Source: Romanomermis culicivorax
Lineage: Eukaryota > Nematoda > Enoplea > Mermithida > Mermithidae
Reading direction: 5' to 3'
Length of the DNA: 64,000 bases
Assembly: GCA_963922205.1 (NCBI GenBank)
Contig: CAWUHX010000006.1
Location: 1,595,139 to 1,659,138, forward strand
The stretch's first letter is position 1. Each line of letters opens with the position of its first letter. The translations under genes and the position numbers were made by a program. Under the pieces are notes generated by a model that was given only the letters and a program-made list of their open reading frames with translations, was not told the DNA's origin and did no database searches. Below are positions 1 to 64,000 of this stretch, piece after piece.

Positions 1-245
1 TTTTATGAAAAACAGGCTATAGTTACTATTAGTTTATTAGAAAATGCCCTGATGGGGCAGAAAAAAGAAGAATATACTTGCTTGGATAGTTTCCAAGCTA
101 GAAAAATAATTGGAACTAGATTTTTGAGAACTTGGTTAAAGTTGGGAAAATTCATTTTCGTTATATTGGATTTTCATTTTCATTCTTTCTCAAAAAAAAT
201 TTTCCATGTCTGTCAAAAAGTATGTTCTGCAGCATCACGCATTTT
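1..245 (+). repeat. Left arm of a 1.9-kb inverted repeat
   Basis: Positions about 25-240 recur in reverse complement at about 1690-1860. Matching landmarks include the block GATGGGGCAGAAAAAAGAAG and the block around CTTGCTTGGATAGTTTCCAAG. The arm starts with the end of a TIR-like sequence (AACAGGCTATA) that also appears at 11715-11730. Identity is high but imperfect. The short open frame at 52-303 lies wholly in this repeat and is not considered a gene. Confidence 0.7.
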
Positions 246-1092
246 TCCTTCACCTGGCATCAACTACAGTAAAATTTTCGGTATGAAAATTATACGCACA
301 TGATTTCGAATGTAAAGAAATGGTAAACCAATAGCTTTCTAACTCCAGACCGATTCAAAACTCCTGCCTCTCCCACTAGCTGAAAAATAGTGAGGCAGGC
401 ATATTATAGTCATTTTCAGAACTATGAAGAAACCTGGGGTTGGTTGCACTAACCCAACATGAGGATAATCTCAACATCAGGATTAAATTGATGATCCTGA
501 GTTTGAGCTAATCGTAATGTTCAAATTATTCTCTTCCAGTGCTCAATAAACACTCACTCCAGGATCAACTACTACTGAGGTGTAAGTTCGGGTATGAGAA
601 TTGCAGACATTTTTATATTTATTTGCTTTAGAGATAAGAAAATTATGCAAAAATGTTGGTGCAACCCGACTGCTCGAGTTGGGGATAATCTCGACATTGA
701 GCTCGTTATAATCCTGATGACATTCAAATTATAATGAACTTGAGAGCAAACGGAGTCACCTTTTTTTGTTTGAGATTATCTTGAGCTCGAACTCAGACTA
801 TTTTAATGCAACAGGGCCTTGGTTGCAGTCATTGGGCACCGATATGCAACTGGGGGAACAGGATAAACCATACAAAAATGCTCCTGATTCAGTCGTGCCT
901 ATATTAGGGGTGTATGTCAATTCCCGTATCCGGTTCTCCCCGACTCTACTCGCACTCCCAATTCTGTTGAAAAGTTAGATAGAAGAGAATAAATTTGTTT
1001 ATAGCTTGTAATCAGTAGAACTTGCAAGGTGAATTCTATGCGATATGTTGTATAAAATGAATGAATTAAACATATCTTGCACAATCGATTTA
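246..1092. other. Intergenic, no gene seen; one diverged internal duplication
   Basis: No convincing coding region. Two diverged copies of a phrase resembling GGATAATCTCGACATTGAG occur near 460-475 and 683-702, each followed by a similar ATCCTGATGA/ATTCAAATTAT context, so an old duplication of about 100 bp is likely. Open frames here are short and have no recognisable features. Confidence 0.4.
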
Positions 1093-1348
1093 TAGTCTGT
1101 TTTTTATAAAATGCTTCTAAATAGAAAAGTGACACAAATCAGTATCGTCGTCAAAATCACTTACATTAGAGCTCTTACTGTAAAATTTTTCACTCGACAA
1201 ATTGTTAAAGGTTAGGTCAGTATGCTCACAAATTTTCAACCCTCTCTGATATTTCGTTTATCAGAAAATCGTGAAAATCTGAAATACTACGTGCTTTCCA
1301 CTTTCGCTTTCCACTTTCACTATTTAGAAGCATTTGAAAAAAAGACTA
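1093..1348 (-). mobile_element. MITE of the 245-bp TA-flanked family (copy 1)
   Basis: Begins TAGTCTGTTTTTTATAAAATG and ends in the inverted equivalent, flanked by TA on both sides (1091-1092 and 1349-1350). It is the reverse orientation of the copies at 13457, 54631 and 63439. It is 256 bp instead of 245 because a CTTTCCACTTTC segment is duplicated near the right end. TA target duplication and roughly 30-bp terminal inverted repeats point to a Tc1/mariner-type non-autonomous element. Confidence 0.8.
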
Positions 1349-1689
1349 TAGTTCTGAGAAGACTTTGCGCTGTGGCTTTTTTTCTAAAAAGCTGAGTGAA
1401 ATTTTATGTGCCACTTTCCCACAGTTGATTCCTGTTTTATTGACACTAAATTCAGCAAAAAGTTCCACGCAGTTAGTAGCACACGTGTGTGAGGGAGGAC
1501 ATGGGGTTACAAACTACCCCAAAAGTTTTGAAACTGGAAAATTTACGAAAAAAAATTTTTTGGCCAAATTTTTTTGAATCTTTTGTCTAAAAAAACGCCA
1601 AAAAACCAAGGTCCACCACTGTGCCCCGCTCAAAATTTCGGAGATTTACATGTTTGGTTGGAAAGTGTGTTGATGCACTCAGCTGCAGA
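1349..1689. other. Unannotated spacer
   Basis: AT-rich sequence with no gene signal. It lies inside the inverted repeat formed by 1-245 and 1690-1885. A 70-codon open frame at 1365-1577 shows no domain or coding bias and is treated as chance. Confidence 0.4.
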
Positions 1690-1885
1690 ATACACTTATT
1701 CACAGACACGGAAAATTTTTTTTGAGAAAGAATGAAAATCCAATATAACGAAAGTGAATTTTTTTCAAATTTAACCTAAGTCTAGCTTGGAAACTATCCA
1801 AGCAAGTATATTCTTCTTTTTTCTGCCCCATCGGCGCATTTCCTAATAAACTATTGTCGGTTTTTTTCAAATGCTTGTAACGTTA
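1690..1885 (-). repeat. Right arm of the 1.9-kb inverted repeat
   Basis: Reverse complement of about 1-240. The outer end (about 1849-1885) is also the left TIR of the element that hosts the LTR retroelement: it reads TTGTCGGTTTTTTTCAAATG and pairs with the reverse complement of 11696-11728. Confidence 0.65.
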
Positions 1886-1946
1886 AAATGCTGAAAGTAT
1901 AAGTACACATGCAGAATTTCGTGTCAAGGCGATGTCGTTGTTGACT

Positions 1947-1950
1947 GTAT
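1947..1950. repeat. Target site duplication GTAT, left copy
   Basis: GTAT directly precedes the 5' LTR (TGTAAC...) and recurs at 11254-11257 directly after the 3' LTR (...GTTACA). A 4-bp duplication is typical of Ty3/gypsy and retroviral integrases. Confidence 0.85.
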
Positions 1951-2849
1951 TGTAACGTAACTGCTAAAGCAGTACTGTAAATATGTAGCATACTGTATGT
2001 AATAGACATTTATTAAATATGATTAATTTTCACATTTTATCGTCTCAAGGGTGTCTGGGATTCACACCCAAACATTCCTACAAAATTACGTGAAGTACTT
2101 TATTTTGATCCGTTCACACCCCGGTAGCCCAATTAAGACGCCCTAATTAATTTGCACAAACGGCAGCTGTTCCCCTAGAACCCACACTAAACTACACATT
2201 CCACAGCTACCGTAATCCCCAGTAAAAATCGTAAACAACACCTGCACACAGTAAAATGCGTAGAAGCCCCGCCGTACAGTAGTCTCAAGTGTAACGGTAG
2301 CGGCGGCCCCACAAAACATGTGTATACAGAGAAACCGATACAGGAAGCATGCACAGAAGCACAAAGGTGTGGCCAAGCCCACTGTAGAAAGCAAGCGAAG
2401 CACAGAAAGCATACAGTACCAGAAAAGCATTAGAGAGGCGTAATTAAGAAAGCATAAAAAGCGTAGCAGGAAACGACGATTGGCGGAAGAAGATGGACAG
2501 AAGCTCGACCTCCCGCGACGCCCAGGGAGTGGCCAAAATCGCCGTATAAAAGAAGAAGCAAAGCGTGATTTGATCATTCTTATTCTTGTGGTTTTTCCGT
2601 TTTGACTTCCGCGCTCACCCCGTCTTTTTATGCATTTGCAAGCGGCCGCCTATTCGAAAGCAACTTAAACCGAGGCCCCCCGTTCGTATTATAAATCAAA
2701 ACACGTTTTTATTTGTCGACGTTCAAGCGACCGTCGATCACCCGTTGTTTTATTGTAACCGTTCGCCCGCGCCCCCGTCCCGTTATTCGCCCCGCCGTAT
2801 CGACCGATTGGTTAGAAGTAAAGTACCTCATACAAATCTGGTTGTTACA
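1951..2849 (+). repeat. 5' LTR of the gag-env-pro-pol retroelement
   Basis: 899 bp, from TGTAACGTA to GTTACA, with a 6-bp perfect terminal inverted repeat (TGTAAC/GTTACA). It matches 10355-11253 over the same length with about 13 substitutions by eye (about 1.4%) and no indels. A TATAAAAG box lies at 2545-2552, so U3 is about 620 bp and R/U5 about 275 bp. The low divergence marks a recent insertion. Confidence 0.95.
2545..2552 (+). promoter_or_regulatory. LTR TATA box
   Basis: TATAAAAG lies about 300 bp before the LTR end. Transcription would be expected to start about 25-30 bp downstream, near 2575-2582. The same box is at 10949-10956 in the 3' LTR and, in reverse, at 12660-12667 in the related solo LTR, so it is conserved between the two families. 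Confidence 0.7.
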
Positions 2850-2854
2850 TATTT

Positions 2855-2872
2855 TGGTTACCGTACCATTAC
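2855..2872 (+). other. Candidate primer binding site
   Basis: TGGTTACCGTACCATTAC starts 5 nt after the 5' LTR. TGG at the 5' side fits complementarity to the CCA end of a tRNA. I could not assign the tRNA. Confidence 0.45.
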
Positions 2873-3092
2873 GTTAACCACTGGAACTCCCTGCCCCCAA
2901 TTAGGTGTACTCTTATCCGGGCATTTAGAAGCATTAGATAATACAGTAGTAATCATTTCCTACAGTAAGACAGTATTCGTAGAAAGCAAACTGGAAATCC
3001 CCTCCAACGAGACATTAAGCGATACATTTAAACGAATACAGCGTGAAGCAAAAATTGAAGCATTTAAGCAGAAATCCCATCGTAAACCAAGA

Positions 3093-4682
3093 ATGACCCA
3101 CCAAACGCAAGATCATTTACGAGAAATCGTTAGAGAACAGATAAACAATTTGTTTTCAGAACATTTTCGTACCCTACGCACACAATTGAATCAGAATACA
3201 GTAAACCCTACCCTAATAGATGATCTAAGAACAGCAAACATTCGTAATAACATGGCAAACAATTTCTACGCGAAACCTACAGTATTCACGGGCGGCGTGA
3301 CCCAACATTTTGGTGAATGGAACAAAAGATTAGAACAATTCATGGCACTCCAAGGCATGAAAGATACAGACGTACAGTTAAAGTTGGCATGTTTAGAGAT
3401 TCATTTAGGAGGAGCCGCGTTAGCAAAATTCAAAAGCTTAGCCAATTCCGAAAACCCTCCCCACACATACGAGCAGTATAAAGTCGCATTACAGGCATTT
3501 TTCCCAAACAATAGAGATAATGAGCTACATCAACAATTCTTACGCGAAAGAAAACAAAAGCGATCAGAAACAGTAACGGAATTCTTATTTGATCTAGAAC
3601 ATCTCGCAACCCTCGCCTACCCTAACTTTAACACAGATGCACGAGAAATGATCATAAAACCCCTCTTTGTAGAAGGCATGCAAAACGAAATCAGGGAAGC
3701 AATTAAGTATAGAAGGTTCGCAACTTTAAAAGAAATGTCAGACGAAGCAGCTTACATTGAACAGCAAATCCTTAGAAACGAGTTAAAATCTAATGTCCTT
3801 CCCTTCATACCCCCAAAACCCGAACCTATCTTTTCCCTAACCAAAAATACAGACCAACAGGATCTTTTGCATCAGTTAGAACAACAAGTAAAAGATTTAC
3901 AGTTGCAGATCAAACAAAAACCCCAACCCCCACAACAAAGTAGCTACAACAATTTCGGTAACAACACTTACAGTAGGAATAATGCTTACAGGAACAATAC
4001 CACCCCTAGGCAACCCACATGCTTCCAGTGTGGACAAATCAGACACGTAGCTCGTAATTGTAAATCAGTAGGTACCCGAAAACCATGTGAAATCAGTTTC
4101 CGTAATAATCACAGTACACGTGATTGTAAAAGCCGATGCATCCACTGCTCCCAAACAGGACATAGATCAGATAACTGCCTTTCGAAACCCTACTCAAATT
4201 TTCAATGTTTTATATGCAAGCAGAGAGGTCATACAAGCAGGTATTGCCCAAATCAGCAGAGTCGTAATATTCAAAATTGCATTGAGTACAGGCAACCCCA
4301 ACCCCTCATGGACATTGATGACCCCGCATTTTACTCAAAATTACCCGCCATAACTAACGGCCCTCAGACTACTTTAGGAACTATCATGCCCAACACCCAC
4401 CGCCGTAGTGACGAATACGTCCTTGATCTGGACGTACCCGATTGGTGCGCCATGTCACCACCCCCCACGCCTGAAGCCGCAAAAATCGAAAAATCGCCGC
4501 CCACCATCCCCGTAGGCTACAAGATCCCCCGAAAGCAAGACACAACGCCGCCCACCACTCCCGAAACCCGGTCGAAAACAGGCCGCAACTTGTTATCCCT
4601 TCTCCATGGCCTGACCCCCGAACCCTACCAATTCCGCCCCCGCCAAACACTTCTACCGACCCCCATAAGTAAGCAAGTCTAA
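3093..4682 (+). CDS. gag: Gag polyprotein of the LTR retroelement
   Basis: Structural capsid/nucleocapsid protein that would pack the element RNA. From the first in-frame ATG at 3093 it is 529 aa, but the frame is open without a stop from about 2586, inside the LTR and across the PBS, so a longer non-AUG or spliced N-terminus is possible. A retrotrans_gag-like helical capsid region is at about 3240-3790 (EWNKRLEQF, TVTEFLFDLEHL). A coiled, Gln-rich stretch follows, then four zinc knuckles: CCHC at 4020-4061, a degenerate one at 4086-4127 whose second Cys is Ser, CCHC at 4137-4178 and CCHC at 4206-4247. The C-terminus is Pro/Thr-rich. It ends in a single UAA at 4680-4682 after which the same frame stays open into the envelope ORF. 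Confidence 0.93.
   Translation: MTHQTQDHLREIVREQINNLFSEHFRTLRTQLNQNTVNPTLIDDLRTANIRNNMANNFYAKPTVFTGGVTQHFGEWNKRLEQFMALQGMKDTDVQLKLACLEIHLGGAALAKFKSLANSENPPHTYEQYKVALQAFFPNNRDNELHQQFLRERKQKRSETVTEFLFDLEHLATLAYPNFNTDAREMIIKPLFVEGMQNEIREAIKYRRFATLKEMSDEAAYIEQQILRNELKSNVLPFIPPKPEPIFSLTKNTDQQDLLHQLEQQVKDLQLQIKQKPQPPQQSSYNNFGNNTYSRNNAYRNNTTPRQPTCFQCGQIRHVARNCKSVGTRKPCEISFRNNHSTRDCKSRCIHCSQTGHRSDNCLSKPYSNFQCFICKQRGHTSRYCPNQQSRNIQNCIEYRQPQPLMDIDDPAFYSKLPAITNGPQTTLGTIMPNTHRRSDEYVLDLDVPDWCAMSPPPTPEAAKIEKSPPTIPVGYKIPRKQDTTPPTTPETRSKTGRNLLSLLHGLTPEPYQFRPRQTLLPTPISKQV
4680..4682 (+). other. Sole in-frame stop between gag and env-pro
   Basis: UAA at 4680-4682 is the only stop in this frame between 2586 and 7628. 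The 171 nt from 4683 to the Env ATG at 4854 read open in the gag frame and encode a basic, Pro/Gln-rich linker. This allows stop-codon readthrough to Gag-Env-Pro, or simply reflects an env start within a once-continuous frame. Which one is used cannot be told from sequence. Confidence 0.75.
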
Positions 4683-4853
4683 ACCCCATCCCATAACTCA
4701 ACTTCTAAAGTTTTACAGAACGTTCAGATTGCAAACCGGCCACCCCCCCAGCGCAAAACCGCAAAACGACAACACCAAAAGCCCCAACACCAAACCGGCC
4801 ACAACGAAAACATACAGTGCCCCGCCGCCTCCACTAAAACATTCTATTGGCCG

Positions 4854-7628
4854 ATGTTTTGTATTTTTCTTTGTATAATAATCCCCACATCGTGTAGTGC
4901 CCAATTTCAGATGTGTGGAACTTCATTGAGCAGTCACTCAGTCAGCATACCAAAACTTGTATCATGCATGCCCCCTTCCACAGTAGACAAACCCGTACAA
5001 ACATTCGGAAAAATCTATATCCCCTCCACTAAGCCCCACATTACAGACGCATACAAATGCAGTGTTCGCAAACGCAAAATTTGTACTAATACAGGATTTT
5101 TTGGATCAAAAGGTATTGTCTTCGACCAAACCGAAATGCAAAATCTAACCCCACATGTTTGTAAGGCAATCGTTATAGACAAAGAACACAACGGTCAAAA
5201 ATTATACGAAACCCAACCAGGATTTTGGTCAACAAATAACTCCCTAAGCGTAGAATACACATGGTGTTGTACAGACCATTGTACCTCGGTCACTAACGTC
5301 ATCATAGAAATAGGACAAATAGCATCTTGGAATGGAAAATCTATGACAGGTACATTAGGCGACCTAGGGTCATGCAAACCGACATCAGGTCATTGTGTCA
5401 CAGCCGACGGATCCATTATCTGGAACGAAACAGCATTTGAAAACTTATGCCCCTTTGAATACAAAAATACACATCCCATAAAACTCACGCCAACCCACAT
5501 GATAATAGAAGAGCTACAAGGTGCATTTTCGGTTAAAAACACACTCTTTTCAAACCCCAATTGCCCAGAAATCCAAGACAGCATTCTAACCGAACAAGGC
5601 ATTATTGTACAATTAGACAAAAGCACACCACATCCTAACGCATTTTTAAACCCAAAAACCAACGAAACTCATACTACACTATACGATTTTGATGATTTTG
5701 AACCCATCAATGCAAAACTAAACTATCTAGCAGACAAAATACAGGAATTCGAAATTCAAAATTTCAAAAATGTATGGAATGAATTATGCAGACAGGCACA
5801 GCATCACCTTGATCTCCTATGGCAAATTTTACGTCTTGATGCAACCCTTGGAGCGCGTGCATTCCTACAGCGAACGGACATCATAGCAGAATTCACAGGA
5901 GAAGCCCTCACAGTCTGGCCCTGCAAGCAGGTAAACGCATCCAAAGTCTTTTACAGCCATAAAATCAACCAAACATGCTACAAACTTTTGCCCATTCTCG
6001 TAGGAACTGAACTCATGTTTTCAAATCCAGGAGGCAACGATTTGACCCCTTTTTCACAAACCGTTGACTGCCATCATATGCATGTAGCCCTTTACAAACA
6101 GAATAATACATGGGTCAGTGAAACAGGATCCCCGCATGTCACAAATTTACCTTTAGAAATCGTCTGGAACCAAAATTTCTCCCTTTTCCATTTTAATACA
6201 CCCGCCATTTTTCATGATCAACTTGCAACTATTTCAACCAACTTACTCTTTTTGAAACAATACATTTACAAAACTCACACACTCGAAAACATTGTCAAAA
6301 AACTCGTCAATTACACCGCCCAAATGTCTCCCAATTCCGATACAGTTTACAACATGATCTCAGGCACTGGCCAAGCACTCGGAAATACACTCTCTGGCGC
6401 CGGTCAAGGCATAGAACATGTAATTACCGGTACCACCCAAAGTCTCACAGACGGATTAAACAATTTACTCAAAGGACCCCTGCAAATCATTATAAATCTA
6501 GCCGTTATTACTGTAGTTATTGCAGGCGTCGTTTATTCATTTCTCGTTCTTCGAAAATATTTCCCCTCTCCAAAGCATCATGCCACAAACGAACATGCAT
6601 ACGAAATACCATCAAACAACAGACATTTACATGAGACCATTCCCCCATCATTCGGCCATGCTCTCTTAGAATTAGCTAATCGTCGTGGGGCACAAACACA
6701 GCAGAAATACGTCCTTGTCGATATTGATACCCCCCGAACTCCTGCAATCGAACTCATTAATCAAATTCACCAATCTGCATCAAATAAGCCACCCCAAAAT
6801 GTACCTGAGAAACATACCCCTCATATTCCAATCACACTTAACGGCAAATTAATGACAAAAGGCATGATTGACACTGGTGCAGTTTACTCACTCATTGATT
6901 CCAGAATCGCTCAACTTTTACAGTTAGACATGAAACCCCAGCTAGTCCAAGCAAAAGCAGCAAATAATCTTCCGATTCACTTTGTAGGGACCACTTTTGT
7001 CACAGTGACAGCCCAAACAATCCAGGAAACAATCATGGTCCATGTCCAAAAAGATTGCACAGCAGACATCCTTCTAGGCAAAAACTTTCTCAGTCGATTT
7101 TCGGAATACACTATCAACAATCAAAAATCACAGGTCAAATTTGGCAATGTTATACTACCCTGTGATGGCCTAGAATATAGCCCTCTTTCAACTCGTGGTG
7201 GAACTTATTTGGACGAGAAATTAGAATTACCACCCCGTACAGTAACCGAATTTACTGTCCCCTTGCCCAAGTCGTACTTACAGGTCAAACAGCTTGAATT
7301 CACCCTGAAACCCAAACAGAACTCTAAAGTCCATTTCGCAGCTTGTATATCTGAGAATCAAAACAATCGCATACGCATATCGGTCCTAAACACACAAGAA
7401 ACAGCTCAAATTCTTTACCCTGGAACATGCATTGGTACAGTCTCCTGTTACATCCTGAAACAAAATACTCCCGCTAACGTAACCCCTTCCACGCAAAACC
7501 AGCCCAACCCTTTTGATACATTCACATGGTTAAAAGAAAATGTTAATTTAACCTCCAGTGACCTCACAGAAGCAGAAAAAAACGCAACTCCTACGGGCCC
7601 TATCGAAGTACCCTACATTATATGCTAA
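4854..7628 (+). CDS. Envelope-like glycoprotein fused to retroviral aspartic protease
   Basis: A 924-aa ORF with two parts. Residues 1 to about 540 look like a viral surface glycoprotein: a hydrophobic signal peptide with a likely cleavage after Ala16, many cysteines, and at least eight N-glycosylation sequons (NNS, NET twice, NAS, NQT, NNT, NFS, NYT). A Gly-rich amphipathic segment (GTGQALGNTLSGAGQG) precedes a membrane span at about 543-567 and a basic stop-transfer. Residues about 650-770 are a retropepsin-like protease with DTGA (Asp673) and DILLG (738-742). In known retroviruses and errantiviruses env lies 3' of pol; here it lies between gag and pro and shares a chain with the protease. 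The block LGARAFLQR suggests kinship to mononegavirus/chuvirus-type glycoproteins, at low confidence. It ends in a 77-nt overlap with pol. Confidence 0.85.
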   Translation: MFCIFLCIIIPTSCSAQFQMCGTSLSSHSVSIPKLVSCMPPSTVDKPVQTFGKIYIPSTKPHITDAYKCSVRKRKICTNTGFFGSKGIVFDQTEMQNLTPHVCKAIVIDKEHNGQKLYETQPGFWSTNNSLSVEYTWCCTDHCTSVTNVIIEIGQIASWNGKSMTGTLGDLGSCKPTSGHCVTADGSIIWNETAFENLCPFEYKNTHPIKLTPTHMIIEELQGAFSVKNTLFSNPNCPEIQDSILTEQGIIVQLDKSTPHPNAFLNPKTNETHTTLYDFDDFEPINAKLNYLADKIQEFEIQNFKNVWNELCRQAQHHLDLLWQILRLDATLGARAFLQRTDIIAEFTGEALTVWPCKQVNASKVFYSHKINQTCYKLLPILVGTELMFSNPGGNDLTPFSQTVDCHHMHVALYKQNNTWVSETGSPHVTNLPLEIVWNQNFSLFHFNTPAIFHDQLATISTNLLFLKQYIYKTHTLENIVKKLVNYTAQMSPNSDTVYNMISGTGQALGNTLSGAGQGIEHVITGTTQSLTDGLNNLLKGPLQIIINLAVITVVIAGVVYSFLVLRKYFPSPKHHATNEHAYEIPSNNRHLHETIPPSFGHALLELANRRGAQTQQKYVLVDIDTPRTPAIELINQIHQSASNKPPQNVPEKHTPHIPITLNGKLMTKGMIDTGAVYSLIDSRIAQLLQLDMKPQLVQAKAANNLPIHFVGTTFVTVTAQTIQETIMVHVQKDCTADILLGKNFLSRFSEYTINNQKSQVKFGNVILPCDGLEYSPLSTRGGTYLDEKLELPPRTVTEFTVPLPKSYLQVKQLEFTLKPKQNSKVHFAACISENQNNRIRISVLNTQETAQILYPGTCIGTVSCYILKQNTPANVTPSTQNQPNPFDTFTWLKENVNLTSSDLTEAEKNATPTGPIEVPYIIC

Positions 7629-10323
7629 ATCCAAAATGGACGTAGGCAGAACCACCCTCGTTTCACATACAATTGACACCAATGGCTATCAACCCATACG
7701 TAGACAACTTTATCGGACTTCCCCAAAAGAAAAACAAATCATACAAGCAGAAGTTGAGCAACTCGCAGCAGCAGGTGTCATAAGCCAAAGCAATTCCCCA
7801 TGGTGTACCAACACAGTTTTAGTTCCCAAAAAAGATGGAGGCCATCATTTATGCATTGATTTTCGAGGCCTCAACAAAGTCACAAAAAAAGATACCTACC
7901 CCTTGCCCCGGATAGACGAAATTCTAAACACCCTCCGTGGAATGAAATATTTTACGTCCCTTGACCAATCCAATGCATACTATTCCATTCCCATAGCACA
8001 AGCAGACAGAGAAAAAACGGCCTTTAATTGCTCAGCTGGCCAGTATCAATTCAATTACCTCCCCTTTGGACTCACCAATGCCCCAGCCACATTCCAAAGG
8101 TTAATGGATGTTATTCTTTCGGGTCTGCAATGGAACACATGCCTTGTATATCTCGACGATGTTTTGGTATTCGCAGACTCCCATGCCCAAATGCTGGAAC
8201 ATTTAGACACTATTCTTGCCCGATTCTCACAAGCAGGCCTTAAGCTAAACATACAAAAATGCAAATTCTGCCAGCCCCAAGTCCAATACTTAGGCCACGT
8301 CATTTCTCAGCAAGGCATTTCACCAGATCCCCATAAGGTACAGGCCATCTATGACATACCCACACCCAAAAGCTCAAAAGAAGTTAAGTCATTCCTTGGC
8401 CTACCCTCATATTATCGCAGATTCATCCCAAATTGCTCTCAAGTTTCTAGCCCACTCACATCGCTACTCAAAAAGAACTCAGAATTTTCCTGGGGCCCTG
8501 AACAGCAAAATGCATTCACTAAGCTAAAAGAATTACTCATTCATGCCCCAATACTGCAGCATCCCGATTTCACAAAACCATTTATCCTGCAAACTGACGC
8601 CTCAAAACTCGGAATTGGCGCCATTCTCAGTCAACTCGATAGTAAAGGTCAGGATCGCCCCATTGCTTTTGGGAGCCGCACACTAAAACCTGCAGAACGC
8701 AACTACCCGATAACTGAGTTGGAAACCCTTGCAGTAGTTGAGTTTGTCAAGTATTTCCGCCCCTACCTTTTCCAGCAACATGTTATTGTACACACTGACC
8801 ACACAGCAGTTCAGGCAGTCTTACAAAAGGAAAACCCGTCCCCTCGCATTGCCCGTTGGGGATTAGCTCTCTCCGGTATTCAGCTAGACATTCGACCCAA
8901 GAAAGGCACTGCTAACCGCAATGCAGATGCAGTTTCTCGATTCCCCTCACAGACAGCAAAGCAATCCTTTGATATTGAGCAATTACAAACCCGCCCCGAA
9001 ATATCAACTATCACTTCAGTTTTGGAAGCTGAAGCAACTGAACAAGAAGAGCAACAGAAAAACTTCGCCGAACTCCAACGCACTGACCCAACTGTCAAGA
9101 GTATTTTAGCAAAAATCGCCCAAAAACACCCCCTTACCCTTATCAAATTCGCAGTGCATCAAAACATTTTCTTCCGTATAGTCGACAAACAGGCAAAACT
9201 ATACATTCCCAAGTCGCAAGTCCAGCATCTCATGGCCTCTCATCATGACAGCAAATTCACAGGTCATTTTGCAGCCCGAAAAACTTTACACTTGCTCCGA
9301 AAAAAATATTTTTGGCCCCAAATGAGCCGTGATATCAAACATTACTGCAAAACTTGCCACCCATGCCAGACACAGAAAGCCCTCAGGCACAAAGTACATG
9401 CAAATTTGGTACCAATTCAGCCGACTGGCCCATTTGATAGAGTCGGTGTTGATTGCATGGGACCGTTACCCCTCACTGAAGACGGCAACCGATTCATTGT
9501 CGTTTTCATCGATTATTTCACAAAGTATGTAGAGGCATTCCCGACCCCTGACATCACGGCAGCCACTATTGCCAAGCTATTCGTAACCAAAATTGTTTGC
9601 TGTCATGGGTCCCCAAAAATCATCCATTGTGATCGTGGCACCGATTTCGTATCCGATCTTTTCTCACGGATCACCAGTTTATGCAATACTCAGAAAATTC
9701 ACACTACCCCATATCATCCCATTGCCAATGGGGAAGTTGAGCGTTGCAACCAAACCCTAGCCACCCGTATCCGCATGTACATCAATTCAAATCACACTGA
9801 TTGGGATACTTATCTGCCCTATGCCGTTTTTTCGATCAACATCCATAAAAATGATAGCACATCATATCCCCCATTTGAATTACTCCACGGTAGACAAGCT
9901 AATCTGCCATCAGACGCAGCCTTAAACTTTTTCCCCACGTCCTACATGGTTGATTTAGACGATTACGCCCTTCGTGTAAAATCGCATTTCACAGAAGCAC
10001 TCTCAACCGTGCAGAAAAGTTTGCAAAAAGCCCAAGCCCACTATACCCGTCAGTATAACAAGCATGCTCAGAACATACATTACAAGGCAGGTGATCTTAT
10101 TCTCTACAAAAATCACTCGTGTAAACAAGGGCTGACTCCCAAATTCCTCCCTCGCCAAAACGGACCCTATACAGTTACGAACTTCATGTACCCCAACGTT
10201 ACACTCAAACATCCCCGTAAGAATATTACATTTACGGTGCATGTAAATGAGACAACCCCTTTCTACCCTCGGAAAGCAACTATCGAATCTACCCCCACCC
10301 TTCCTCAACCTCGAAAGCCTTGA
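7552..10323 (+). CDS. pol: Pol: reverse transcriptase, RNase H, integrase
   Basis: The frame opens at 7552 after a stop at 7549-7551, overlaps Env-Pro by 77 nt in the +1 frame, and its first ATG is at 7636. RT: YLDD catalytic box at 8149-8160, with the upstream LPFGL and LCIDFRGLNK motifs. RNase H: QTDASKLGIG (Asp codon 8596) and TELETLAVV. Integrase: HHCC zinc finger at about 9238-9365, then D codon 9451, D codon 9631 and E codon 9739 (D-x35-E spacing). A GPY/F module follows near 10162; there is no chromodomain. It belongs to Ty3/gypsy (Metaviridae) by order and motifs. No internal stops, so it is potentially functional. The protease is absent from this ORF because it lies in Env-Pro. Confidence 0.95.
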   Translation, partial: PPVTSQKQKKTQLLRALSKYPTLYAKSKMDVGRTTLVSHTIDTNGYQPIRRQLYRTSPKEKQIIQAEVEQLAAAGVISQSNSPWCTNTVLVPKKDGGHHLCIDFRGLNKVTKKDTYPLPRIDEILNTLRGMKYFTSLDQSNAYYSIPIAQADREKTAFNCSAGQYQFNYLPFGLTNAPATFQRLMDVILSGLQWNTCLVYLDDVLVFADSHAQMLEHLDTILARFSQAGLKLNIQKCKFCQPQVQYLGHVISQQGISPDPHKVQAIYDIPTPKSSKEVKSFLGLPSYYRRFIPNCSQVSSPLTSLLKKNSEFSWGPEQQNAFTKLKELLIHAPILQHPDFTKPFILQTDASKLGIGAILSQLDSKGQDRPIAFGSRTLKPAERNYPITELETLAVVEFVKYFRPYLFQQHVIVHTDHTAVQAVLQKENPSPRIARWGLALSGIQLDIRPKKGTANRNADAVSRFPSQTAKQSFDIEQLQTRPEISTITSVLEAEATEQEEQQKNFAELQRTDPTVKSILAKIAQKHPLTLIKFAVHQNIFFRIVDKQAKLYIPKSQVQHLMASHHDSKFTGHFAARKTLHLLRKKYFWPQMSRDIKHYCKTCHPCQTQKALRHKVHANLVPIQPTGPFDRVGVDCMGPLPLTEDGNRFIVVFIDYFTKYVEAFPTPDITAATIAKLFVTKIVCCHGSPKIIHCDRGTDFVSDLFSRITSLCNTQKIHTTPYHPIANGEVERCNQTLATRIRMYINSNHTDWDTYLPYAVFSINIHKNDSTSYPPFELLHGRQANLPSDAALNFFPTSYMVDLDDYALRVKSHFTEALSTVQKSLQKAQAHYTRQYNKHAQNIHYKAGDLILYKNHSCKQGLTPKFLPRQNGPYTVTNFMYPNVTLKHPRKNITFTVHVNETTPFYPRKATIESTPTLPQPRKP

Positions 10324-10341
10324 ATGAGGACGTTCAACTCC

Positions 10342-10354
10342 GGAAGGAGGGAAA
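10342..10354 (+). other. Polypurine tract
   Basis: GGAAGGAGGGAAA directly abuts the 3' LTR, as needed for plus-strand DNA priming. It starts 18 nt after the pol stop (10321-10323), so no gene fits between pol and the 3' LTR. This confirms that env is not in its usual place. Confidence 0.9.
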
Positions 10355-11253
10355 TGTAACGTACCTGCTAAAGCAGTACTGTAAATATGTAGCATACTGT
10401 ATGTAATAGACATTTATTAAATATTATTAATTTTCACATTTTATCGTCTCAAGGGTGTCTGGGATTCACACCCCAACATTCCTACAAAATTACGTGAAGT
10501 ACTTTATTTTGATCCGTTCACACCCCGGTAGCCAAATAAAGACGCCCTAATTAATTTGCACAAACGGCAGCTGTTCCCCTAGAACCCACACTAAACTACA
10601 CATTCCACAGCTACCGTAATCCCCAGTAAAAATCGTAAACAACACCTGCACACAGTAAAATGCGTAGAAGCCCCGCCGTACAGTAGTCTCAAGTGTAACG
10701 GTAGCGGCGGCCCCACAAAACATGTGTATACAGAGAAACCGATACAGGAAGCATGCACAGAAGCACAAAGGTGTGGCCAAGCCCACTGTAGAAAGCAAGC
10801 GAAGCACAGAAAGCATACAGTACCAGAAAAGCATTAGAGAGGCGTAATTAAGAAAGCATAAAAAGCGTAGCAGGAAACGACGATTGGCGGAAGAAGATGG
10901 ACAGAAGCTCGACCTCCCGCCACGCCCAGGGAGTGGCCAAAATCGCCGTATAAAAGAAGAAGCAAAGCGTGATTTGATCATTCTTATTCTTGTGGTTTTT
11001 CCGTTTTGACTTCCGCGCTCGCCCCGTCTTTTTATACATTTGCAAGCGGCCGCCTATTCGAAAGCAACTTAAACCGAGGCCCCCCGTTCGTATTATAAAT
11101 CAAAACGCGTTTTTATTTGTCGACGTTCAAGCGACCATCGATCACCCGTTGTTTTATTGTAACCGTTCGCCCGCGCCCCCGTCCCGTTATTCGCCCCGCC
11201 GTATCGACCAATTGGTTAGAAGTAAAGTACCTCACACAAATCTGGTCGTTACA
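10355..11253 (+). repeat. 3' LTR of the gag-env-pro-pol retroelement
   Basis: 899 bp, TGTAAC to GTTACA, collinear with the 5' LTR. It is followed at 11254-11257 by the GTAT target duplication. An AATAAA at 10533-10538 is present only in this copy, but it lies in U3, upstream of the TATA box at 10949. Confidence 0.95.
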
Positions 11254-11257
11254 GTAT

Positions 11258-11887
11258 GTTAGGAATCGATCAACCGGCGGCTGTAAACTATGGCCAAACT
11301 CCCAACTCAACTCGATAACTCTTTTAAAAATATTTTCCGTCCGATGCGAGAAATTTCCAAAAAAAAAAATTTCGCACGGCTGCTCTGCACAGAAAATATT
11401 CGCTGTTCTGCGCAGAAAAAACTAAGCAAATGACTAGGACTGTGGCGCGATGCGTCGGATTTTGAAATTTCAACTTTCCAAAGCACACTAATTGTATCAC
11501 GATCTTGATTCCCGATTTTTTTTCATTAAATGAGAACCACGTGCGAAAATTTTTTCTAATTTACAACTTCTTTCCGAACAAATAGCCTTCAATTCCTTCA
11601 ATAACTTCAATTACCGCGTTTTTTCTATAACACAGTATAGTGTGCGCAAGCGCGGTAGTTGAACAAGCAATGCATACTTCATTTCATCTTTTTTTCGGTT
11701 ACAAGCATTTCAAAAAAACAGGCTATAGTTCAATTCTTTTTAGTAGGCCTGAACCATGCATGAAAACCTTCATAGAAGCGCATTAAAGTTAAAGAAACAA
11801 TAAAAAATCTTGAAGCTACGAATTCTCACTTTTGGTGAAAGCAAAAGATGTTTAAACCGCGTAGAATTTGAAACACGTTGTAAACAG
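11258..11887. other. Remnant of the host TIR element and AT-rich spacer
   Basis: 11258-11728 is the right part of the interrupted TIR element. 11729-11887 has no gene or recognised repeat. Confidence 0.45.
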
Positions 11888-12369
11888 AGTGTAGAGTGAC
11901 TATTTCCATTGAGTTCCCCATAATCAAGAACCCCTCAACCCAGAAACGCAGAAATATCTTTGTTTACACACAGAACAATTTTTTGTGTGAAGTGATTGTG
12001 TCCATTGGATTCCGTGTCGGAAACCTCTTTCCCCAAAAATCGCAGAAATACATTTGAAATGCACTCAATATTGTGTGTAAAGTGATCTCATTCATTAAAT
12101 TCCCCTGGAGTGGAAAACCCCTTCCACAAAAAATCACAAAAATACGCTTGTTTACACCGGGAATAATTTTTTGTATACAGTGATCGCATTCATCAAACTC
12201 CCCGTATTCGAAAACCCCTCCCCCCAGAAAATTACGAAAATACATTCGTTCACACCTGGCATAATTTTTAAGTAAAGTGATTGCATTCACCATATTCCGG
12301 ATGGTCGAAAACCCCTTCCACTGAAAAAATTACGGAAATACGCTTGTTTACACCCAGAATAATTTTTTT
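11888..12369 (+). repeat. Tandem array, about 90-98 bp period
   Basis: Diverged units start near 11888, 11984, 12074, 12172 and 12270. Each contains a phrase like AAAGTGATCGCATTCAT, then GAAAACCCCTTCC, then TTGTTTACACC. The array resumes at 13248 after the solo LTR insertion. Confidence 0.8.
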
Positions 12370-12373
12370 GATT

Positions 12374-13247
12374 TGTAACGCCCAAATGAGGGAATCGGTC
12401 GGTTCTCACTCTACTCCTATGATACTTTTACTTGGTGAAAACTATGATCCAATTAGATGACCAAGGAGGCACCCAAAGTGTAACAATACAACAACAAACT
12501 ACCACAAAAATATGATAATAACTAAGAATGACGTCGCTGAGGGCTGCACGATTAGCTTCGATGATCAACAAATGCTTTTCCAATTTCATGCAATACACGA
12601 ATCAAGTTTACAACATGGATTCGAGAATTGCAGAAAAACTGTTTTCACTATGCTTCCTTCTTTTATACCACTTCCTTTAGACCACACCCTTAGTCCATGG
12701 GGGTCTGCTTCTGTAATTCTTCTTCCAGCCAATTGTTGCTTTGCTTTACGCCCTTCCATATACTGTATGCTTGTTTAACTACGCCTTACGCTTTTGGACT
12801 ATAGTATGCTTAACCCCGCCTCTTAGTTTTATGCTTAGTTTCTCTGCCTGTGTGCTTGGGGTTTATCATAAGCTTAGCCATGCCTACGTGCTTCCTTATT
12901 GCTAACTATGCACATATGCTTTCGTAATGCAATGGCGACTACTGTTCCACTTGAGACTGACTGGTGTCTAGGTGGGAGTTTCTACATTTTATTGCATGGC
13001 AGGTGTTTTTACGACTCCAGGGGGGGGATACTGTATTTATTAGAAAGGTGCGTTTCAAGTGCCTCGAGTGGGTTATGGAGCCAGGTGCCAATGTGTGAAT
13101 TTATTATGTACCGATTTCCTAATTGGGTCAGTAGCGATTTTTGGGTGCAGAAACGTCCAAAACAAAATAAATGAGATTTTATACAGTAATAATATATACA
13201 TTTTATGCACTATGAATTTACATTAACGTTTTATCACATATCTTACA
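12374..13247 (-). mobile_element. Solo LTR related to the retroelement LTR, opposite orientation
   Basis: 874 bp from TGTAACG to TTACA on the plus strand, bounded by a perfect GATT duplication (12370-12373 and 13248-13251). Read on the minus strand it resembles the 899-bp LTR: shared blocks include the TATAAAAG box (reverse at 12660-12667), a TCTTCTTCC...CCAAT block near 12720, and an ACTTGAGACT...TTCTACAT block near 12950-12990. Extensive substitutions show it is a sister family rather than the same one. No internal region is present, so it arose by LTR-LTR recombination. Confidence 0.85.
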
Positions 13248-13430
13248 GATTAAAGTGACTGCATCTATTGAATTCCCTACGGTCGAAAACTCCTTCCACT
13301 AAAAAATCCCGAAAATAAGTTTGTTTACACCATGGATCATTTTTCGTGTAAAGTGACCGCGTCCATCGAATACCCAATGGTCAAAAACTCTTACAGCCCA
13401 AAAGTCCTAATAAGGCTACCACTTCAATTG
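13248..13430 (+). repeat. Continuation of the tandem array
   Basis: Two further units begin near 13253 and 13345 with AAAGTGACTGCATC and AAAGTGACCGCGTCC. Joining 12369 to 13252 restores a normal unit, so the LTR landed inside the array. Confidence 0.8.
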
Positions 13431-13456
13431 ACACTGCAAAAAGTTCAGGCACGGTA

Positions 13457-13701
13457 TAGTCTGTTTTTCTTGAAATGCTTCCAAATAATGAAAGTGGAAA
13501 GCTAGTAGTATTTCATATTTTTGCGATTTCCTGATAGACAATATATCATGAAGGACTGGAAATTTGTGAGCTTACTGACCTAACTTTCATCAATTTTTCG
13601 GGTGAAAAATTTTACATTAGGAACTTTATGTAAACGATTTTGACGACAGTACTGATTTATGTCACTTTTCTATTTGGAAGCATTTTATAAAAAACAGACT
13701 A
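13457..13701 (+). mobile_element. MITE of the 245-bp TA-flanked family (copy 2)
   Basis: 245 bp, starting TAGTCTGTTTTTCTTGAAATG and ending AAAACAGACTA, flanked by TA at 13455-13456 and 13702-13703. Same length and orientation as the copies at 54631 and 63439. Confidence 0.88.
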
Positions 13702-13703
13702 TA

Positions 13704-14639
13704 GTTCATTATGCTGCAAAAAAATATTTTTTTGAAGCCGTAAGTTTGTATAACAAAATTGTCAAATTTCGCGGTTTCCGAGACTTTGGACCACCATATA
13801 ATTGAATTGAGGGCACATTTAAAAAAATGAAAAATCGTCTTTGATATTGCACTCCCAAGATGCTTGGGCCGAAGTATGGAGGTTGGATATAGCACGCCCA
13901 TTGCTGGGTGGAAGTGGGGGGCTTCAAAAAGTACGTTTTTTGAATGTTTTTGGGGCTCCACCGAGCACCACTTGCAGATAGAGGCGAAATGACAAAAACC
14001 CCATAGTTTGCCCTTATGCCCGAAATTATGCCTCTTACCATTTTGGATCTAGGGTGGGGGACATGAAATTTGGGGGCCAAGTATATTATAGATTGACCTT
14101 TCGTACCACCTTTGATTTAAGTGGATACTAGTTATTAATGAAATATGTTTATCTTAAACACTAAGCAGTATTTCATAATTCCATTATATAATAAAGTTTA
14201 AACTCGAAAAGAACTCGAAATAATAGTTGAAAAAAATTGAGTTCGCGTTCGAGTTTGAAATATCGAAGTTTTTGAGTTCAAGTTCGAGTTGCCAAAATTA
14301 TCGAGTTTTAATCGAGTTCGAGTTAGAGTACTCGAAACAGCCCTAAATTTATATTCTCCGATTTACACCAATATTATAGAAAAATAAGTTATAGCTGACA
14401 GATCTCTACTAATAAACATCTTGAGTTCAAGCTTTTTGATCTATGACATCATTGGTACGAACTGCAAACGATTAACCGAAAATTACCCTTATTTTTTATC
14501 CGGGCATTGCTTTTTATTGATAGTCAACTAAAATGCGGTTCCCTGTTATAAAGTAAAGTACTATGCCTCATGTTTTTGTACCAGAACATGGTTTTCACGC
14601 GAATTCACCGATAGCCTGCTATTTTCAGCGGTCTCACCC
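13704..14639. other. Intergenic, no gene seen
   Basis: Contains a G/C-richer block at about 13860-14060 without a convincing ORF, and at about 14190-14335 a low-complexity stretch of recurring TCGAGTT/GAGTTCGAG words. The 123-codon minus-strand frame at 13709-14080 shows no recognisable domain. Confidence 0.35.
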
Positions 14640-15600
14640 CTAAAAAGCGTAACTCATAAGAGCATGCCCGAAAGAGCGAATCTCAAATGGGCAAATCCCC
14701 AAAAGAGCGAAATATTATGCAAATGCGTAAGATTGAAACTGTTGCATTTTAATTTTTTATTAAAATATGAAAACGATTATTTTTGAATTGTTTTTCATGT
14801 ACGTATAATTTAGTCATTATAATTTCCAGAAAATCGATCGTTCATGTGTCGAACGGGCGACTCCCTAAAACACCATTAAATGTGCTGTTTGCAAAGTGTG
14901 ATTCCTTCCTTAAACTTTCCTTTTTTCTTTCTCCACGTTTGTTTTCTACTTTACTGTTCCATTTTTTTATTTTGCTCTTTATTGTTGTATTCTTGTTTAT
15001 ATTATCTCGCTTATCTATTTGTTGTTTTATTGCCAGATCTGTTTTTCTTATCCTGAAAGTTCACTAACCTGAATGTCACAATCGTCACATACCCTTATGC
15101 GAAAAGAAATGTGATAAAAAGAAACACAGACAAGAGAAAAGAAAGAAATCAAGCAAATAGAAAATGAAATAACTAATATAAAACAGAACAAAAAACACAA
15201 AAAGAAATATAAATTGAAACTATGTATGTAAATAAAGGAATGCAGAACAAAAACAAACACCAAAAGTTTTAATAAATGCAAAATCCCTCGTAAAAGTGAA
15301 ACACAACCGGCCCCGTCAAAAATTTTTGAGACATGTTCAAAAATCTGGTAAAAATATAAATCCTGTGAGAACATTATTTGCATAGTATTATGAATGGACA
15401 TGAAAAATGAATATACATCATAAGGAATTCGAGCGAAAAATCAAAACCAGCGTCAAAGTATCCTAAAACTGAGTTTTGATATAAAAATATAATTTTTTAT
15501 AGACAGAAGAAATAGACCGAAGATAAGAACAGGAAGATAAAAATGAATGAGAAAAGAAATATAGACAAGAGAAAAGAAGAAGCGAAGCAGAAGATTAAAT
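14640..15600. repeat. Repeat flank of the giant foldback
   Basis: AT-rich. The segment 14640-14710 (containing AAGAGCGAAA) is resembled in reverse near 17440-17515. About 15205-15350 resembles 17005-17130 in direct orientation. These pairs suggest a larger host repeat into which the foldback at 15621 onward inserted or expanded. No gene. Confidence 0.35.
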
Positions 15601-15620
15601 AACTATAGAAAATAGAACTG

Positions 15621-16995
15621 TCACACTAATGGGGGTTTGGGTATCGCATCAGGTGGAAAATGTTGCTTCCCAGTCACATTGATGGTGAACCATATTAGCT
15701 TGACCCTATTACAGTGAGTAATAGGCTATGACTCCTGATGGACACTGGCGATTTTCCCATTAATTGGGGGCCTAACCCGGCGAGTGGTGGCTATAGGGAG
15801 GCCTATAGGGTACTCTGGTGCTGTCCTGGGTCTTGCTGTAGGGTAATAGACAACGCCGCCAGGTTAGGTGTGACAATCCCCGAGTCCTGCTCAGTGAGAG
15901 TGGGGACAAGGTCACCCGTAAAATGATCCGATTTGTGGGACCCGATTATGAACCAGACAGTCCCTTTTTAGCCCAAACCTGAGAGGTGAGAGCCCTACCT
16001 ATCTGGGGAGACCTGGGAAACCGACTTAAGAAGGGTTCCCCAAAAATATCCCACAAAAACAATAATCCCCTGAGAAGACTCACCTAGTCCTGTTCCTCCA
16101 AGGATTCGACGAAACGGGTGGCAGGTCCCTGGAAACTTTCGGTTTTCGGACAAGGAACAGGGATGCGATCCACTCCGTTCTTTGGCAATGGGTGTTGGCG
16201 ATCAGGAGACGACTCTCGATTATTTTCTATTAATTGGGGCGGTCGGGAACCTGGCATGGATGAGCGACGGGTACGGTAGGTAGAATAGGCAGCGAACGCA
16301 GTAAGTAATGAGAGTTATGCAAATTTATTTGAAGTAAAAAAGGCGACGGACGCAGATGAATATATAAAAATATGCAAATTTGAGGAGTGGCAGACGCGGA
16401 GTTAAGACAATGGAACAGAAGCTTGGGTGAACCCAAAAGTGAGCAAAAAGTTAAAGAAAAATGTCCTTTTAAGGACATGTTTGGCCACAGCACCAGCTTG
16501 GGCAGAGTTTCTCGGCGTCCAAGCTAACTTCTGCAGCTAGACGCAATGCAGAAGATGCCTATGAGCACATAGACATTTTTTGCTCACATGCATTTAGCAT
16601 TGGGGTCGACTGCAGTGCCTATGCTAAGCATATGAGCGTCTTTAGCTAAAACTTCTTAGCTAGTCGTTTTTGCGTAACAAAAACAATGCTAATTTTTGAG
16701 ATAAGAGGTGCATGGAATGCACCAAAAATAGCCATGTGCTCGTGTAGCACATTTGGCGGAAGTTTATAGCTAAAGGGCATACTGTAGCCCGCGTGTGAAA
16801 AGAAATAAAAATACAATAAAACGAAACATAAAATGCATGAAAAAATATAAAAACAAACACAAAATGCATGTGCAGAAAAATCATAAACAAAACAAACGAA
16901 AAATGAATGAGTTGTAAATAAACCGTGGAGGAAAACAAAATATCAACATGATTTGGATCACGTGACATTGGGGAAATTGAGCAGCACGTGACAGA
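15621..16995 (+). repeat. Left arm of a giant foldback element
   Basis: About 1.4 kb that recurs in reverse complement at 19031-20430. Landmarks are the outer GTTTGGGTATCGCATCAGG (reverse at about 20385-20410), the ACATTGATGGTGAACCATAT block, and inner ACATGTCCTTTTAAGGACATGT-like and AGCCATGTGCTCGTG blocks. Divergence from the right arm is moderate, with small indels. Confidence 0.8.
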
Positions 16996-16999
16996 ATGG

Positions 17000-17847
17000 A
17001 ACACACAAAGAGAAATATAAATTGGAATCATGTATAACAAAAAAAACGCAGAAAAACAAACGTTTCGAAAAATGCAATAACTTATGCAAAGTGAGATTCA
17101 ACCAGCTCAGCTAAAAATTTTAGATGCATGTTAACTACAATTAGCGAAAATGCAGTTTTTTGTACCAGAACGCTTACCCAAATAATGATGAAGAAACTCA
17201 GTGTGATATCAACGTATCAAAACTGATTTTTGATATTCGGGCAGTTTGATATTCATATAACTATTTTCGATATTGATATTTTGATACCAAAACACATTGA
17301 TGTATCAAATTTTCCTTAATTTGGTCTATATGTAGCTTTTCTGACGGGCGCAGCAAAACAGCATCCAAAACACTTGCGTTGTCTAAAAATTTCCTTTTCG
17401 GACACTCTTGTACACTTTAAATTAAATTTATTCATTGAAACAGCTCTTTCGAGGATATTTGCTCTTTTCGGAATTCACTCTCCTGAGTTTCGCTCTTATG
17501 GGGACACCCCTTTTCAGTCTTCGACAGTTACCGTAACAGTTGAAAGCTAAATAGCGAAAGTAGTTTATCCAAACGCAGAACAAAATTTGGCGTCAGAAGA
17601 ATCGAATTTTTTCACTTGTCAATTGGTGACAAAGTAAATAGGGCACACAAAAGACGACTTCCAAAAGTGGGAACCAGGCCCAAATTTTAATCTACAGTAA
17701 ATCGAAATCTTTCATTTGGTGATTTATGGCCATTAGATCTGATTGACAATTCTCAGGATTTCTCATGCCGCCGATATAAGACGCCAGGGGAGAGGTCGGC
17801 CACTGGTATCTTTCGTTTTCCATCTTTTCAATTGCTTATGCAGGTTG
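17000..17847. other. Foldback spacer, no gene seen
   Basis: AT-rich sequence between the left arm and the extra internal copy. It includes a stretch at 17210-17310 rich in TTTTGATATT words. No coding region recognised. Confidence 0.4.
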
Positions 17848-18528
17848 TCACGTGCCGCTCAATTCTCCAACGTCACGTGATTCCGATCATGCCGACATTT
17901 TGTTATTTTTCATATTTCGTTTATTACTCGATCATGCTTTTGTTTATTTCATTTTTACACATGCATTTTTGTGTTCGTTTTTATATTTTTATGCATTTCT
18001 ATGTTTCGTTTTGTTGTATTTTTATTTCTTTACAAACGCGGGCTACAGTAGGCCCTTTAGCTAAAAACTTTCGCCAGTCATGCTCCACGAGCACATGGCT
18101 ATTTTTGGTGCGCTCATGCACCTCTTATCATCAAAAATTAGCGTCGTTTTTGTTACGCAAAACGACTAGCTAAGAAGTTTTAGCTAAAGACGTTCATATG
18201 CTTAGCATAGGCACTGCAGCCGGCCTCAGTGCTAAACGCATGTGAATGAAAAAATGTCTATGTGCTCATAGGCATCTTCTGCATCGCGTCTAGCTGCAGA
18301 AGTTAGCTTGAGCGCCGAGAAACTCCGCCCAAGCTGCAGCTGTAGCCAAACATGTCCTTAAAAGGACATGTTTCTTTAGTTTTTCACTCTTTTTCTTGGG
18401 TTCACCAAGCTCCGATTCGGTTGTTGTCACTTCACGTCCGCCGCTCTTCTAAATTTGCATATTTTTATATACCCGACTGCGTCCGCCGCCTATTATTTTA
18501 AATAAATTTGCATACCCTTGCGTCTCTT
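17848..18528 (+). repeat. Extra direct copy of the inner right arm
   Basis: 681 bp, nearly identical (about 5 differences by eye) to 19031-19711 and in the same orientation. It carries CACGTG near each start and the palindrome ACATGTCCTTAAAAGGACATGT. Both copies yield the same short open frames, which are repeat artefacts. Confidence 0.9.
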
Positions 18529-19030
18529 CATTGTCCCCGCTTACGGATGAGGACGTCCTTTTTCGAAGGACCGCCGTGCCCCTCACGAAGTATCCACTCT
18601 TGTCCATGCTGGATCTTAGTGGATAGAAGAGAATGTTCAGCAACCAAAGCGTCACGCCGTAGGCGCATCCTCACGCGATAATCTACACCTCACTGGGTGC
18701 ATCCTCTGCGATAACCCGACAATCTGTACCTCACTGGGCGCATCCTCTGCGATAGCCTACATCTTGCCCTGAAAATTTTTCTTTTCTGTGTTCTAGACTG
18801 TCGCACAGGATATTCAATGTCGGCAACTCCACACATCAACAACCTCCGGTCACCATACCGCCGAACGAATTACGATCAAAGAAGGCTTCATCCGCCGACA
18901 ACCCAACGGACCTATTCGACCACTCTCGCCGTCACACCTTGGAATGACCTACGACCACGGACACGCCGCACAAAACCTCACTACTGACCACCGCAAGGAT
19001 GAGGACGCCCTTTTTCGAAGGACCGCCGTG
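18529..19030. other. GC-richer unique segment of the foldback spacer
   Basis: Bounded by a roughly 35-bp direct repeat (GGATGAGGACG...GGACCGCCGTG at 18545 and 18997). It contains three short copies of a CCTCACTGGGCGCATCC-type phrase (about 18685-18755). It is richer in C than its surroundings and open in one frame over about 18815-18943, ending at a TGA, but with no recognisable product. It may be a remnant of a carried gene. Confidence 0.35.
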
Positions 19031-20430
19031 TCACGTGCCGCTCAATTCTCCAACGTCACGTGATTCCGATCATGCCGACATTTTGTTATTTTTCATATTT
19101 CGTTTATTACTCGATCATGCTTTTGTTTATTTCATTTTTACACATGCATTTTTGTGTTCGTTTTTATATTTTTATGCATTTCTATGTTTCGTTTTGTTGT
19201 ATTTTTATTTCTTTACAAACGCGGGCTACAGTAGGCCCTTTAGCTAAAAACTTCCGCCAGTCGTGCTCCACGAGCACATGGCTATTTTTGGTGCGCTCAC
19301 GCACCTCTTATCATCAAAAATTAGCGTCGTTTTTGTTACGCAAAACGACTAGCTAAGAAGTTTTAGCTAAAGACGTTCATATGCTTAGCATAGGCACTGC
19401 AGCCGGCCTCAGTGCTAAACGCATGTGAATGAAAAAATGTCTATGTGCTCATAGGCATCTTCTGCATCGCGTCTAGCTGCAGAAGTTAGCTTGAGCGCCG
19501 AGAAACTCCGCCCAAGCTGCAGCTGTAGCCAAACATGTCCTTAAAAGGACATGTTTCTTTAGTTTTTCGCTCTTTTTCTTGGGTTCACCAAGCTCCGATT
19601 CGGTTGTTGTCACTTCGCGTCCGCCGCTCTTCTAAATTTGCATATTTTTATATACCCGACTGCGTCCGCCGCCTATTATTTTAAATAAATTTGCATACCC
19701 TTGCGTCTCTTACTGCGTCCGCCGCTTACCGCCTACAGTACCCCGCTGCCCATCAGTGCCAGGTGTCCGACCGCCCCGGTTCGTGAATTAACCATTGGAG
19801 TTTCGCCTCCCGCTCGCTCCCGCTCCCTCCCGCTCGCCACTAGGACGTTTTGAGGATCGTATCCCCGCTCCCAGTGCCAGAAGACCGAAAGCATCCAGGG
19901 ACTTGCCACCCGCTGCGTCGTAATCGCTTGAGAAACAGGACTAGGTGAGTCTTCTCAGGGGATTATTGTTACTTGTGGGTTATTTGTTGGGAAATCCTTC
20001 CTAAGTCGGTTTCCCAAGGTTTCCACAGATAAGTAGGGCCTCCACCTCTCAGGTTCGGGCTAAAAGGGGCTGTCTGGTTCATAATCGGGCCCCATATATT
20101 AGGTCATTTTACGGGTGACCCTGTCCCCACTCTCACTGAGTAGGACTCGGGGATTGTCGCACCTAGCGTGGCAGCATTGTCCATTACCCTACAGCAAGAC
20201 CCCAAGGACAACACAAGAGAACCAACTATAGACCTCTCTATAGCCACCATTTGCCAGGTTAGGCCCCCAACGCCAACTTGGGAAGCCTGGGGAAAATGCC
20301 AGTATCCATCAGGAGTCACAGCCTATTACTCACTGTAATAGGATCAATCTGATATGGTTCACCATCAATGTGACGTCTAAAACACGGTATTACCTGATGA
20401 GATACCCAAACCTCCCCAGCTCTCCCAAGA
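19031..20430 (-). repeat. Right arm of the giant foldback element
   Basis: Reverse complement of 15621-16995, with an inner part (19031-19711) duplicated directly at 17848-18528. The outer end is near 20410-20430. A C/T-rich CCCGCTCG-type stretch lies at 19805-19840. Confidence 0.8.
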
Positions 20431-20592
20431 TAAACATGTCATACACGTGACATGGCCTAAAATGTGACATCGATGGCGTAAAATGTGACAAGGTGATTGT
20501 TCAAAGATTTCTTAAGTATAAATACAGCTACAGACGTAATCAAAATTTGCATGAGAAAATAGTTATAAACATAAATTTCCGAGACGAAAAAA

Positions 20593-23148
20593 CTACGTTT
20601 CAAGTTTCACTTTCCATAGCAGACTGGATATGTCGACAGGAGGATAATTCTAAAAAATATTTATGAAAATATTCTCGTAAGATCACACTTCTTTCTAAAT
20701 AACTTGCAAAAGCCTCATATTGCCACTAAAATCGTTGAGGAGCAGTTTATCTCGGATATTCCTACAGGATAAATTGTTAATCATTAATCAAGAGATCAGC
20801 AAAAAATAATTTGAGTAAAACTTACAAAATCATTTGAAGGCACACGTCGATTAGAAAATCTAATTTGCGATCGGAGCAGAAAATTGAGTCCCATATACGA
20901 ATAACGTCTTGTTAGTAATGTTGATTGCTAATTAAATCGGTAGAATTTGAAAAAACAGAATTTTACCGGGTAATAGAAATTCTTGACTCAACATCAGTGA
21001 AATCCAACGAAATGCGAAATATTGCGGCAATAATTGTTGGCTTATGGTAAGATGGTTGTATACTTTTTCGTCCTTGAGTCTCAACTTTTCAAATAAAGTT
21101 TTCATTCGAAATTCTAAAAAAGTCGTAGTCGAAAAATCACTAGACGTGTTGCAAATTCCAATCAAGATGCTCATTATTCAAAGAATCTTAAGAATACAAT
21201 AAAATTACCGATGCCCAGCGAAGAGTCGTCCATCGTTCTAATAAAATTATCCCGGATTTCGGACATCAAATTTTGGAAGCAAAAAAATGTATCAGCCTCA
21301 GCGAATTCTGAAAATTCAGTTGAAAGTTGTTCTTGACCATTATTAAGGTAAAAAGCAAAGTACTTCTCCACTCATTATCAGCGTCCGAAGCAAAAACGTA
21401 GTAAATCGGTCCTAGAATTTCATTCATACCCTGTTAAAATATTAATCACGTGACTTATTCAAGAAATCTCCGAATGGAAAAGATTGCGAGACTTTTTCGG
21501 CTAGAGCAGAAATTTTGTGAGCGATTGAGCCACGAGCCAAATTTTCCTACATTTTCTTAAGAATATCAAAAAACATTTATGATTTCAAAAACTTAATTCG
21601 AAAAAATGTAGCAACTTACTTGCACATACTTGACTCCGGGATTGAGTTTGGCATAAACGAACAAAATTCGTTCGACAACTTGCCAATGAGCTTCCTGACC
21701 GTTAGATAAACAAGCGTACTCTTCGACGGCCAGTTTTCTCGAATTAACCAACTGAAAGGAAAAACCTAAAGAGAAAAAAGTAAAAAATACTATTTTCTAT
21801 TCACGTTAGTTGTCCCAGATCGATTTTTGACCAAAACTTCCGATTCCAATAAGACGTTGTTCACCCGCCTGCTTAACGGTTCGACATTATGCTCTTGTAA
21901 AAGTTTACATGGATAATCGGTAGCCATTTGGAAGAACGAGATTTCGGGGCATAGACGTCTTAAAAAATTTGAAATTATCAACTTTTCGAGAGATAAATTT
22001 TCAAAATAACCAATTATTAGAAAAAACCGCCATTTTCTAAACTTGGGAAAATCTTGATTTATACCTGACGTCACGGTTAATTTGAGCTACGACTTCGTTA
22101 TCTTGGAAATATTGCGTCCATGTACTAGTGGGGCAAGAATTCAAAGGCTGAAAACAAAATAACATCTTGAGTTTCTGAGGACGTTACACATTTTCAAATA
22201 TTACGTGATCAGAAGCTTTTCCATTTTCTTCAGATCGATTCTTTAAGAGGACATCGAATATTAACGAGTCATAAAAATTTCTGAATTGTGAACGCATTCA
22301 CAGAAGCGTATTAAAAATATTTATATTTACGACTCAATACGAATATTGAGAAAAATTCCTGATTCGAATGAACCATCTTAAACCTACCTCTGCTTTTCTA
22401 GATGATCAGACCATTCCTTTTTGTTCAATGGCAGATATCCCAGAAGTACCTGAAAATAATTACATAAACAGAAAAAAATGATACCGCGAACGAGCGGAAA
22501 ATTGGAATTCATAATTTGGATGATATATTAAATTTGGAAGTATGGAAAAACTAAAAGCATGACGACTGACTGAGCAGCGTATCCATCATTCAAGAATGCG
22601 AGCCGGATAAAAAATTCACTTACTCTCCAACAAAGCGGCCGCAAATTACTTTCGTCAGGGATACCTGCGATAGAAAAGGTTTGGTTTAACTACTCTATCA
22701 ATTAAAACATTAAGGTTCATTTATACTTGCTTTTTCCGACGGAACGGAATAGATCGTCAACAGCATGAAATATTCAACCTGAAAATCCACTTTCGGTATG
22801 GAAATTATAACTGCGATTTTTCGCAAAACGATCGACGGTAACTTTCAACCGAACTGAACGAAAATTTTCCTTTCGTTCGGTTACGTTCCGTCGATTGCAT
22901 TCCGTTCCGTTCGGTCGGAAAGAGCAGGCATAAAGAAGCCTGTACGTTCTACTACTTGTATAACGATGAAAACTCTTACCGCTAGAGCAAGCCTCTTTCA
23001 AAAGCTCAACGTCGATAGGAATATGGCTCACAATTTGAAAGAGAGCATCGATCCTGGAAAATTGCATTACACAGAACATCAGAAATACGATACTTCAATT
23101 TGAATAGATGATCAGAACTCACCTATCATTTACATTCTTTTTCATCAT
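20593..23148 (-). CDS. TBC1D13: TBC domain Rab GTPase-activating protein, TBC1D13 type, 14 exons
   Basis: Predicted GAP that speeds GTP hydrolysis by Rab GTPases in membrane traffic; the vertebrate relative acts on Rab35. Exons by eye, 5' to 3': 23148-23123, 23053-22980, 22664-22624, 22449-22388, 22280-22205, 22147-22065, 21958-21805, 21751-21620, 21430-21364, 21307-21209, 21113-20967, 20907-20826, 20761-20704, 20649-20593. They sum to 1158 nt, 385 aa plus stop; every junction keeps frame with GT-AG. Family blocks include SGIPDESNLRPLCW, the arginine-finger motif INRDVRR (Arg122), ATDYPC, RNRSGTTN, YVQGMNEI (glutamine finger Gln216), AEADTFFCF, FAFRW, LSQEFLLP and VIRIWDS. Length is near the 400 aa of vertebrate TBC1D13. 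Most introns are about 45-95 bp; intron 2 (315 bp) holds a MITE. Both catalytic fingers are intact. Confidence 0.93.
22728..22932 (+). mobile_element. MITE inside intron 2 of the TBC1D13 gene
   Basis: About 205 bp with imperfect TIRs: TTGCTTTTTCCGACGGAACG at the left and CGTTCGGTCGGAAAGAGCAGG at the right in reverse. A diverged relative lies at about 55400-55580. It accounts for most of the unusual length of this 315-bp intron. Confidence 0.55.
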
Positions 23149-23178
23149 CTTGTTTGATTTCGCTTAATGGCTGAAAGA
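23149..23178 (-). promoter_or_regulatory. Strong 3' splice site upstream of the TBC1D13 start
   Basis: On the minus strand GTCTTTCAG ends at 23171, leaving a 22-nt leader (23170-23149) before the ATG. This is the usual geometry of a spliced-leader trans-splice acceptor. A 5'UTR cis-intron is the alternative. Confidence 0.5.
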
Positions 23179-23179
23179 C

Positions 23180-23539
23180 ACAACTTGAGACGTAATTTGA
23201 AAAACCGCGAATTTTTTACAACGCATTCCTATAACAGAGGGAGACGAAATGAGAAGACATGCCAGAGATTCATCAATAAAAGGACTATCAGCTTTTGTAT
23301 GATTTTTTATCGAGTTTGGAAAGGAAACGGAGGAGGAAAGACTCGATCACAATACTTATGAAGAGATTGTTGGAATAAAATTTTCTGGGAAATCAGATGT
23401 CACGTTTTCAGCAAAAACTCGATAATTCTCGTTTACAGTGTGATTAGCTAACATTCCTTATACCGCTAAATCTTCGCGTTCATCAGGTTTCGTGTCGCCT
23501 TTCCAAAAATCTTTTTGTGATCTCTGAAAATTTTTCAGT
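23180..23539. other. Intergenic upstream of TBC1D13
   Basis: No gene seen. A 64-codon open frame at 23167-23361 starts over the leader of the minus-strand gene and is treated as chance. Confidence 0.4.
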
Positions 23540-25600
23540 TTCAAGAACATTAACTTTTTTCATTCGGAAAATGATTGAAACACCATGAGCATAGGACAAT
23601 GATAGAAGTTCTTGCTGGTTGAATAATCAAAATTCTTGGTTGCTGTCCTAGTTTTTGAATTTCAATTTGCCCACTGAAAATTCATTGAATTCACCTAAAA
23701 TTAGGTCTTTATCCACTAAATAAATGTTGAAAAGTTTGATTTCCCATCGTTCTAGAATATCAAAATCCAATTTATCCCGGCGCTATGCACCGGAATCATT
23801 GATATTTAAATCCGAAATAAAATACCTAAGGCACTTTTATGAATCATTTCATTTGAACACAATCTTTTTTGATTTATATTTTCATGATTGGTAAGTTACT
23901 GGATACATATATATATATATATAAGAAATGGAATACAAGAAAATTAGCTTTTTATCGTGATCCTGATAAAATTGAGCGAATTGTTCAATTTTAGGGTGAG
24001 CAACCAAAAATTTATCTGTACAAGCAAATTTTATCTCCAAATTGCACATTACGATCTAGCCTTGACTGTGCGAAAAAATCCTGTGGCTCTCAACCAGTGT
24101 TTTTTCTGCATAGTGCGGACTTTTTCGGTTTCGTGCACAATTTTTTTGCCAATTTCTTCACTGGTGCAGAATTTTTTGAGTCATGTGTTTGATCACATAT
24201 ATTCTTTTATAATGTGTCAGTCATTGATTCTGAACTTTTAAAATCAATTATTTTTCGTATGTTGATGATATGTGTACTTTTTATATCAATGAATTACACA
24301 TTCAATTCGTTTTTTCCCTATATTCACTATTATTGTACTGTAACAAGAGAAAACAGCAGTGCAGAAACTTTTTTTGGCTTTTCTGCACTGTGCAGAAAGC
24401 CGGAATAAGAATTGAAGATTGAATACATTATTCTAGACTGCAATTTTAGAGTTACTATTCAAAAATATTTGTTGCGGCGGAAATTTATTTTTAAGCGTTT
24501 TAGAATATAAAAACTCGAAACTTTTACCCGCGCTTCCCGCCGGAATAAGGATTCTATTCGTTTGATTTTAGTTTGTTTCTCAACATTGTGAAGGTTCATT
24601 TTCCAGCGTTTGAGATAGTAAAAATCCTAAAATTTTCCGGCGCTCCGCGCCAGACTAAAAAATAAGAACAATTTTCTGACTGAATCACAGAAATCTCAAT
24701 AGCAGATAGATTCATTTCGTTTGTATGCCCTCAGATCATGTAAAACAGCAATATATCATTCATCAGCTGACCAGGGCTTTTTTTGCACACAGCAAACAAA
24801 TTTGGGGCTGTGCAACTAAACTTTTTTTGTCAAGCTGCACAGTGCAACTCGAATCTTGACAGCCCTTTTGATTAGGTAATAGTGTTCCCTGTCCGGAGAT
24901 GCATTTTTATGCGTTATAAAATGGAAAATAGAGAAAATTTTTAACTCAATTATAATTTTTTTATGTTGTTCTAGTGCTTGGTTAGAAAATTTCATTTTTA
25001 TGATGCTTGTAGCTTTTAATTATTAAATTGTTATGGATAAATGCTTGATCCTGTACTGTTGTTTAACGAATTCGGGGAAAAGCAAGGGTTTTCTCGGTTA
25101 TTTTCCGAAAATCTTTTTTGACTGTTGTGTGATTGAAACATTTTGAGGGTAAGACAATGGTAGAAATTCGTGCTGGTTGAAAAATCAAAATTCTTAGTTG
25201 CTTGCATGGATTTTGAATTTTAGTTTTCCCACTTGATTGAATTCGCTGAAAAATGGAACCTTCTGTCTACAAAATAAAAGCTGGAAAGATTCATCTTTCA
25301 GCCTTTTAGAATCAAATGAAATAACAAAAAACTAACTTTTGATGCCTTTTCCAATTAAATTAAGAGAATCTATTGATTTTAGAGTGAGCAATCGAAAATT
25401 TACCTGTGCAACCAAAATTTTTCCCCAAATTGCACATTGGAACCTGGCTTTTGCAGAAAGAAAGCCCTGTGGTTCAGTTCATACCTTTATATCAGATTGT
25501 CAGCTATTCAGAATCAGTTTTAAAATTCCATTTTTCATTGTTATCTTTTTATCAAAGTTTACTGTTTGATTTACCTGTTATATATCAAGATTAGGTTGTT
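23540..25600 (+). repeat. Dispersed repeat family R2, two adjacent copies
   Basis: Two diverged copies, about 23540-24200 and 24530-25560. Each contains the phrases TTGCTGGTTGAA...AAAATTCTTGGTTGC, then TTTAGAGTGAGCAA...AAAATTTACCTGTGCA, then CAAATTGCACATT. Further copies lie at about 37720-38360 and 38580-39400. A GGCGC-loop-GCGCC hairpin occurs in each. An (AT)n run is at about 23909-23924. Non-coding, class unknown. Confidence 0.6.
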
Positions 25601-25869
25601 TTATGTCGCCAAAGAAATATAAGATATAAAGGTTATGCTGTTGAATTATTCTCTTGCTCATGTAAACTCACTTAAATATTGATCTACAAACAGGTCATAG
25701 CTCGAGTCTTTTTGCGAAAAAATGTCGCTTTTTGGCGGAATAAGATGCAAGTTAATGAGACACGTTCAAAAAACACATCAGAAATGATTTTGAGCGATTT
25801 TTAAGCATTGAAACTAAAAAAATTATTTTTCCTCATGAGTAAAAAATTTTTGGGGTTTTTCCTCAAATG

Positions 25870-26725
25870 GGGAAAAAAGTTTTCAGCAAAAAAACACTGA
25901 GGCACTGTTTTTTCCACGAACTTCTTTCGACAAATGTGGAAAGGGGTCAAATTTTTTTTCCACATGTGGAAAAATTTGTTTTCGTCTTAAAATCGTCGTT
26001 TTTTCGCTTAAAAATGCACACAGACGTTTTATCGCACTGTTTTTGAGCTTTTTCAAGCCTGTCGGTGTTTTTAGAGAAGTTGATTCATTATAATTGAAGA
26101 AAAAATTGAAATGTTCGACTTTGAAGCCTAATCTAGAAGCATTGTGGAACAAATTTTCTAGCAAACTATCCAAGAGCATAATTGACTTTGAATTACATGA
26201 GAAATCGATGGTCAAGTCCTCTATGATGACAAGTGAAAGCCCAAAAAAGATGGCAATCTTTCCGGCGCCAAGCGCCGGAAAATTTTATGGGTATATTGAC
26301 ATTCTGGGACGCTGCAAAATCAATTTTTGGAATTTTTATTTCAAGAATTAGATTCCAATTTTGTGTTCAAAAGTCGTAATTTCTAGAATTTTACCTGAAA
26401 AATTTTAAAATCTGTAATTTATTTGTAAACTCTCATAAACTTGGTCGAAAATATATGAGTAGGAAGAGTATTAATTTCTGAAAGATATTTCCATGAAGCT
26501 TTTGAATTGATTTTACGTTAGCAAAGAAATAATCGCACCAAAAAGCACAGAGACTTGACCTATTGATCTTTCTCAAAAGGAAAAAATGCGAATCTTCATT
26601 GAATATTATGATAAAATATTGAAGATTACCAATTAAAGCATGAAATAATACGTTTAAGATGATGAAAACTACTATAGATAAAGTGATAAATGAAGGTAGA
26701 CATGATAAAAGCCGCGGGTAAATTA
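25870..26725 (-). repeat. Dispersed repeat family R1, copy 1
   Basis: Reverse orientation copy of the family seen at 41100-42335 and 43485-44900. It shares the phrase AACTATCCAAGAGCATAAT, the CCGGCGCCAAGCGCCGG hairpin at 26260-26280, and the AACGTAAAATCAATTC block (reverse). It contains repeated TCCACATGTGGAAA words. The foldback at 26726 is inserted at its end. No coding. Confidence 0.65.
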
Positions 26726-27213
26726 GGGATGGCGGTGGCCACACCGAAATTTCTCTGACGCCGGTTTTTGGGGGTTTTCATGATGAAGGGAAGAAAGAAC
26801 AAGTGAAATTAAGCATGGGAAAAGCGCCAAAGCGAAGTTATGGGAAAAAATTTACATAATTATCATGCAGTGTGACACCGCCGTAGGGGTGGCCACTGCC
26901 ATGACTAGCGAGTAGACATTAATTTTTCCTTTAAAATTTTCCTTAGGCTTAGGCTTAGGGTATAGCAGCTGCGCCCGAAGGGCGCAGCGCTGTTGATGCT
27001 CTTCCAAATGAAGTTGTTTAGTTAAAATAGTACCAAGGGTCTTAAAGGAATTGTCTCTAATTTTGACACTGCATAATAATTATGCAAATTTTTTACCATA
27101 ACTTCGCTTTGGCGCTTTTCCCATGCATAATTTCACTTGTGCTTTCTTCCCTTCATCATGAAAACCCCCAAAAACCGGCGTCAGCGGAATTTCGGCGTAG
27201 CCACCGCCATCCC
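26726..27213 (+). mobile_element. Foldback MITE with about 150-bp TIRs and TTAGGC units
   Basis: 488 bp, starting GGGATGGCGGTGG and ending CCACCGCCATCCC, with TA at 26724-26725 and 27214-27215. The arms pair over about 150 bp (for example AAAGCGCCAAAGCGAAGTTATGG with its reverse). The centre at 26943-26960 reads TTAGGCTTAGGCTTAGGG, two exact and one near unit of the nematode telomere repeat, followed by a GCGCCC...GGGCGC hairpin. Confidence 0.85.
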
Positions 27214-28319
27214 TAAAAACTCCAAAGCCGCGCCTGAGCTACTTAATAAATAAAAATGATTATTAAAGTTATGGAAAAATTTGAGATTTGGACCTCCTAT
27301 AATGCACAAAAATGCATCTTTTCAATATGAAAACCCCAAGTTTTTCTTTCATATTTGCGGAAAGACCTCAAAGATTTTTCCACGTTCCAGATTTTTTTCC
27401 ACATTACAGTGCGAATGTGGAAAAAACAGTGTGCTGAGCAGGGTTTTTTTCTAACTACGAGTCACAAGCCAAGTGGCTTGTTGACCTAAAATTTTACAAG
27501 CCATTCCAAATTTTTACAAGCCAACATGAATAAATTCCAATGCTAGGTTATTTTTTAAAGAAATGTATATATTGAGCATCATGGCAATCGATCAAAAAAG
27601 AGATGTCATTCAACATTTATTCAATAACATTTTAGAGCCATTAATTCATTAAAATTCAGGAAACATTGGAAATTTTTGAGTTTGATCGAAGTCTAATCTA
27701 CAAGCATTGTCGAAAAAATTTTCCAGCAAACTATCCAAGAACATAATGACTTTGAATTACATGAGAAATCGATGGTCAAGTCGTCTATGATGACAAGTGA
27801 GAGCCCAAAAAAGCTATTAATCTTTCCTGCCTGAAAAGCCGGAAAAATTTTTTGGGTATCGATATTCTGCGATGCTGGAAAATCAATTTTCCAACCACTT
27901 ATTTGAAGAATTAGTTTCAAATTTTCTGTTCAAAAGTCATAATTTCTGGAATTTTATGTTTGAAAAATTTTAAAACCATTAATTTATTCACACTCCCATG
28001 AACTTGGCCGAAAAGAAAGAAGAGTAGAAATTTCCGAAAACTACTTCTATGAAGCTTTTGCATTGATTTTACGTTAAGAAAGAAATAATCGCTTCAAAAG
28101 GTTTACAGACTTGACGTATTGATCTTTCTCAAAAAATGTGTCAAGGGAAAAATGTGAATCTTCATTAAATATCAAGATGAAATATTGAAGATTACCAATC
28201 AAAACATGAGATAATAGGTTTAAGATGATTAAAACTATTAAAGATTAAATGATAAATGAACGTAGACATGTTAGAAGCAGCGCCTGAGCTAGGAAATAAA
28301 TAATAATGCTTATTTAAGC
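27214..28319 (-). repeat. R1 repeat remnants, copies 2 and 3
   Basis: 27240-27440 continues the interrupted R1 copy. About 27640-28310 is another R1 copy in reverse orientation with the same AACTATCCAAGAACATAAT and CATGAGAAATCGATGG landmarks. Between them is AT-rich sequence with repeated CAAGCCA words (27465-27525). No genes. Confidence 0.55.
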
Positions 28320-28539
28320 CATACCTGTACTGGGGGGGACCCCCCCCCCCAACTCGGCCAACCCTGTACCCAAAATCATTTCCCCCCAACCCCCCCCCCA
28401 GTTTGGAAAAAATTAAAAAAATTTTCAAAAAATTGTATGTTTTTTGGCCTTTTTGGGGAAAAATTTCGACTTTTTCCTACCCCCCCCAATATTTCGGATT
28501 TACCTCCCCCCCCAACTGGTCGGAGGTCTTACAGGTATG
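28320..28539 (+). mobile_element. hAT-like G-run MITE (CATACCTGTA family), copy 1
   Basis: 220 bp, CATACCTGTAC to TACAGGTATG, with perfect 8-bp target duplications ATTTAAGC (28312-28319 and 28540-28547). Long G/C homopolymer runs lie just inside both ends. An 8-bp duplication and short TIRs fit the hAT superfamily. Confidence 0.88.
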
Positions 28540-28751
28540 ATTTAAGCTATAACCGGCGCCAAGCGCCGGAAAATTTCGAGATAGTGACCTTCTAAAATGC
28601 ATCAAAATGCATCTTTTCTGTATCCGATATGATCCAAATACATGACTCAAAAAATTCTGACAATGGCTTGTTGGACTAAAATTCTACAAGCCATTTTGTC
28701 AGTCCTACAAGCCATGGCTTGTAAAATGCTAAAAAAACTATGGTGCTGGGG

Positions 28752-28961
28752 CCTACCTGTAAGACCTCCGACCAGTTGGGGGGGGGGGGTAGAAAAAAGC
28801 CGAAATTTTTCCCAAAAAAGGCCAAAAACATACACTTTTTACCAAATTTTTTTAATTTTTTCCCAACTGGGGGGGGGGGTCGGGGGGGGTAAATGATTTT
28901 GGGTACAGGGTTGGCCAAGTTGGGGGGGGAGTCCCCCCCAACCCCTCCAAGTACAGGTATG
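28752..28961 (-). mobile_element. hAT-like G-run MITE, copy 2
   Basis: 210 bp, opposite orientation to copy 1, with perfect duplication TGCTGGGG (28744-28751 and 28962-28969). The first TIR is mutated (CCTACCTGTA). Runs of 9-10 G occur near both ends. Confidence 0.88.
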
Positions 28962-28969
28962 TGCTGGGG

Positions 28970-30493
28970 CTACGCACGCAGTGGGGAATGAAAAGGCAAC
29001 AGAAAAATCATAAGTCGGACATACAGTGAATCGAATCGAAATCTCAACTGTTCACTAAGCTGCTCCACACGCTAACCGAAAAACTATTACAGTCAGCAAC
29101 CTTTTTATGATAAATATGCAAATTAGGTAAGTTGAAATCGTTTTTGCTAGTTGAGATAGATTTTTGGTTGCATTTGGCCATCTGAATTTCACATGCTGTT
29201 GTGCTGCAGTTGTGGTAGGTATGCACGAGCGGACCACTCCAAAATCGCAAAAAAATTTCGGTGAGAAAAACATTTTTTCGAAATTTGAAATATTTGAAAA
29301 AACAAAAGTAAAAAATTATCATAAGGATTCTCCATTAAAGTTGTTTTGTAGGCAGCTTAATTCAAAAAAATTAAATTGAATAAAATAATTAAGCAATAAA
29401 AGCAAAACAAAAAATGAAGTAAATGAGAAGTAAATTAATGTAAGGTAAAAAATAGAACAAAAGCACACAACCTAAAAAAATTATACAAAAAGTAGCACAA
29501 AATACGAATATTCAAAGAAATAAATCGATAAAGGAAAAAAGAAACAAGATACATGCATGTGGATATGAATAAACAAACCAGAATAAAAGGCTGTAATGAT
29601 TGTGAAAACACATGTGTGACAACCAGCATCCATTATTTCGAGAAGGAGGACCAAATGGGCCATGTGCCAAAACGTCTACCCCGCCCAATCTCAATTTTTT
29701 CATTCTAAAAATAAATGTTTTGAAAATTCTTTATTTTGAGAATCGGTTCTGATTCTTCGCTGTTTTGAGAATCGCTGTATTGAGACTTCGCCGTTTTGAG
29801 AATCGCCGTACTGAGACGTCGCTGAATTGAGAATCGCTGTTTTGAGACATCACTGTTCCGAAAATCGCTGTTGTGTGTTTCGCTGAATAGGAGTGAAACC
29901 TTGTGTGTTAACTGTCGATTTGGACATAACTTTATCGATACTTGATTGGTAGGCGAGAAATCTCAATTGAGAAAATTTTCAGCGGTTTTGTTTGCCACTC
30001 CATGACGGTAATGACTGTCCACTTTTTTCTACATTTGGCCTACTTTCATACAATCGCTGCATCGATTGTTCAGAAAGGAATGGAGTACAGACGCCCTGAC
30101 GAACGTTCAAATTCTTAACAATTCAATGGTCGTATAGTGTCATCACGAAGCCTAAATTCGTTTCTATATTTTCGTGACAAATGTGACAGTATGTGATGAC
30201 GACAGACGAATTTTTAAGGTTCTAGGTTGACACAATAGAAACATTAAATAATTTTAATACATAACGGCGCCGTAGAGACAACTTGTAACGTGTTTACCTG
30301 ACATGAAATAAAAAAACATGAATAAGATTAAATTCAGAAATTGCACTGTTTTTGTATTTTTACCACGTTCATCTTTAAAAAAGCAAATTAAAAATTTAAC
30401 GGTATCAAACAAAATGCAAGCAAATTCATTAAATCACACGAATATACATGTATCACATTCAAAACACAAGAAAAGCTGAACTTAAGCAAAAAT
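28970..30493. other. Intergenic; minisatellite at 29739-29890
   Basis: No gene seen. At 29739-29890 about eight to nine units of a 16-18-bp phrase like TTTTGAGAATCGCTGT run in tandem with substitutions. The rest is AT-rich and carries no recognised element. Confidence 0.5.
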
Positions 30494-30769
30494 TTATAGC
30501 ATATCGTAGTCTTTACTTTGTTCCATATGTTCCTGGCAAGCTATGACGTTGGAACAATTGCCAATTCGGCACCCGCCCTCGCAATAGCAACCGGTCATGT
30601 CACATTTGTCCAAACCACAATAAGGTGTGGCTTTAGTACAGTCACCGCACAAATGGCCGCAAATAGTGTGACAACATGGGCCGTTCGTAGCTGCGCACAT
30701 TGCGAAATCCGGCACATAATATATTATCGAGAAAATAATAATCACAATGATCCAGAAAGTCGGGCGCAT
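30494..30769 (-). CDS. Small secreted cysteine-rich protein
   Basis: A 91-aa single-exon protein of unknown function. Residues 1 to about 23 form a hydrophobic signal peptide (FWIIVIIIFSIIYYV). The mature part has 13 cysteines in about 65 residues, including an adjacent CC pair and a CYCEGGC segment, so a compact disulfide-rich extracellular fold is likely. A strong acceptor (CTTTTTTCAG on the minus strand, exon start 30830) leaves a 61-nt leader with one short upstream ORF. No family assigned; it could be an excreted effector, defence or cuticle peptide. It is isolated among repeats. No AATAAA seen close downstream. Confidence 0.7.
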   Translation of the reverse strand: MRPTFWIIVIIIFSIIYYVPDFAMCAATNGPCCHTICGHLCGDCTKATPYCGLDKCDMTGCYCEGGCRIGNCSNVIACQEHMEQSKDYDML

Positions 30770-30840
30770 TTCGTTTCATAAAAGAAATTCAATTTCAATC
30801 CGAAGCTCACTAAATGACAATCATTATTATCTGAAAAAAG
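30770..30840 (-). promoter_or_regulatory. Leader and candidate trans-splice acceptor of the Cys-rich gene
   Basis: Minus strand TTCTTTTTTCAG ends at 30831 and the exon would begin at 30830. It has a long polypyrimidine tract and no nearby donor was recognised upstream, so spliced-leader addition is plausible. Confidence 0.45.
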
Positions 30841-31216
30841 AATAACTGAAACTTGCGACAAACTTTTCATTAACAACTTTCAGGAGATTTGATTTCTCAA
30901 TCATATATTTACTGCAATGGAATCAGATGTGAAGTCTACTGTCGCTTCTGATCGTTGGTTAGAATGGATCTTGTGGTTAACGGAAACCATTGCCTCTACC
31001 AAAACCGAAACCCATAAGAGCGAAACAGGAACACTTCTGCATGTTTCCAAGAATAGTTTTTATCATCCGATATCTTCTTGAAACCATAAATATTCGACTT
31101 TTTACTGAACAGCGGTAAGAGCTCTGACCGGTTAGGTACACGATAAAAACTATTTTTAAAGGAAGGAAAAAGCCAACTTTCCAAAATTCTTTTTGTTCCA
31201 AAAATTTCACTCTCGA

Positions 31217-31313
31217 TCAAAAACAGTATTTTTCGTCAATTTGGTGGGGCGTAGCTGTCGACAACTGATTATACATCTGAACCAAATCTCCCCGACAGCA
31301 GTTTTGGCATGTG
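31217..31313 (-). CDS. Possible terminal exon of another Cys-rich peptide gene
   Basis: After an acceptor (AATTTCAG, minus strand) the frame reads T-C-Q-N-C-C-R-G-D and continues to a final Cys-Phe and stop at 31219-31217. Spacing and composition resemble small secreted Cys-rich peptides. A possible upstream exon ends at a GTAGGC donor near 31390, but no signal peptide or start was found. Tentative. Confidence 0.25.
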
Positions 31314-31399
31314 CTGAAATTTATGAAAATCAGTAAGTAGCAAATATAATTGTAAGTTTTCTAAAAAAAATCAATCGAGAGCCTACATTGAAGTTGCAG

Positions 31400-32640
31400 C
31401 GAGGTTCCGGATACAATGAAAACATATTAACTTTATCCAAACAGAATGCGACTTCAGAGATTCCTATAAGTTTTACTGGGAAACTAACCACTTAACTTGT
31501 CGGTTAACTAGCCAAGCGTATAACGCAAAAATGAGCTAATTTAATTAAAATCAGATGAGAGTCTTATTCCGTTATTAGAATTGACAAACTCACACATTAG
31601 TTCGACACCAACAAAGTATCATTTGTCAACCGTGCTATGTAACTGTATTAATAAAATATCTTTTCATGAACGCGAGTGCTAACGGGACTCGCGCTAAAAA
31701 CCCTGGATACCACGCGACGATTTGTAGAGGGCAGGGCGCCAAACCTTTGATTTTTTTGCAATTTTGCGAAATATTCTGTTGCCGCTCAGTCGGTATCAAA
31801 ATGAGAACATAATAATTTCATCAGACCAATATAATGTTTATGTTATGGTAAACTTTCCAAAACGTCAAATTATTAGCCGCGTGACATATAGCTTGGAAAA
31901 CCTAAATGACTGAATTCGAGTGATGGAGGATTTGAACATCCTGTACTTCAGGTTCGTTAGTTATTGGCTATTTTTCATAAAGTAATTACAGGTGCGGTAC
32001 AGAGAATGGTTTTAACTCAATGTTCGGGTTACTATCGCCTCATGCACAGTAAACTGATTCAAATTACCTCATAAAGCTACCGATAAAATTCGGTCCTATG
32101 CACACCTAGAAAATTCCTAGGCTTTGAATCCAACAGTTTTTGAGATTTCAGGTGGTTGTGTTTTCACCTTTTTTACACGTTTTTCCAAATTTTTAGAAAC
32201 CCTGTTGCTTTTAATACCCGGTTTTCATACTTATATAGTTCTTTTCGGGGTACTCTACATCTGTGGTACAATGAGCTTTGTTGTAGGATCAAATAATAAT
32301 TTTCCTCATATCATAGCCAAACATCTAATGATGCAAACAACCAAATTTTTCTTCAAACAAGTCTCGTCGACTGAAGTTTCATTACGCAACAGATGGAGCA
32401 CAAAAAATCGTGCCAAAGAAAATGTACTAGCTTTTCCAAAATACGGGGAAAATTGAAAATGTGTCAAAATGTAAAAATTCGGTGCTGTTTGTTCAAAACT
32501 ATACCCCGGGAATTTAGTCACAATGTTCCAAAGATATCGAAGTAAAAACTTTTGCATTTGTCCAACATGGTAGGCACGACGCAATGCATGGCGAGAAATG
32601 GGGCGGCAGAGTTTTTTCTCCGCCGACCTCCCCAAATGAA
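31400..32640. other. Intergenic, no gene seen
   Basis: AT-rich. Frames such as 32124-32456 (110 codons) and its antisense lack any recognisable domain or splice logic and are considered chance. Confidence 0.35.
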
Positions 32641-33230
32641 GAAAGAAGTCAAAATTTGTTTTTTCATTTCCCCTAGTCGTTTTTTCGCTTAAAAATGCTC
32701 ATAGATGTTTTGAGCTTATTCAAACATTCTTATATTCTTAGAGCCATTAATTCATCAAAATTAAGAAAAAAATTAAAATTTTCTAGATTGAAGTCTAATT
32801 TGCTAGCATAGTGGAATATTTTCCAGTGCAATATCCAAGGGCGTAATGACCTTGAATACGCGTAATCGACTATCAAGGTCTACCAAGAAGCAGATTAATC
32901 TATCCCGCGCGTAGCGCAGGAAAATTTGTTTGAGTGTACCTATCGACATTCTGGAATGTTGAAAAATCAATTTTTCAAACACCCATTTCGTGAATTAGAT
33001 TCAAATTTTCTGTTCAAGGATTAGATTCGGATTTTCTGTTCAAAAATCGTCATTTCCAGAAAGTATCATTTAGAAAATTTTAAACATAGTATTCAATCGT
33101 GAACCTTCATAAATTTAATTGGAAAGCTGTGACTAAGATACCGAAAACTACTTCCAAGAAGCTTTTGATTACCATTTACATTAAGAAAGAATAACAAAAC
33201 CTAAAATGCACCAAAATGCATCTTTTCTAT
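32641..33230 (-). repeat. Diverged R1 repeat copy
   Basis: Shares with the other R1 copies the GTTTTTTCGCTTAAAAATGC phrase, the AATTCATCAAAATTA block and a CGCGCGTAGCGC hairpin near 32906. More diverged than copy 1. Confidence 0.45.
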
Positions 33231-34391
33231 ATCCAACCCCCAAATTTCTTTTCCTTTACCGATTTTTTCAAACCGACAAGTACGATTTTGGGAAAAATTG
33301 GTGGTAGGTGACGTCGCCGCCCGCCAAAAAACACTGGTTTGGACTTTCGCCAAATCAGTGTGTTTTGGCCAAAAAATATCCAGAAATGTAAAAAGTTTGT
33401 TTGGCGCATAAGTGAAATGGCAGAAAAGTTTTTAATATTCGAAGTCAAAAAGTTGGAACAAAAAAATAATTTTTGTGTGCGGAAAAAAATTCGGGTCATT
33501 TGCGCACGATGGAGACGAAGGTTTCCGGGGGAACAACAATGCCTTAGGTCATGGAATAATTCTTGAAAAGATTAATTTCCAAGCGTTCTGGAGTATAGGA
33601 ATTCAACAATTTTTATGGCGCTCCGCGCCGGGAGGAAGGATAAGCCAAATGCAGACCATAATTCTTTATTTAAGCTGATCACGGATTCAGTATGAAATTT
33701 CTAGGCAATTTAGGTTTGTTGCTTTTTTGATATTATTAACTTTGGTTTTCATAATTTGATTTAACAAGCGAAAAAAAGTTGGTCTTTTCTTATTTTTTGA
33801 TAAATTTGTAACTGCAGAAAGATGAGGATGTTAAAATTAGCTCAAAAAGGCACAAATAAAGCATGTGCGAGTATTTTTCAGCAATAAAAACGATTTGGCA
33901 AAAATTTCAAAAAAATTTGACCTTTTTTGCCAAATGCTGTAAAACCACTTAATTTTGGCCTTTCACTTAAAATTGGCCACTTTTCACTTTTTGTTGTTTT
34001 TTTTGCATAAATCAGGATCCAGTGGATATTTTTTCGTGAAATAAAGTTTTTTTAAGCTTGACCATTGTTCTAACACTGCTACGTGTTTATTCAACAACCT
34101 ATGTTTTAACTAGATGTGTAAGACTTTTACAGTAGGTATGTTTTTTGTAACATTTTCTTAGGTTACAAACTTTCTCAGGCGTACCAAATCTAATGGGGTT
34201 TTTCTTGAGCTAATTGCTTGAACTTATACTTTAAATGATGCGCTATCTGATGCAAGATTTCAATTTCGTCTAACTGCATTTGTTTTTGAGAAAATTGCCA
34301 AAAAATTGAAATAATTACAGCTTTTCACCTAACTTTGGCCTGCTCTTGAAATGCTTGGTTTAATGCTTAACAGTTTTTTTAAGCTTCAGCA
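33231..34391. other. Repeat-rich spacer; possible 5' flank of the decayed transposon
   Basis: Contains a GGCGCTCCGCGCC hairpin near 33619. From about 33830 onward it has repeated TTTTGGCC/GGCCACTTTT words, mirrored by AAAAGTGGCCAATG near 37656. This may mark the ends of the transposon whose gene follows. No gene otherwise. Confidence 0.35.
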
Positions 34392-34439
34392 AGCCTAAAA
34401 ACGTAATTACGTAGCTTATTCTAATGAAACTTCGACTTC

Positions 34440-34875
34440 GACCGTCTTGGTCTAGTGGTTATCGCCTCTGACTGATAGGCTCAAGAACCAGGTTCGATTC
34501 CGGGTGTAATCCGAAATTGAATTTCTGGTAGCTGGCCCAGGCAAACACAGCCTTTCATCCTCTTGCGGTAGATACATTGTGTAGGCGAGCTTGGAACGCT
34601 GCTTGCCGAGGTCCACTCAGCCCAGTTAGCATGTTGGCGATAGTGCGGGGAATGAGCAGATGGGCCTATTGCATTATGAGGTAGGTAGCCGATCAAGTCC
34701 TGCTTGTCAGGCAGACGCCAGCCTGTGAAATATGGCCTCCACTAGGCGGTAAAAAGCACCCAAAGAGCGCCTCTCATATAAGGTGGGCACTTGTATGACC
34801 GTACAGTCCTGTAAAGCCTGTCTTTCCGGCTATAGGAAAATAGGTAGGTGTACCCGCAAAAATTTTTAAACAAAA
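34440..34875 (+). mobile_element. tRNA-derived SINE
   Basis: 436 bp with perfect 13-bp target duplications AAACTTCGACTTC (34427-34439 and 34876-34888). The tRNA-like head at about 34440-34511 has pol III boxes A (TGGTCTAGTGG, 34448-34458) and B (GGTTCGATTCC, 34491-34501). An unrelated body follows, ending in a TAGG-rich and A-rich tail. The head resembles Glu/Asp-type tRNAs in box A, but the anticodon arm is decayed. It is inserted in the transposase coding region. Confidence 0.9.
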
Positions 34876-35445
34876 AAACTTCGACTTCTGCTCTTGAAAG
34901 TATAATATGTAATAGTGAAATGAGTATTAATGAAGCTTCGCAAGTCTATTCGATCCCACGGGCTACATTACAGAATAAAATGAAAATGAAACATACGAAT
35001 GCTGTAGGAAAACCGACAGTTTTCAATAAAGAAGATGAAGATTTGATGGTTTCCTATATTTTGCTATGCTCAACATGGGATTTCCCTATGACAAAGCTAG
35101 ATGTTCGTTATCCAGCAAAAGCTTATTTGTATAAGCTTGGCTGATCAATCAATAAATTTAAGAAGAATCTGCCAGCATTTCATTGGATAGAAAAATTTCT
35201 GCATCGTCACTCAGATCGCTTAGCTCAACGTTTAGCAAATAATATAAAAAGAAGCAGAGCCAACATGTCACGAGAAGTTTTAAAGAAATATTTTGACAAA
35301 CTGGAAAAAGAAATTTGTGATATTCCTCCGTCGAATATTTTCAATTATGATGGAACTCATTTTCAAGATGATCCAAAGAAGAAGAAAGTATTAAAAGAGG
35401 AACAGAATACGTTGATCGCATAATGAGTTCGACAAGAACATCAAT

Positions 35446-35878
35446 CATGGTACATATAACGGAGCTCCGAGGTCTGGGGGGGGGGGGGGGGTCGGCCCAC
35501 TTTTTTGGGGCCGGGGGTCAGCAATTCCCAAGGTTTTGGGGGAGGGGTCTCTGAAGGACAAAAATTCGATTTTTTCACGAAAAAAGTCTGAAACGGTTCA
35601 AAAAATGACAATTTTTGTCAAAAAAATGTATTTATGGCGCGAAGCGCCGAGAAAATTGACGGTTTTGACCATTTTTTGTTCAAAAATTGACATTTTTTAT
35701 CAAAAAATTGACATTTTTCAGTATTTTTCCGACTAAAAGTATGAAGGTCCCTAGGGCTACCATATGGCTAGCCACGGGATTGGAAAATCCTGGATCGGTC
35801 ACCCAATGGCTAGCCATATGGTCGACGATTTCTGGGGAGGGGGGTTCCCATAGCACTTAGCCCCCAATTACATGTATG
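35446..35878 (+). mobile_element. G-run MITE of the CATACATGTAA family, copy 1
   Basis: 433 bp with perfect 8-bp duplications ACATCAAT (35438-35445 and 35879-35886). It ends TTACATGTATG; the left end is degraded. It contains a run of about 14 G near 35477 and a GGCGCGAAGCGCC hairpin near 35636. It interrupts the transposase. Confidence 0.85.
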
Positions 35879-37144
35879 ACATCAATCGATGACATCAGGC
35901 AGTCCGGATGATACATTGCTTCCGCCTTATGTTGTCTACAAAGCAAAACATCTATAGAACTCTTGGATCCAGAATAGTCCTAAAAGACCTCCATTGTGTG
36001 CCAATCATTGCTGTCGAAAAGAAACATGGTATAATCGCACAAGTCATGGGTGATTTGATGCAACAAGTTTTACTGATTGGTTCCAGTCTTCTCTTCTACC
36101 TCATTTGAAACAATTGAATGATCCTAAAAGTAGTGCTTGGAGATAATTTATCAAGCCATTTAACATCTGAAGTTCTCAGAGCTTGTAAAGAGAATGATTT
36201 TCACTTTGCCTGTCTTCCACCGAATTCCACACATTTATGTCAGCCGTTGTATGTAGCCTTTTTTGGGCCCTTAAAAAAGCATGGAGAAGCATTCTGGAAG
36301 AATACAAGAAAACGCATGCCAAAGCTGAATGTCTACAAAAATGCGATTTTCCAACTTTGCTGAAAAATTTTCTGATGTAGATTCAATGTCAAATCGAAAG
36401 TAATATGGAATCAGGAATTGCAGCTTGCGGGATATCTCCCTTCAACCCTGATCACGTCTTAAAGAAGGTGTTAGGTACAGAAAATGAACAAGAAACATCT
36501 GCAAATGATAGTATTCTCTCGGAATGTGTGATGGAAATTTTAAAGAAGATGCATTATAATAAAGAAGCAAGGCAGAGAATATAAAAACAATTCAAGTTGA
36601 AGCTGGAAAAAGCATCGCTAGCTTACCCAATTTTTCAGAAGATGAAACTCAACCTTCTACTTCTGCCAAAAAGAAAAAGCAGAAAAAATGCAACTCAGGC
36701 TGAATCTGAATCAGAAATCTCTGAAAATGAAGCTTAATCTTCTCTTCCAAAAAGAAAAACAAGAAAAATGTGAATCAGCTTCAGAAGAAATCACTGAAAA
36801 TGATGATGAAGATGATCGAGGTGGAGAACTTGTTATGTATGTTAATCGATGAGAGCTCTGACACCAAAGTGGATGACTTCTTAGCAGCTGTTGTCTACGA
36901 AGGATAATGGTGGGTTTTTATGGTCAAAGGAGTTTCTAGAGAAGAAAATGATGTCTTCGTCAAAGTCATGCACCCAAATGGCCCACCAAGTTCGTTTCAA
37001 TGGTCTTCAAAAGGAGTTGTTTGTTGGATAAGCATCAGTGATATTATTTACAAGCTTTCCACCGCATCAGTGCCAAAATCCTTACGTGCCTTTGCTTTAG
37101 ATACCGAAACCTCAGATTCCATTGAGCAATTGTTTTTTGATTGA

Positions 37145-37690
37145 AATTTATTGTTGATTATGCTTTAAAATTGATCAGTAATCATCAAATGCAATTATTT
37201 TGATCCATTTGTTATATTATCCAGGTTATACTATCATTTATTTGTTTTGCTGTATCAGACTTGGTTGATTTTGTCCTTAATCCGCAACCAATGGTTGCCA
37301 ATATGTTTTATAACACATTTAATGGCCAATGTTAAGATTACATTGCTCAATCTTGGTGGCCAATGTTGAGATTACATTGCTCAATCTTGGCGGCCAATGT
37401 TAAGATTACATTGCTCATTGCTCAATACAATAATTTTCCGTGCTTTTTCACATACTTTTTTACCAGCCAAGCCAAAGTTAGACGTTCCTTCACTAACTTT
37501 GGACACCCAAGTTTTTTTAAATCTTCAGACTCATGCATCATTGCAATTTATCGTGCTAATAGCATGTTCTGTCTACAGGCATAGTCCGTTGTTTTAAGCT
37601 ATTTTGCAGCTCGTGAAAACGCATGGTTAAAAAGTTGCGTACCGTCAAAGTTCAAAAGTGGCCAATGTTAGGTGGCGTGGCGAAAAGGTC
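37145..37690 (+). repeat. 3' flank of the transposon with a tandem repeat
   Basis: At 37323-37424 a 41-bp unit beginning GGCCAATGTTAAGATTACAT is repeated about 2.5 times. The region also has several GGCCAATG words and ends near AAAAGTGGCCAATGTTAGG (37656), possibly the transposon's right end. No gene. Confidence 0.55.
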
Positions 37691-37719
37691 CAGTAAAGAA
37701 AAAATAGTGGCACTTAGGT

Positions 37720-38360
37720 ATTGAAGAAAAAGAATCCAAATTTCTGTTTGATTGTCTACTTTTTAAATTTCTGTTAGCCATCCGACTGAAAACTCATTGA
37801 ATTCACAGAAAAACCGGATCATTTAATAAAGGTTGAAAAGATTTTTTCTCCAGTGTTCTAAAATATCACATATTTTTTCTGGCTCCAATGCGCCGGGATA
37901 ACTGATTTTGTAAAAATAACTGCCGCGCTGGTTTACGCTTCAAATTATTTGAGTACAATTTCTTTTGATTTTTAATTATAATTAGTAAAATAATGGTGGA
38001 AATTTGTTTGAACTCGTAACGAAATAGAGAAAAGACCACGATAAGTAATCGATATTGTGAGTTGTGACGAAAGAGTGAGCTAAAAATTCATGTTACAACG
38101 TTTAAAATGTCTCAAAATTAGAATTTTGTCGGCGCTCCGCGCGGAACAACTTGCTGTTGCGAGTCTTTTCATTTTTCTCTAAAAATTGTGAAATTCAGTT
38201 TTGATATTCTAAAACTGTCCCGAATTGAATGAAATGCAAAAAATTGATATTCGTCATTTTTTGGATGAAATTGGATGAATTTATCAATAATAGAGTGAGC
38301 AAACAAAAATTCATTTGTGGAACCCAATTTCCACCCATGTTGCACATTACAACCTATCTC
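37720..38360 (+). repeat. R2 repeat, copy 3
   Basis: Has the R2 landmarks TAGAGTGAGCAAACAAAAATTC and TTGCACATTACAACC, plus a GGCGCTCCGCGC hairpin near 38131. Non-coding. Confidence 0.55.
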
Positions 38361-38494
38361 CATACCTGTAAGAGGTCCGACCAGTTGAGGGAGGGTAAAG
38401 CCAAAAATTTGGTGTGGAGATCCCGTTGACCAACTTAGGGGGTCGACATTTGGGTATAGTGTCCCGCAACCCCCCCCCCCAATTACAGGTTATG
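38361..38494 (-). mobile_element. G-run MITE remnant, copy 3
   Basis: Starts CATACCTGTAAGAGG and ends TTACAGGTTATG with a run of about 10 C. It is shortened, and no clear 8-bp duplication is seen. A further isolated CATACCTGTATGG end lies near 38515. Confidence 0.6.
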
Positions 38495-38574
38495 CATACT
38501 TATTCCATACATACCTGTATGGCGACATGTCAACCAGCTGAAGAAGTGGAAAAAATTTTTTTTCAAATCAGGTG

Positions 38575-39470
38575 GCATTTTTAACAACAGCTCCAGCCAG
38601 AGTTTTTTGCACACACCAGCCAAATTTCGGGCTGCGCAACCACATTTTTTCTGTCAAGTTGCACAGTTCAACTTGATGCCTGACTGCCCTTTTGAATAGG
38701 CTATAGGATTTCCTGTCCGGAGATGCATTTTTATGCGTTATAAAATGGAAAATATTGAAAATTTTCTGGCGCGTATTTAATAATTTTTCTATATTATTCC
38801 AGTGCGCAGTTAGGAAATGTCATTCTAGCTAAAGCTTATAGCTTTTAATTATCAACATATTATGGATAAATGTTTGATTCTGTGTTGTTTTTTGGCAAAT
38901 TTAACAAAAGGCAAGCTTTTTCTTGGTTATTTTCCCAAAATTTTTTTGCGATCTTTAAAACCATTTTGACATTTGTATGATTAGAACATTTTGAGTCCCA
39001 GTAGAAACTCTTGCTGGTTGAAGAATCGAAATTCTTGGTCGCTTTCCTCTAGTTTTTGCATTGTAGTCCGTTCAGAAATTTATCGAATTCGCTGAAAAAT
39101 TAAACCTTCCGTCTTGCAGATAAAAGTTGAAAAGATTCATCTCCAAAATCCCAGAAAAATTTTCGGTGCTACGCGCCGAACAAGTTACTCATACCAAACT
39201 TTTCATTTTCTCTTCAAAACTCAAAAAATTGAGGTTTAAAAGCCTAAAACCGACGCGATTCGAATGAAATAGAAAACTAGCTTTTTGTGGTTTTTCCGAT
39301 AAAGTCAAGCTAATTTATTAATTCTAGAGTGAGCAACCAAAATATTATCTGTGCAACCAAAATTTTTCTCCAACTTGTGCATTTCAACCTGGTGTGTGCA
39401 AAAACACCATACTTTCAAATATGGACAATCCACCTAAACAGCTGAAGTATTTTTTTCGCCATGCCGACTT
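38575..39470 (+). repeat. R2 repeat, copy 4
   Basis: Contains the block CCTGTCCGGAGATGCATTTT (38715), shared with 24891, and TAGAGTGAGCAACCAAAATA (39326). A GGTGCTACGCGCC hairpin is near 39171. Non-coding. Confidence 0.55.
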
Positions 39471-39501
39471 CGGGAAAGCTTTCATTCATTCATGGTGTGG
39501 T

Positions 39502-39814
39502 CATACCTGTAATTGTCGAGGGGGGAGGTTGGGGGGGGGGCGGGCAACCCCAAGTTAGTTGAACCCTATATGCAAATTTCGGAACCCCCACCTCCAACTC
39601 GGTCACTCTTATACCCAACCCCCCCCCCCCCAACACGGAAAAATTGGAAAAAATAGGATTTTTTGGCATTTTTTAGGAAAATTTTCGAAATTCTTTCGAC
39701 TTTTATGGGGGGGGGGTTTCGACCCCCCTCCCCAAAATATTGGAAATGTTTGGACCCCCACCCCAAAATTTTGGGTTTACGCTTCCCCAACTGGTCGGAC
39801 CTCTGACAGGTATG
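39502..39814 (+). mobile_element. hAT-like G-run MITE, copy 4
   Basis: 313 bp, CATACCTGTAATTG to GACAGGTATG, with 7/8 matching duplications GGTGTGGT / GGTATGGT. Multiple G or C runs of 8-12. The overlapping open frames on both strands come from the homopolymer-rich repeat and are not genes. Confidence 0.82.
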
Positions 39815-40043
39815 GGTATGGTCACTATTGTTTGTGGTTACCCACCAATTGGAATAAACATGTACTGCTGAACGAACTCTGTGCATGCAAATTGTTTGTT
39901 GTCTATGTTGACAATCGTCTACATTTTGAAAAATCGACGATAATGCGGAAATTGAAAAAACGCGTCGTGATTAAACATTTAATGTGGTACCTATCGTTAT
40001 ATATTGAATAAACAATTATTGTTGCGTAGTTTAGTTTTGCAAG
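39815..40043. other. Spacer, no gene seen
   Basis: Short AT-rich stretch between two MITEs. Nothing recognised. Confidence 0.4.
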
Positions 40044-40444
40044 CATACATGTAATTGGGGGAAGTACTATGGGAACTCCCTCCAAAATCGTCGACCATAT
40101 GGCTAGCCATTGGGCGACCGCCCCCCAGGATTTTCGCTAGCCATATGGTAGCCGTAGGGACCTTCATACTTTTTATCAGAAAAATACTGAAAAATGTCGA
40201 TTTTTGAACGAAAAATGGTAAAAAATGTGAATTTTCTGGGCGCTTCGCGCCCTGAATACATTTTCTCGGTCTTTTTAGGGAAAAATTACTATTTTTTGAA
40301 CTATTTTTCGGACTTTTTTCCTCAAAAAATCGATTCTTTTCCTTGAGAGACCCCTCTCTCCAAAATTTTGGGAATTACTGTCCCCCGGCCCAAAAATAGT
40401 CGCCCGACCTCCCCCCTAGACCTCGGGGCTCCGTTACATGTATG
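40044..40444 (-). mobile_element. G-run MITE of the CATACATGTAA family, copy 2
   Basis: 401 bp, CATACATGTAATTGGG to CGTTACATGTATG, with flanking octamers TTTGCAAG / GGTGCAAG (6/8). It matches the 35446 copy in reverse, including CATATGGCTAGCCA and a GGCGCTTCGCGCC hairpin near 40239. Confidence 0.8.
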
Positions 40445-40570
40445 GGTGCAAGAGCAACTGAAAACGATTTTCATAATATCAACTGAAAAGCTTAAACGAT
40501 GTTTCCAAATTTGACACATAAAAAATAAGTGCATATATTTTTTATTTTTGCAATGTCACCATGCTGATTT

Positions 40571-41035
40571 CAGTCCTGTAAGAGCCACTGCGACCAGTCG
40601 GGTTGGGGGTGGAGGTAAACCCGAAATTTTGACGTCGGGGTCCCGAAATTTCCAAAATTTTGGAGGGGGGGGGTCGAAAATCCTCAGTCAAAAAAGTCGA
40701 AAAAGTTTCGAAAATTTTACCCAAAAAGGCTGAAAAAAGCCACTTTTCCCCCATTTTTCTGAGATCGGGTGGTTGGGTTCATACCTGTAATTGGGGAGGG
40801 GGTTTTACCAACCATATACCCAACCCCCCAGACTTGAAAAAATTGGCAAAAAAGTGCCTTTTTTGGGAAAAATTTCGACTTTTTTCGACCCCCTCCCCCA
40901 AAATGTTGTGTTTATCCCCCCAACTGGTCGGACCTCTTACAGGTATGGTTGGGTTATAGACCAAGTTGGGGGGGGGAGTTCCGACATTTGGGTATAGGGT
41001 TCGACCAAGTTAACGATGAGGGTCCCAACCACTGT
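40571..41035 (+). mobile_element. Older G-run MITE, split by a younger relative
   Basis: The left end CAGTCCTGTAAGAG is a degraded CATACCTGTAAGAG. The right part (40956-41035) has the family's GGGGGGG...TTTGGGTATAGGG segment. Its middle is interrupted by the element at 40780-40947. Confidence 0.6.
40780..40947 (+). mobile_element. hAT-like G-run MITE nested in an older copy
   Basis: 168 bp, CATACCTGTAATTGGG to TTACAGGTATG, with perfect duplications GTTGGGTT (40772-40779 and 40948-40955). Confidence 0.88.
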
Positions 41036-41260
41036 TATTTTTTTCCCCAAAATCGTGCTTTTTTTGAGAAAAATTTTGGGCTCTTTCCCCATTTGGGGAA
41101 GAAAATTTTCGGGATCGGATACAGAAAAGATGCATTGCTGCATTCTAGAAAGTCCAAATGTCAAAATTTCCGGCGCTTGGTGCCGGTTATCACTCCTCAA
41201 ATAATCATTATTTGAGTTATCTAGCTCAGGCACGGGTTTTAGCATATCTACCTTCACTTA

Positions 41261-41464
41261 AGGTAAAGTGGGATGACTTTGATCAGGGGCGACTTTGATC
41301 AGAGTATGGCATTTGATAACTATTTAGAGGTTGTCTACATAGCAAAAATGCCTGCTGATCTCAAAAATTTCTACATAGCAAAAATGACCTGCTGATCTCA
41401 AATAGTTATCAAATGCCATACTCTGATCAAAGTCGCCCCTGATCAAAGTCACCCCACTTTACCT
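41261..41464 (+). mobile_element. Hairpin MITE, Tc1/mariner type
   Basis: 204 bp, AGGTAAAGTGGGATGACTT to its near-perfect reverse, flanked by TA (41259-41260 and 41465-41466). Arms of about 75-80 bp pair almost completely. The loop contains a 40-bp duplicated phrase (CTACATAGCAAAAATG...GCTGATCTCAAA). Confidence 0.9.
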
Positions 41465-41499
41465 TATTATTTAATCTATAATAGTTTGCATCTTCTTAA

Positions 41500-41619
41500 A
41501 CGTATTATCTGTATCTCATGTTTTAATTGGTAATTTTTAATAATTTTAATAATTTAATAAATTTAATAATTAATAATTTTAAAAATTACCAATTAAAACA
41601 TGAGATACAGATAATACGT
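41500..41619. repeat. Exact 41-bp inverted repeat around an AT-only loop
   Basis: 41500-41540 and 41579-41619 are exact reverse complements. The 38-nt loop is made only of A and T. The corresponding part of the R1 copy at about 43775-43830 has no such duplication, so it is specific to this copy. Confidence 0.92.
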
Positions 41620-42479
41620 TTTGTAATTCAATTTAATGAAGATCCGCATTTTTTTATTCACACATTTTTCGAGAAAGATCAATACGTCGTCTGTAAACTT
41701 TTTGATGCGATTATTCCTTTCTTAACGTAAAATCAATTCAAAAGCTTCATGGAAGTAGTTTTCGGAAATTTCTACCCTTACTCCTCTGATCTTTTCGGCC
41801 CAGTTCATGAAAGTTAAGTTTACCTGGTTTCAAAATTTTTCAAATAACAAAATTCTAAAAATTACGACATTTGAACAGAAAATTCGAATCTAATTTTTGA
41901 AAGTTCGGATACTTAATTGATTTTTCAGCGTCGCAGAATATCAACAGTCAAAAAAAATTACATCAGTTTTGGGGGGCTCTCATTTGTCATCATAGAAAAC
42001 TTGACCGTCGATTTTTCATCTCATGTAATTCAAATTAATTATGTTCTTGGATAGTTTGCTGAAAGTTTGTTCCACAATGCTTGTAAATTAGACTCCAAAC
42101 TCGAAAATTTCAATTTTTTCCCCAATTTTAATGAATTAACAGATCTAAAAACACCAGATGGTTTAAAAAGCTGAAAAACATTGAATAAAGCGTCTATGAG
42201 CATTTTAACCGAAAAAGCGACTTCGGAAAAATGGTGAAAAATTCCATTTTTGACTTTTTCCCCATTTGGGAAAAAGGCCGGCGGGAAAAAAGAAACACTG
42301 GTCCCAACAACCCTCCTTCCCAATTACAGGTATGATCCCGAACAAAAATAAAAATACCGTCTGCGCAGTGCACCGTTTTTTTCCTCGAAGATTTCTTACA
42401 CATGAGGATCGGACCCAAAATTTTTTCCTCATTTTCCAAAAATTTTTCGAGTTTTTATATTCTTACGCTGGAAAATAAA

Positions 42480-43480
42480 TCTCTCCAACAGATCTTCGTG
42501 AACAGAAGTTCTAAACTCAAGGTCTAGAATGATAATCTTGAATTTCCATCTTCAATAAACGCAAAAGTTCAGATTGCAAACGTTCGAAAAATTCCAAGCA
42601 TCGAGAAAAAATTGAGAGATTTGATGAAAAATTTATAGTTTTGGCGACATAACTGACTGTTAACGATTATAAAATGTTAGGAGCTAACTTGATTGATAGA
42701 AGTCGTTGAGCACTAATTAGTAAGTCGAAGTAGATATGCTAACGGCCGCGCCTGATAGAAAATAAAGATTATCATATCCCAAATTTCTTTCCTCATTTCC
42801 AAATTTTTTTCCTCAAAAGACCGCATTTGAGGGGAAAACGGTAACGCAAAGTAGCGGCGCCTCCAGCGTTTTTTTGTGCACAAACATTTGTGCCAATTGG
42901 CACAAGAGGCCAAAAAAATTTGTACAAACGGCACAAAAAAAATTTAACTAGAGACATACTGAAAACTGCGGAGAAGTTTTAGGCCAAAAGTTTGATAAAA
43001 AGTTATTGTTTAACGCATTAATTTTTTGTAAAAATCGTTCCCAACCTATTTTTCAGCTAACCATGTCAGTGCAAACAAAAAACTGTGCAACAAAATAGTT
43101 CACGAAATCTCAAAAAGGAATGGAATGCTGAGACAACTTAAATAGCTCTAGAATTGTTCAGGAAGTTCAAATTGATTCAATTTTCGACTACGAACGAATA
43201 CCTACGTTATGTATATTTAACAACCATGTAAAGACTAGAGAAAATAAAGTCGAAAATCGTGTTAATTTTTGATCGAAGCATTGGGCCATTATCTACGATA
43301 TCGATTTTTCTATTTGAATCAATCAAACGAAAAAAGTAACAATTTCAGTTTTAAATCCGAATCTGACTGAATGAAGAGAGAATATTCAGAATTTTTTTTC
43401 ACTCATCAGTCTTCACAGCCTTATAAAGTTTGCTGCAACGATACTAATACACTGTTCAAAGAGAAATCGTTCGCGTTCGG
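42480..43480. other. Intergenic, no gene seen
   Basis: AT-rich, no domain-bearing frame. A phrase GCACAAAA/TTGGCACAAG near 42877-42940 recurs at 44960-45040, indicating another diverged dispersed repeat. Confidence 0.4.
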
Positions 43481-43484
43481 ATCA

Positions 43485-44900
43485 GATATACGCACTGTTT
43501 TTTTTCCACATTTGCACTATAATGTGGAAAAAAATCTGGAATGTGGAAAAAATTTTTGAGGTCTTTCCACAAATGTGGAAGAAAAATTTGGGGTTTTCAT
43601 ATTGAAAAGATGCATTTTGGTGCATTTTAGGAGGTCCAAATCTCAAAATTTTCCGGCGCTTCGCGCCGGTTATAACTTTAATAATCATCATTATTTATTA
43701 AGTAGCTCAGGCGGGGCTTTTATCATGTCTGCCTTCATTTATCACTTAATCTATAATAGTTTTCATCATCTTAAACGTATTATTTCATGTTTTAATTGGT
43801 AATCTTCAATATTTTATCATAATATTTAATGAAGATTCGCATTTTTTTCTTTTTGAAAAAGATCAATACGTCAAGTCTCTATGCTTTTTGGTGCGATTAT
43901 TTCTTTGCTAACGTAAAATCAATTCGAAAGCTCCATGGAAATATCTTTAGGAAATTTACGCTCTTCTTACTCATATATTTTCGACCAAGTTCATGAGAAA
44001 TTACGAATAAATTACAGATTTCAAAATTTTTCAAGTAAAATTCTAGAAATTACGACTTTTGAACACAAAATTGACCTAATTCTTGAAATAAATGTTCGGA
44101 AAATTGATTTTCCAGCATCCCAGAATGTCAATATACCCAAAAAATTTTCCGCGCCGAAAAGATTACCATCTTTCTGGGACTTTCACTTGTCATCATAGAC
44201 ATATCTGTACTTGGGGGGAGGTCGGGGGGGACCCCCATCCCCCAACTTGGCCAACCCTGTACCCAAAATCATTTCCCCCCCCCCCCCAGTTTGAAAGAAA
44301 GAAAGAAAGAAAGAAATTTATAAAATGCGAATAAATACACGAGTAAATGCAACTAATACAGAAAAGCTCATGGACGTGACAAAAGCACGGAAAAAATAAA
44401 AAAAATTTTCAAAAAAGTGTATGTTTTTTGGCCTTTTTTGGGAAAAATTTCGACTTTTTCCTACCCCCCCCCCCAACTGGTCGGAGGTCTTACAGGTATG
44501 ATCATAGAAGACTTGACCATCGATTTCTCGTGTAATTCAAATCCATTATGCTCTTGGATAGTTTGCTAGAAAATTTGTTCAACAATGCTTGTAGATTAGG
44601 CTCTAAGGTCGAACATTTCAATTTTTTCTTCAATTTCGATCAATTAACTTCTCTAAAAACACCGGAAGGCTTGAAAAAGCTCAAAAACAGTGCGATAAAT
44701 AAAGCGTCTGTGAGCATTTCAAGCGAAAAAACGGGGATTTTAAGACGAAAAAAAAATTTTCCACATGTGAAAAAAAAAATTTGACCCCTTTCCACATTTG
44801 TGGAAAGAAGTTCGTAGAAAAAAGAACAGTGAATATACGAATAGGAACTATTATATTCATTGATTCGGCGCTGAGCGCCAAAAATTTTTTGCATTTTCAG
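43485..44900 (+). repeat. R1 repeat, copy 5, split by a MITE
   Basis: Runs from the TCCACATTTGCAC block through the CCGGCGCTTCGCGCCGG hairpin (43651) to CACTTGTCATCATAGA, is interrupted by the element at 44200-44500, and resumes with GACTTGACCATCGATTTC to about 44900. A second hairpin GGCGCTGAGCGCC lies at 44866. It is the best-preserved R1 copy. No coding. Confidence 0.7.
44200..44500 (+). mobile_element. hAT-like G-run MITE, copy 7, with a (GAAA)n-led insertion
   Basis: 301 bp, CATATCTGTACTTGG to TTACAGGTATG, perfect duplications ATCATAGA (44192-44199 and 44501-44508). Compared with the 28320 copy it has about 95 extra bp at 44295-44395 beginning with GAAAGAAAGAAAGAAAG. Confidence 0.88.
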
Positions 44901-45166
44901 CCCCTAAAACGTCTAAAAATCAAGGAAACTTAATGATTGACCAGCCAAAAATTAGTGCCAATTGGCACAAGCGCTCAAAATTTTTTGTGCCATTTAAAAT
45001 TTTTGTGTGCCAAAAACCATGTTTTGGCACAAAAAAAAACACTCACTGGGCGCCTCTTTTCTCATTTTCCCTCCCTCACATACAGTGTTCAGATAATGAG
45101 TTCTCAGCTTTGTGTAAAACGTTGTACTTGGATTATAACATATATACTTGTCAAACAAAGTAGCAC

Positions 45167-45643
45167 ATGATATCTCCACGAATACTCCTCATTTCCAAAT
45201 TATTGATACATTGGTTTTTTATTATCGCAGATTTCGATCGGTTAGAAGGGTGTATTACCAAGGTTATACCAATGAGTGAATATAATAAACATGGTTGCCC
45301 GAAAACGAATGCAATCATATGCTTCGTTCCAGACTGCCGGGCAGTTAAGGGCAATGGACTTAAGAATGACAGACGCGGATTCGACAACAACCAGAAATTA
45401 GAATTTATTTGCGACCGATTCTTCTCACTGTGTGGGAACTCATACCTTAGAGAAACAGCGAATTTTTTTATGACAGACTTGTTATACTTGCTTTTCAGAA
45501 ACGGAATACAATCAACGGAACCAAGGCCGTTTCTTAGGGGGTGGGTGATTGGACGGCCGCCCAGAGCTGCTAAAAATGTGGGGCTGCTTACAATCTTTTA
45601 TTGTATTATTGAACAATGTCGTTTTTTAGAGGGCCCTCAATAA
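45167..45643 (+). CDS. Hypothetical ORF, 158 codons
   Basis: An uninterrupted frame of 158 codons just upstream of the decayed LTR element. The N-terminus is hydrophobic (LLISKLLIHWFFIIA) and there are seven cysteines. No domain recognised and no splice or promoter context seen. It could be a remnant exon or a chance frame; I lean to a remnant because the frame is long for this AT-rich sequence. Confidence 0.25.
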   Translation: MISPRILLISKLLIHWFFIIADFDRLEGCITKVIPMSEYNKHGCPKTNAIICFVPDCRAVKGNGLKNDRRGFDNNQKLEFICDRFFSLCGNSYLRETANFFMTDLLYLLFRNGIQSTEPRPFLRGWVIGRPPRAAKNVGLLTIFYCIIEQCRFLEGPQ

Positions 45644-45720
45644 AATTTTCTGTTTTTGTATGCAAACAGTACAAAAATTCCACAAACATTTTTGGTGCCA
45701 GTTTGTTATTTCCTTTTGCC

Positions 45721-46248
45721 TGTCAGGGTTACTGTGGGTGCACATGTTCAACTTTCGGTGTTGGCAGGCAGGCGGTGGATGCCGGGAAAAGTGGCAAGAA
45801 AAAAAAGACAAATTAGCATAGATTTGTGATGCCACTGTTTCGCATGTTTTTGGTTATTTTTTATTATTGGTTTTTGGTTATGGTTGCGTCGTGGTCTATT
45901 GTCGGATTTTATATTTATTTTTATTGTATTATTTGATGACCTCCCCTTGTTTTCCCATTAAAAGTTGAGATGGTAATTTGCATTGCTTTGTGAGTGTAGT
46001 GGAAGGTATCTTTAAGGATACCTTCCACTAGGTAAGGTTTGGAGACTTGGGTAAGAGCTCCTGAGGTACGTGCCAAAGTGTTCTGCCTGAGGTTTGGTGA
46101 AGTACTGGTGAGAGTATCTGGTACTCCATCTGAGAGAGTTTTGGTGTGGTTGTGTTTTTGTTAGCCTGTGGTCAGAACTGTTGCAACTTCCTTCGTATAA
46201 ACTCAAAGGTCAGTTACATCATCATCTTGACCCCACAGCAGCCTAACA
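45721..46248 (+). repeat. 5' LTR of the decayed gypsy-like element
   Basis: 528 bp, TGTCAGGG to CCTAACA (imperfect terminal inverted repeat). It matches 54045-54446 with many substitutions and three segments absent from the 3' copy: about 45782-45845, 46020-46040 and about 46124-46165. A perfect 12-bp hairpin (GTGGAAGGTATC and its reverse, 45999-46028) lies across the second of these. The heavy divergence marks an old insertion. Confidence 0.9.
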
Positions 46249-46250
46249 AG

Positions 46251-46268
46251 TGGTAGACCCTTAACACC
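46251..46268 (+). other. Candidate primer binding site of the decayed element
   Basis: TGGTAGACCCTTAACACC begins 2 nt after the 5' LTR and has the expected TGG start. tRNA not assigned. Confidence 0.6.
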
Positions 46269-46272
46269 TCTC

Positions 46273-46646
46273 ATGACAAATAATCGGAAAACCACCAGGA
46301 AAATAACTAAACCACCAGGTTTTTATAAGCAATTGCATACAAGTAAGATAAGTAAAATGAGTGTTCCTTTAGGAAAAACTTTGAGAACACCTCCTAGGTC
46401 TCAAGAATCGAGTGTTTTGAATTTCAAGTCTGCTGAAGAACACACAGCTTTAGGACAAATTCAAGCACATGTGCCTGAGACAGAATTGAGGCAGGAAAGT
46501 AAGACTTCCGAAGTGTCAAAATTGCGAGAGGAGTTAGCGAGGATTAGCTTTGGGATGGCCAAGCAAGCCGAAATCGAAGCTACTGTTGGCAGAAATTTCA
46601 AAGGTCATGGAACCTTGGAAAGGCAAAGACTGGGGACACCACTGAG
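46273..46646 (+). pseudogene. Truncated gag remnant
   Basis: Begins MTNNRKTTRK just after the PBS. A charged, helical segment (SKLREELARISFGMAKQAE) follows, then the frame runs abruptly into RT C-terminal sequence in another frame. Most of gag, protease and the RT catalytic core are missing, apparently by one deletion near 46600-46645. Confidence 0.65.
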
Positions 46647-48960
46647 AATGGAATTTCTCTGGATCCTAAGAAGGTCAAGGCAATAACGGAATTTTCATTT
46701 ACTGATTCTGTTAAGAAAATGCAGAGATTCCTAGGTATGCTTCAATGGTGTAAAAAATTTATACCAGACCTAGCAGCACAAGCTGAACCTTTCTACAAAT
46801 TGACAGGAAAGAAGGGAACGTGGAATGTTACGGATCAGTATTACGAAACGTTTGAGAAACTCAAAGTAGCATTGACCTCAGTTTCTTTCTTACCACATCC
46901 AATTTTAGATGGATCTGCCTGATTCATTCTTCAAATAGATGCTAGTAGAATTGCACTGGGAGCAGTGTTTTGTCAAGAGAATGACTCAGAATGTTGTGTG
47001 ATAGCCTACAATAGTTGGATATTGTGGGCAGAGGAACAGAAATAGTGTGCCACTAAAAGGGAATGTTTAGCCATGGTTTACAGCCTCAAAATTTATAAAC
47101 ATTATCTTTTGGGTCAAAAGGTCACAATTCAAACTGACCAAAAACCACTATTATCAATGAGGGTCGATACACAGACTAATGACAAACTCAAGAGGTGGTA
47201 TGCATTCACTTGCCAGTTCAACCACAAATACGAGTATGTGCCTGGCAGGAAAAATGCCATGGCAGATTTTCTTTCAAGTAGAGAAGAGCTCGATGAGCAA
47301 AAGGAAAAGTTGCTGCCAAAATGGGAGCTTATATTTCAGAAAGAAGAATTGAAATCTCTAACTGAAGACGAAATTATTAACCAAAATCATAAAGTTTTGG
47401 TGAACCAACTTCAGAAACTCAGAAGAGATGAAGTGGATGGGGCTGTAAAAGTCTTCACTTTTGTAAAGATGGCCACAGGTACAGAAACTTCAATATATTG
47501 TTCAGATGATGAACCTCAACTTAATCTTTGTCTAGAATTTGATAATTATCAAATGCCTGAGAAATATGGAATTGAGGCAGTAGTCACTAGACAGATGGCA
47601 AAAGACTTGCAGTAGGAGGGAAATGAACTCCCTCCGGGACAAGGAAAGCCATCAGGAGAGGTGAAACAAATTTTTGAGATGAAGGAGAAAGATTTTGAGG
47701 AAGCCCCTTGAGTTAAGGATCAAAGACTGAAAGGGCTTGTCTCCCATGTCTTAATGGCTCAATTGCAAGCATAAGATCAAGATTTAAAAGCGATCTTCAA
47801 AAAACTAGGTGTCAACAGTAACACCAAGTCTCAAAGTAACTTTTATATCAAAGAAGGGGTACTATATAGAGAGACTTTTGGTGAGGTAGAGGATCAAGTT
47901 GTTGTGCCCTCTGTCCTAAAAAAAGTTGTCCTACATCAGTATCATGGTCTGGTGATGATGACCCACCAATGGTTCAAGAGAAGCCTGGCCATTATTAAAA
48001 AGTGGTTCTAGTGGCCGAACATAGAAAAAAATGTTCAGAGCTGGATCAGCTTTTGTCCAATATGCCAAATTGTGAGGAAGAGCCAGGATACCACTGTTAA
48101 ATCCTATTATTCCTAGAGGATCATTTGACATAGTCTCTGTTGATATCCTGGGAATCTCTCTCATGAGTGAGAAGAGACCATATGTGATGGTGTTCCAAGA
48201 TTATTTTACCAAATGGGTGGAAGCAGAGATGATACCAGATCAATCTGCATTAACTATTGTTGGTAGTTTTTTGCAGAATATTGTGTTTAGGCATGGAACC
48301 CCAGTTAAATTTTTGAGTGATAATGGTTCATGCTTTATGGCTGATTTGATGATGTCAGTCTGTAAATTGTTAGAATGCCAAAAAATTTTCACAACTGCCT
48401 ACCATCCACAAGGAAAGAGAATGATTGAAAGATTTAATCAAACCTTGATTAAGCAGTTGAGGAAAGTGGCTATTGAAGATTCTGATAAGTGGGACAGATA
48501 TCTACAATCTGTCATTTTTGCATATAATGCCACCCCTCACACCTCAACAAAGTGCTCACCATTTGCTTTGTTGAGAGGGCATAAGACTAATTTTGGCATA
48601 AGTATTGGTGTTGCAAGAAATATAGTTCTGCCCATGAACTATGAGGCTTATAAGCATGTACTAACCAAAAGCTTAGTACAAACTTGTGAGACTATTTCTG
48701 AAAACATCAAGAAGGCTGCGAAGACCAGTAAGAAGTTTTTTGACTATAAAGCAAAAGCCCATGATTATTCAGTCAATGATTGGGTTTTGCTGAAGGTTGC
48801 AGAAAAAACTGGGTCTTCCGTGGCAAGGACAGTATATAGTAACTGATAGTAGTAGATTATCAGATAACATGCTTACAATTGGGCACTGGAGAGAGCCGCT
48901 GAAAAAGTGGGTTGTGTCCATGAGCAGGTTAAAGCACTTTTGCTACGAGACCACCAGATG
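46647..48960 (+). pseudogene. pol: Decayed pol: RT end, RNase H, integrase
   Basis: The RT connection region starts near 46647 (MQRFLGMLQWCKKFIPDLA at 46719). RNase H follows with QIDASRIALGAVF, a TKRECLAM glutamate, QTDQKPL and GRKNAMADFLS. The integrase zinc finger is at about 47930-48075, and the catalytic core at 48163-48846 has DYFTKWVEAE, LSDNGSCF and MIERFNQ. No YxDD box is present. In-frame stops occur at 46919, 47043 and 48009, with frameshifts near 48110 and 48810. Ty3/gypsy type; non-functional. Confidence 0.92.
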
Positions 48961-49039
48961 GCTGCAGTCTAATGAGGTGTCATGGATTGATATGAAGTTT
49001 ACTGTTGAATCAAAAATTCATAATTACAAATTGCCGTAG

Positions 49040-50298
49040 CATGTAGCACTGTGTGTGTGAGTGCATGAATACCCCCCTACTTTTTGTCCCTACTTTTGTG
49101 AATATGTACAAATTGTATTTATCTGTGTTTATTTTATGTATATAATGCGTATTTATTGCCAATTTGTAAATTTAATTTGCATAACAAGTAATTTTTCAAA
49201 AATTCTTGGTAAAAAACCATTCTTCACAAAATTCGAAATCTTAAAATTTTTTCGAGGCCCATATTTTTTCATATTTTTCTGGTTCCCATTAATTTTTCTG
49301 GAGGAATCAATTAATTTTTGCCCCTAATTCTGTGAATACTTTGGAAGAATTGGAAAACCGCAGGGTTTTAGAGTGAAAAGAGACAAAAAGTAGCAAACGC
49401 AGAAATTTTGTGGATTCATCAGCTCTTTAAAAATTTAAAAAATTGATAGCGCCCACTTACAAGAATTCAAAGAATTGGATCAAGAGATGTGGCAACCCCC
49501 CAATGGTCACCAAACCAAACAATTTTTTGGTCATGGACCCCCACATGGCCTATGGACAGCCACAACTGTGACAAGATGACTGGTATTTCGTTGTCGATGG
49601 TAAGCAACCTAATTTATTTAATTTATTTATTCAAAATTGGCCAAAGCAGGAAGTCATGGCCCACAGGTATCTAAAGAAAGGCCTAGACAATTTTCAAAAT
49701 TGAGTGGGTACAAATTTTTTCTGTCAAACTTGTGATAAGTTGTGGCAAAGCTGCCCTTAGCGGGTAATTTGAACTTTTTGCAAAACTTTATGATTTTCCT
49801 ACACACTTAGCAAGTTGAATAAATTCGTGTAAGTGATGGAGAAGAAGTAGAGTGTAGCAGATTGTCATCTTTAGGTAGATAATTTCAAAATTGTTCCAAA
49901 TTGGTAAAATTATTTTTCTCAAAATTTATAAGAATTACCTTAAATTGTGTAGATAGGTAAGTCCTTTCAAATTATTCTTGGAAATTCTCAAATCGTTGAT
50001 TGGATAGGCCATGTTGGGCATTGGATTGAGACGGCTAGCAGTCGAGTAGTGGAGGATATAGGTGGTCTGTGCGTGTACTCCCTAGTAAGGTAGAAGTCAG
50101 GGCGGCACTTGTATTTTGACCATCTGCCAACATTAACCCAATATATATATTTGGCACCCTCAAATTTCCCCTGCTTGCTATTTGGCTATTTGTGCTTACT
50201 GTTTGTATAAAAGGTGGAAATTGACTGTTGTCTGTTGGGTTAAAAGATATATTTTCATAAGGAATTATTAAATATTTTTTCTGAATTTCTAGACTATA
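49040..50298. other. Non-coding region between integrase and the captured gene
   Basis: AT-rich. It contains a TATAAAAGG at about 50206-50214 and a short (AT)n run near 50143. The TATA box lies about 90 bp before the first ATG of the next coding region and could be an internal promoter for it. The 88-codon frame at 49061-49327 has no recognisable domain. Confidence 0.45.
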
Positions 50299-51509
50299 AT
50301 GTTAAATGCATTATCAGAGTTGACAAGTTGGAAACATGGTTTGGAACGAATTTCAGATATTTCTGTAAGGATTAACATAGCCAAAAATGGTCAAAATTAG
50401 TAAGGTTGCTGAGATGATCGAAACGCTAAAGAATAGTTGGTTTCGGGGTCAGCCAATCATTGGTTTTGATACTGAAAAGATGAGGCAGAAATATGTATCC
50501 AAAGTTTTTGCAACTTTTGGGGTTGACAACCCATTAGAGAAGGAGTTTGCAAGAATCATTAGCTTCTCGACAGTAACTGGAGATACCTTTGTTGTAGATA
50601 CTACAATAGTCATGCCGAAGGAATGGATGCTCATTCATGAGCTCTTAGATTCGGACATGCTTATTGTTGGATACAACTTGGTTACAGTTCTGGTTGCTAT
50701 CTGGAACATTAATGGAGCTGGCAGGAAAAATCAAACTGTTGATTTAACCAAAGAAATTATGCATAGAGTAATGTCTTTGTATGGGCATTATTACGATGTT
50801 GCCAAGGTAGGAGACCAATTAAACGGAAGGTTTTTGGCCATGTCCAGGAAGTTGGGACTGTGCATGGAAATGTTTAAGCTGACAGGATTGTTCATGGAGT
50901 TATATTTGGTGGATGTTGGTTTTTATCAAATCGATTTTCATCAGAGAATGCAATGTGAACAATTCTGTAGGCAGAATCTAAGGTAGTTTGAAATTAGGTA
51001 TTCAGCTCTTGACGCCTACTACTCATAAAAATTTTTTTCATTACGAGTTAGTAATGGAAGTCGAGGTCCGATTCCAATACTTTCCACATGATTTGGTAAA
51101 AGCTGATCAAATTCAATTGATGGCTTTTAGAATGTATAGATTTTTTAGTATGATTCATAGCGAGAACTTCCCGCAAACCTTTTGTAGAAGCCCGGAAGTG
51201 GAAGAGCCACAGTCATCTTGTGTTTATCATGTGATGAGGCAGGAAATGTATGCTCGTATGGCTTCCCAGTTGGACACTTCATTTAAAGGCCATATGGAGT
51301 ACTGTTTCCCTCATTACGAGGCAAATCTTAGTAGAGGAAGAGACGTAAAGATCCCCAAAGGAATCCACCTTGATTATACAGTCAAGGAAAAAGGAAAGAA
51401 TGTTGATGGGTATGATAGGTTAAGTGAGGATGAAGAGTTTGAAGAAGCTTTGTCAGAAAAGCAGATTTGGGCTCGGATTACAAAAATGGTAGTGGACATG
51501 GTTAATTAA
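50299..51509 (+). pseudogene. Captured DEDDy-type 3'-5' exonuclease, degenerate
   Basis: Resembles RNase D/DnaQ-fold exonucleases, which remove nucleotides from nucleic-acid 3' ends. Exo I is IIGFDTE (about 50456). A strand pair ISFSTVTGDTFVVDTT follows, then Exo II-like LLDSDMLIVGYNLVTVL (about 50643), where the expected Asp after N-x3 is Val. A LNGRFLAMSRKLGL helix follows, and Exo III RYSALDAYYS at about 50996-51025 is reached only by a frameshift after a TAG at 50984. A preceding ATG at 50299 is one frame off. The following frame (50988-51509) continues with no recognised domain (FPHDLVKADQIQLMAFRMYRF). Loss of the Exo II Asp and the shifts make it inactive. It lies between integrase and the 3' LTR, so it was carried by the retroelement. 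Confidence 0.6.
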
Positions 51510-51559
51510 GGTAAAGGTTACAATAAACTTGACGAACCAGTGTCCATGGTCTTTATGAG

Positions 51560-52411
51560 AATTTTCTAAGGTATCGAAAGGAAACTCAACAGTTGCTGGA
51601 AATTACCTCATTAGAAGTTGATTACCATGAGTATGAACCAGTCAATATACCGAATGGTAAAGACACGTATGTTAGGGAACATTGGAGAATGGACAGAGCC
51701 CCTTATTCTGAAATATTTGTTGAACACAATTTTAAAAATTTGGAAGCAGAGTGTAATAGACTACCCTTAACTTTTCATTTATTTTGGCCACATAGTAGGG
51801 AAGAGTCAGAGGAGTACTTGACCACTCTCCTTGACGACAACTATCTAAAGTCTTTTAGCCCAGAAGGTAAGGAGTTACTTTTGAAACTGTTGTGGAGAGG
51901 AGAGCGATATGGTCAGTATTTAGCATTTAATAGTAGTCTGCCAGTGAGGGAAGTGCATATGCCAACCAAGGGCAATGCAATTACTTGCTAGGGTAATCAA
52001 TTCAGGTTTATACTGATTCGATTTTGGCCGAAAACCAAATCGTGGGAATCAGTGCCGACTGACAAGAGACATCACTTGGCCGAATGTTTGCAGTACAAGA
52101 CCAATTGGTACTGCTACCAAGGATTCTGTTTTTGCCAAATTGTGGTTAGACTACTGGGCCTACAATTTGCGATCCATTTAAGTGAAGATACGACCAAAGA
52201 GAACCAAAAAAAGCACGTAATGACGTATCAACCCAAATACACCCCAGGTTACGATCCGCCATTCTTGGAGAATATTTTACTGTCAGATCAGCCTGGAATC
52301 CAGATTATGCATTCAGGTGATAAAGTCATTATTATGCTGATAGGTAAGCAGCCAGTGGCACCAGTCAAAGGCGCCAAGGTAAGCACAACAGTGGATGACC
52401 AATCGAAGTAG
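51560..52411 (+). pseudogene. Unrecognised coding remnants downstream of the exonuclease
   Basis: Two consecutive frames, 51593-51991 and 52052-52411, look protein-like (acidic, Tyr/His-rich; FHLFWPHSREESEEYL, YQPKYTPGYDPPFLEN) and probably belong to one original long ORF continuing from the exonuclease. No domain recognised. They are broken by stops and frameshifts. Confidence 0.45.
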
Positions 52412-53285
52412 GATAAAATAGAGAGTAGCAAGGTAGCTCAAGCAATTGAGATGCAGGCTGAGCCTGTTGCGGATCAAGCGCAGCAACAAGTGATACCTCC
52501 AGACCTCAATACGCCCATAGATTTGAATCAGACCGCAGATGATTCAGAAGTAGACAAGGAGATACTTATATGTCATGGTTCTGCTTAAGTTAGAGCAGCA
52601 GCACTTGGGCCCGAGGCATATTGGTGCAGTTGATGCACCAGCCAAATCATTTGTCACGGAGAGATATTATGCCACTTACTTGTGAGGAGAGGGTAGTACC
52701 CCATTCAGGGAAGCGTATGCCAATTGAATGCAGGAGCACCAGCAAACTATAATGGATATGGCTACTAAAAGGAGGTTGTCAGAAGTTGTTCAGGGGTTTT
52801 TTGGAAAGTTTCAGAAAGCTGATGATGATGAAGGGCAACCCTTCAATATACCAATTTTGATGGAGCGTCAGCCTAGAGATATGTCCAGGAGCAGAAGCCA
52901 ACACTTGCGACATTCATCACATTCGCAGAGCAGGCAACAACCTGGAGTATTTAAATTACTATTTGCAAACCAGGAGAGTCAAGGTAGGTCCAGTGCCTCT
53001 ACCTCTGGAGTATCTTCCATAAGTTCCGCTCAGGGCCAGTACCAGAGAGGAACTGGAGGGGGATACGGCTGAGGTTGGGGTCAAGGACAGGTTCAAGGGC
53101 AGGCATTGAAGATGGTTAATCCACAGCCATTTAGAGGTCAGGTGAAGGCTAGGGCCCCTTATGGGATCCCACCTCGAGGAGTTTTTGGGGGATTCCTCAG
53201 GGGCTGCGGAACCCAGGATGGTCCCTATCCTCACCATGGCAGCTTTCAGTACAGCGGATATGGAGGTGGTGGGCAACAATATTAA
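52412..53285 (+). pseudogene. Low-complexity C-terminal remnant (Gln/Ser/Arg/Gly-rich)
   Basis: Frames around 52440-52570 are Gln/Asp-rich (VADQAQQQV). 52728-53072 and onward encode a Ser-Arg-rich segment (SRSRSQHLRHSSHSQSR) then Gly/Gln-rich repeats, ending near 53285 with SGYGGGGQQY. This looks like a nucleic-acid-binding disordered tail. In-frame stops interrupt it. Confidence 0.45.
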
Positions 53286-54044
53286 ATCATTGCCACATAG
53301 TTTTTGGCCAAAAATTTGTTATTTTGTACAAATTTTATTTCAAAAAATATAAAATGCAAAAACACAAATAAAATACAAAATACAAAAAATTATTATTATC
53401 TTGACATATTGTTGCTTTAAGATTTTAAATTTTTCTTGTTTCCAATGCTCAAAACTTGCCCAGCTAAAATTTTCGTCTTTCCATCTCTCTTTTTTTGGGC
53501 ATGTACACAGCCCCCGTATTTTTTTGCCATATTTTTTTTTATTTAAGGGCCCGAAAAAGATGAAGACGTGAAATTTTATACTGGTCATTGTAAATTTAAT
53601 TCGTAAATCAGGTCAATTGAAAGTGTAAATATGAGAAAAATATTTTTTGCTGTTTAGACTTGTATTGAATGGGATAGGATGATGAGTGGCCGACCATAGA
53701 GGAAGTGCACCTATAGTAACCCAACCTCAATGCTAGAAAAACCAAGTCCATGAGAGAAGAGGAACAGTGGCCCCCAGATCTAGGCACAGATCACATCACA
53801 AAGTCCAGGCGGAACTACATTTGAGGCCCTTCCAGTAGCCTGAAATGGAGTGCCCTGCCGATTGGTGTGGTCAAAGTCGCCGTCACCTAAAGGACCTGGT
53901 AGGGGCAGGATTGCAATTCTGAGGGGGTAGCCCCCAAGAGTTGTGTCAGAGGAAAAACTGTTATGCAGCTCTAGGCCTCAGTATGGGACTCAGGTTGCAG
54001 AAAAGGTTTTCACCTCCCCTCAGTTGGTTTTGAGGGCTGAGGGA
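53286..54044. other. 3' non-coding part of the decayed element, with polypurine tract
   Basis: No gene seen. A purine-rich GAGGGCTGAGGGA at 54032-54044 abuts the 3' LTR and is the likely polypurine tract. Confidence 0.5.
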
Positions 54045-54446
54045 TGTCAGGGTTACTGTGGGTGCACGTGTTCAACTTCCGGTCAGCACACAGGCGGTGG
54101 ATGCATGTTTTTGGTTATTTTTCATTATAGGTTTTTGGTTATAGTTGCATCGATGTCTATCACCAGATTCTATATTTATTTTTATTGTATTATTTGATGA
54201 CTTCGCCTTGTTTTCCCAATACAAGTTGAGACAGTAATTTGCATTGTTTTGTGAGCATAGTGGAAGGTATTTTTAAGGATAGTTTTGGAGACTTGGGTAA
54301 GAGCTCCTGAGGTACGTGCCAGGGTGTTCTGCCTGAGGTTTGGTGAAGTACTGGTGAGGGTATCTGGTACTCAGAACTGTTGCAACTTCCTTTGTATGAA
54401 CCCAAAGGTCAGTTATATCATCATCTTGACCCCACAGCAGCCTAAC
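54045..54446 (+). repeat. 3' LTR of the decayed gypsy-like element
   Basis: 402 bp, TGTCAGGG to CCTAACA; pairs with 45721-46248. No exact target duplication is visible (TTGCC before the 5' LTR, AGCCC after the 3' LTR), consistent with age or with rearrangement. Confidence 0.9.
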
Positions 54447-54630
54447 AAGCCCTTAGCAGGGTGTCCAGCAGCCTTTAAAACCTGGAAAGTCAGGAAATTT
54501 AGATTTGGATTGTTATGTAGCTGTTTTTATCGCAAGATAAGCCTGAATTATTACATGATAAGCTAAATTTGCGTTTTAAAAGTCCAAATACCTCAAAATT
54601 TTCACGGCGCATTGCGCCAGTCAGGTATTA

Positions 54631-54875
54631 TAGTCTGTTTTTCTTAAAATGCTTCCAAATAATGAAAGTGGAAAGCAAGTAGTATTTCAGATTCTTGCGA
54701 TTTTCTGACAAACGAAATATTATGTAGGACTGGAAATTTGCAAGCATACTGACCTAATTTTTAGCAATTTTTCGAGTGAAAAATTTTACAAAAAGAACTT
54801 TATGTGAACGATTTTGACGACAGTACTGATTTGTGTCACTTTTCTATTTGGAAGCATTTTATAAAAAACAGACTA
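54631..54875 (+). mobile_element. MITE of the 245-bp TA-flanked family (copy 3)
   Basis: 245 bp, TAGTCTGTTTTTCTTAAAATG to AAAACAGACTA, TA at 54629-54630 and 54876-54877. Very similar to the 63439 copy. Confidence 0.9.
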
Positions 54876-54877
54876 TA

Positions 54878-55659
54878 GTTTCATTATTTATCTGGCTTTT
54901 TCTAAAGCGTACATATATAACGGTTACTCAATTAACACTTATTAGTGTAGCTGTAGTTATATTTTGTATCTTTAAAAAAATCCTTTTATTTTTTTTTATC
55001 TTTAAAATAATCTTGTATCTGTAATTTTGTATCTTTAAAAAAATCTTTTTCCTATGCACAGTTATGGAATTCCCATTCGAACACACAAATTCCACAATTC
55101 TGTGAAGCGTCTGTTTCTTCCACTCTGCTCTTCTTTGTGTCAAGAATGGCAAAAAACAGCCACATTCAACACGCAGAAAGCATCAAACAGTTGAAACAGA
55201 ATTACCCAAAGAAAAATGGACAGCTACTGAAACGAAAAAATGTGGTAGCTAAAATTAAGTTGCCAAATACTGAAGAAAATCTACATATTGAGCTCACGCT
55301 AGAATCTAAAAAATATCAAGGAAATATTTTGAAATCAATTTCGCAAAATTTTTAATTATCATGTCTGCTTTACATGTTTACAGCTTCCGGTTAGTATTGG
55401 GCAACGATAAGAGTCCTTGCTGGTTTAAAGGAATTTCCGTTTCGTTTAGTTCGGTTGGACGTTAGCGCCGGTCGTTTTACTCAAAATTTCAGTTATCCTT
55501 TCTGATGTGGATTTTCAGGCTTAAGGTTTCAAGCTTTAGACAATCTGTTCTGTTCCGTTGGAAAAGGCAAGTATCAACGAGCCTTTTTCAAAGGAACAAA
55601 ATTACATTTGCTAATTTTTTAATTTAGCTTCGGCATTTCTCAGTACTCGGGAAATAATC
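54878..55659. other. Intergenic; relative of the TBC1D13-intron MITE
   Basis: No gene recognised. At 55400-55580 sequence such as TTCCGTTGGAAAAGGCAAGTA matches, in reverse, the TIR of the MITE at 22728-22932. At 54960-55050 there is an ATCTTTAAAA-rich low-complexity stretch. Confidence 0.45.
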
Positions 55660-57000
55660 ATTTCTCAACGGAATAAGAGAAGGGTCATTTGAAAAAAAAA
55701 ATCGTTACCACTTTAAAAAAATTTGCTACTACATGAAAAAATCATTACCTTCGAACATGATGCACAATATTTTTTCAAGATGCGTCGCAAAAATTTCAAG
55801 ATGCGTCGCAAAAATTTCAAGATGCATCGCAAAACATCAAGATGTAAGAGTTTTTTGTTCGAATTTCATCTCAATTACATCGCAATTTTTCCAAGATAAT
55901 CATGAAAAAAATCGAGATAGCATCTTTAAAAAAATCATGATAGCATCTCGAAAAAAGATCAAGATCCCATCTTAAAATCAAGATCCATTTTTGAAATAAA
56001 AATCAAGATTCCATCCATATGGAATAAAATCGAGATGGGTGGCACATCAAAGGATGAAAATTTGTTAAACTAGCGAATCAAAAGCGTTGCTCCGCCTTCT
56101 ATGTTAATAAATGCGGGAACCCTTCAAAGTGGATTTCCTAGGTCACGGCTTGCTGGCGGAGGGCGCCCTTGTTTTTTTACGGGGGCTGAGGACGGGAGAG
56201 GTTATTTTTCACGGAGAATCCGATGAATATATTGGTTTCCCTTAAAAATTACCATTTTTCGAGATTTTCAGAAAAACATGAAAAATTATGGTTTTTCATC
56301 CAAAATGCAGTAATTCCAAAAAATAATCACAATTTTTCACTTTGTCGGCTGATGTAAGACCATCCTCTACGTGCTCAGGACTCGGCAAAGAAACGATAAT
56401 TTGGATTTTTTCTGAAATTACTGCATTTCGGGCGAAAAATAAGCATTTTTGATGTCTTTCTGAAAAATCTCTAAAAATAAAATTTTTTATGAAAAACCAA
56501 TTATGTCCATCGCATTCCCCGCGCAAAATGATCTTCCCCTTCTTCCACACCACGTAAAAACCAAGGGTGCGCTCCACCATCAAGCCGTGCCCTCAGAAAT
56601 CAACTTTGAAGGGTTCCGGAGCAACGCTTTTGATACTGCTAGTTTCATAAATTTGCATCCTTTGATGCGCCGCTCATCTAGATTTTTTTTCAAGATGACA
56701 TCTTGATTCTTTTTTCAAGATAATATTGAAAACAATGCGACGTACTTGAAAAAAATTTGGATGCACTCGAAAAGAAAGTCGAACATCGAGAAAATCTTAC
56801 ATCTTTTTTGCGATGCATCTTGAAATTTTTTCAATGCGTCTTGAAAAAATGTTGTGAACCATGTTCGAAGGTAACGATTTTTTTCAAATGATAACAAATT
56901 TTTTCAAGTGGTCACAAATTTTTCCAAGTGGTAACAAATTCTTCTTTCGAGTGATAACGACTTTTTTCAAGTGGTCCTCCTGTATTCCGTACAGAGTACA
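55660..57000. mobile_element. 1.3-kb imperfect foldback element
   Basis: The left arm from about 55663 (ACGGAATAAGAGAAGGGTCAT) pairs with the right arm ending about 56996 (reverse of TGGTCCTCCTGTATTCCGT). Pairing runs inward through AAGATGCGTCGCAAAAATTTC-like repeats and the ATCAAAAGCGTTGCTCCG block (left 56077, reverse near 56625) to a centre near 56365 (ATGCAGTAATT and its reverse). Arms contain short tandem CAAGATGCATCGC units. No coding capacity. A single arm-end copy lies at 59152-59370. Confidence 0.8.
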
Positions 57001-57460
57001 CAACACATATAAACGATTTTCAGATGAATCGACTCTAATTCCAAATTTTTACCACAAAACGATCATACTCAATGCTTTTCTGTCTTTTGCAGCAAATTTT
57101 TCAATTAATTCTTAACTTTTAAATATGGATATCAATGGTTGCGTAAACTAGATCGATTAACCTGGTAGATCACTTGATCTGCTCGATCTGATCTCGACGA
57201 GATCATTTTGGCCTTTATTTAAATGTTTTTTTCATTTCGTTTTCTTGCAATTGATAAATACATATATACAATAAATTCTTTACCACTTCAATGCATGACA
57301 AAAAGTTGTTGTCATTCATTATTTGTCGGATGATGACATTGTGAAAAACCGTTTCATTGACCTGCGAAATCTTTCCTGTACTTGTGTTACAAAAAAAAAA
57401 GCGAATTTTTTCTAAATTGCGCTCTACTAACCTAGACATTTTCGCTTTTTTCTCTTCATG
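57001..57460. other. Promoter-side intergenic region
   Basis: AT-rich. Includes a short GATCTGCTCGATCTGATCTCG palindromic stretch near 57176-57196. No gene seen. Confidence 0.35.
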
Positions 57461-57484
57461 ACTTTTAGGTCAACACCTTTCTAA
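57461..57484 (+). promoter_or_regulatory. Candidate trans-splice acceptor before the Lustrin-type gene
   Basis: A pyrimidine-rich stretch ending CATGACTTTTAG (AG at 57467-57468) lies 16 nt before the first ATG (57485). No nearby donor recognised upstream. Weaker than the acceptor of the TBC1D13 gene. Confidence 0.35.
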
Positions 57485-58132
57485 ATGATAAATAGTGATT
57501 TTTCGATCGCCAAAATTATTTTCAAAAAACGAACAACCATGTTATCATCTATAATCGTCATATTTGTCTTTTCTACTTTGTCTTTTGGCCAAGAGAGCTT
57601 CATCGACCCGCGGATCCAAAACGTGTTACCTTTAGACGCCTCGCACGAATACATTTGCCCGGGAGTGGCCGTCAGCCGCCAATGGCTCTACAGTACGCCC
57701 GACGCTTACCTTTCCTGCAAGCGCGATCCCAACATTTGCCCGCCGGACTATTTTTGTTGGCCCAACGGCCAACAAAACAATTATTGTTGCCCCATCCAAG
57801 GCAAAGGACCTATAAAAAAGGAGTCCGTGCCTACAAGGGCCTTTTTGTCGTCCAATGAAGCCAAAATCGGCAAAGCTGACGAAAAATTGCGTCGCCGCGA
57901 TTCGGCTCTTTTGGACAACCGGGACTCGGGTCAACAGGGTATCCCCGGCAAAGAGAAAGTGATGCGTCGTTCTTCAAAATTACATCCGAAACGTCGAAAT
58001 TTCGACGACCTTGATTTGGACGTCGCCCCGGTATTCAACCCGATCATACCGGTCACAATAGTCAAACAACCGACAGCTTTGAACGTGCAAAAATTTTTTC
58101 GCGATTCGGCGTCATCATCGGCAAAAAAATGA
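57485..58132 (+). CDS. Secreted protein with a Lustrin-type cysteine-rich domain
   Basis: Single-exon frame of 215 aa from 57485, or 197 aa from the ATG at 57539, which I prefer because it opens directly with a signal peptide (LSSIIVIFVFSTLSFG). Residues about 55-103 of the long form hold six cysteines in a C...C-x5-C-x5-C...CC pattern with CPPDYFC and YCCP, like the Lustrin_cystein domain common in nematode extracellular proteins. The C-terminal half is basic, with several RR/RRR sites that could be processed, and ends in SASSSAKK. Codons are richer in G and C than the flanks. Likely an extracellular matrix or secreted product; function unknown. Its 3' part is duplicated at about 59378. Confidence 0.75.
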   Translation: MINSDFSIAKIIFKKRTTMLSSIIVIFVFSTLSFGQESFIDPRIQNVLPLDASHEYICPGVAVSRQWLYSTPDAYLSCKRDPNICPPDYFCWPNGQQNNYCCPIQGKGPIKKESVPTRAFLSSNEAKIGKADEKLRRRDSALLDNRDSGQQGIPGKEKVMRRSSKLHPKRRNFDDLDLDVAPVFNPIIPVTIVKQPTALNVQKFFRDSASSSAKK

Positions 58133-58399
58133 AATATGGCAAAAAAACTGAACTTTTCCTTCGAAGCTTTGATATAATTTCCATTCCATATCGTACCTTA
58201 GTTTTTCATTGATCGATAAAAGATCTACAGTTAGTAGCAACATCGCGTTATTGAATATACTGAGCCAAATTTTTCTACCAGATTGAAAAAACATAACATG
58301 CAAGCTATGTGCTCTGTATTTTCGAAAGGTGAAAGGGAAATATTATAGAGTTGCAAATTTGAGAGGTATGTGTAAGAATCTGATTTTCTACTGTAGCTG

Positions 58400-59150
58400 T
58401 ACTGTAAGCAATAATACTTTTTTGTGGAAACGATTCTGGTTTCAAGATCTCCAGCTTTTCATTTTTATCGTAATTTTCTGTGGTAATTCTTTAAAAAGAA
58501 GTCTAATTTCGCCAAAAATTCCTTCTTAACTTTCCCATTCCTGTGAAATAACATTATTTTCTTCATCAACGTGTCATTTTTTTTTATTTAAAAAAAAAAT
58601 TTTTTAATTTTTTAAAGCTAACTTTATGACCTGATCAAACAACACTTATACCGATCTATAAATTACTCTTGGAACTTTCTAGAACAATCTCTTCCATAAA
58701 CTCCATCAAGAACGCTGAAGAGAACATTTTCAAGAGAAGAATAATGAATCAGTCAAACGTTAAACAGAACAAAATGATTTCCAACGACATTTTTAATTAG
58801 ATTCCAACTGAATGATATTCTCTAACTACATGATACGTGGGTATTATTAATCAAACCATATTAATCCAGCTAAATCATGATTGGAGATTTCGGTGGTCGG
58901 AAAAATATTGATAAGCAGCAATTGACATTTGAATTTCGGAAACTTAAAATCAATGTCAAATCTAACTGGAGAAAAGCAATGAATTTAAATACTGTGCACG
59001 ATTTGCATGTAACATGCTGCGTGATGCCTTCACTAAATTATCAATCTGTCCTGATTACATCAATTTTTTCAAAGTGACCCCATCTTTAGCCGAACCTGTA
59101 TTTTTTAATTTTTGACATGACTAGTAGTTCAAGAATAAAATTATGGGCCT
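58400..59150. other. Intergenic, no gene seen
   Basis: AT-rich, with poly-T/poly-A at 58577-58610. No domain-bearing frame. Confidence 0.4.
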
Positions 59151-59151
59151 G

Positions 59152-59370
59152 GAATACGAGAAGGGTCATTTGAAAAAAAGCGTTACTCCTTGAAAAAATC
59201 GTTATCTTCAAACATGATGTACAGCGTTTTTTTATTTGCTTCGAAAAAATTTCGAAATGCACCGCATGAAAATCAAGATGTAAGACTTTTCAATGAGTTC
59301 GACTTTCCTCTCAAGCGTATCACATTTTTTTCAAGATGATATCGAAAAAAATCAAAATAGCATCTTAAAA
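59152..59370 (+). repeat. Single arm fragment of the foldback element
   Basis: Matches the left arm of 55660-57000 (GGAATACGAGAAGGGTCATT; AAATCAAGATGTAAGA). It directly precedes the duplicated gene tail. Confidence 0.7.
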
Positions 59371-59377
59371 AAGAACC

Positions 59378-59745
59378 GTCACCCCGGTATTCAACCACAT
59401 CATACCGCTCACAATAGTGAAACAACCAATGACTTTGAACGTGCAAAAGTTTTTCCGCGATTCGGCTTCACCATCGGTTAAAAAATGAAATATGACAAAG
59501 AAGAACTTTCCTTCGATAGTTTGATATAATTTCCATTCCATATCGTTCCTTAGTTTTTCATTGATCGATAAAAGATCTACAGTTAGTAGCTGATAATGAG
59601 TCAAATTTTACAACTAGCTCCGATAGTATAACCTGTCAGCTATATGTTCTTTTGTTTATGCTTCGAAAGTGAAATGGTAATTTTTCGCTAATACTTATAG
59701 AGCTGTGAATTTGCGAGCTATGTATAAGAGTCTGAACTTCTACCA
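59378..59745 (+). pseudogene. Duplicated 3' end of the Lustrin-type gene
   Basis: About 59378-59487 corresponds to 58026-58132 and keeps the reading frame to the stop (VKQPMTLNVQKFFRDSAS...VKK). The 3' flank to about 59745 also matches 58133-58395, including CATTGATCGATAAAAGATCT. The 5' part, the signal peptide and the Cys domain are missing, so it is a gene fragment. The (AAAAG)n tract starts where similarity ends. Confidence 0.85.
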
Positions 59746-60810
59746 AGAAAAGAAAAGAAAAGAAAAGAAAAGAAAAGAAAAGAAAAGAAAAGAAAAGAAA
59801 AGAAAAGAAAAGAAAAGAAAAGAAAAGAAAAGAAAAGAAAAGAAAAGAAAAGAAAAGAAAAGAAAAGAAAAGAAAAAGAAAAGAAAAGAAAAGAAAAGAA
59901 AAAGAAAAGAAAAGAAAAGAAAAGAAAAGAAAAGAAAAGAAAAGAAAAGAAAAGAAAAGAAAAGAAAAGAAAAGAAAAGAAAAGAAAAGAAAAGAAAAGA
60001 AAAGAAAAGAAAAGAAAAGAAAAGAAAAGAAAAGAAAAGAAAAGAAAAGAAAAGAAAAGAAAAGAAAAGAAAAGAAAAGAAAAGAAAAGAAAAGAAAAGA
60101 AAAGAAAAGAAAAGAAAAGAAAAGAAAAGAAAAGAAAAGAAAAGAAAAGAAAAGAAAAGAAAAGAAAAGAAAAGAAAAGAAAAGAAAAGAAAAGAAAAGA
60201 AAAGAAAAGAAAAGAAAAGAAAAGAAAAAGAAAAGAAAAGAAAAGAAAAGAAAAGAAAAGAAAAGAAAAGAAAAGAAAAGAAAAGAAAAGAAAAGAAAAG
60301 AAAAGAAAAGAAAAGAAAAGAAAAGAAAAGAAAAGAAAAGAAAAGAAAAGAAAAGAAAAGAAAAGAAAAGAAAAGAAAAGAAAAGAAAAGAAAAGAAAAG
60401 AAAAGAAAAGAAAAGAAAAGAAAAGAAAAGAAAAGAAAAGAAAAGAAAAGAAAAGAAAAGAAAAGAAAAGAAAAGAAAAGAAAAGAAAAGAAAAGAAAAG
60501 AAAAGAAAAGAAAAGAAAAGAAAAGAAAAGAAAAGAAAAGAAAAGAAAAGAAAAGAAAAGAAAAGAAAAGAAAAGAAAAGAAAAGAAAAGAAAAGAAAAA
60601 GCAAAGAAAAGAAAAGAAAAGAAAAGAAAAGAAAAGAAAAGAAAAGAAAAGAAAAGAAAAGAAAAGAAAAGAAAAGAAAAGAAAAGAAAAGAAAAGAAAA
60701 GAAAAGAAAAGAAAAGAAAAGAAAAGAAAAGAAAAGAAAAGAAAAGAAAAGAAAAGAAAAGAAAAGAAAAGAAAAGAAAAGAAAAGAAAAGAAAGGAAAA
60801 GAAAAGAAAA
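59745..60810 (+). repeat. (AAAAG)n microsatellite, about 1.07 kb
   Basis: About 210 units of AAAAG with rare variants (AAAAAG near 59871, 59898, 60226 and 60599, one GCAAAG near 60601, GGAAAAG near 60795). Long open frames on both strands, rich in Lys/Glu/Arg or Phe/Ser/Leu, are artefacts of the pentamer. Confidence 0.98.
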
Positions 60811-61496
60811 TGATAAAAAGAAAGGAAAAGTTACGAAATGTAACGACAAGTGAAGTAAAGGAAAGACGAGTGAAGAAAAGAACGGTAATATAAAGGAGAG
60901 AGTAAAACGAATACAAAGAAAATAGATGAAATGAAATGACACAAAAACAGTAAAGCATAGAAAAATAAGTAAAGAAATATGAAGGTAAAATTAATAATGA
61001 TGAAAAAACGAAAATAAACAAAATCAAACGAAAAAATTTTGGGTAAAAAAGAGAAAATATTTTTTGTTGTCTTTTTACTATTTGTTCTCACACAAGTTTT
61101 TAAATGATTGATATCACCATCGTCGTCAACAACCTGTCAAATCTTTCATATTCATATTTCCATAACAAAGGCACAGCGTTTTGATGAGTGGTATTTCTAA
61201 TGTATCCCGCCGAGATCTATAAACTGATTTTGACGAGTATTTGAAAAACCATCTGCTAAACTTTAAAAAAATGTGCGTGTATGGATAGAAGCTTTCTGGA
61301 CAAGTCAGAACTAGAATGCTTGTTATTATGCGCGCATTTTTTGTTTGGCAATTTTATCGTCTAACAGCAGGATCCCCTCATAGAAAGAGAAAGATCTTGA
61401 AGAATGTAGGTGATGCAAATAAACCAAAAAGTTTCACATCAGTAATTTTCATACTGAATATAATCTACATATTCATGATGGTACACTATTATCAAA
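60811..61496. other. Degenerating purine-rich tail and intergenic sequence
   Basis: 60811-60990 is a decayed extension of the pentamer tract. The rest has no gene except the start of the next one. Confidence 0.45.
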
Positions 61497-62166
61497 ATGA
61501 TTTCGAAATTTTTATTACTGCTCCTTGCGGGATTTTCAGGTCAGATATGTTACAGCTAGTGAACGATATACCTTGATATGTATTTCTTAGGTATTGTAGA
61601 ATACTGATGCTGCTATGAGTCAGAAATCGTTTGACGCTCACAAATTTACATGGATTCAGGAAATGCATGAAATTCAATATGATTTCTAAACAGCAATATT
61701 TTGAAATTGTTCATATATTTATTGCAGCAGCCAGAAACCTTGAAAAATTCAACGACTATATTTCTATGGAGGACAGAGATTTTACAGTTTGCCAGCAGGG
61801 TATATGTCACAATACAACTAGGAAGGTCATATTTTATCGTAAGAAATTGATGCATTCCACAGTATGATTTTTAATTATTTGTCACATTTTTAGTCAAGTG
61901 CCCCGGCATCATTTGCCTGAATTTTGGTCAGTGCGACTTCAGACCGTACATGGATTGTCTTCTGTGCGACTGTGGCGGTGGTAATTCCATGTAAATGTGC
62001 TTTATGCAGCTTCAGCTAGAGGCATTTTTAAGGCATTGCAACTTCGAATGATTGTCAAGTACAGAAAGACTGCAAAGATCCTCTGATTTGCCGAGATAAT
62101 GTTTGTACGTACGAAAATGTGCCAGATGATTTCGGGTTCGCATATTTCGTCAGCGACAAAGCTTGA
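61497..62166 (+). CDS. Secreted cysteine-rich peptide gene, three exons
   Basis: Exons 61497-61539, 61894-61980 and 62033-62166 with GT-AG introns (354 and 52 bp) join in frame to 264 nt, 87 aa. The start is ATG at 61497, giving a signal peptide (MISKFLLLLLAGFS). The mature part has ten cysteines, including CLLCDC and the pair KDC...LIC...NVC, then an acidic tail ending SDKA. No family recognised; similar in style but not in pattern to the 30494-30769 protein. The three junctions, intact frame and signal peptide argue for a real gene. Exon 3 could alternatively begin elsewhere near 62008, but only the chosen site keeps the Cys frame. Confidence 0.65.
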
Positions 62167-63436
62167 ATGTCCATGAGGAAGTACGTCATGCATCCATGGT
62201 ATTTGCATAAGTCGTAATATGCGCGTGTGATACAATATTCAAATGAAAACTTTTTTATTCGGATTATATTACTAATTTTTATTGACGAATAAAACGTTTT
62301 CTTTCTCCAGCCTGAAGTATTTGCTAAACCTACAAAAAATTTTAAGTATGGTGCTTTTTGATCACATCCGTATTTTTATGAAAGCCGCAAAGGGTGAATG
62401 CTCATTACACTTTCTTTAGAGGGCTCTATAAAATATGAAGTAAAATCTATCAATATGTCAATTTTACCATAGCATAATTTGACATGTTTCTTTCTTGAAA
62501 AACTACGACTATAATGAAAATTTTTCGTGTAATCCAAGAAGCTCGAAATTATTCCGGATAAATAGATAGACTTCGACTTGTCCTGACGATTGTGCATTAT
62601 TTTAATTCGTGGAAGCCCGTTTTGTTCTTAATTTGCACAAAAACTGCTTCCGAGACTTATTATCCATGTATCAATGGTGATCTAAAACCCTCAATTCATT
62701 CAGTGTGCAAAAATTGTTCGCACTTTCTTCGCTCTATCGCTCTTGTGGAGAAAAATGATGTTGGCAATATTTGTTATTATTCAGTTCAGCATAATAAGCA
62801 AGTTCCGAACCAAATATTACAAAATCAACCAACAAAGTAGTATTAGCGAAGATAAAAAGTGCCGAATAAAAACTGCTCACAGTTTGATGAGGCAGATTCT
62901 TCGTTTTTGTAGTTTTCTTTTTTTTAGTTTCTTTCTGGATCACACTGACTTTAGAGATAATGTATTTTTAAGGTAAATAAATGAAGGTGAATAAAAAATT
63001 TATAAAATAGAAAAGTGAACATGTGACTTCAATCATTTCCTATCAATCTCAATGCTGGCCGTGATATGAACTCAATGTGAATCTGATCAGCTTATATAAA
63101 CAAATACATGCGATGATAGAAAATGATCGATGTTTTGACTGCATCAGCCATTTTTATTATGAAAACCCTGTCTCAATGAGCTTTTGAAACAGTGCCGTGA
63201 AATGAATTCTCGGGATATATGTAACTAAGAAAATTGACGTTTCAAGAAACGAAAAGAATGAATTTTTCAGGACAAAATGCACACTTTATACTTTATCGCG
63301 GAAAAATCTATACTCCCCATAGTGTTTTTGAATAGCTATCAAAAGAGTGCATCGATTGATATCTTATCAGCTGCACTTGATCATAGAAACTTTTTTCACG
63401 TGAAACAGGCATCTTCATCATCTTCATCTCGTCATC
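62167..63436. other. Intergenic, no gene accepted
   Basis: AT-rich. A frame at 62743-62976 and one at 62592-62840 were inspected: the latter has five cysteines but no signal peptide or splice support. Nothing else seen. Confidence 0.35.
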
Positions 63437-63438
63437 TA

Positions 63439-63683
63439 TGGTCTGTTTTTCTTAAAATGCTTCCAAATAATGAAAGTGGAAAGCAAGTAGTATTTCAGAT
63501 TTTTGCGGTTTTCTGACAAACAAAATACCATGTAGGACTGGAAATTTGTGAGCATACTGACCTAACCTTTAGCAATTTTTCGAGTGAAAAATTTTACAAA
63601 AAGAATTTTATGTTAACGATTTTGACGACAGTACTGATTTGTGTCACTTTTCTATTTGGAAGCATTTTATAAAAAACAGACTA
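63439..63683 (+). mobile_element. MITE of the 245-bp TA-flanked family (copy 4)
   Basis: 245 bp; the left end is TGGTCTGTTTTTCTTAAAATG (one change from the family), the right end AAAACAGACTA, flanked by TA at 63437-63438 and 63684-63685. Confidence 0.9.
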
Positions 63684-63685
63684 TA

Positions 63686-64000
63686 GCATTTTCAACAATA
63701 TTTTTTTGGTGATAAAATATAAAATTGTTCGTCATTTTTATGCAGGCTCTTTCATGATCATTTTTTTCGACTGTTTCGTGACTTTCAGAATTTATTTACT
63801 GATTGCTGAGTTCATTCGTTAGTTTAGTTTTGATTATTCTAAATTTGTATTTTATCAACAATAGACAAGCCTGTCACTCAATCTCCCGAAATAGTTATTC
63901 ATCAGAAACGTTTACTGTATGACTATCTCAAAAACGTGTTTTGCCCTCGTCGACTCTCTGGGTGTTTATTTGTTGTTTATCCTTGTTTGCTCTTCCTTTT
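63686..64000. other. Window end, no gene seen
   Basis: AT-rich sequence with no recognised element. Confidence 0.4.

What the first reader, a model, noticed from the sequence alone, without database searches (positions are those of the whole stretch)
1951..11253. Retroelement with gag-env-pro-pol order: envelope gene upstream of pol and fused to the protease
A complete, young LTR element has its envelope-like glycoprotein (signal peptide, at least eight sequons, membrane span at residues 543-567) between gag and protease, in one ORF with the protease (DTGA at residue 673). Pol follows, and only 31 nt separate the pol stop from the 3' LTR, so there is no env in the usual 3' place. I know of no retrovirus or errantivirus with this order. 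It implies that protease could be made as the cytoplasmic tail of a membrane glycoprotein, or that Env is embedded in a Gag-Env-Pro-Pol chain.
Basis: partly seen in the sequence, partly recalled or inferred. Interest (0 to 1): 0.92.

Follow-up and report, generated by a model that had tools for sequence, protein, structure and literature searches.

The report
Virus-like element with envelope mid-polyprotein
A multicopy retrovirus-like element in a mosquito-parasitic worm carries its envelope protein in the middle of its structural-and-enzyme gene instead of at the end, an arrangement not found in the papers searched, which suggests the virus makes capsid, envelope and enzymes as one membrane-threaded chain.

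Summary
The window (very probably Romanomermis culicivorax v2) has a complete, young LTR element at 1951-11253 in the order gag, env, protease, pol, with no 3' env. Residues 1-570 are a class III-type fusion glycoprotein: Pfam Monjiviricetes_fusion 6.9e-19; the 50 PDB fold rows listed are herpesvirus glycoproteins (gB); predicted viral structures give rhabdo-, chu- and nyavirus-like glycoproteins. It is no local rearrangement. All 60 env loci fetched (the window's own included) have protease downstream, and four families in this genome (env 34-53%, RT 51-73% identical to this one) share the order. One correction: the three separate ORFs belong to this copy. 72 of 150 scored protease copies sit in one frame of at least 2450 aa, so the intact form is one Gag-Env-Pro-Pol ORF. 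Env shows purifying selection close to that of RT, in loci picked by Env similarity. Best mechanism (inferred): one polyprotein whose internal signal peptide and membrane span loop Env across the membrane and leave Gag and Pro-Pol cytosolic. Excision of Env by splicing is disfavoured: the one junction searched has no genomic copy, and B and C copies examined lack the donor motif.

The parts
1947..1950 (.). target site duplication GTAT (5')
   Evidence: direct sequence, matches 11254-11257
1951..2849 (+). 5' LTR, TG...CA
   Evidence: 899 bp, 13 mismatches to the 3' LTR
3093..4682 (+). gag (529 aa from first ATG): Retrotrans_gag and three CCHC knuckles; ends in a stop that is peculiar to this copy among those compared
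   Evidence: Pfam PF03732 8.5e-6 and PF00098 1.3e-5; motif scan; copy comparison
4683..4853 (+). open gag-env spacer in the gag and env frame
   Evidence: stop-free frame; length a multiple of 3 in 28 of 30 copies, stop only in the window copy among those 28
4854..6776 (+). env: signal-like sequence, ectodomain with 9 sequons, class III-type fusion glycoprotein, membrane span, tail
5658..6173 (+). Monjiviricetes_fusion match (env residues 269-440)
   Evidence: Pfam PF24664 6.9e-19
6474..6554 (+). membrane span (residues about 541-567)
   Evidence: hydropathy peak; helix 521-569 in model
6828..7097 (+). aspartic protease, DTGA at residue 673, in frame with env
   Evidence: Pfam PF13975 1.1e-8
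7552..10323 (+). pol: RT (YLDD 8149), RNase H, integrase (H2C2, D-D-E motifs, GPY motif 10159); its frame differs from env-pro in this copy
   Evidence: Pfam, motifs, Ty3 7q5b 1.9e-122
10342..10354 (+). polypurine tract
   Evidence: direct sequence
10355..11253 (+). 3' LTR
11254..11257 (.). target site duplication GTAT (3')

Best explanation
It is a Ty3/Gypsy-type (Metaviridae-like) LTR retroelement lineage that captured a class III-type fusion glycoprotein of the kind used by negative-strand RNA viruses (Monjiviricetes), placed in frame between the nucleocapsid end of gag and the protease. Shown: the order, the single frame in about half of the scored copies, its conservation over four families, low pN/pS of Env, and kinship with class III glycoproteins. 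Inferred: full-length RNA is translated as one Gag-Env-Pro-Pol chain; the env signal peptide, emerging after Gag, sends the ribosome to the ER; signal peptidase frees Gag; the Env ectodomain enters the lumen and the membrane span stops transfer, so that protease, RT and integrase are made as the cytosolic tail of Env. The chain thus crosses the membrane twice and puts Gag and Pol on the same side, as an alphavirus structural polyprotein does (recalled). The protease would then cut the tail, and Env would carry Pol into particles in place of a Gag-Pol fusion.
For: Order in all fetched copies. Gag upstream of env in B (37% identity, 1.7e-87, four CCHC knuckles, in the env frame) and in D (25%, 4e-15, same frame class); in C a partial gag match. 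One frame of 2450 aa or more in 37 of 69 scored env copies and 72 of 150 scored protease copies, of 2514-2578 aa in 6 of 11 fetched B copies, and of 2144-2178 aa in 2 of 3 C copies. RT of B, C and D lies in the env frame (coordinate arithmetic). Spacer length a multiple of 3 in 28 of 30 copies. The last Met is 66 codons before the env N-terminal Cys motif in B (9 of 11) and 100 codons in C (3 of 3). Env pN/pS 0.056 against RT 0.048. Env and RT identities fall in parallel over A-D. Profile and fold matches. P0008 has, in frame, residues upstream of env, then env and protease; P0007 runs env, protease-like and RT-like sequence.
Against: No RNA or protein data. In the window an ATG (4854) sits at the start of the signal-like sequence, D has a Met 34 codons from the Cys motif in 3 of 3, and P0007 starts with a Met at its signal-like sequence, so separate Env initiation is possible there. 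None of the 3 fetched D copies has a frame of 2000 aa, and the D gag piece has 2 stops in the env frame. The gag-env spacer of family A shows no amino-acid constraint that marks its frame: pN/pS 0.76 in frame, 1.50 and 0.67 in the two shifted frames. A 1:1:1 ratio of Gag, Env and Pol would be unusual (recalled). The Env model has low confidence (mean pLDDT 50.9). Family B has DCGA, not DTGA or DSGA, in the protease. The 30 family A loci were chosen by Env similarity, which lowers Env pN.
Confidence: 0.62

Rival explanations
1. Separate initiation: Env is translated from its own mRNA (cis- or trans-spliced, or by re-initiation), giving Env-Pro(-Pol), while Gag comes from full-length RNA. Pol then reaches particles through Env.
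For: ATG at 4854 directly before the signal-like sequence in the window; Met 34 codons from the Cys motif in 3 of 3 D copies; P0007 as recorded starts with Met at its signal-like sequence; an acceptor-like site with exon start 4719; no amino-acid constraint marks the spacer frame in family A.
Against: Families B (9 of 11) and C (3 of 3) have no Met within 66 and 100 codons. It does not explain why the gag-env spacer stays open and in frame.
Confidence: 0.22
2. Env is an in-frame intron: splicing a donor at 4669 to an acceptor ending at 6669 removes 2001 nt (gag end, env, membrane span) and gives Gag-Pro-Pol; retention gives Env.
For: Donor-like AGTAAGC in 30 of 30 family A loci; acceptor AG in 29 of 30; the pair keeps frame.
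Against: No GT(A/G)AG or GTATG in the 754-763 nt upstream of env in 4 of 4 B copies examined (of 11 fetched), nor in the 1042-1045 nt in 2 of 2 C copies examined (of 3). The joined junction has 0 genomic matches, the unjoined donor-side sequence 618. Keeping frame has a one-in-three chance. Weaker donor motifs were not tested.
Confidence: 0.12
3. Local rearrangement or assembly error that moved env upstream of pol.
For: The order was not seen in the papers searched.
Against: 60 of 60 fetched loci have env followed by protease; long-read assembly (PMC10879605, passages); env joined to protease in P0008 and to protease-like sequence in P0007, from other datasets.
Confidence: 0.01

Closest known systems
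Atlas virus and related hookworm belpaoviruses (PMC9094657, passages read)
   Same: Nematode LTR retroelement with a single 2828-residue polyprotein that includes an Env related to that of a negative-strand RNA virus.
   Different: Env is at the C-terminal end (Gag-Pol-Env), class II (phlebovirus Gn-Gc type), in a BEL/Pao element; here Env is class III type, lies between Gag and Pro, and pol is Ty3-like.
Anakin, Pao elements with chuvirus glycoprotein (PMC7642597, abstract and passages)
   Same: LTR retroelement with a glycoprotein of negative-strand RNA virus (chuvirus) origin.
   Different: BEL/Pao, in mosquitoes. The passages place env downstream of the polyprotein in Roo, Tas and Cer-7; the position in Anakin itself was not seen.
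C. elegans Cer elements (PMC10309623, passages; PMC7642597, passages)
   Same: Nematode LTR elements. Cer1 is a Gypsy/Ty3-related element (PMC3315495, search listing) without a stop between gag and pol. PMC7642597 cites a herpesvirus-derived Env for a Cer element, a possible gB-type precedent.
   Different: [quoted passage not shown] PMC10309623 says it does not resemble retroviral Env.
Insect errantiviruses (gypsy)
   Same: LTR elements of the Gypsy group with an acquired envelope gene (PMC12440569, introduction; placement in Metaviridae recalled).
   Different: Envelope likely from baculovirus (same passage); 3' position recalled.
Alphavirus structural polyprotein (recalled)
   Same: Cytosolic capsid followed by an internal signal and membrane glycoproteins in one chain: works like.
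   Different: Unrelated; no protease-RT-integrase tail.

Membership tests
Metaviridae / Ty3-Gypsy | LTRs with TG...CA and short target duplication | tested here: met
   TG...CA, GTAT on both sides
Metaviridae / Ty3-Gypsy | Pol order protease-RT-RNase H-integrase | tested here: met
   Pfam order over the env-pro and pol ORFs
Metaviridae / Ty3-Gypsy | GPY/F motif in the integrase C-terminal part | tested here: met
   NGPY at 10159
Metaviridae / Ty3-Gypsy | closest solved relative is Ty3 | tested here: met
   7q5b (Ty3-G Gag-Pol) 1.9e-122 and 4ol8 1.4e-90; next 8r0s 'Enzymatic polyprotein' 5.1e-59 and 8wus 'Gag-Pol polyprotein' 3.1e-37. No tree with reference elements was made
Errantivirus | env 3' of pol | tested here: not met
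   31 nt between pol stop and 3' LTR
Retroviridae | env 3' of pol | tested here: not met
Belpaoviridae (Atlas, Anakin) | BEL/Pao-type RT | tested here: inconclusive
   best match Ty3, but I do not know whether a BEL/Pao chain is in that library
class III fusion glycoproteins | sequence kinship with a class III family | tested here: met
   PF24664 7.6e-19 (67.6 bits, cut-off 27) in the window protein, and matched in 4 of 4 families; BDV_G best 9.4e-6 in 2 of 4; Glycoprotein_B best 0.0031 in 3 of 4; Glycoprotein_B 1.3e-7 in P0008 but under its cut-off (31.8 of 43 bits). That these families are class III is recalled
class III fusion glycoproteins | class III fold (beta fusion domain, long central helix, beta domain, single membrane span) | tested here: met
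   [not shown]
class III fusion glycoproteins | membrane fusion activity | not testable with these tools
   needs experiment

The most novel reading that the evidence does not exclude
A retroelement lineage has turned Gag-Pol into a double-spanning membrane polyprotein by putting a class III envelope in its middle, so that Env rather than Gag delivers protease, RT and integrase to particles. This would be a third route, beside Gag-Pol fusion and separate spliced Pol, for packaging a retroviral polymerase, and the lineage may be an infectious nematode virus that is or was recently active.
Probability: 0.5. Interest if true: 0.92.

Novelty: new variant of a known kind. Interest (0 to 1): 0.86.

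Why it matters
Env-bearing retroviruses and LTR elements are described with env 3' of pol (passages; otherwise recalled). A lineage with Env between nucleocapsid and protease, kept while RT diverged to about 51% identity and with Env under selection, shows that env can be captured at another place and that polymerase packaging and Env expression can be coupled. It also brings a Monjiviricetes-type glycoprotein into a Ty3/Gypsy-type element; PMC10084718 (passages) reported no clear evidence of such capture by Gypsy elements. The host is a parasite of mosquitoes, the hosts in which the Anakin capture was described.

Tried and rejected
Splicing-out of Env was my first mechanism: it looked good in family A (donor 30 of 30, acceptor 29 of 30, in frame) but the donor motif was missing in the B and C copies examined and the joined junction left no genomic trace. 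A programmed frameshift before pol was considered and dropped, because the frame change is peculiar to this copy among the 30 loci compared. Close relatives in IMG/VR: no pattern match and none confirmed of 74 matched stretches. GTDB contigs: none confirmed of 62. Single-sequence protein search with Env: none of 4370 candidates. PDB by single sequence: none; by profile: three chains (two named gB, one ORF8), best E 0.022. The tree is meaningless: of the eight other loci, five gave only short chance matches and three none; I used only the identities among A-D. Troyka was rejected: CG...CG termini and no envelope (PMC12440569, abstract and parts 1-3 of 5). The exact-phrase paper search returned 0 papers, surprisingly few, so I give it little weight. 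Gag pN/pS used 27 of 30 loci; three did not fit the fixed window. I made no search for env-less sister elements beyond the one junction; the 618 matches lie at the gag end and do not by themselves show that env follows in each. One protease copy with a frame of 1820 aa, about the length expected without env, was checked and has the usual env sequence upstream. Of the 68 places, 38 were not fetched.

Full report
Observation. The element at 1951-11253 is complete: two 899-bp LTRs with 13 mismatches, TG...CA ends, GTAT duplications, and a purine tract before the 3' LTR. Gag has a Retrotrans_gag match and three CCHC knuckles; the next ORF has a fusion-glycoprotein match at residues 269-440 followed by an aspartic protease at 659-748; pol has RT, RNase H and integrase. 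Only 31 nt follow the pol stop.

Host. G000 has 359,112,060 bases in 595 contigs. Table 1 of PMC10879605 gives 359.1 Mb and 595 scaffolds for Romanomermis culicivorax v2, a long-read assembly (passages), and a profile search found a homologue recorded from that species (P0005). The genome is therefore very probably that mermithid nematode, a parasite of mosquito larvae.

Copies. The Env protein found 69 scored matches (4262 candidates), all full length at 97-100% identity. The protease found 150 scored matches at 96% or more (3530 candidates). Both are lower bounds. A 34-base pattern at the end of gag, with up to two mismatches, occurs 618 times, and 0 times read backwards; it estimates copy number but does not show env behind each match. 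In 30 of 30 fetched family A loci, one of them the window's own, the end of gag, env, protease and the start of pol lie in that order.

One frame. The window copy has gag, env-pro and pol as three ORFs, but this is peculiar to the copy among those compared. In 37 of 69 env matches and 72 of 150 protease matches the domain sits in one open frame of at least 2450 aa (tally), long enough for gag, env, pro and pol; the remaining copies are interrupted somewhere. The gag-env spacer has a length divisible by three in 28 of 30 loci; among those 28 a stop occurs only in the window copy itself. The spacer's substitutions do not mark its frame, however: pN/pS is 0.76 in frame and 1.50 and 0.67 in the two shifted frames. 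The case for translation through the spacer thus rests on its open frame and length, not on amino-acid constraint.

Families. A search with the Pfam model found 68 scored matches (2320 candidates). The 30 that were fetched fall into four groups by identity: A (13 loci), B (11), C (3), D (3); all 30 have a protease match downstream of env, partial in L044 and L053. Env identity to the window is 53, 41 and 34% for B, C and D (D is 36% in the larger alignment); RT identity is 73, 61 and 51% (one copy of each). Gag lies upstream of env in B (37% identity, E 1.7e-87, four CCHC knuckles, env frame) and D (25%, 4e-15, env frame class, with 2 stops in the piece) (one copy each); Pfam sees the knuckles in the B piece (8e-16) and nothing in the D piece. 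In C there is a short gag match. The parallel decline of Env and RT suggests that they have travelled together since before the families split. Frames of 2514-2578 aa occur in 6 of 11 fetched B loci, and of 2144-2178 aa in 2 of 3 C loci; no fetched D locus reaches 2000 aa. From the coordinates, the RT pieces of B, C and D are in the env frame (arithmetic).

Outside this genome. Profile and piece searches gave P0004-P0008. P0008 (948 aa, JGI) has well over 150 residues before env, among them a further hydrophobic stretch (by eye), then Env, a membrane span and a protease (Asp_protease_2, 2.6e-4, under its curated cut-off). P0007 (1079 aa, ENA) begins at a signal-like sequence and runs through Env and a membrane span to a DSGS protease-like motif and an RT-like start; these last two are judged by eye and gave no Pfam match at E 0.1. 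The organisms behind these two are not known.

Is Env in use? Over 30 family A loci, pN/pS is 0.056 for the Env ectodomain, 0.090 for span and tail, 0.048 for RT, 0.074 for protease and 0.173 for gag (27 loci). The loci were chosen by Env similarity, which biases Env downward. In nine B loci Env has 0.154 and the gag end with spacer 0.32; the span-and-tail stretch gave 3.07 on very few changes, and protease 0.47. One of the nine (L041) seems to have a frame break near the protease, judged from its coordinates, so I rely on neither.

How it is expressed. Two facts favour one chain: intact copies are open throughout in A, B and C, and in B (9 of 11) and C (3 of 3) the nearest upstream Met is 66 and 100 codons before the Env Cys motif. 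Against it, the window, D and P0007 have a Met near the signal-like sequence, so separate initiation remains possible. Splicing-out of Env is disfavoured, though weaker donor motifs were not tested. The topology argument (signal sequence, ectodomain, span, cytosolic tail) is inference; the signal sequence was judged by eye and no dedicated predictor was run.

Literature. Searches in an open-licence library showed no element with this order in the listings and passages I saw; most subscription papers are missing, so this does not prove it unreported. The nearest is Atlas virus, a single Gag-Pol-Env polyprotein in a hookworm BEL/Pao element with a class II Env at its end (PMC9094657, passages).

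Verdict. A real, old and multi-family arrangement in a Ty3/Gypsy-type lineage. The order is certain; the single-frame form is well supported; the membrane-hairpin polyprotein is the best but unproven mechanism.

Noticed in passing
window 46231-48846 (+): Remnant of another retroelement pol: RNase H and integrase fragments in broken frames.
   Followed up: partly
window 50381-52411 (+): Four consecutive ORFs; three were scanned and match no Pfam family over its cut-off; the first begins with a motif resembling a DEDD exonuclease, judged by eye.
   Followed up: partly
window 57485-58132 (+): Secreted-type ORF (by eye) with a weak Lustrin cysteine-rich match (E 0.01, under its cut-off).
   Followed up: no
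window 59745-60830: About 217 copies of a 5-base unit (AAGAA), 98% matches, open in several frames on both strands.
   Followed up: no
window 12076-12368: Three 98-bp tandem units downstream of the element.
   Followed up: no
family B loci such as L048: Protease active-site motif reads DCGA instead of DTGA or DSGA.
   Followed up: no
P0006: A record named as a Gammaproteobacteria MAG protein is an Env of this lineage, probably a mis-binned eukaryotic contig.
   Followed up: no
BFVD hits A0A1L3KN41 and G0WXQ1: Glycoproteins of viruses named after nematode hosts (Shayang ascaridia galli virus 2, Socyvirus heteroderae) are among the fold matches, possible kin of the donor.
   Followed up: no
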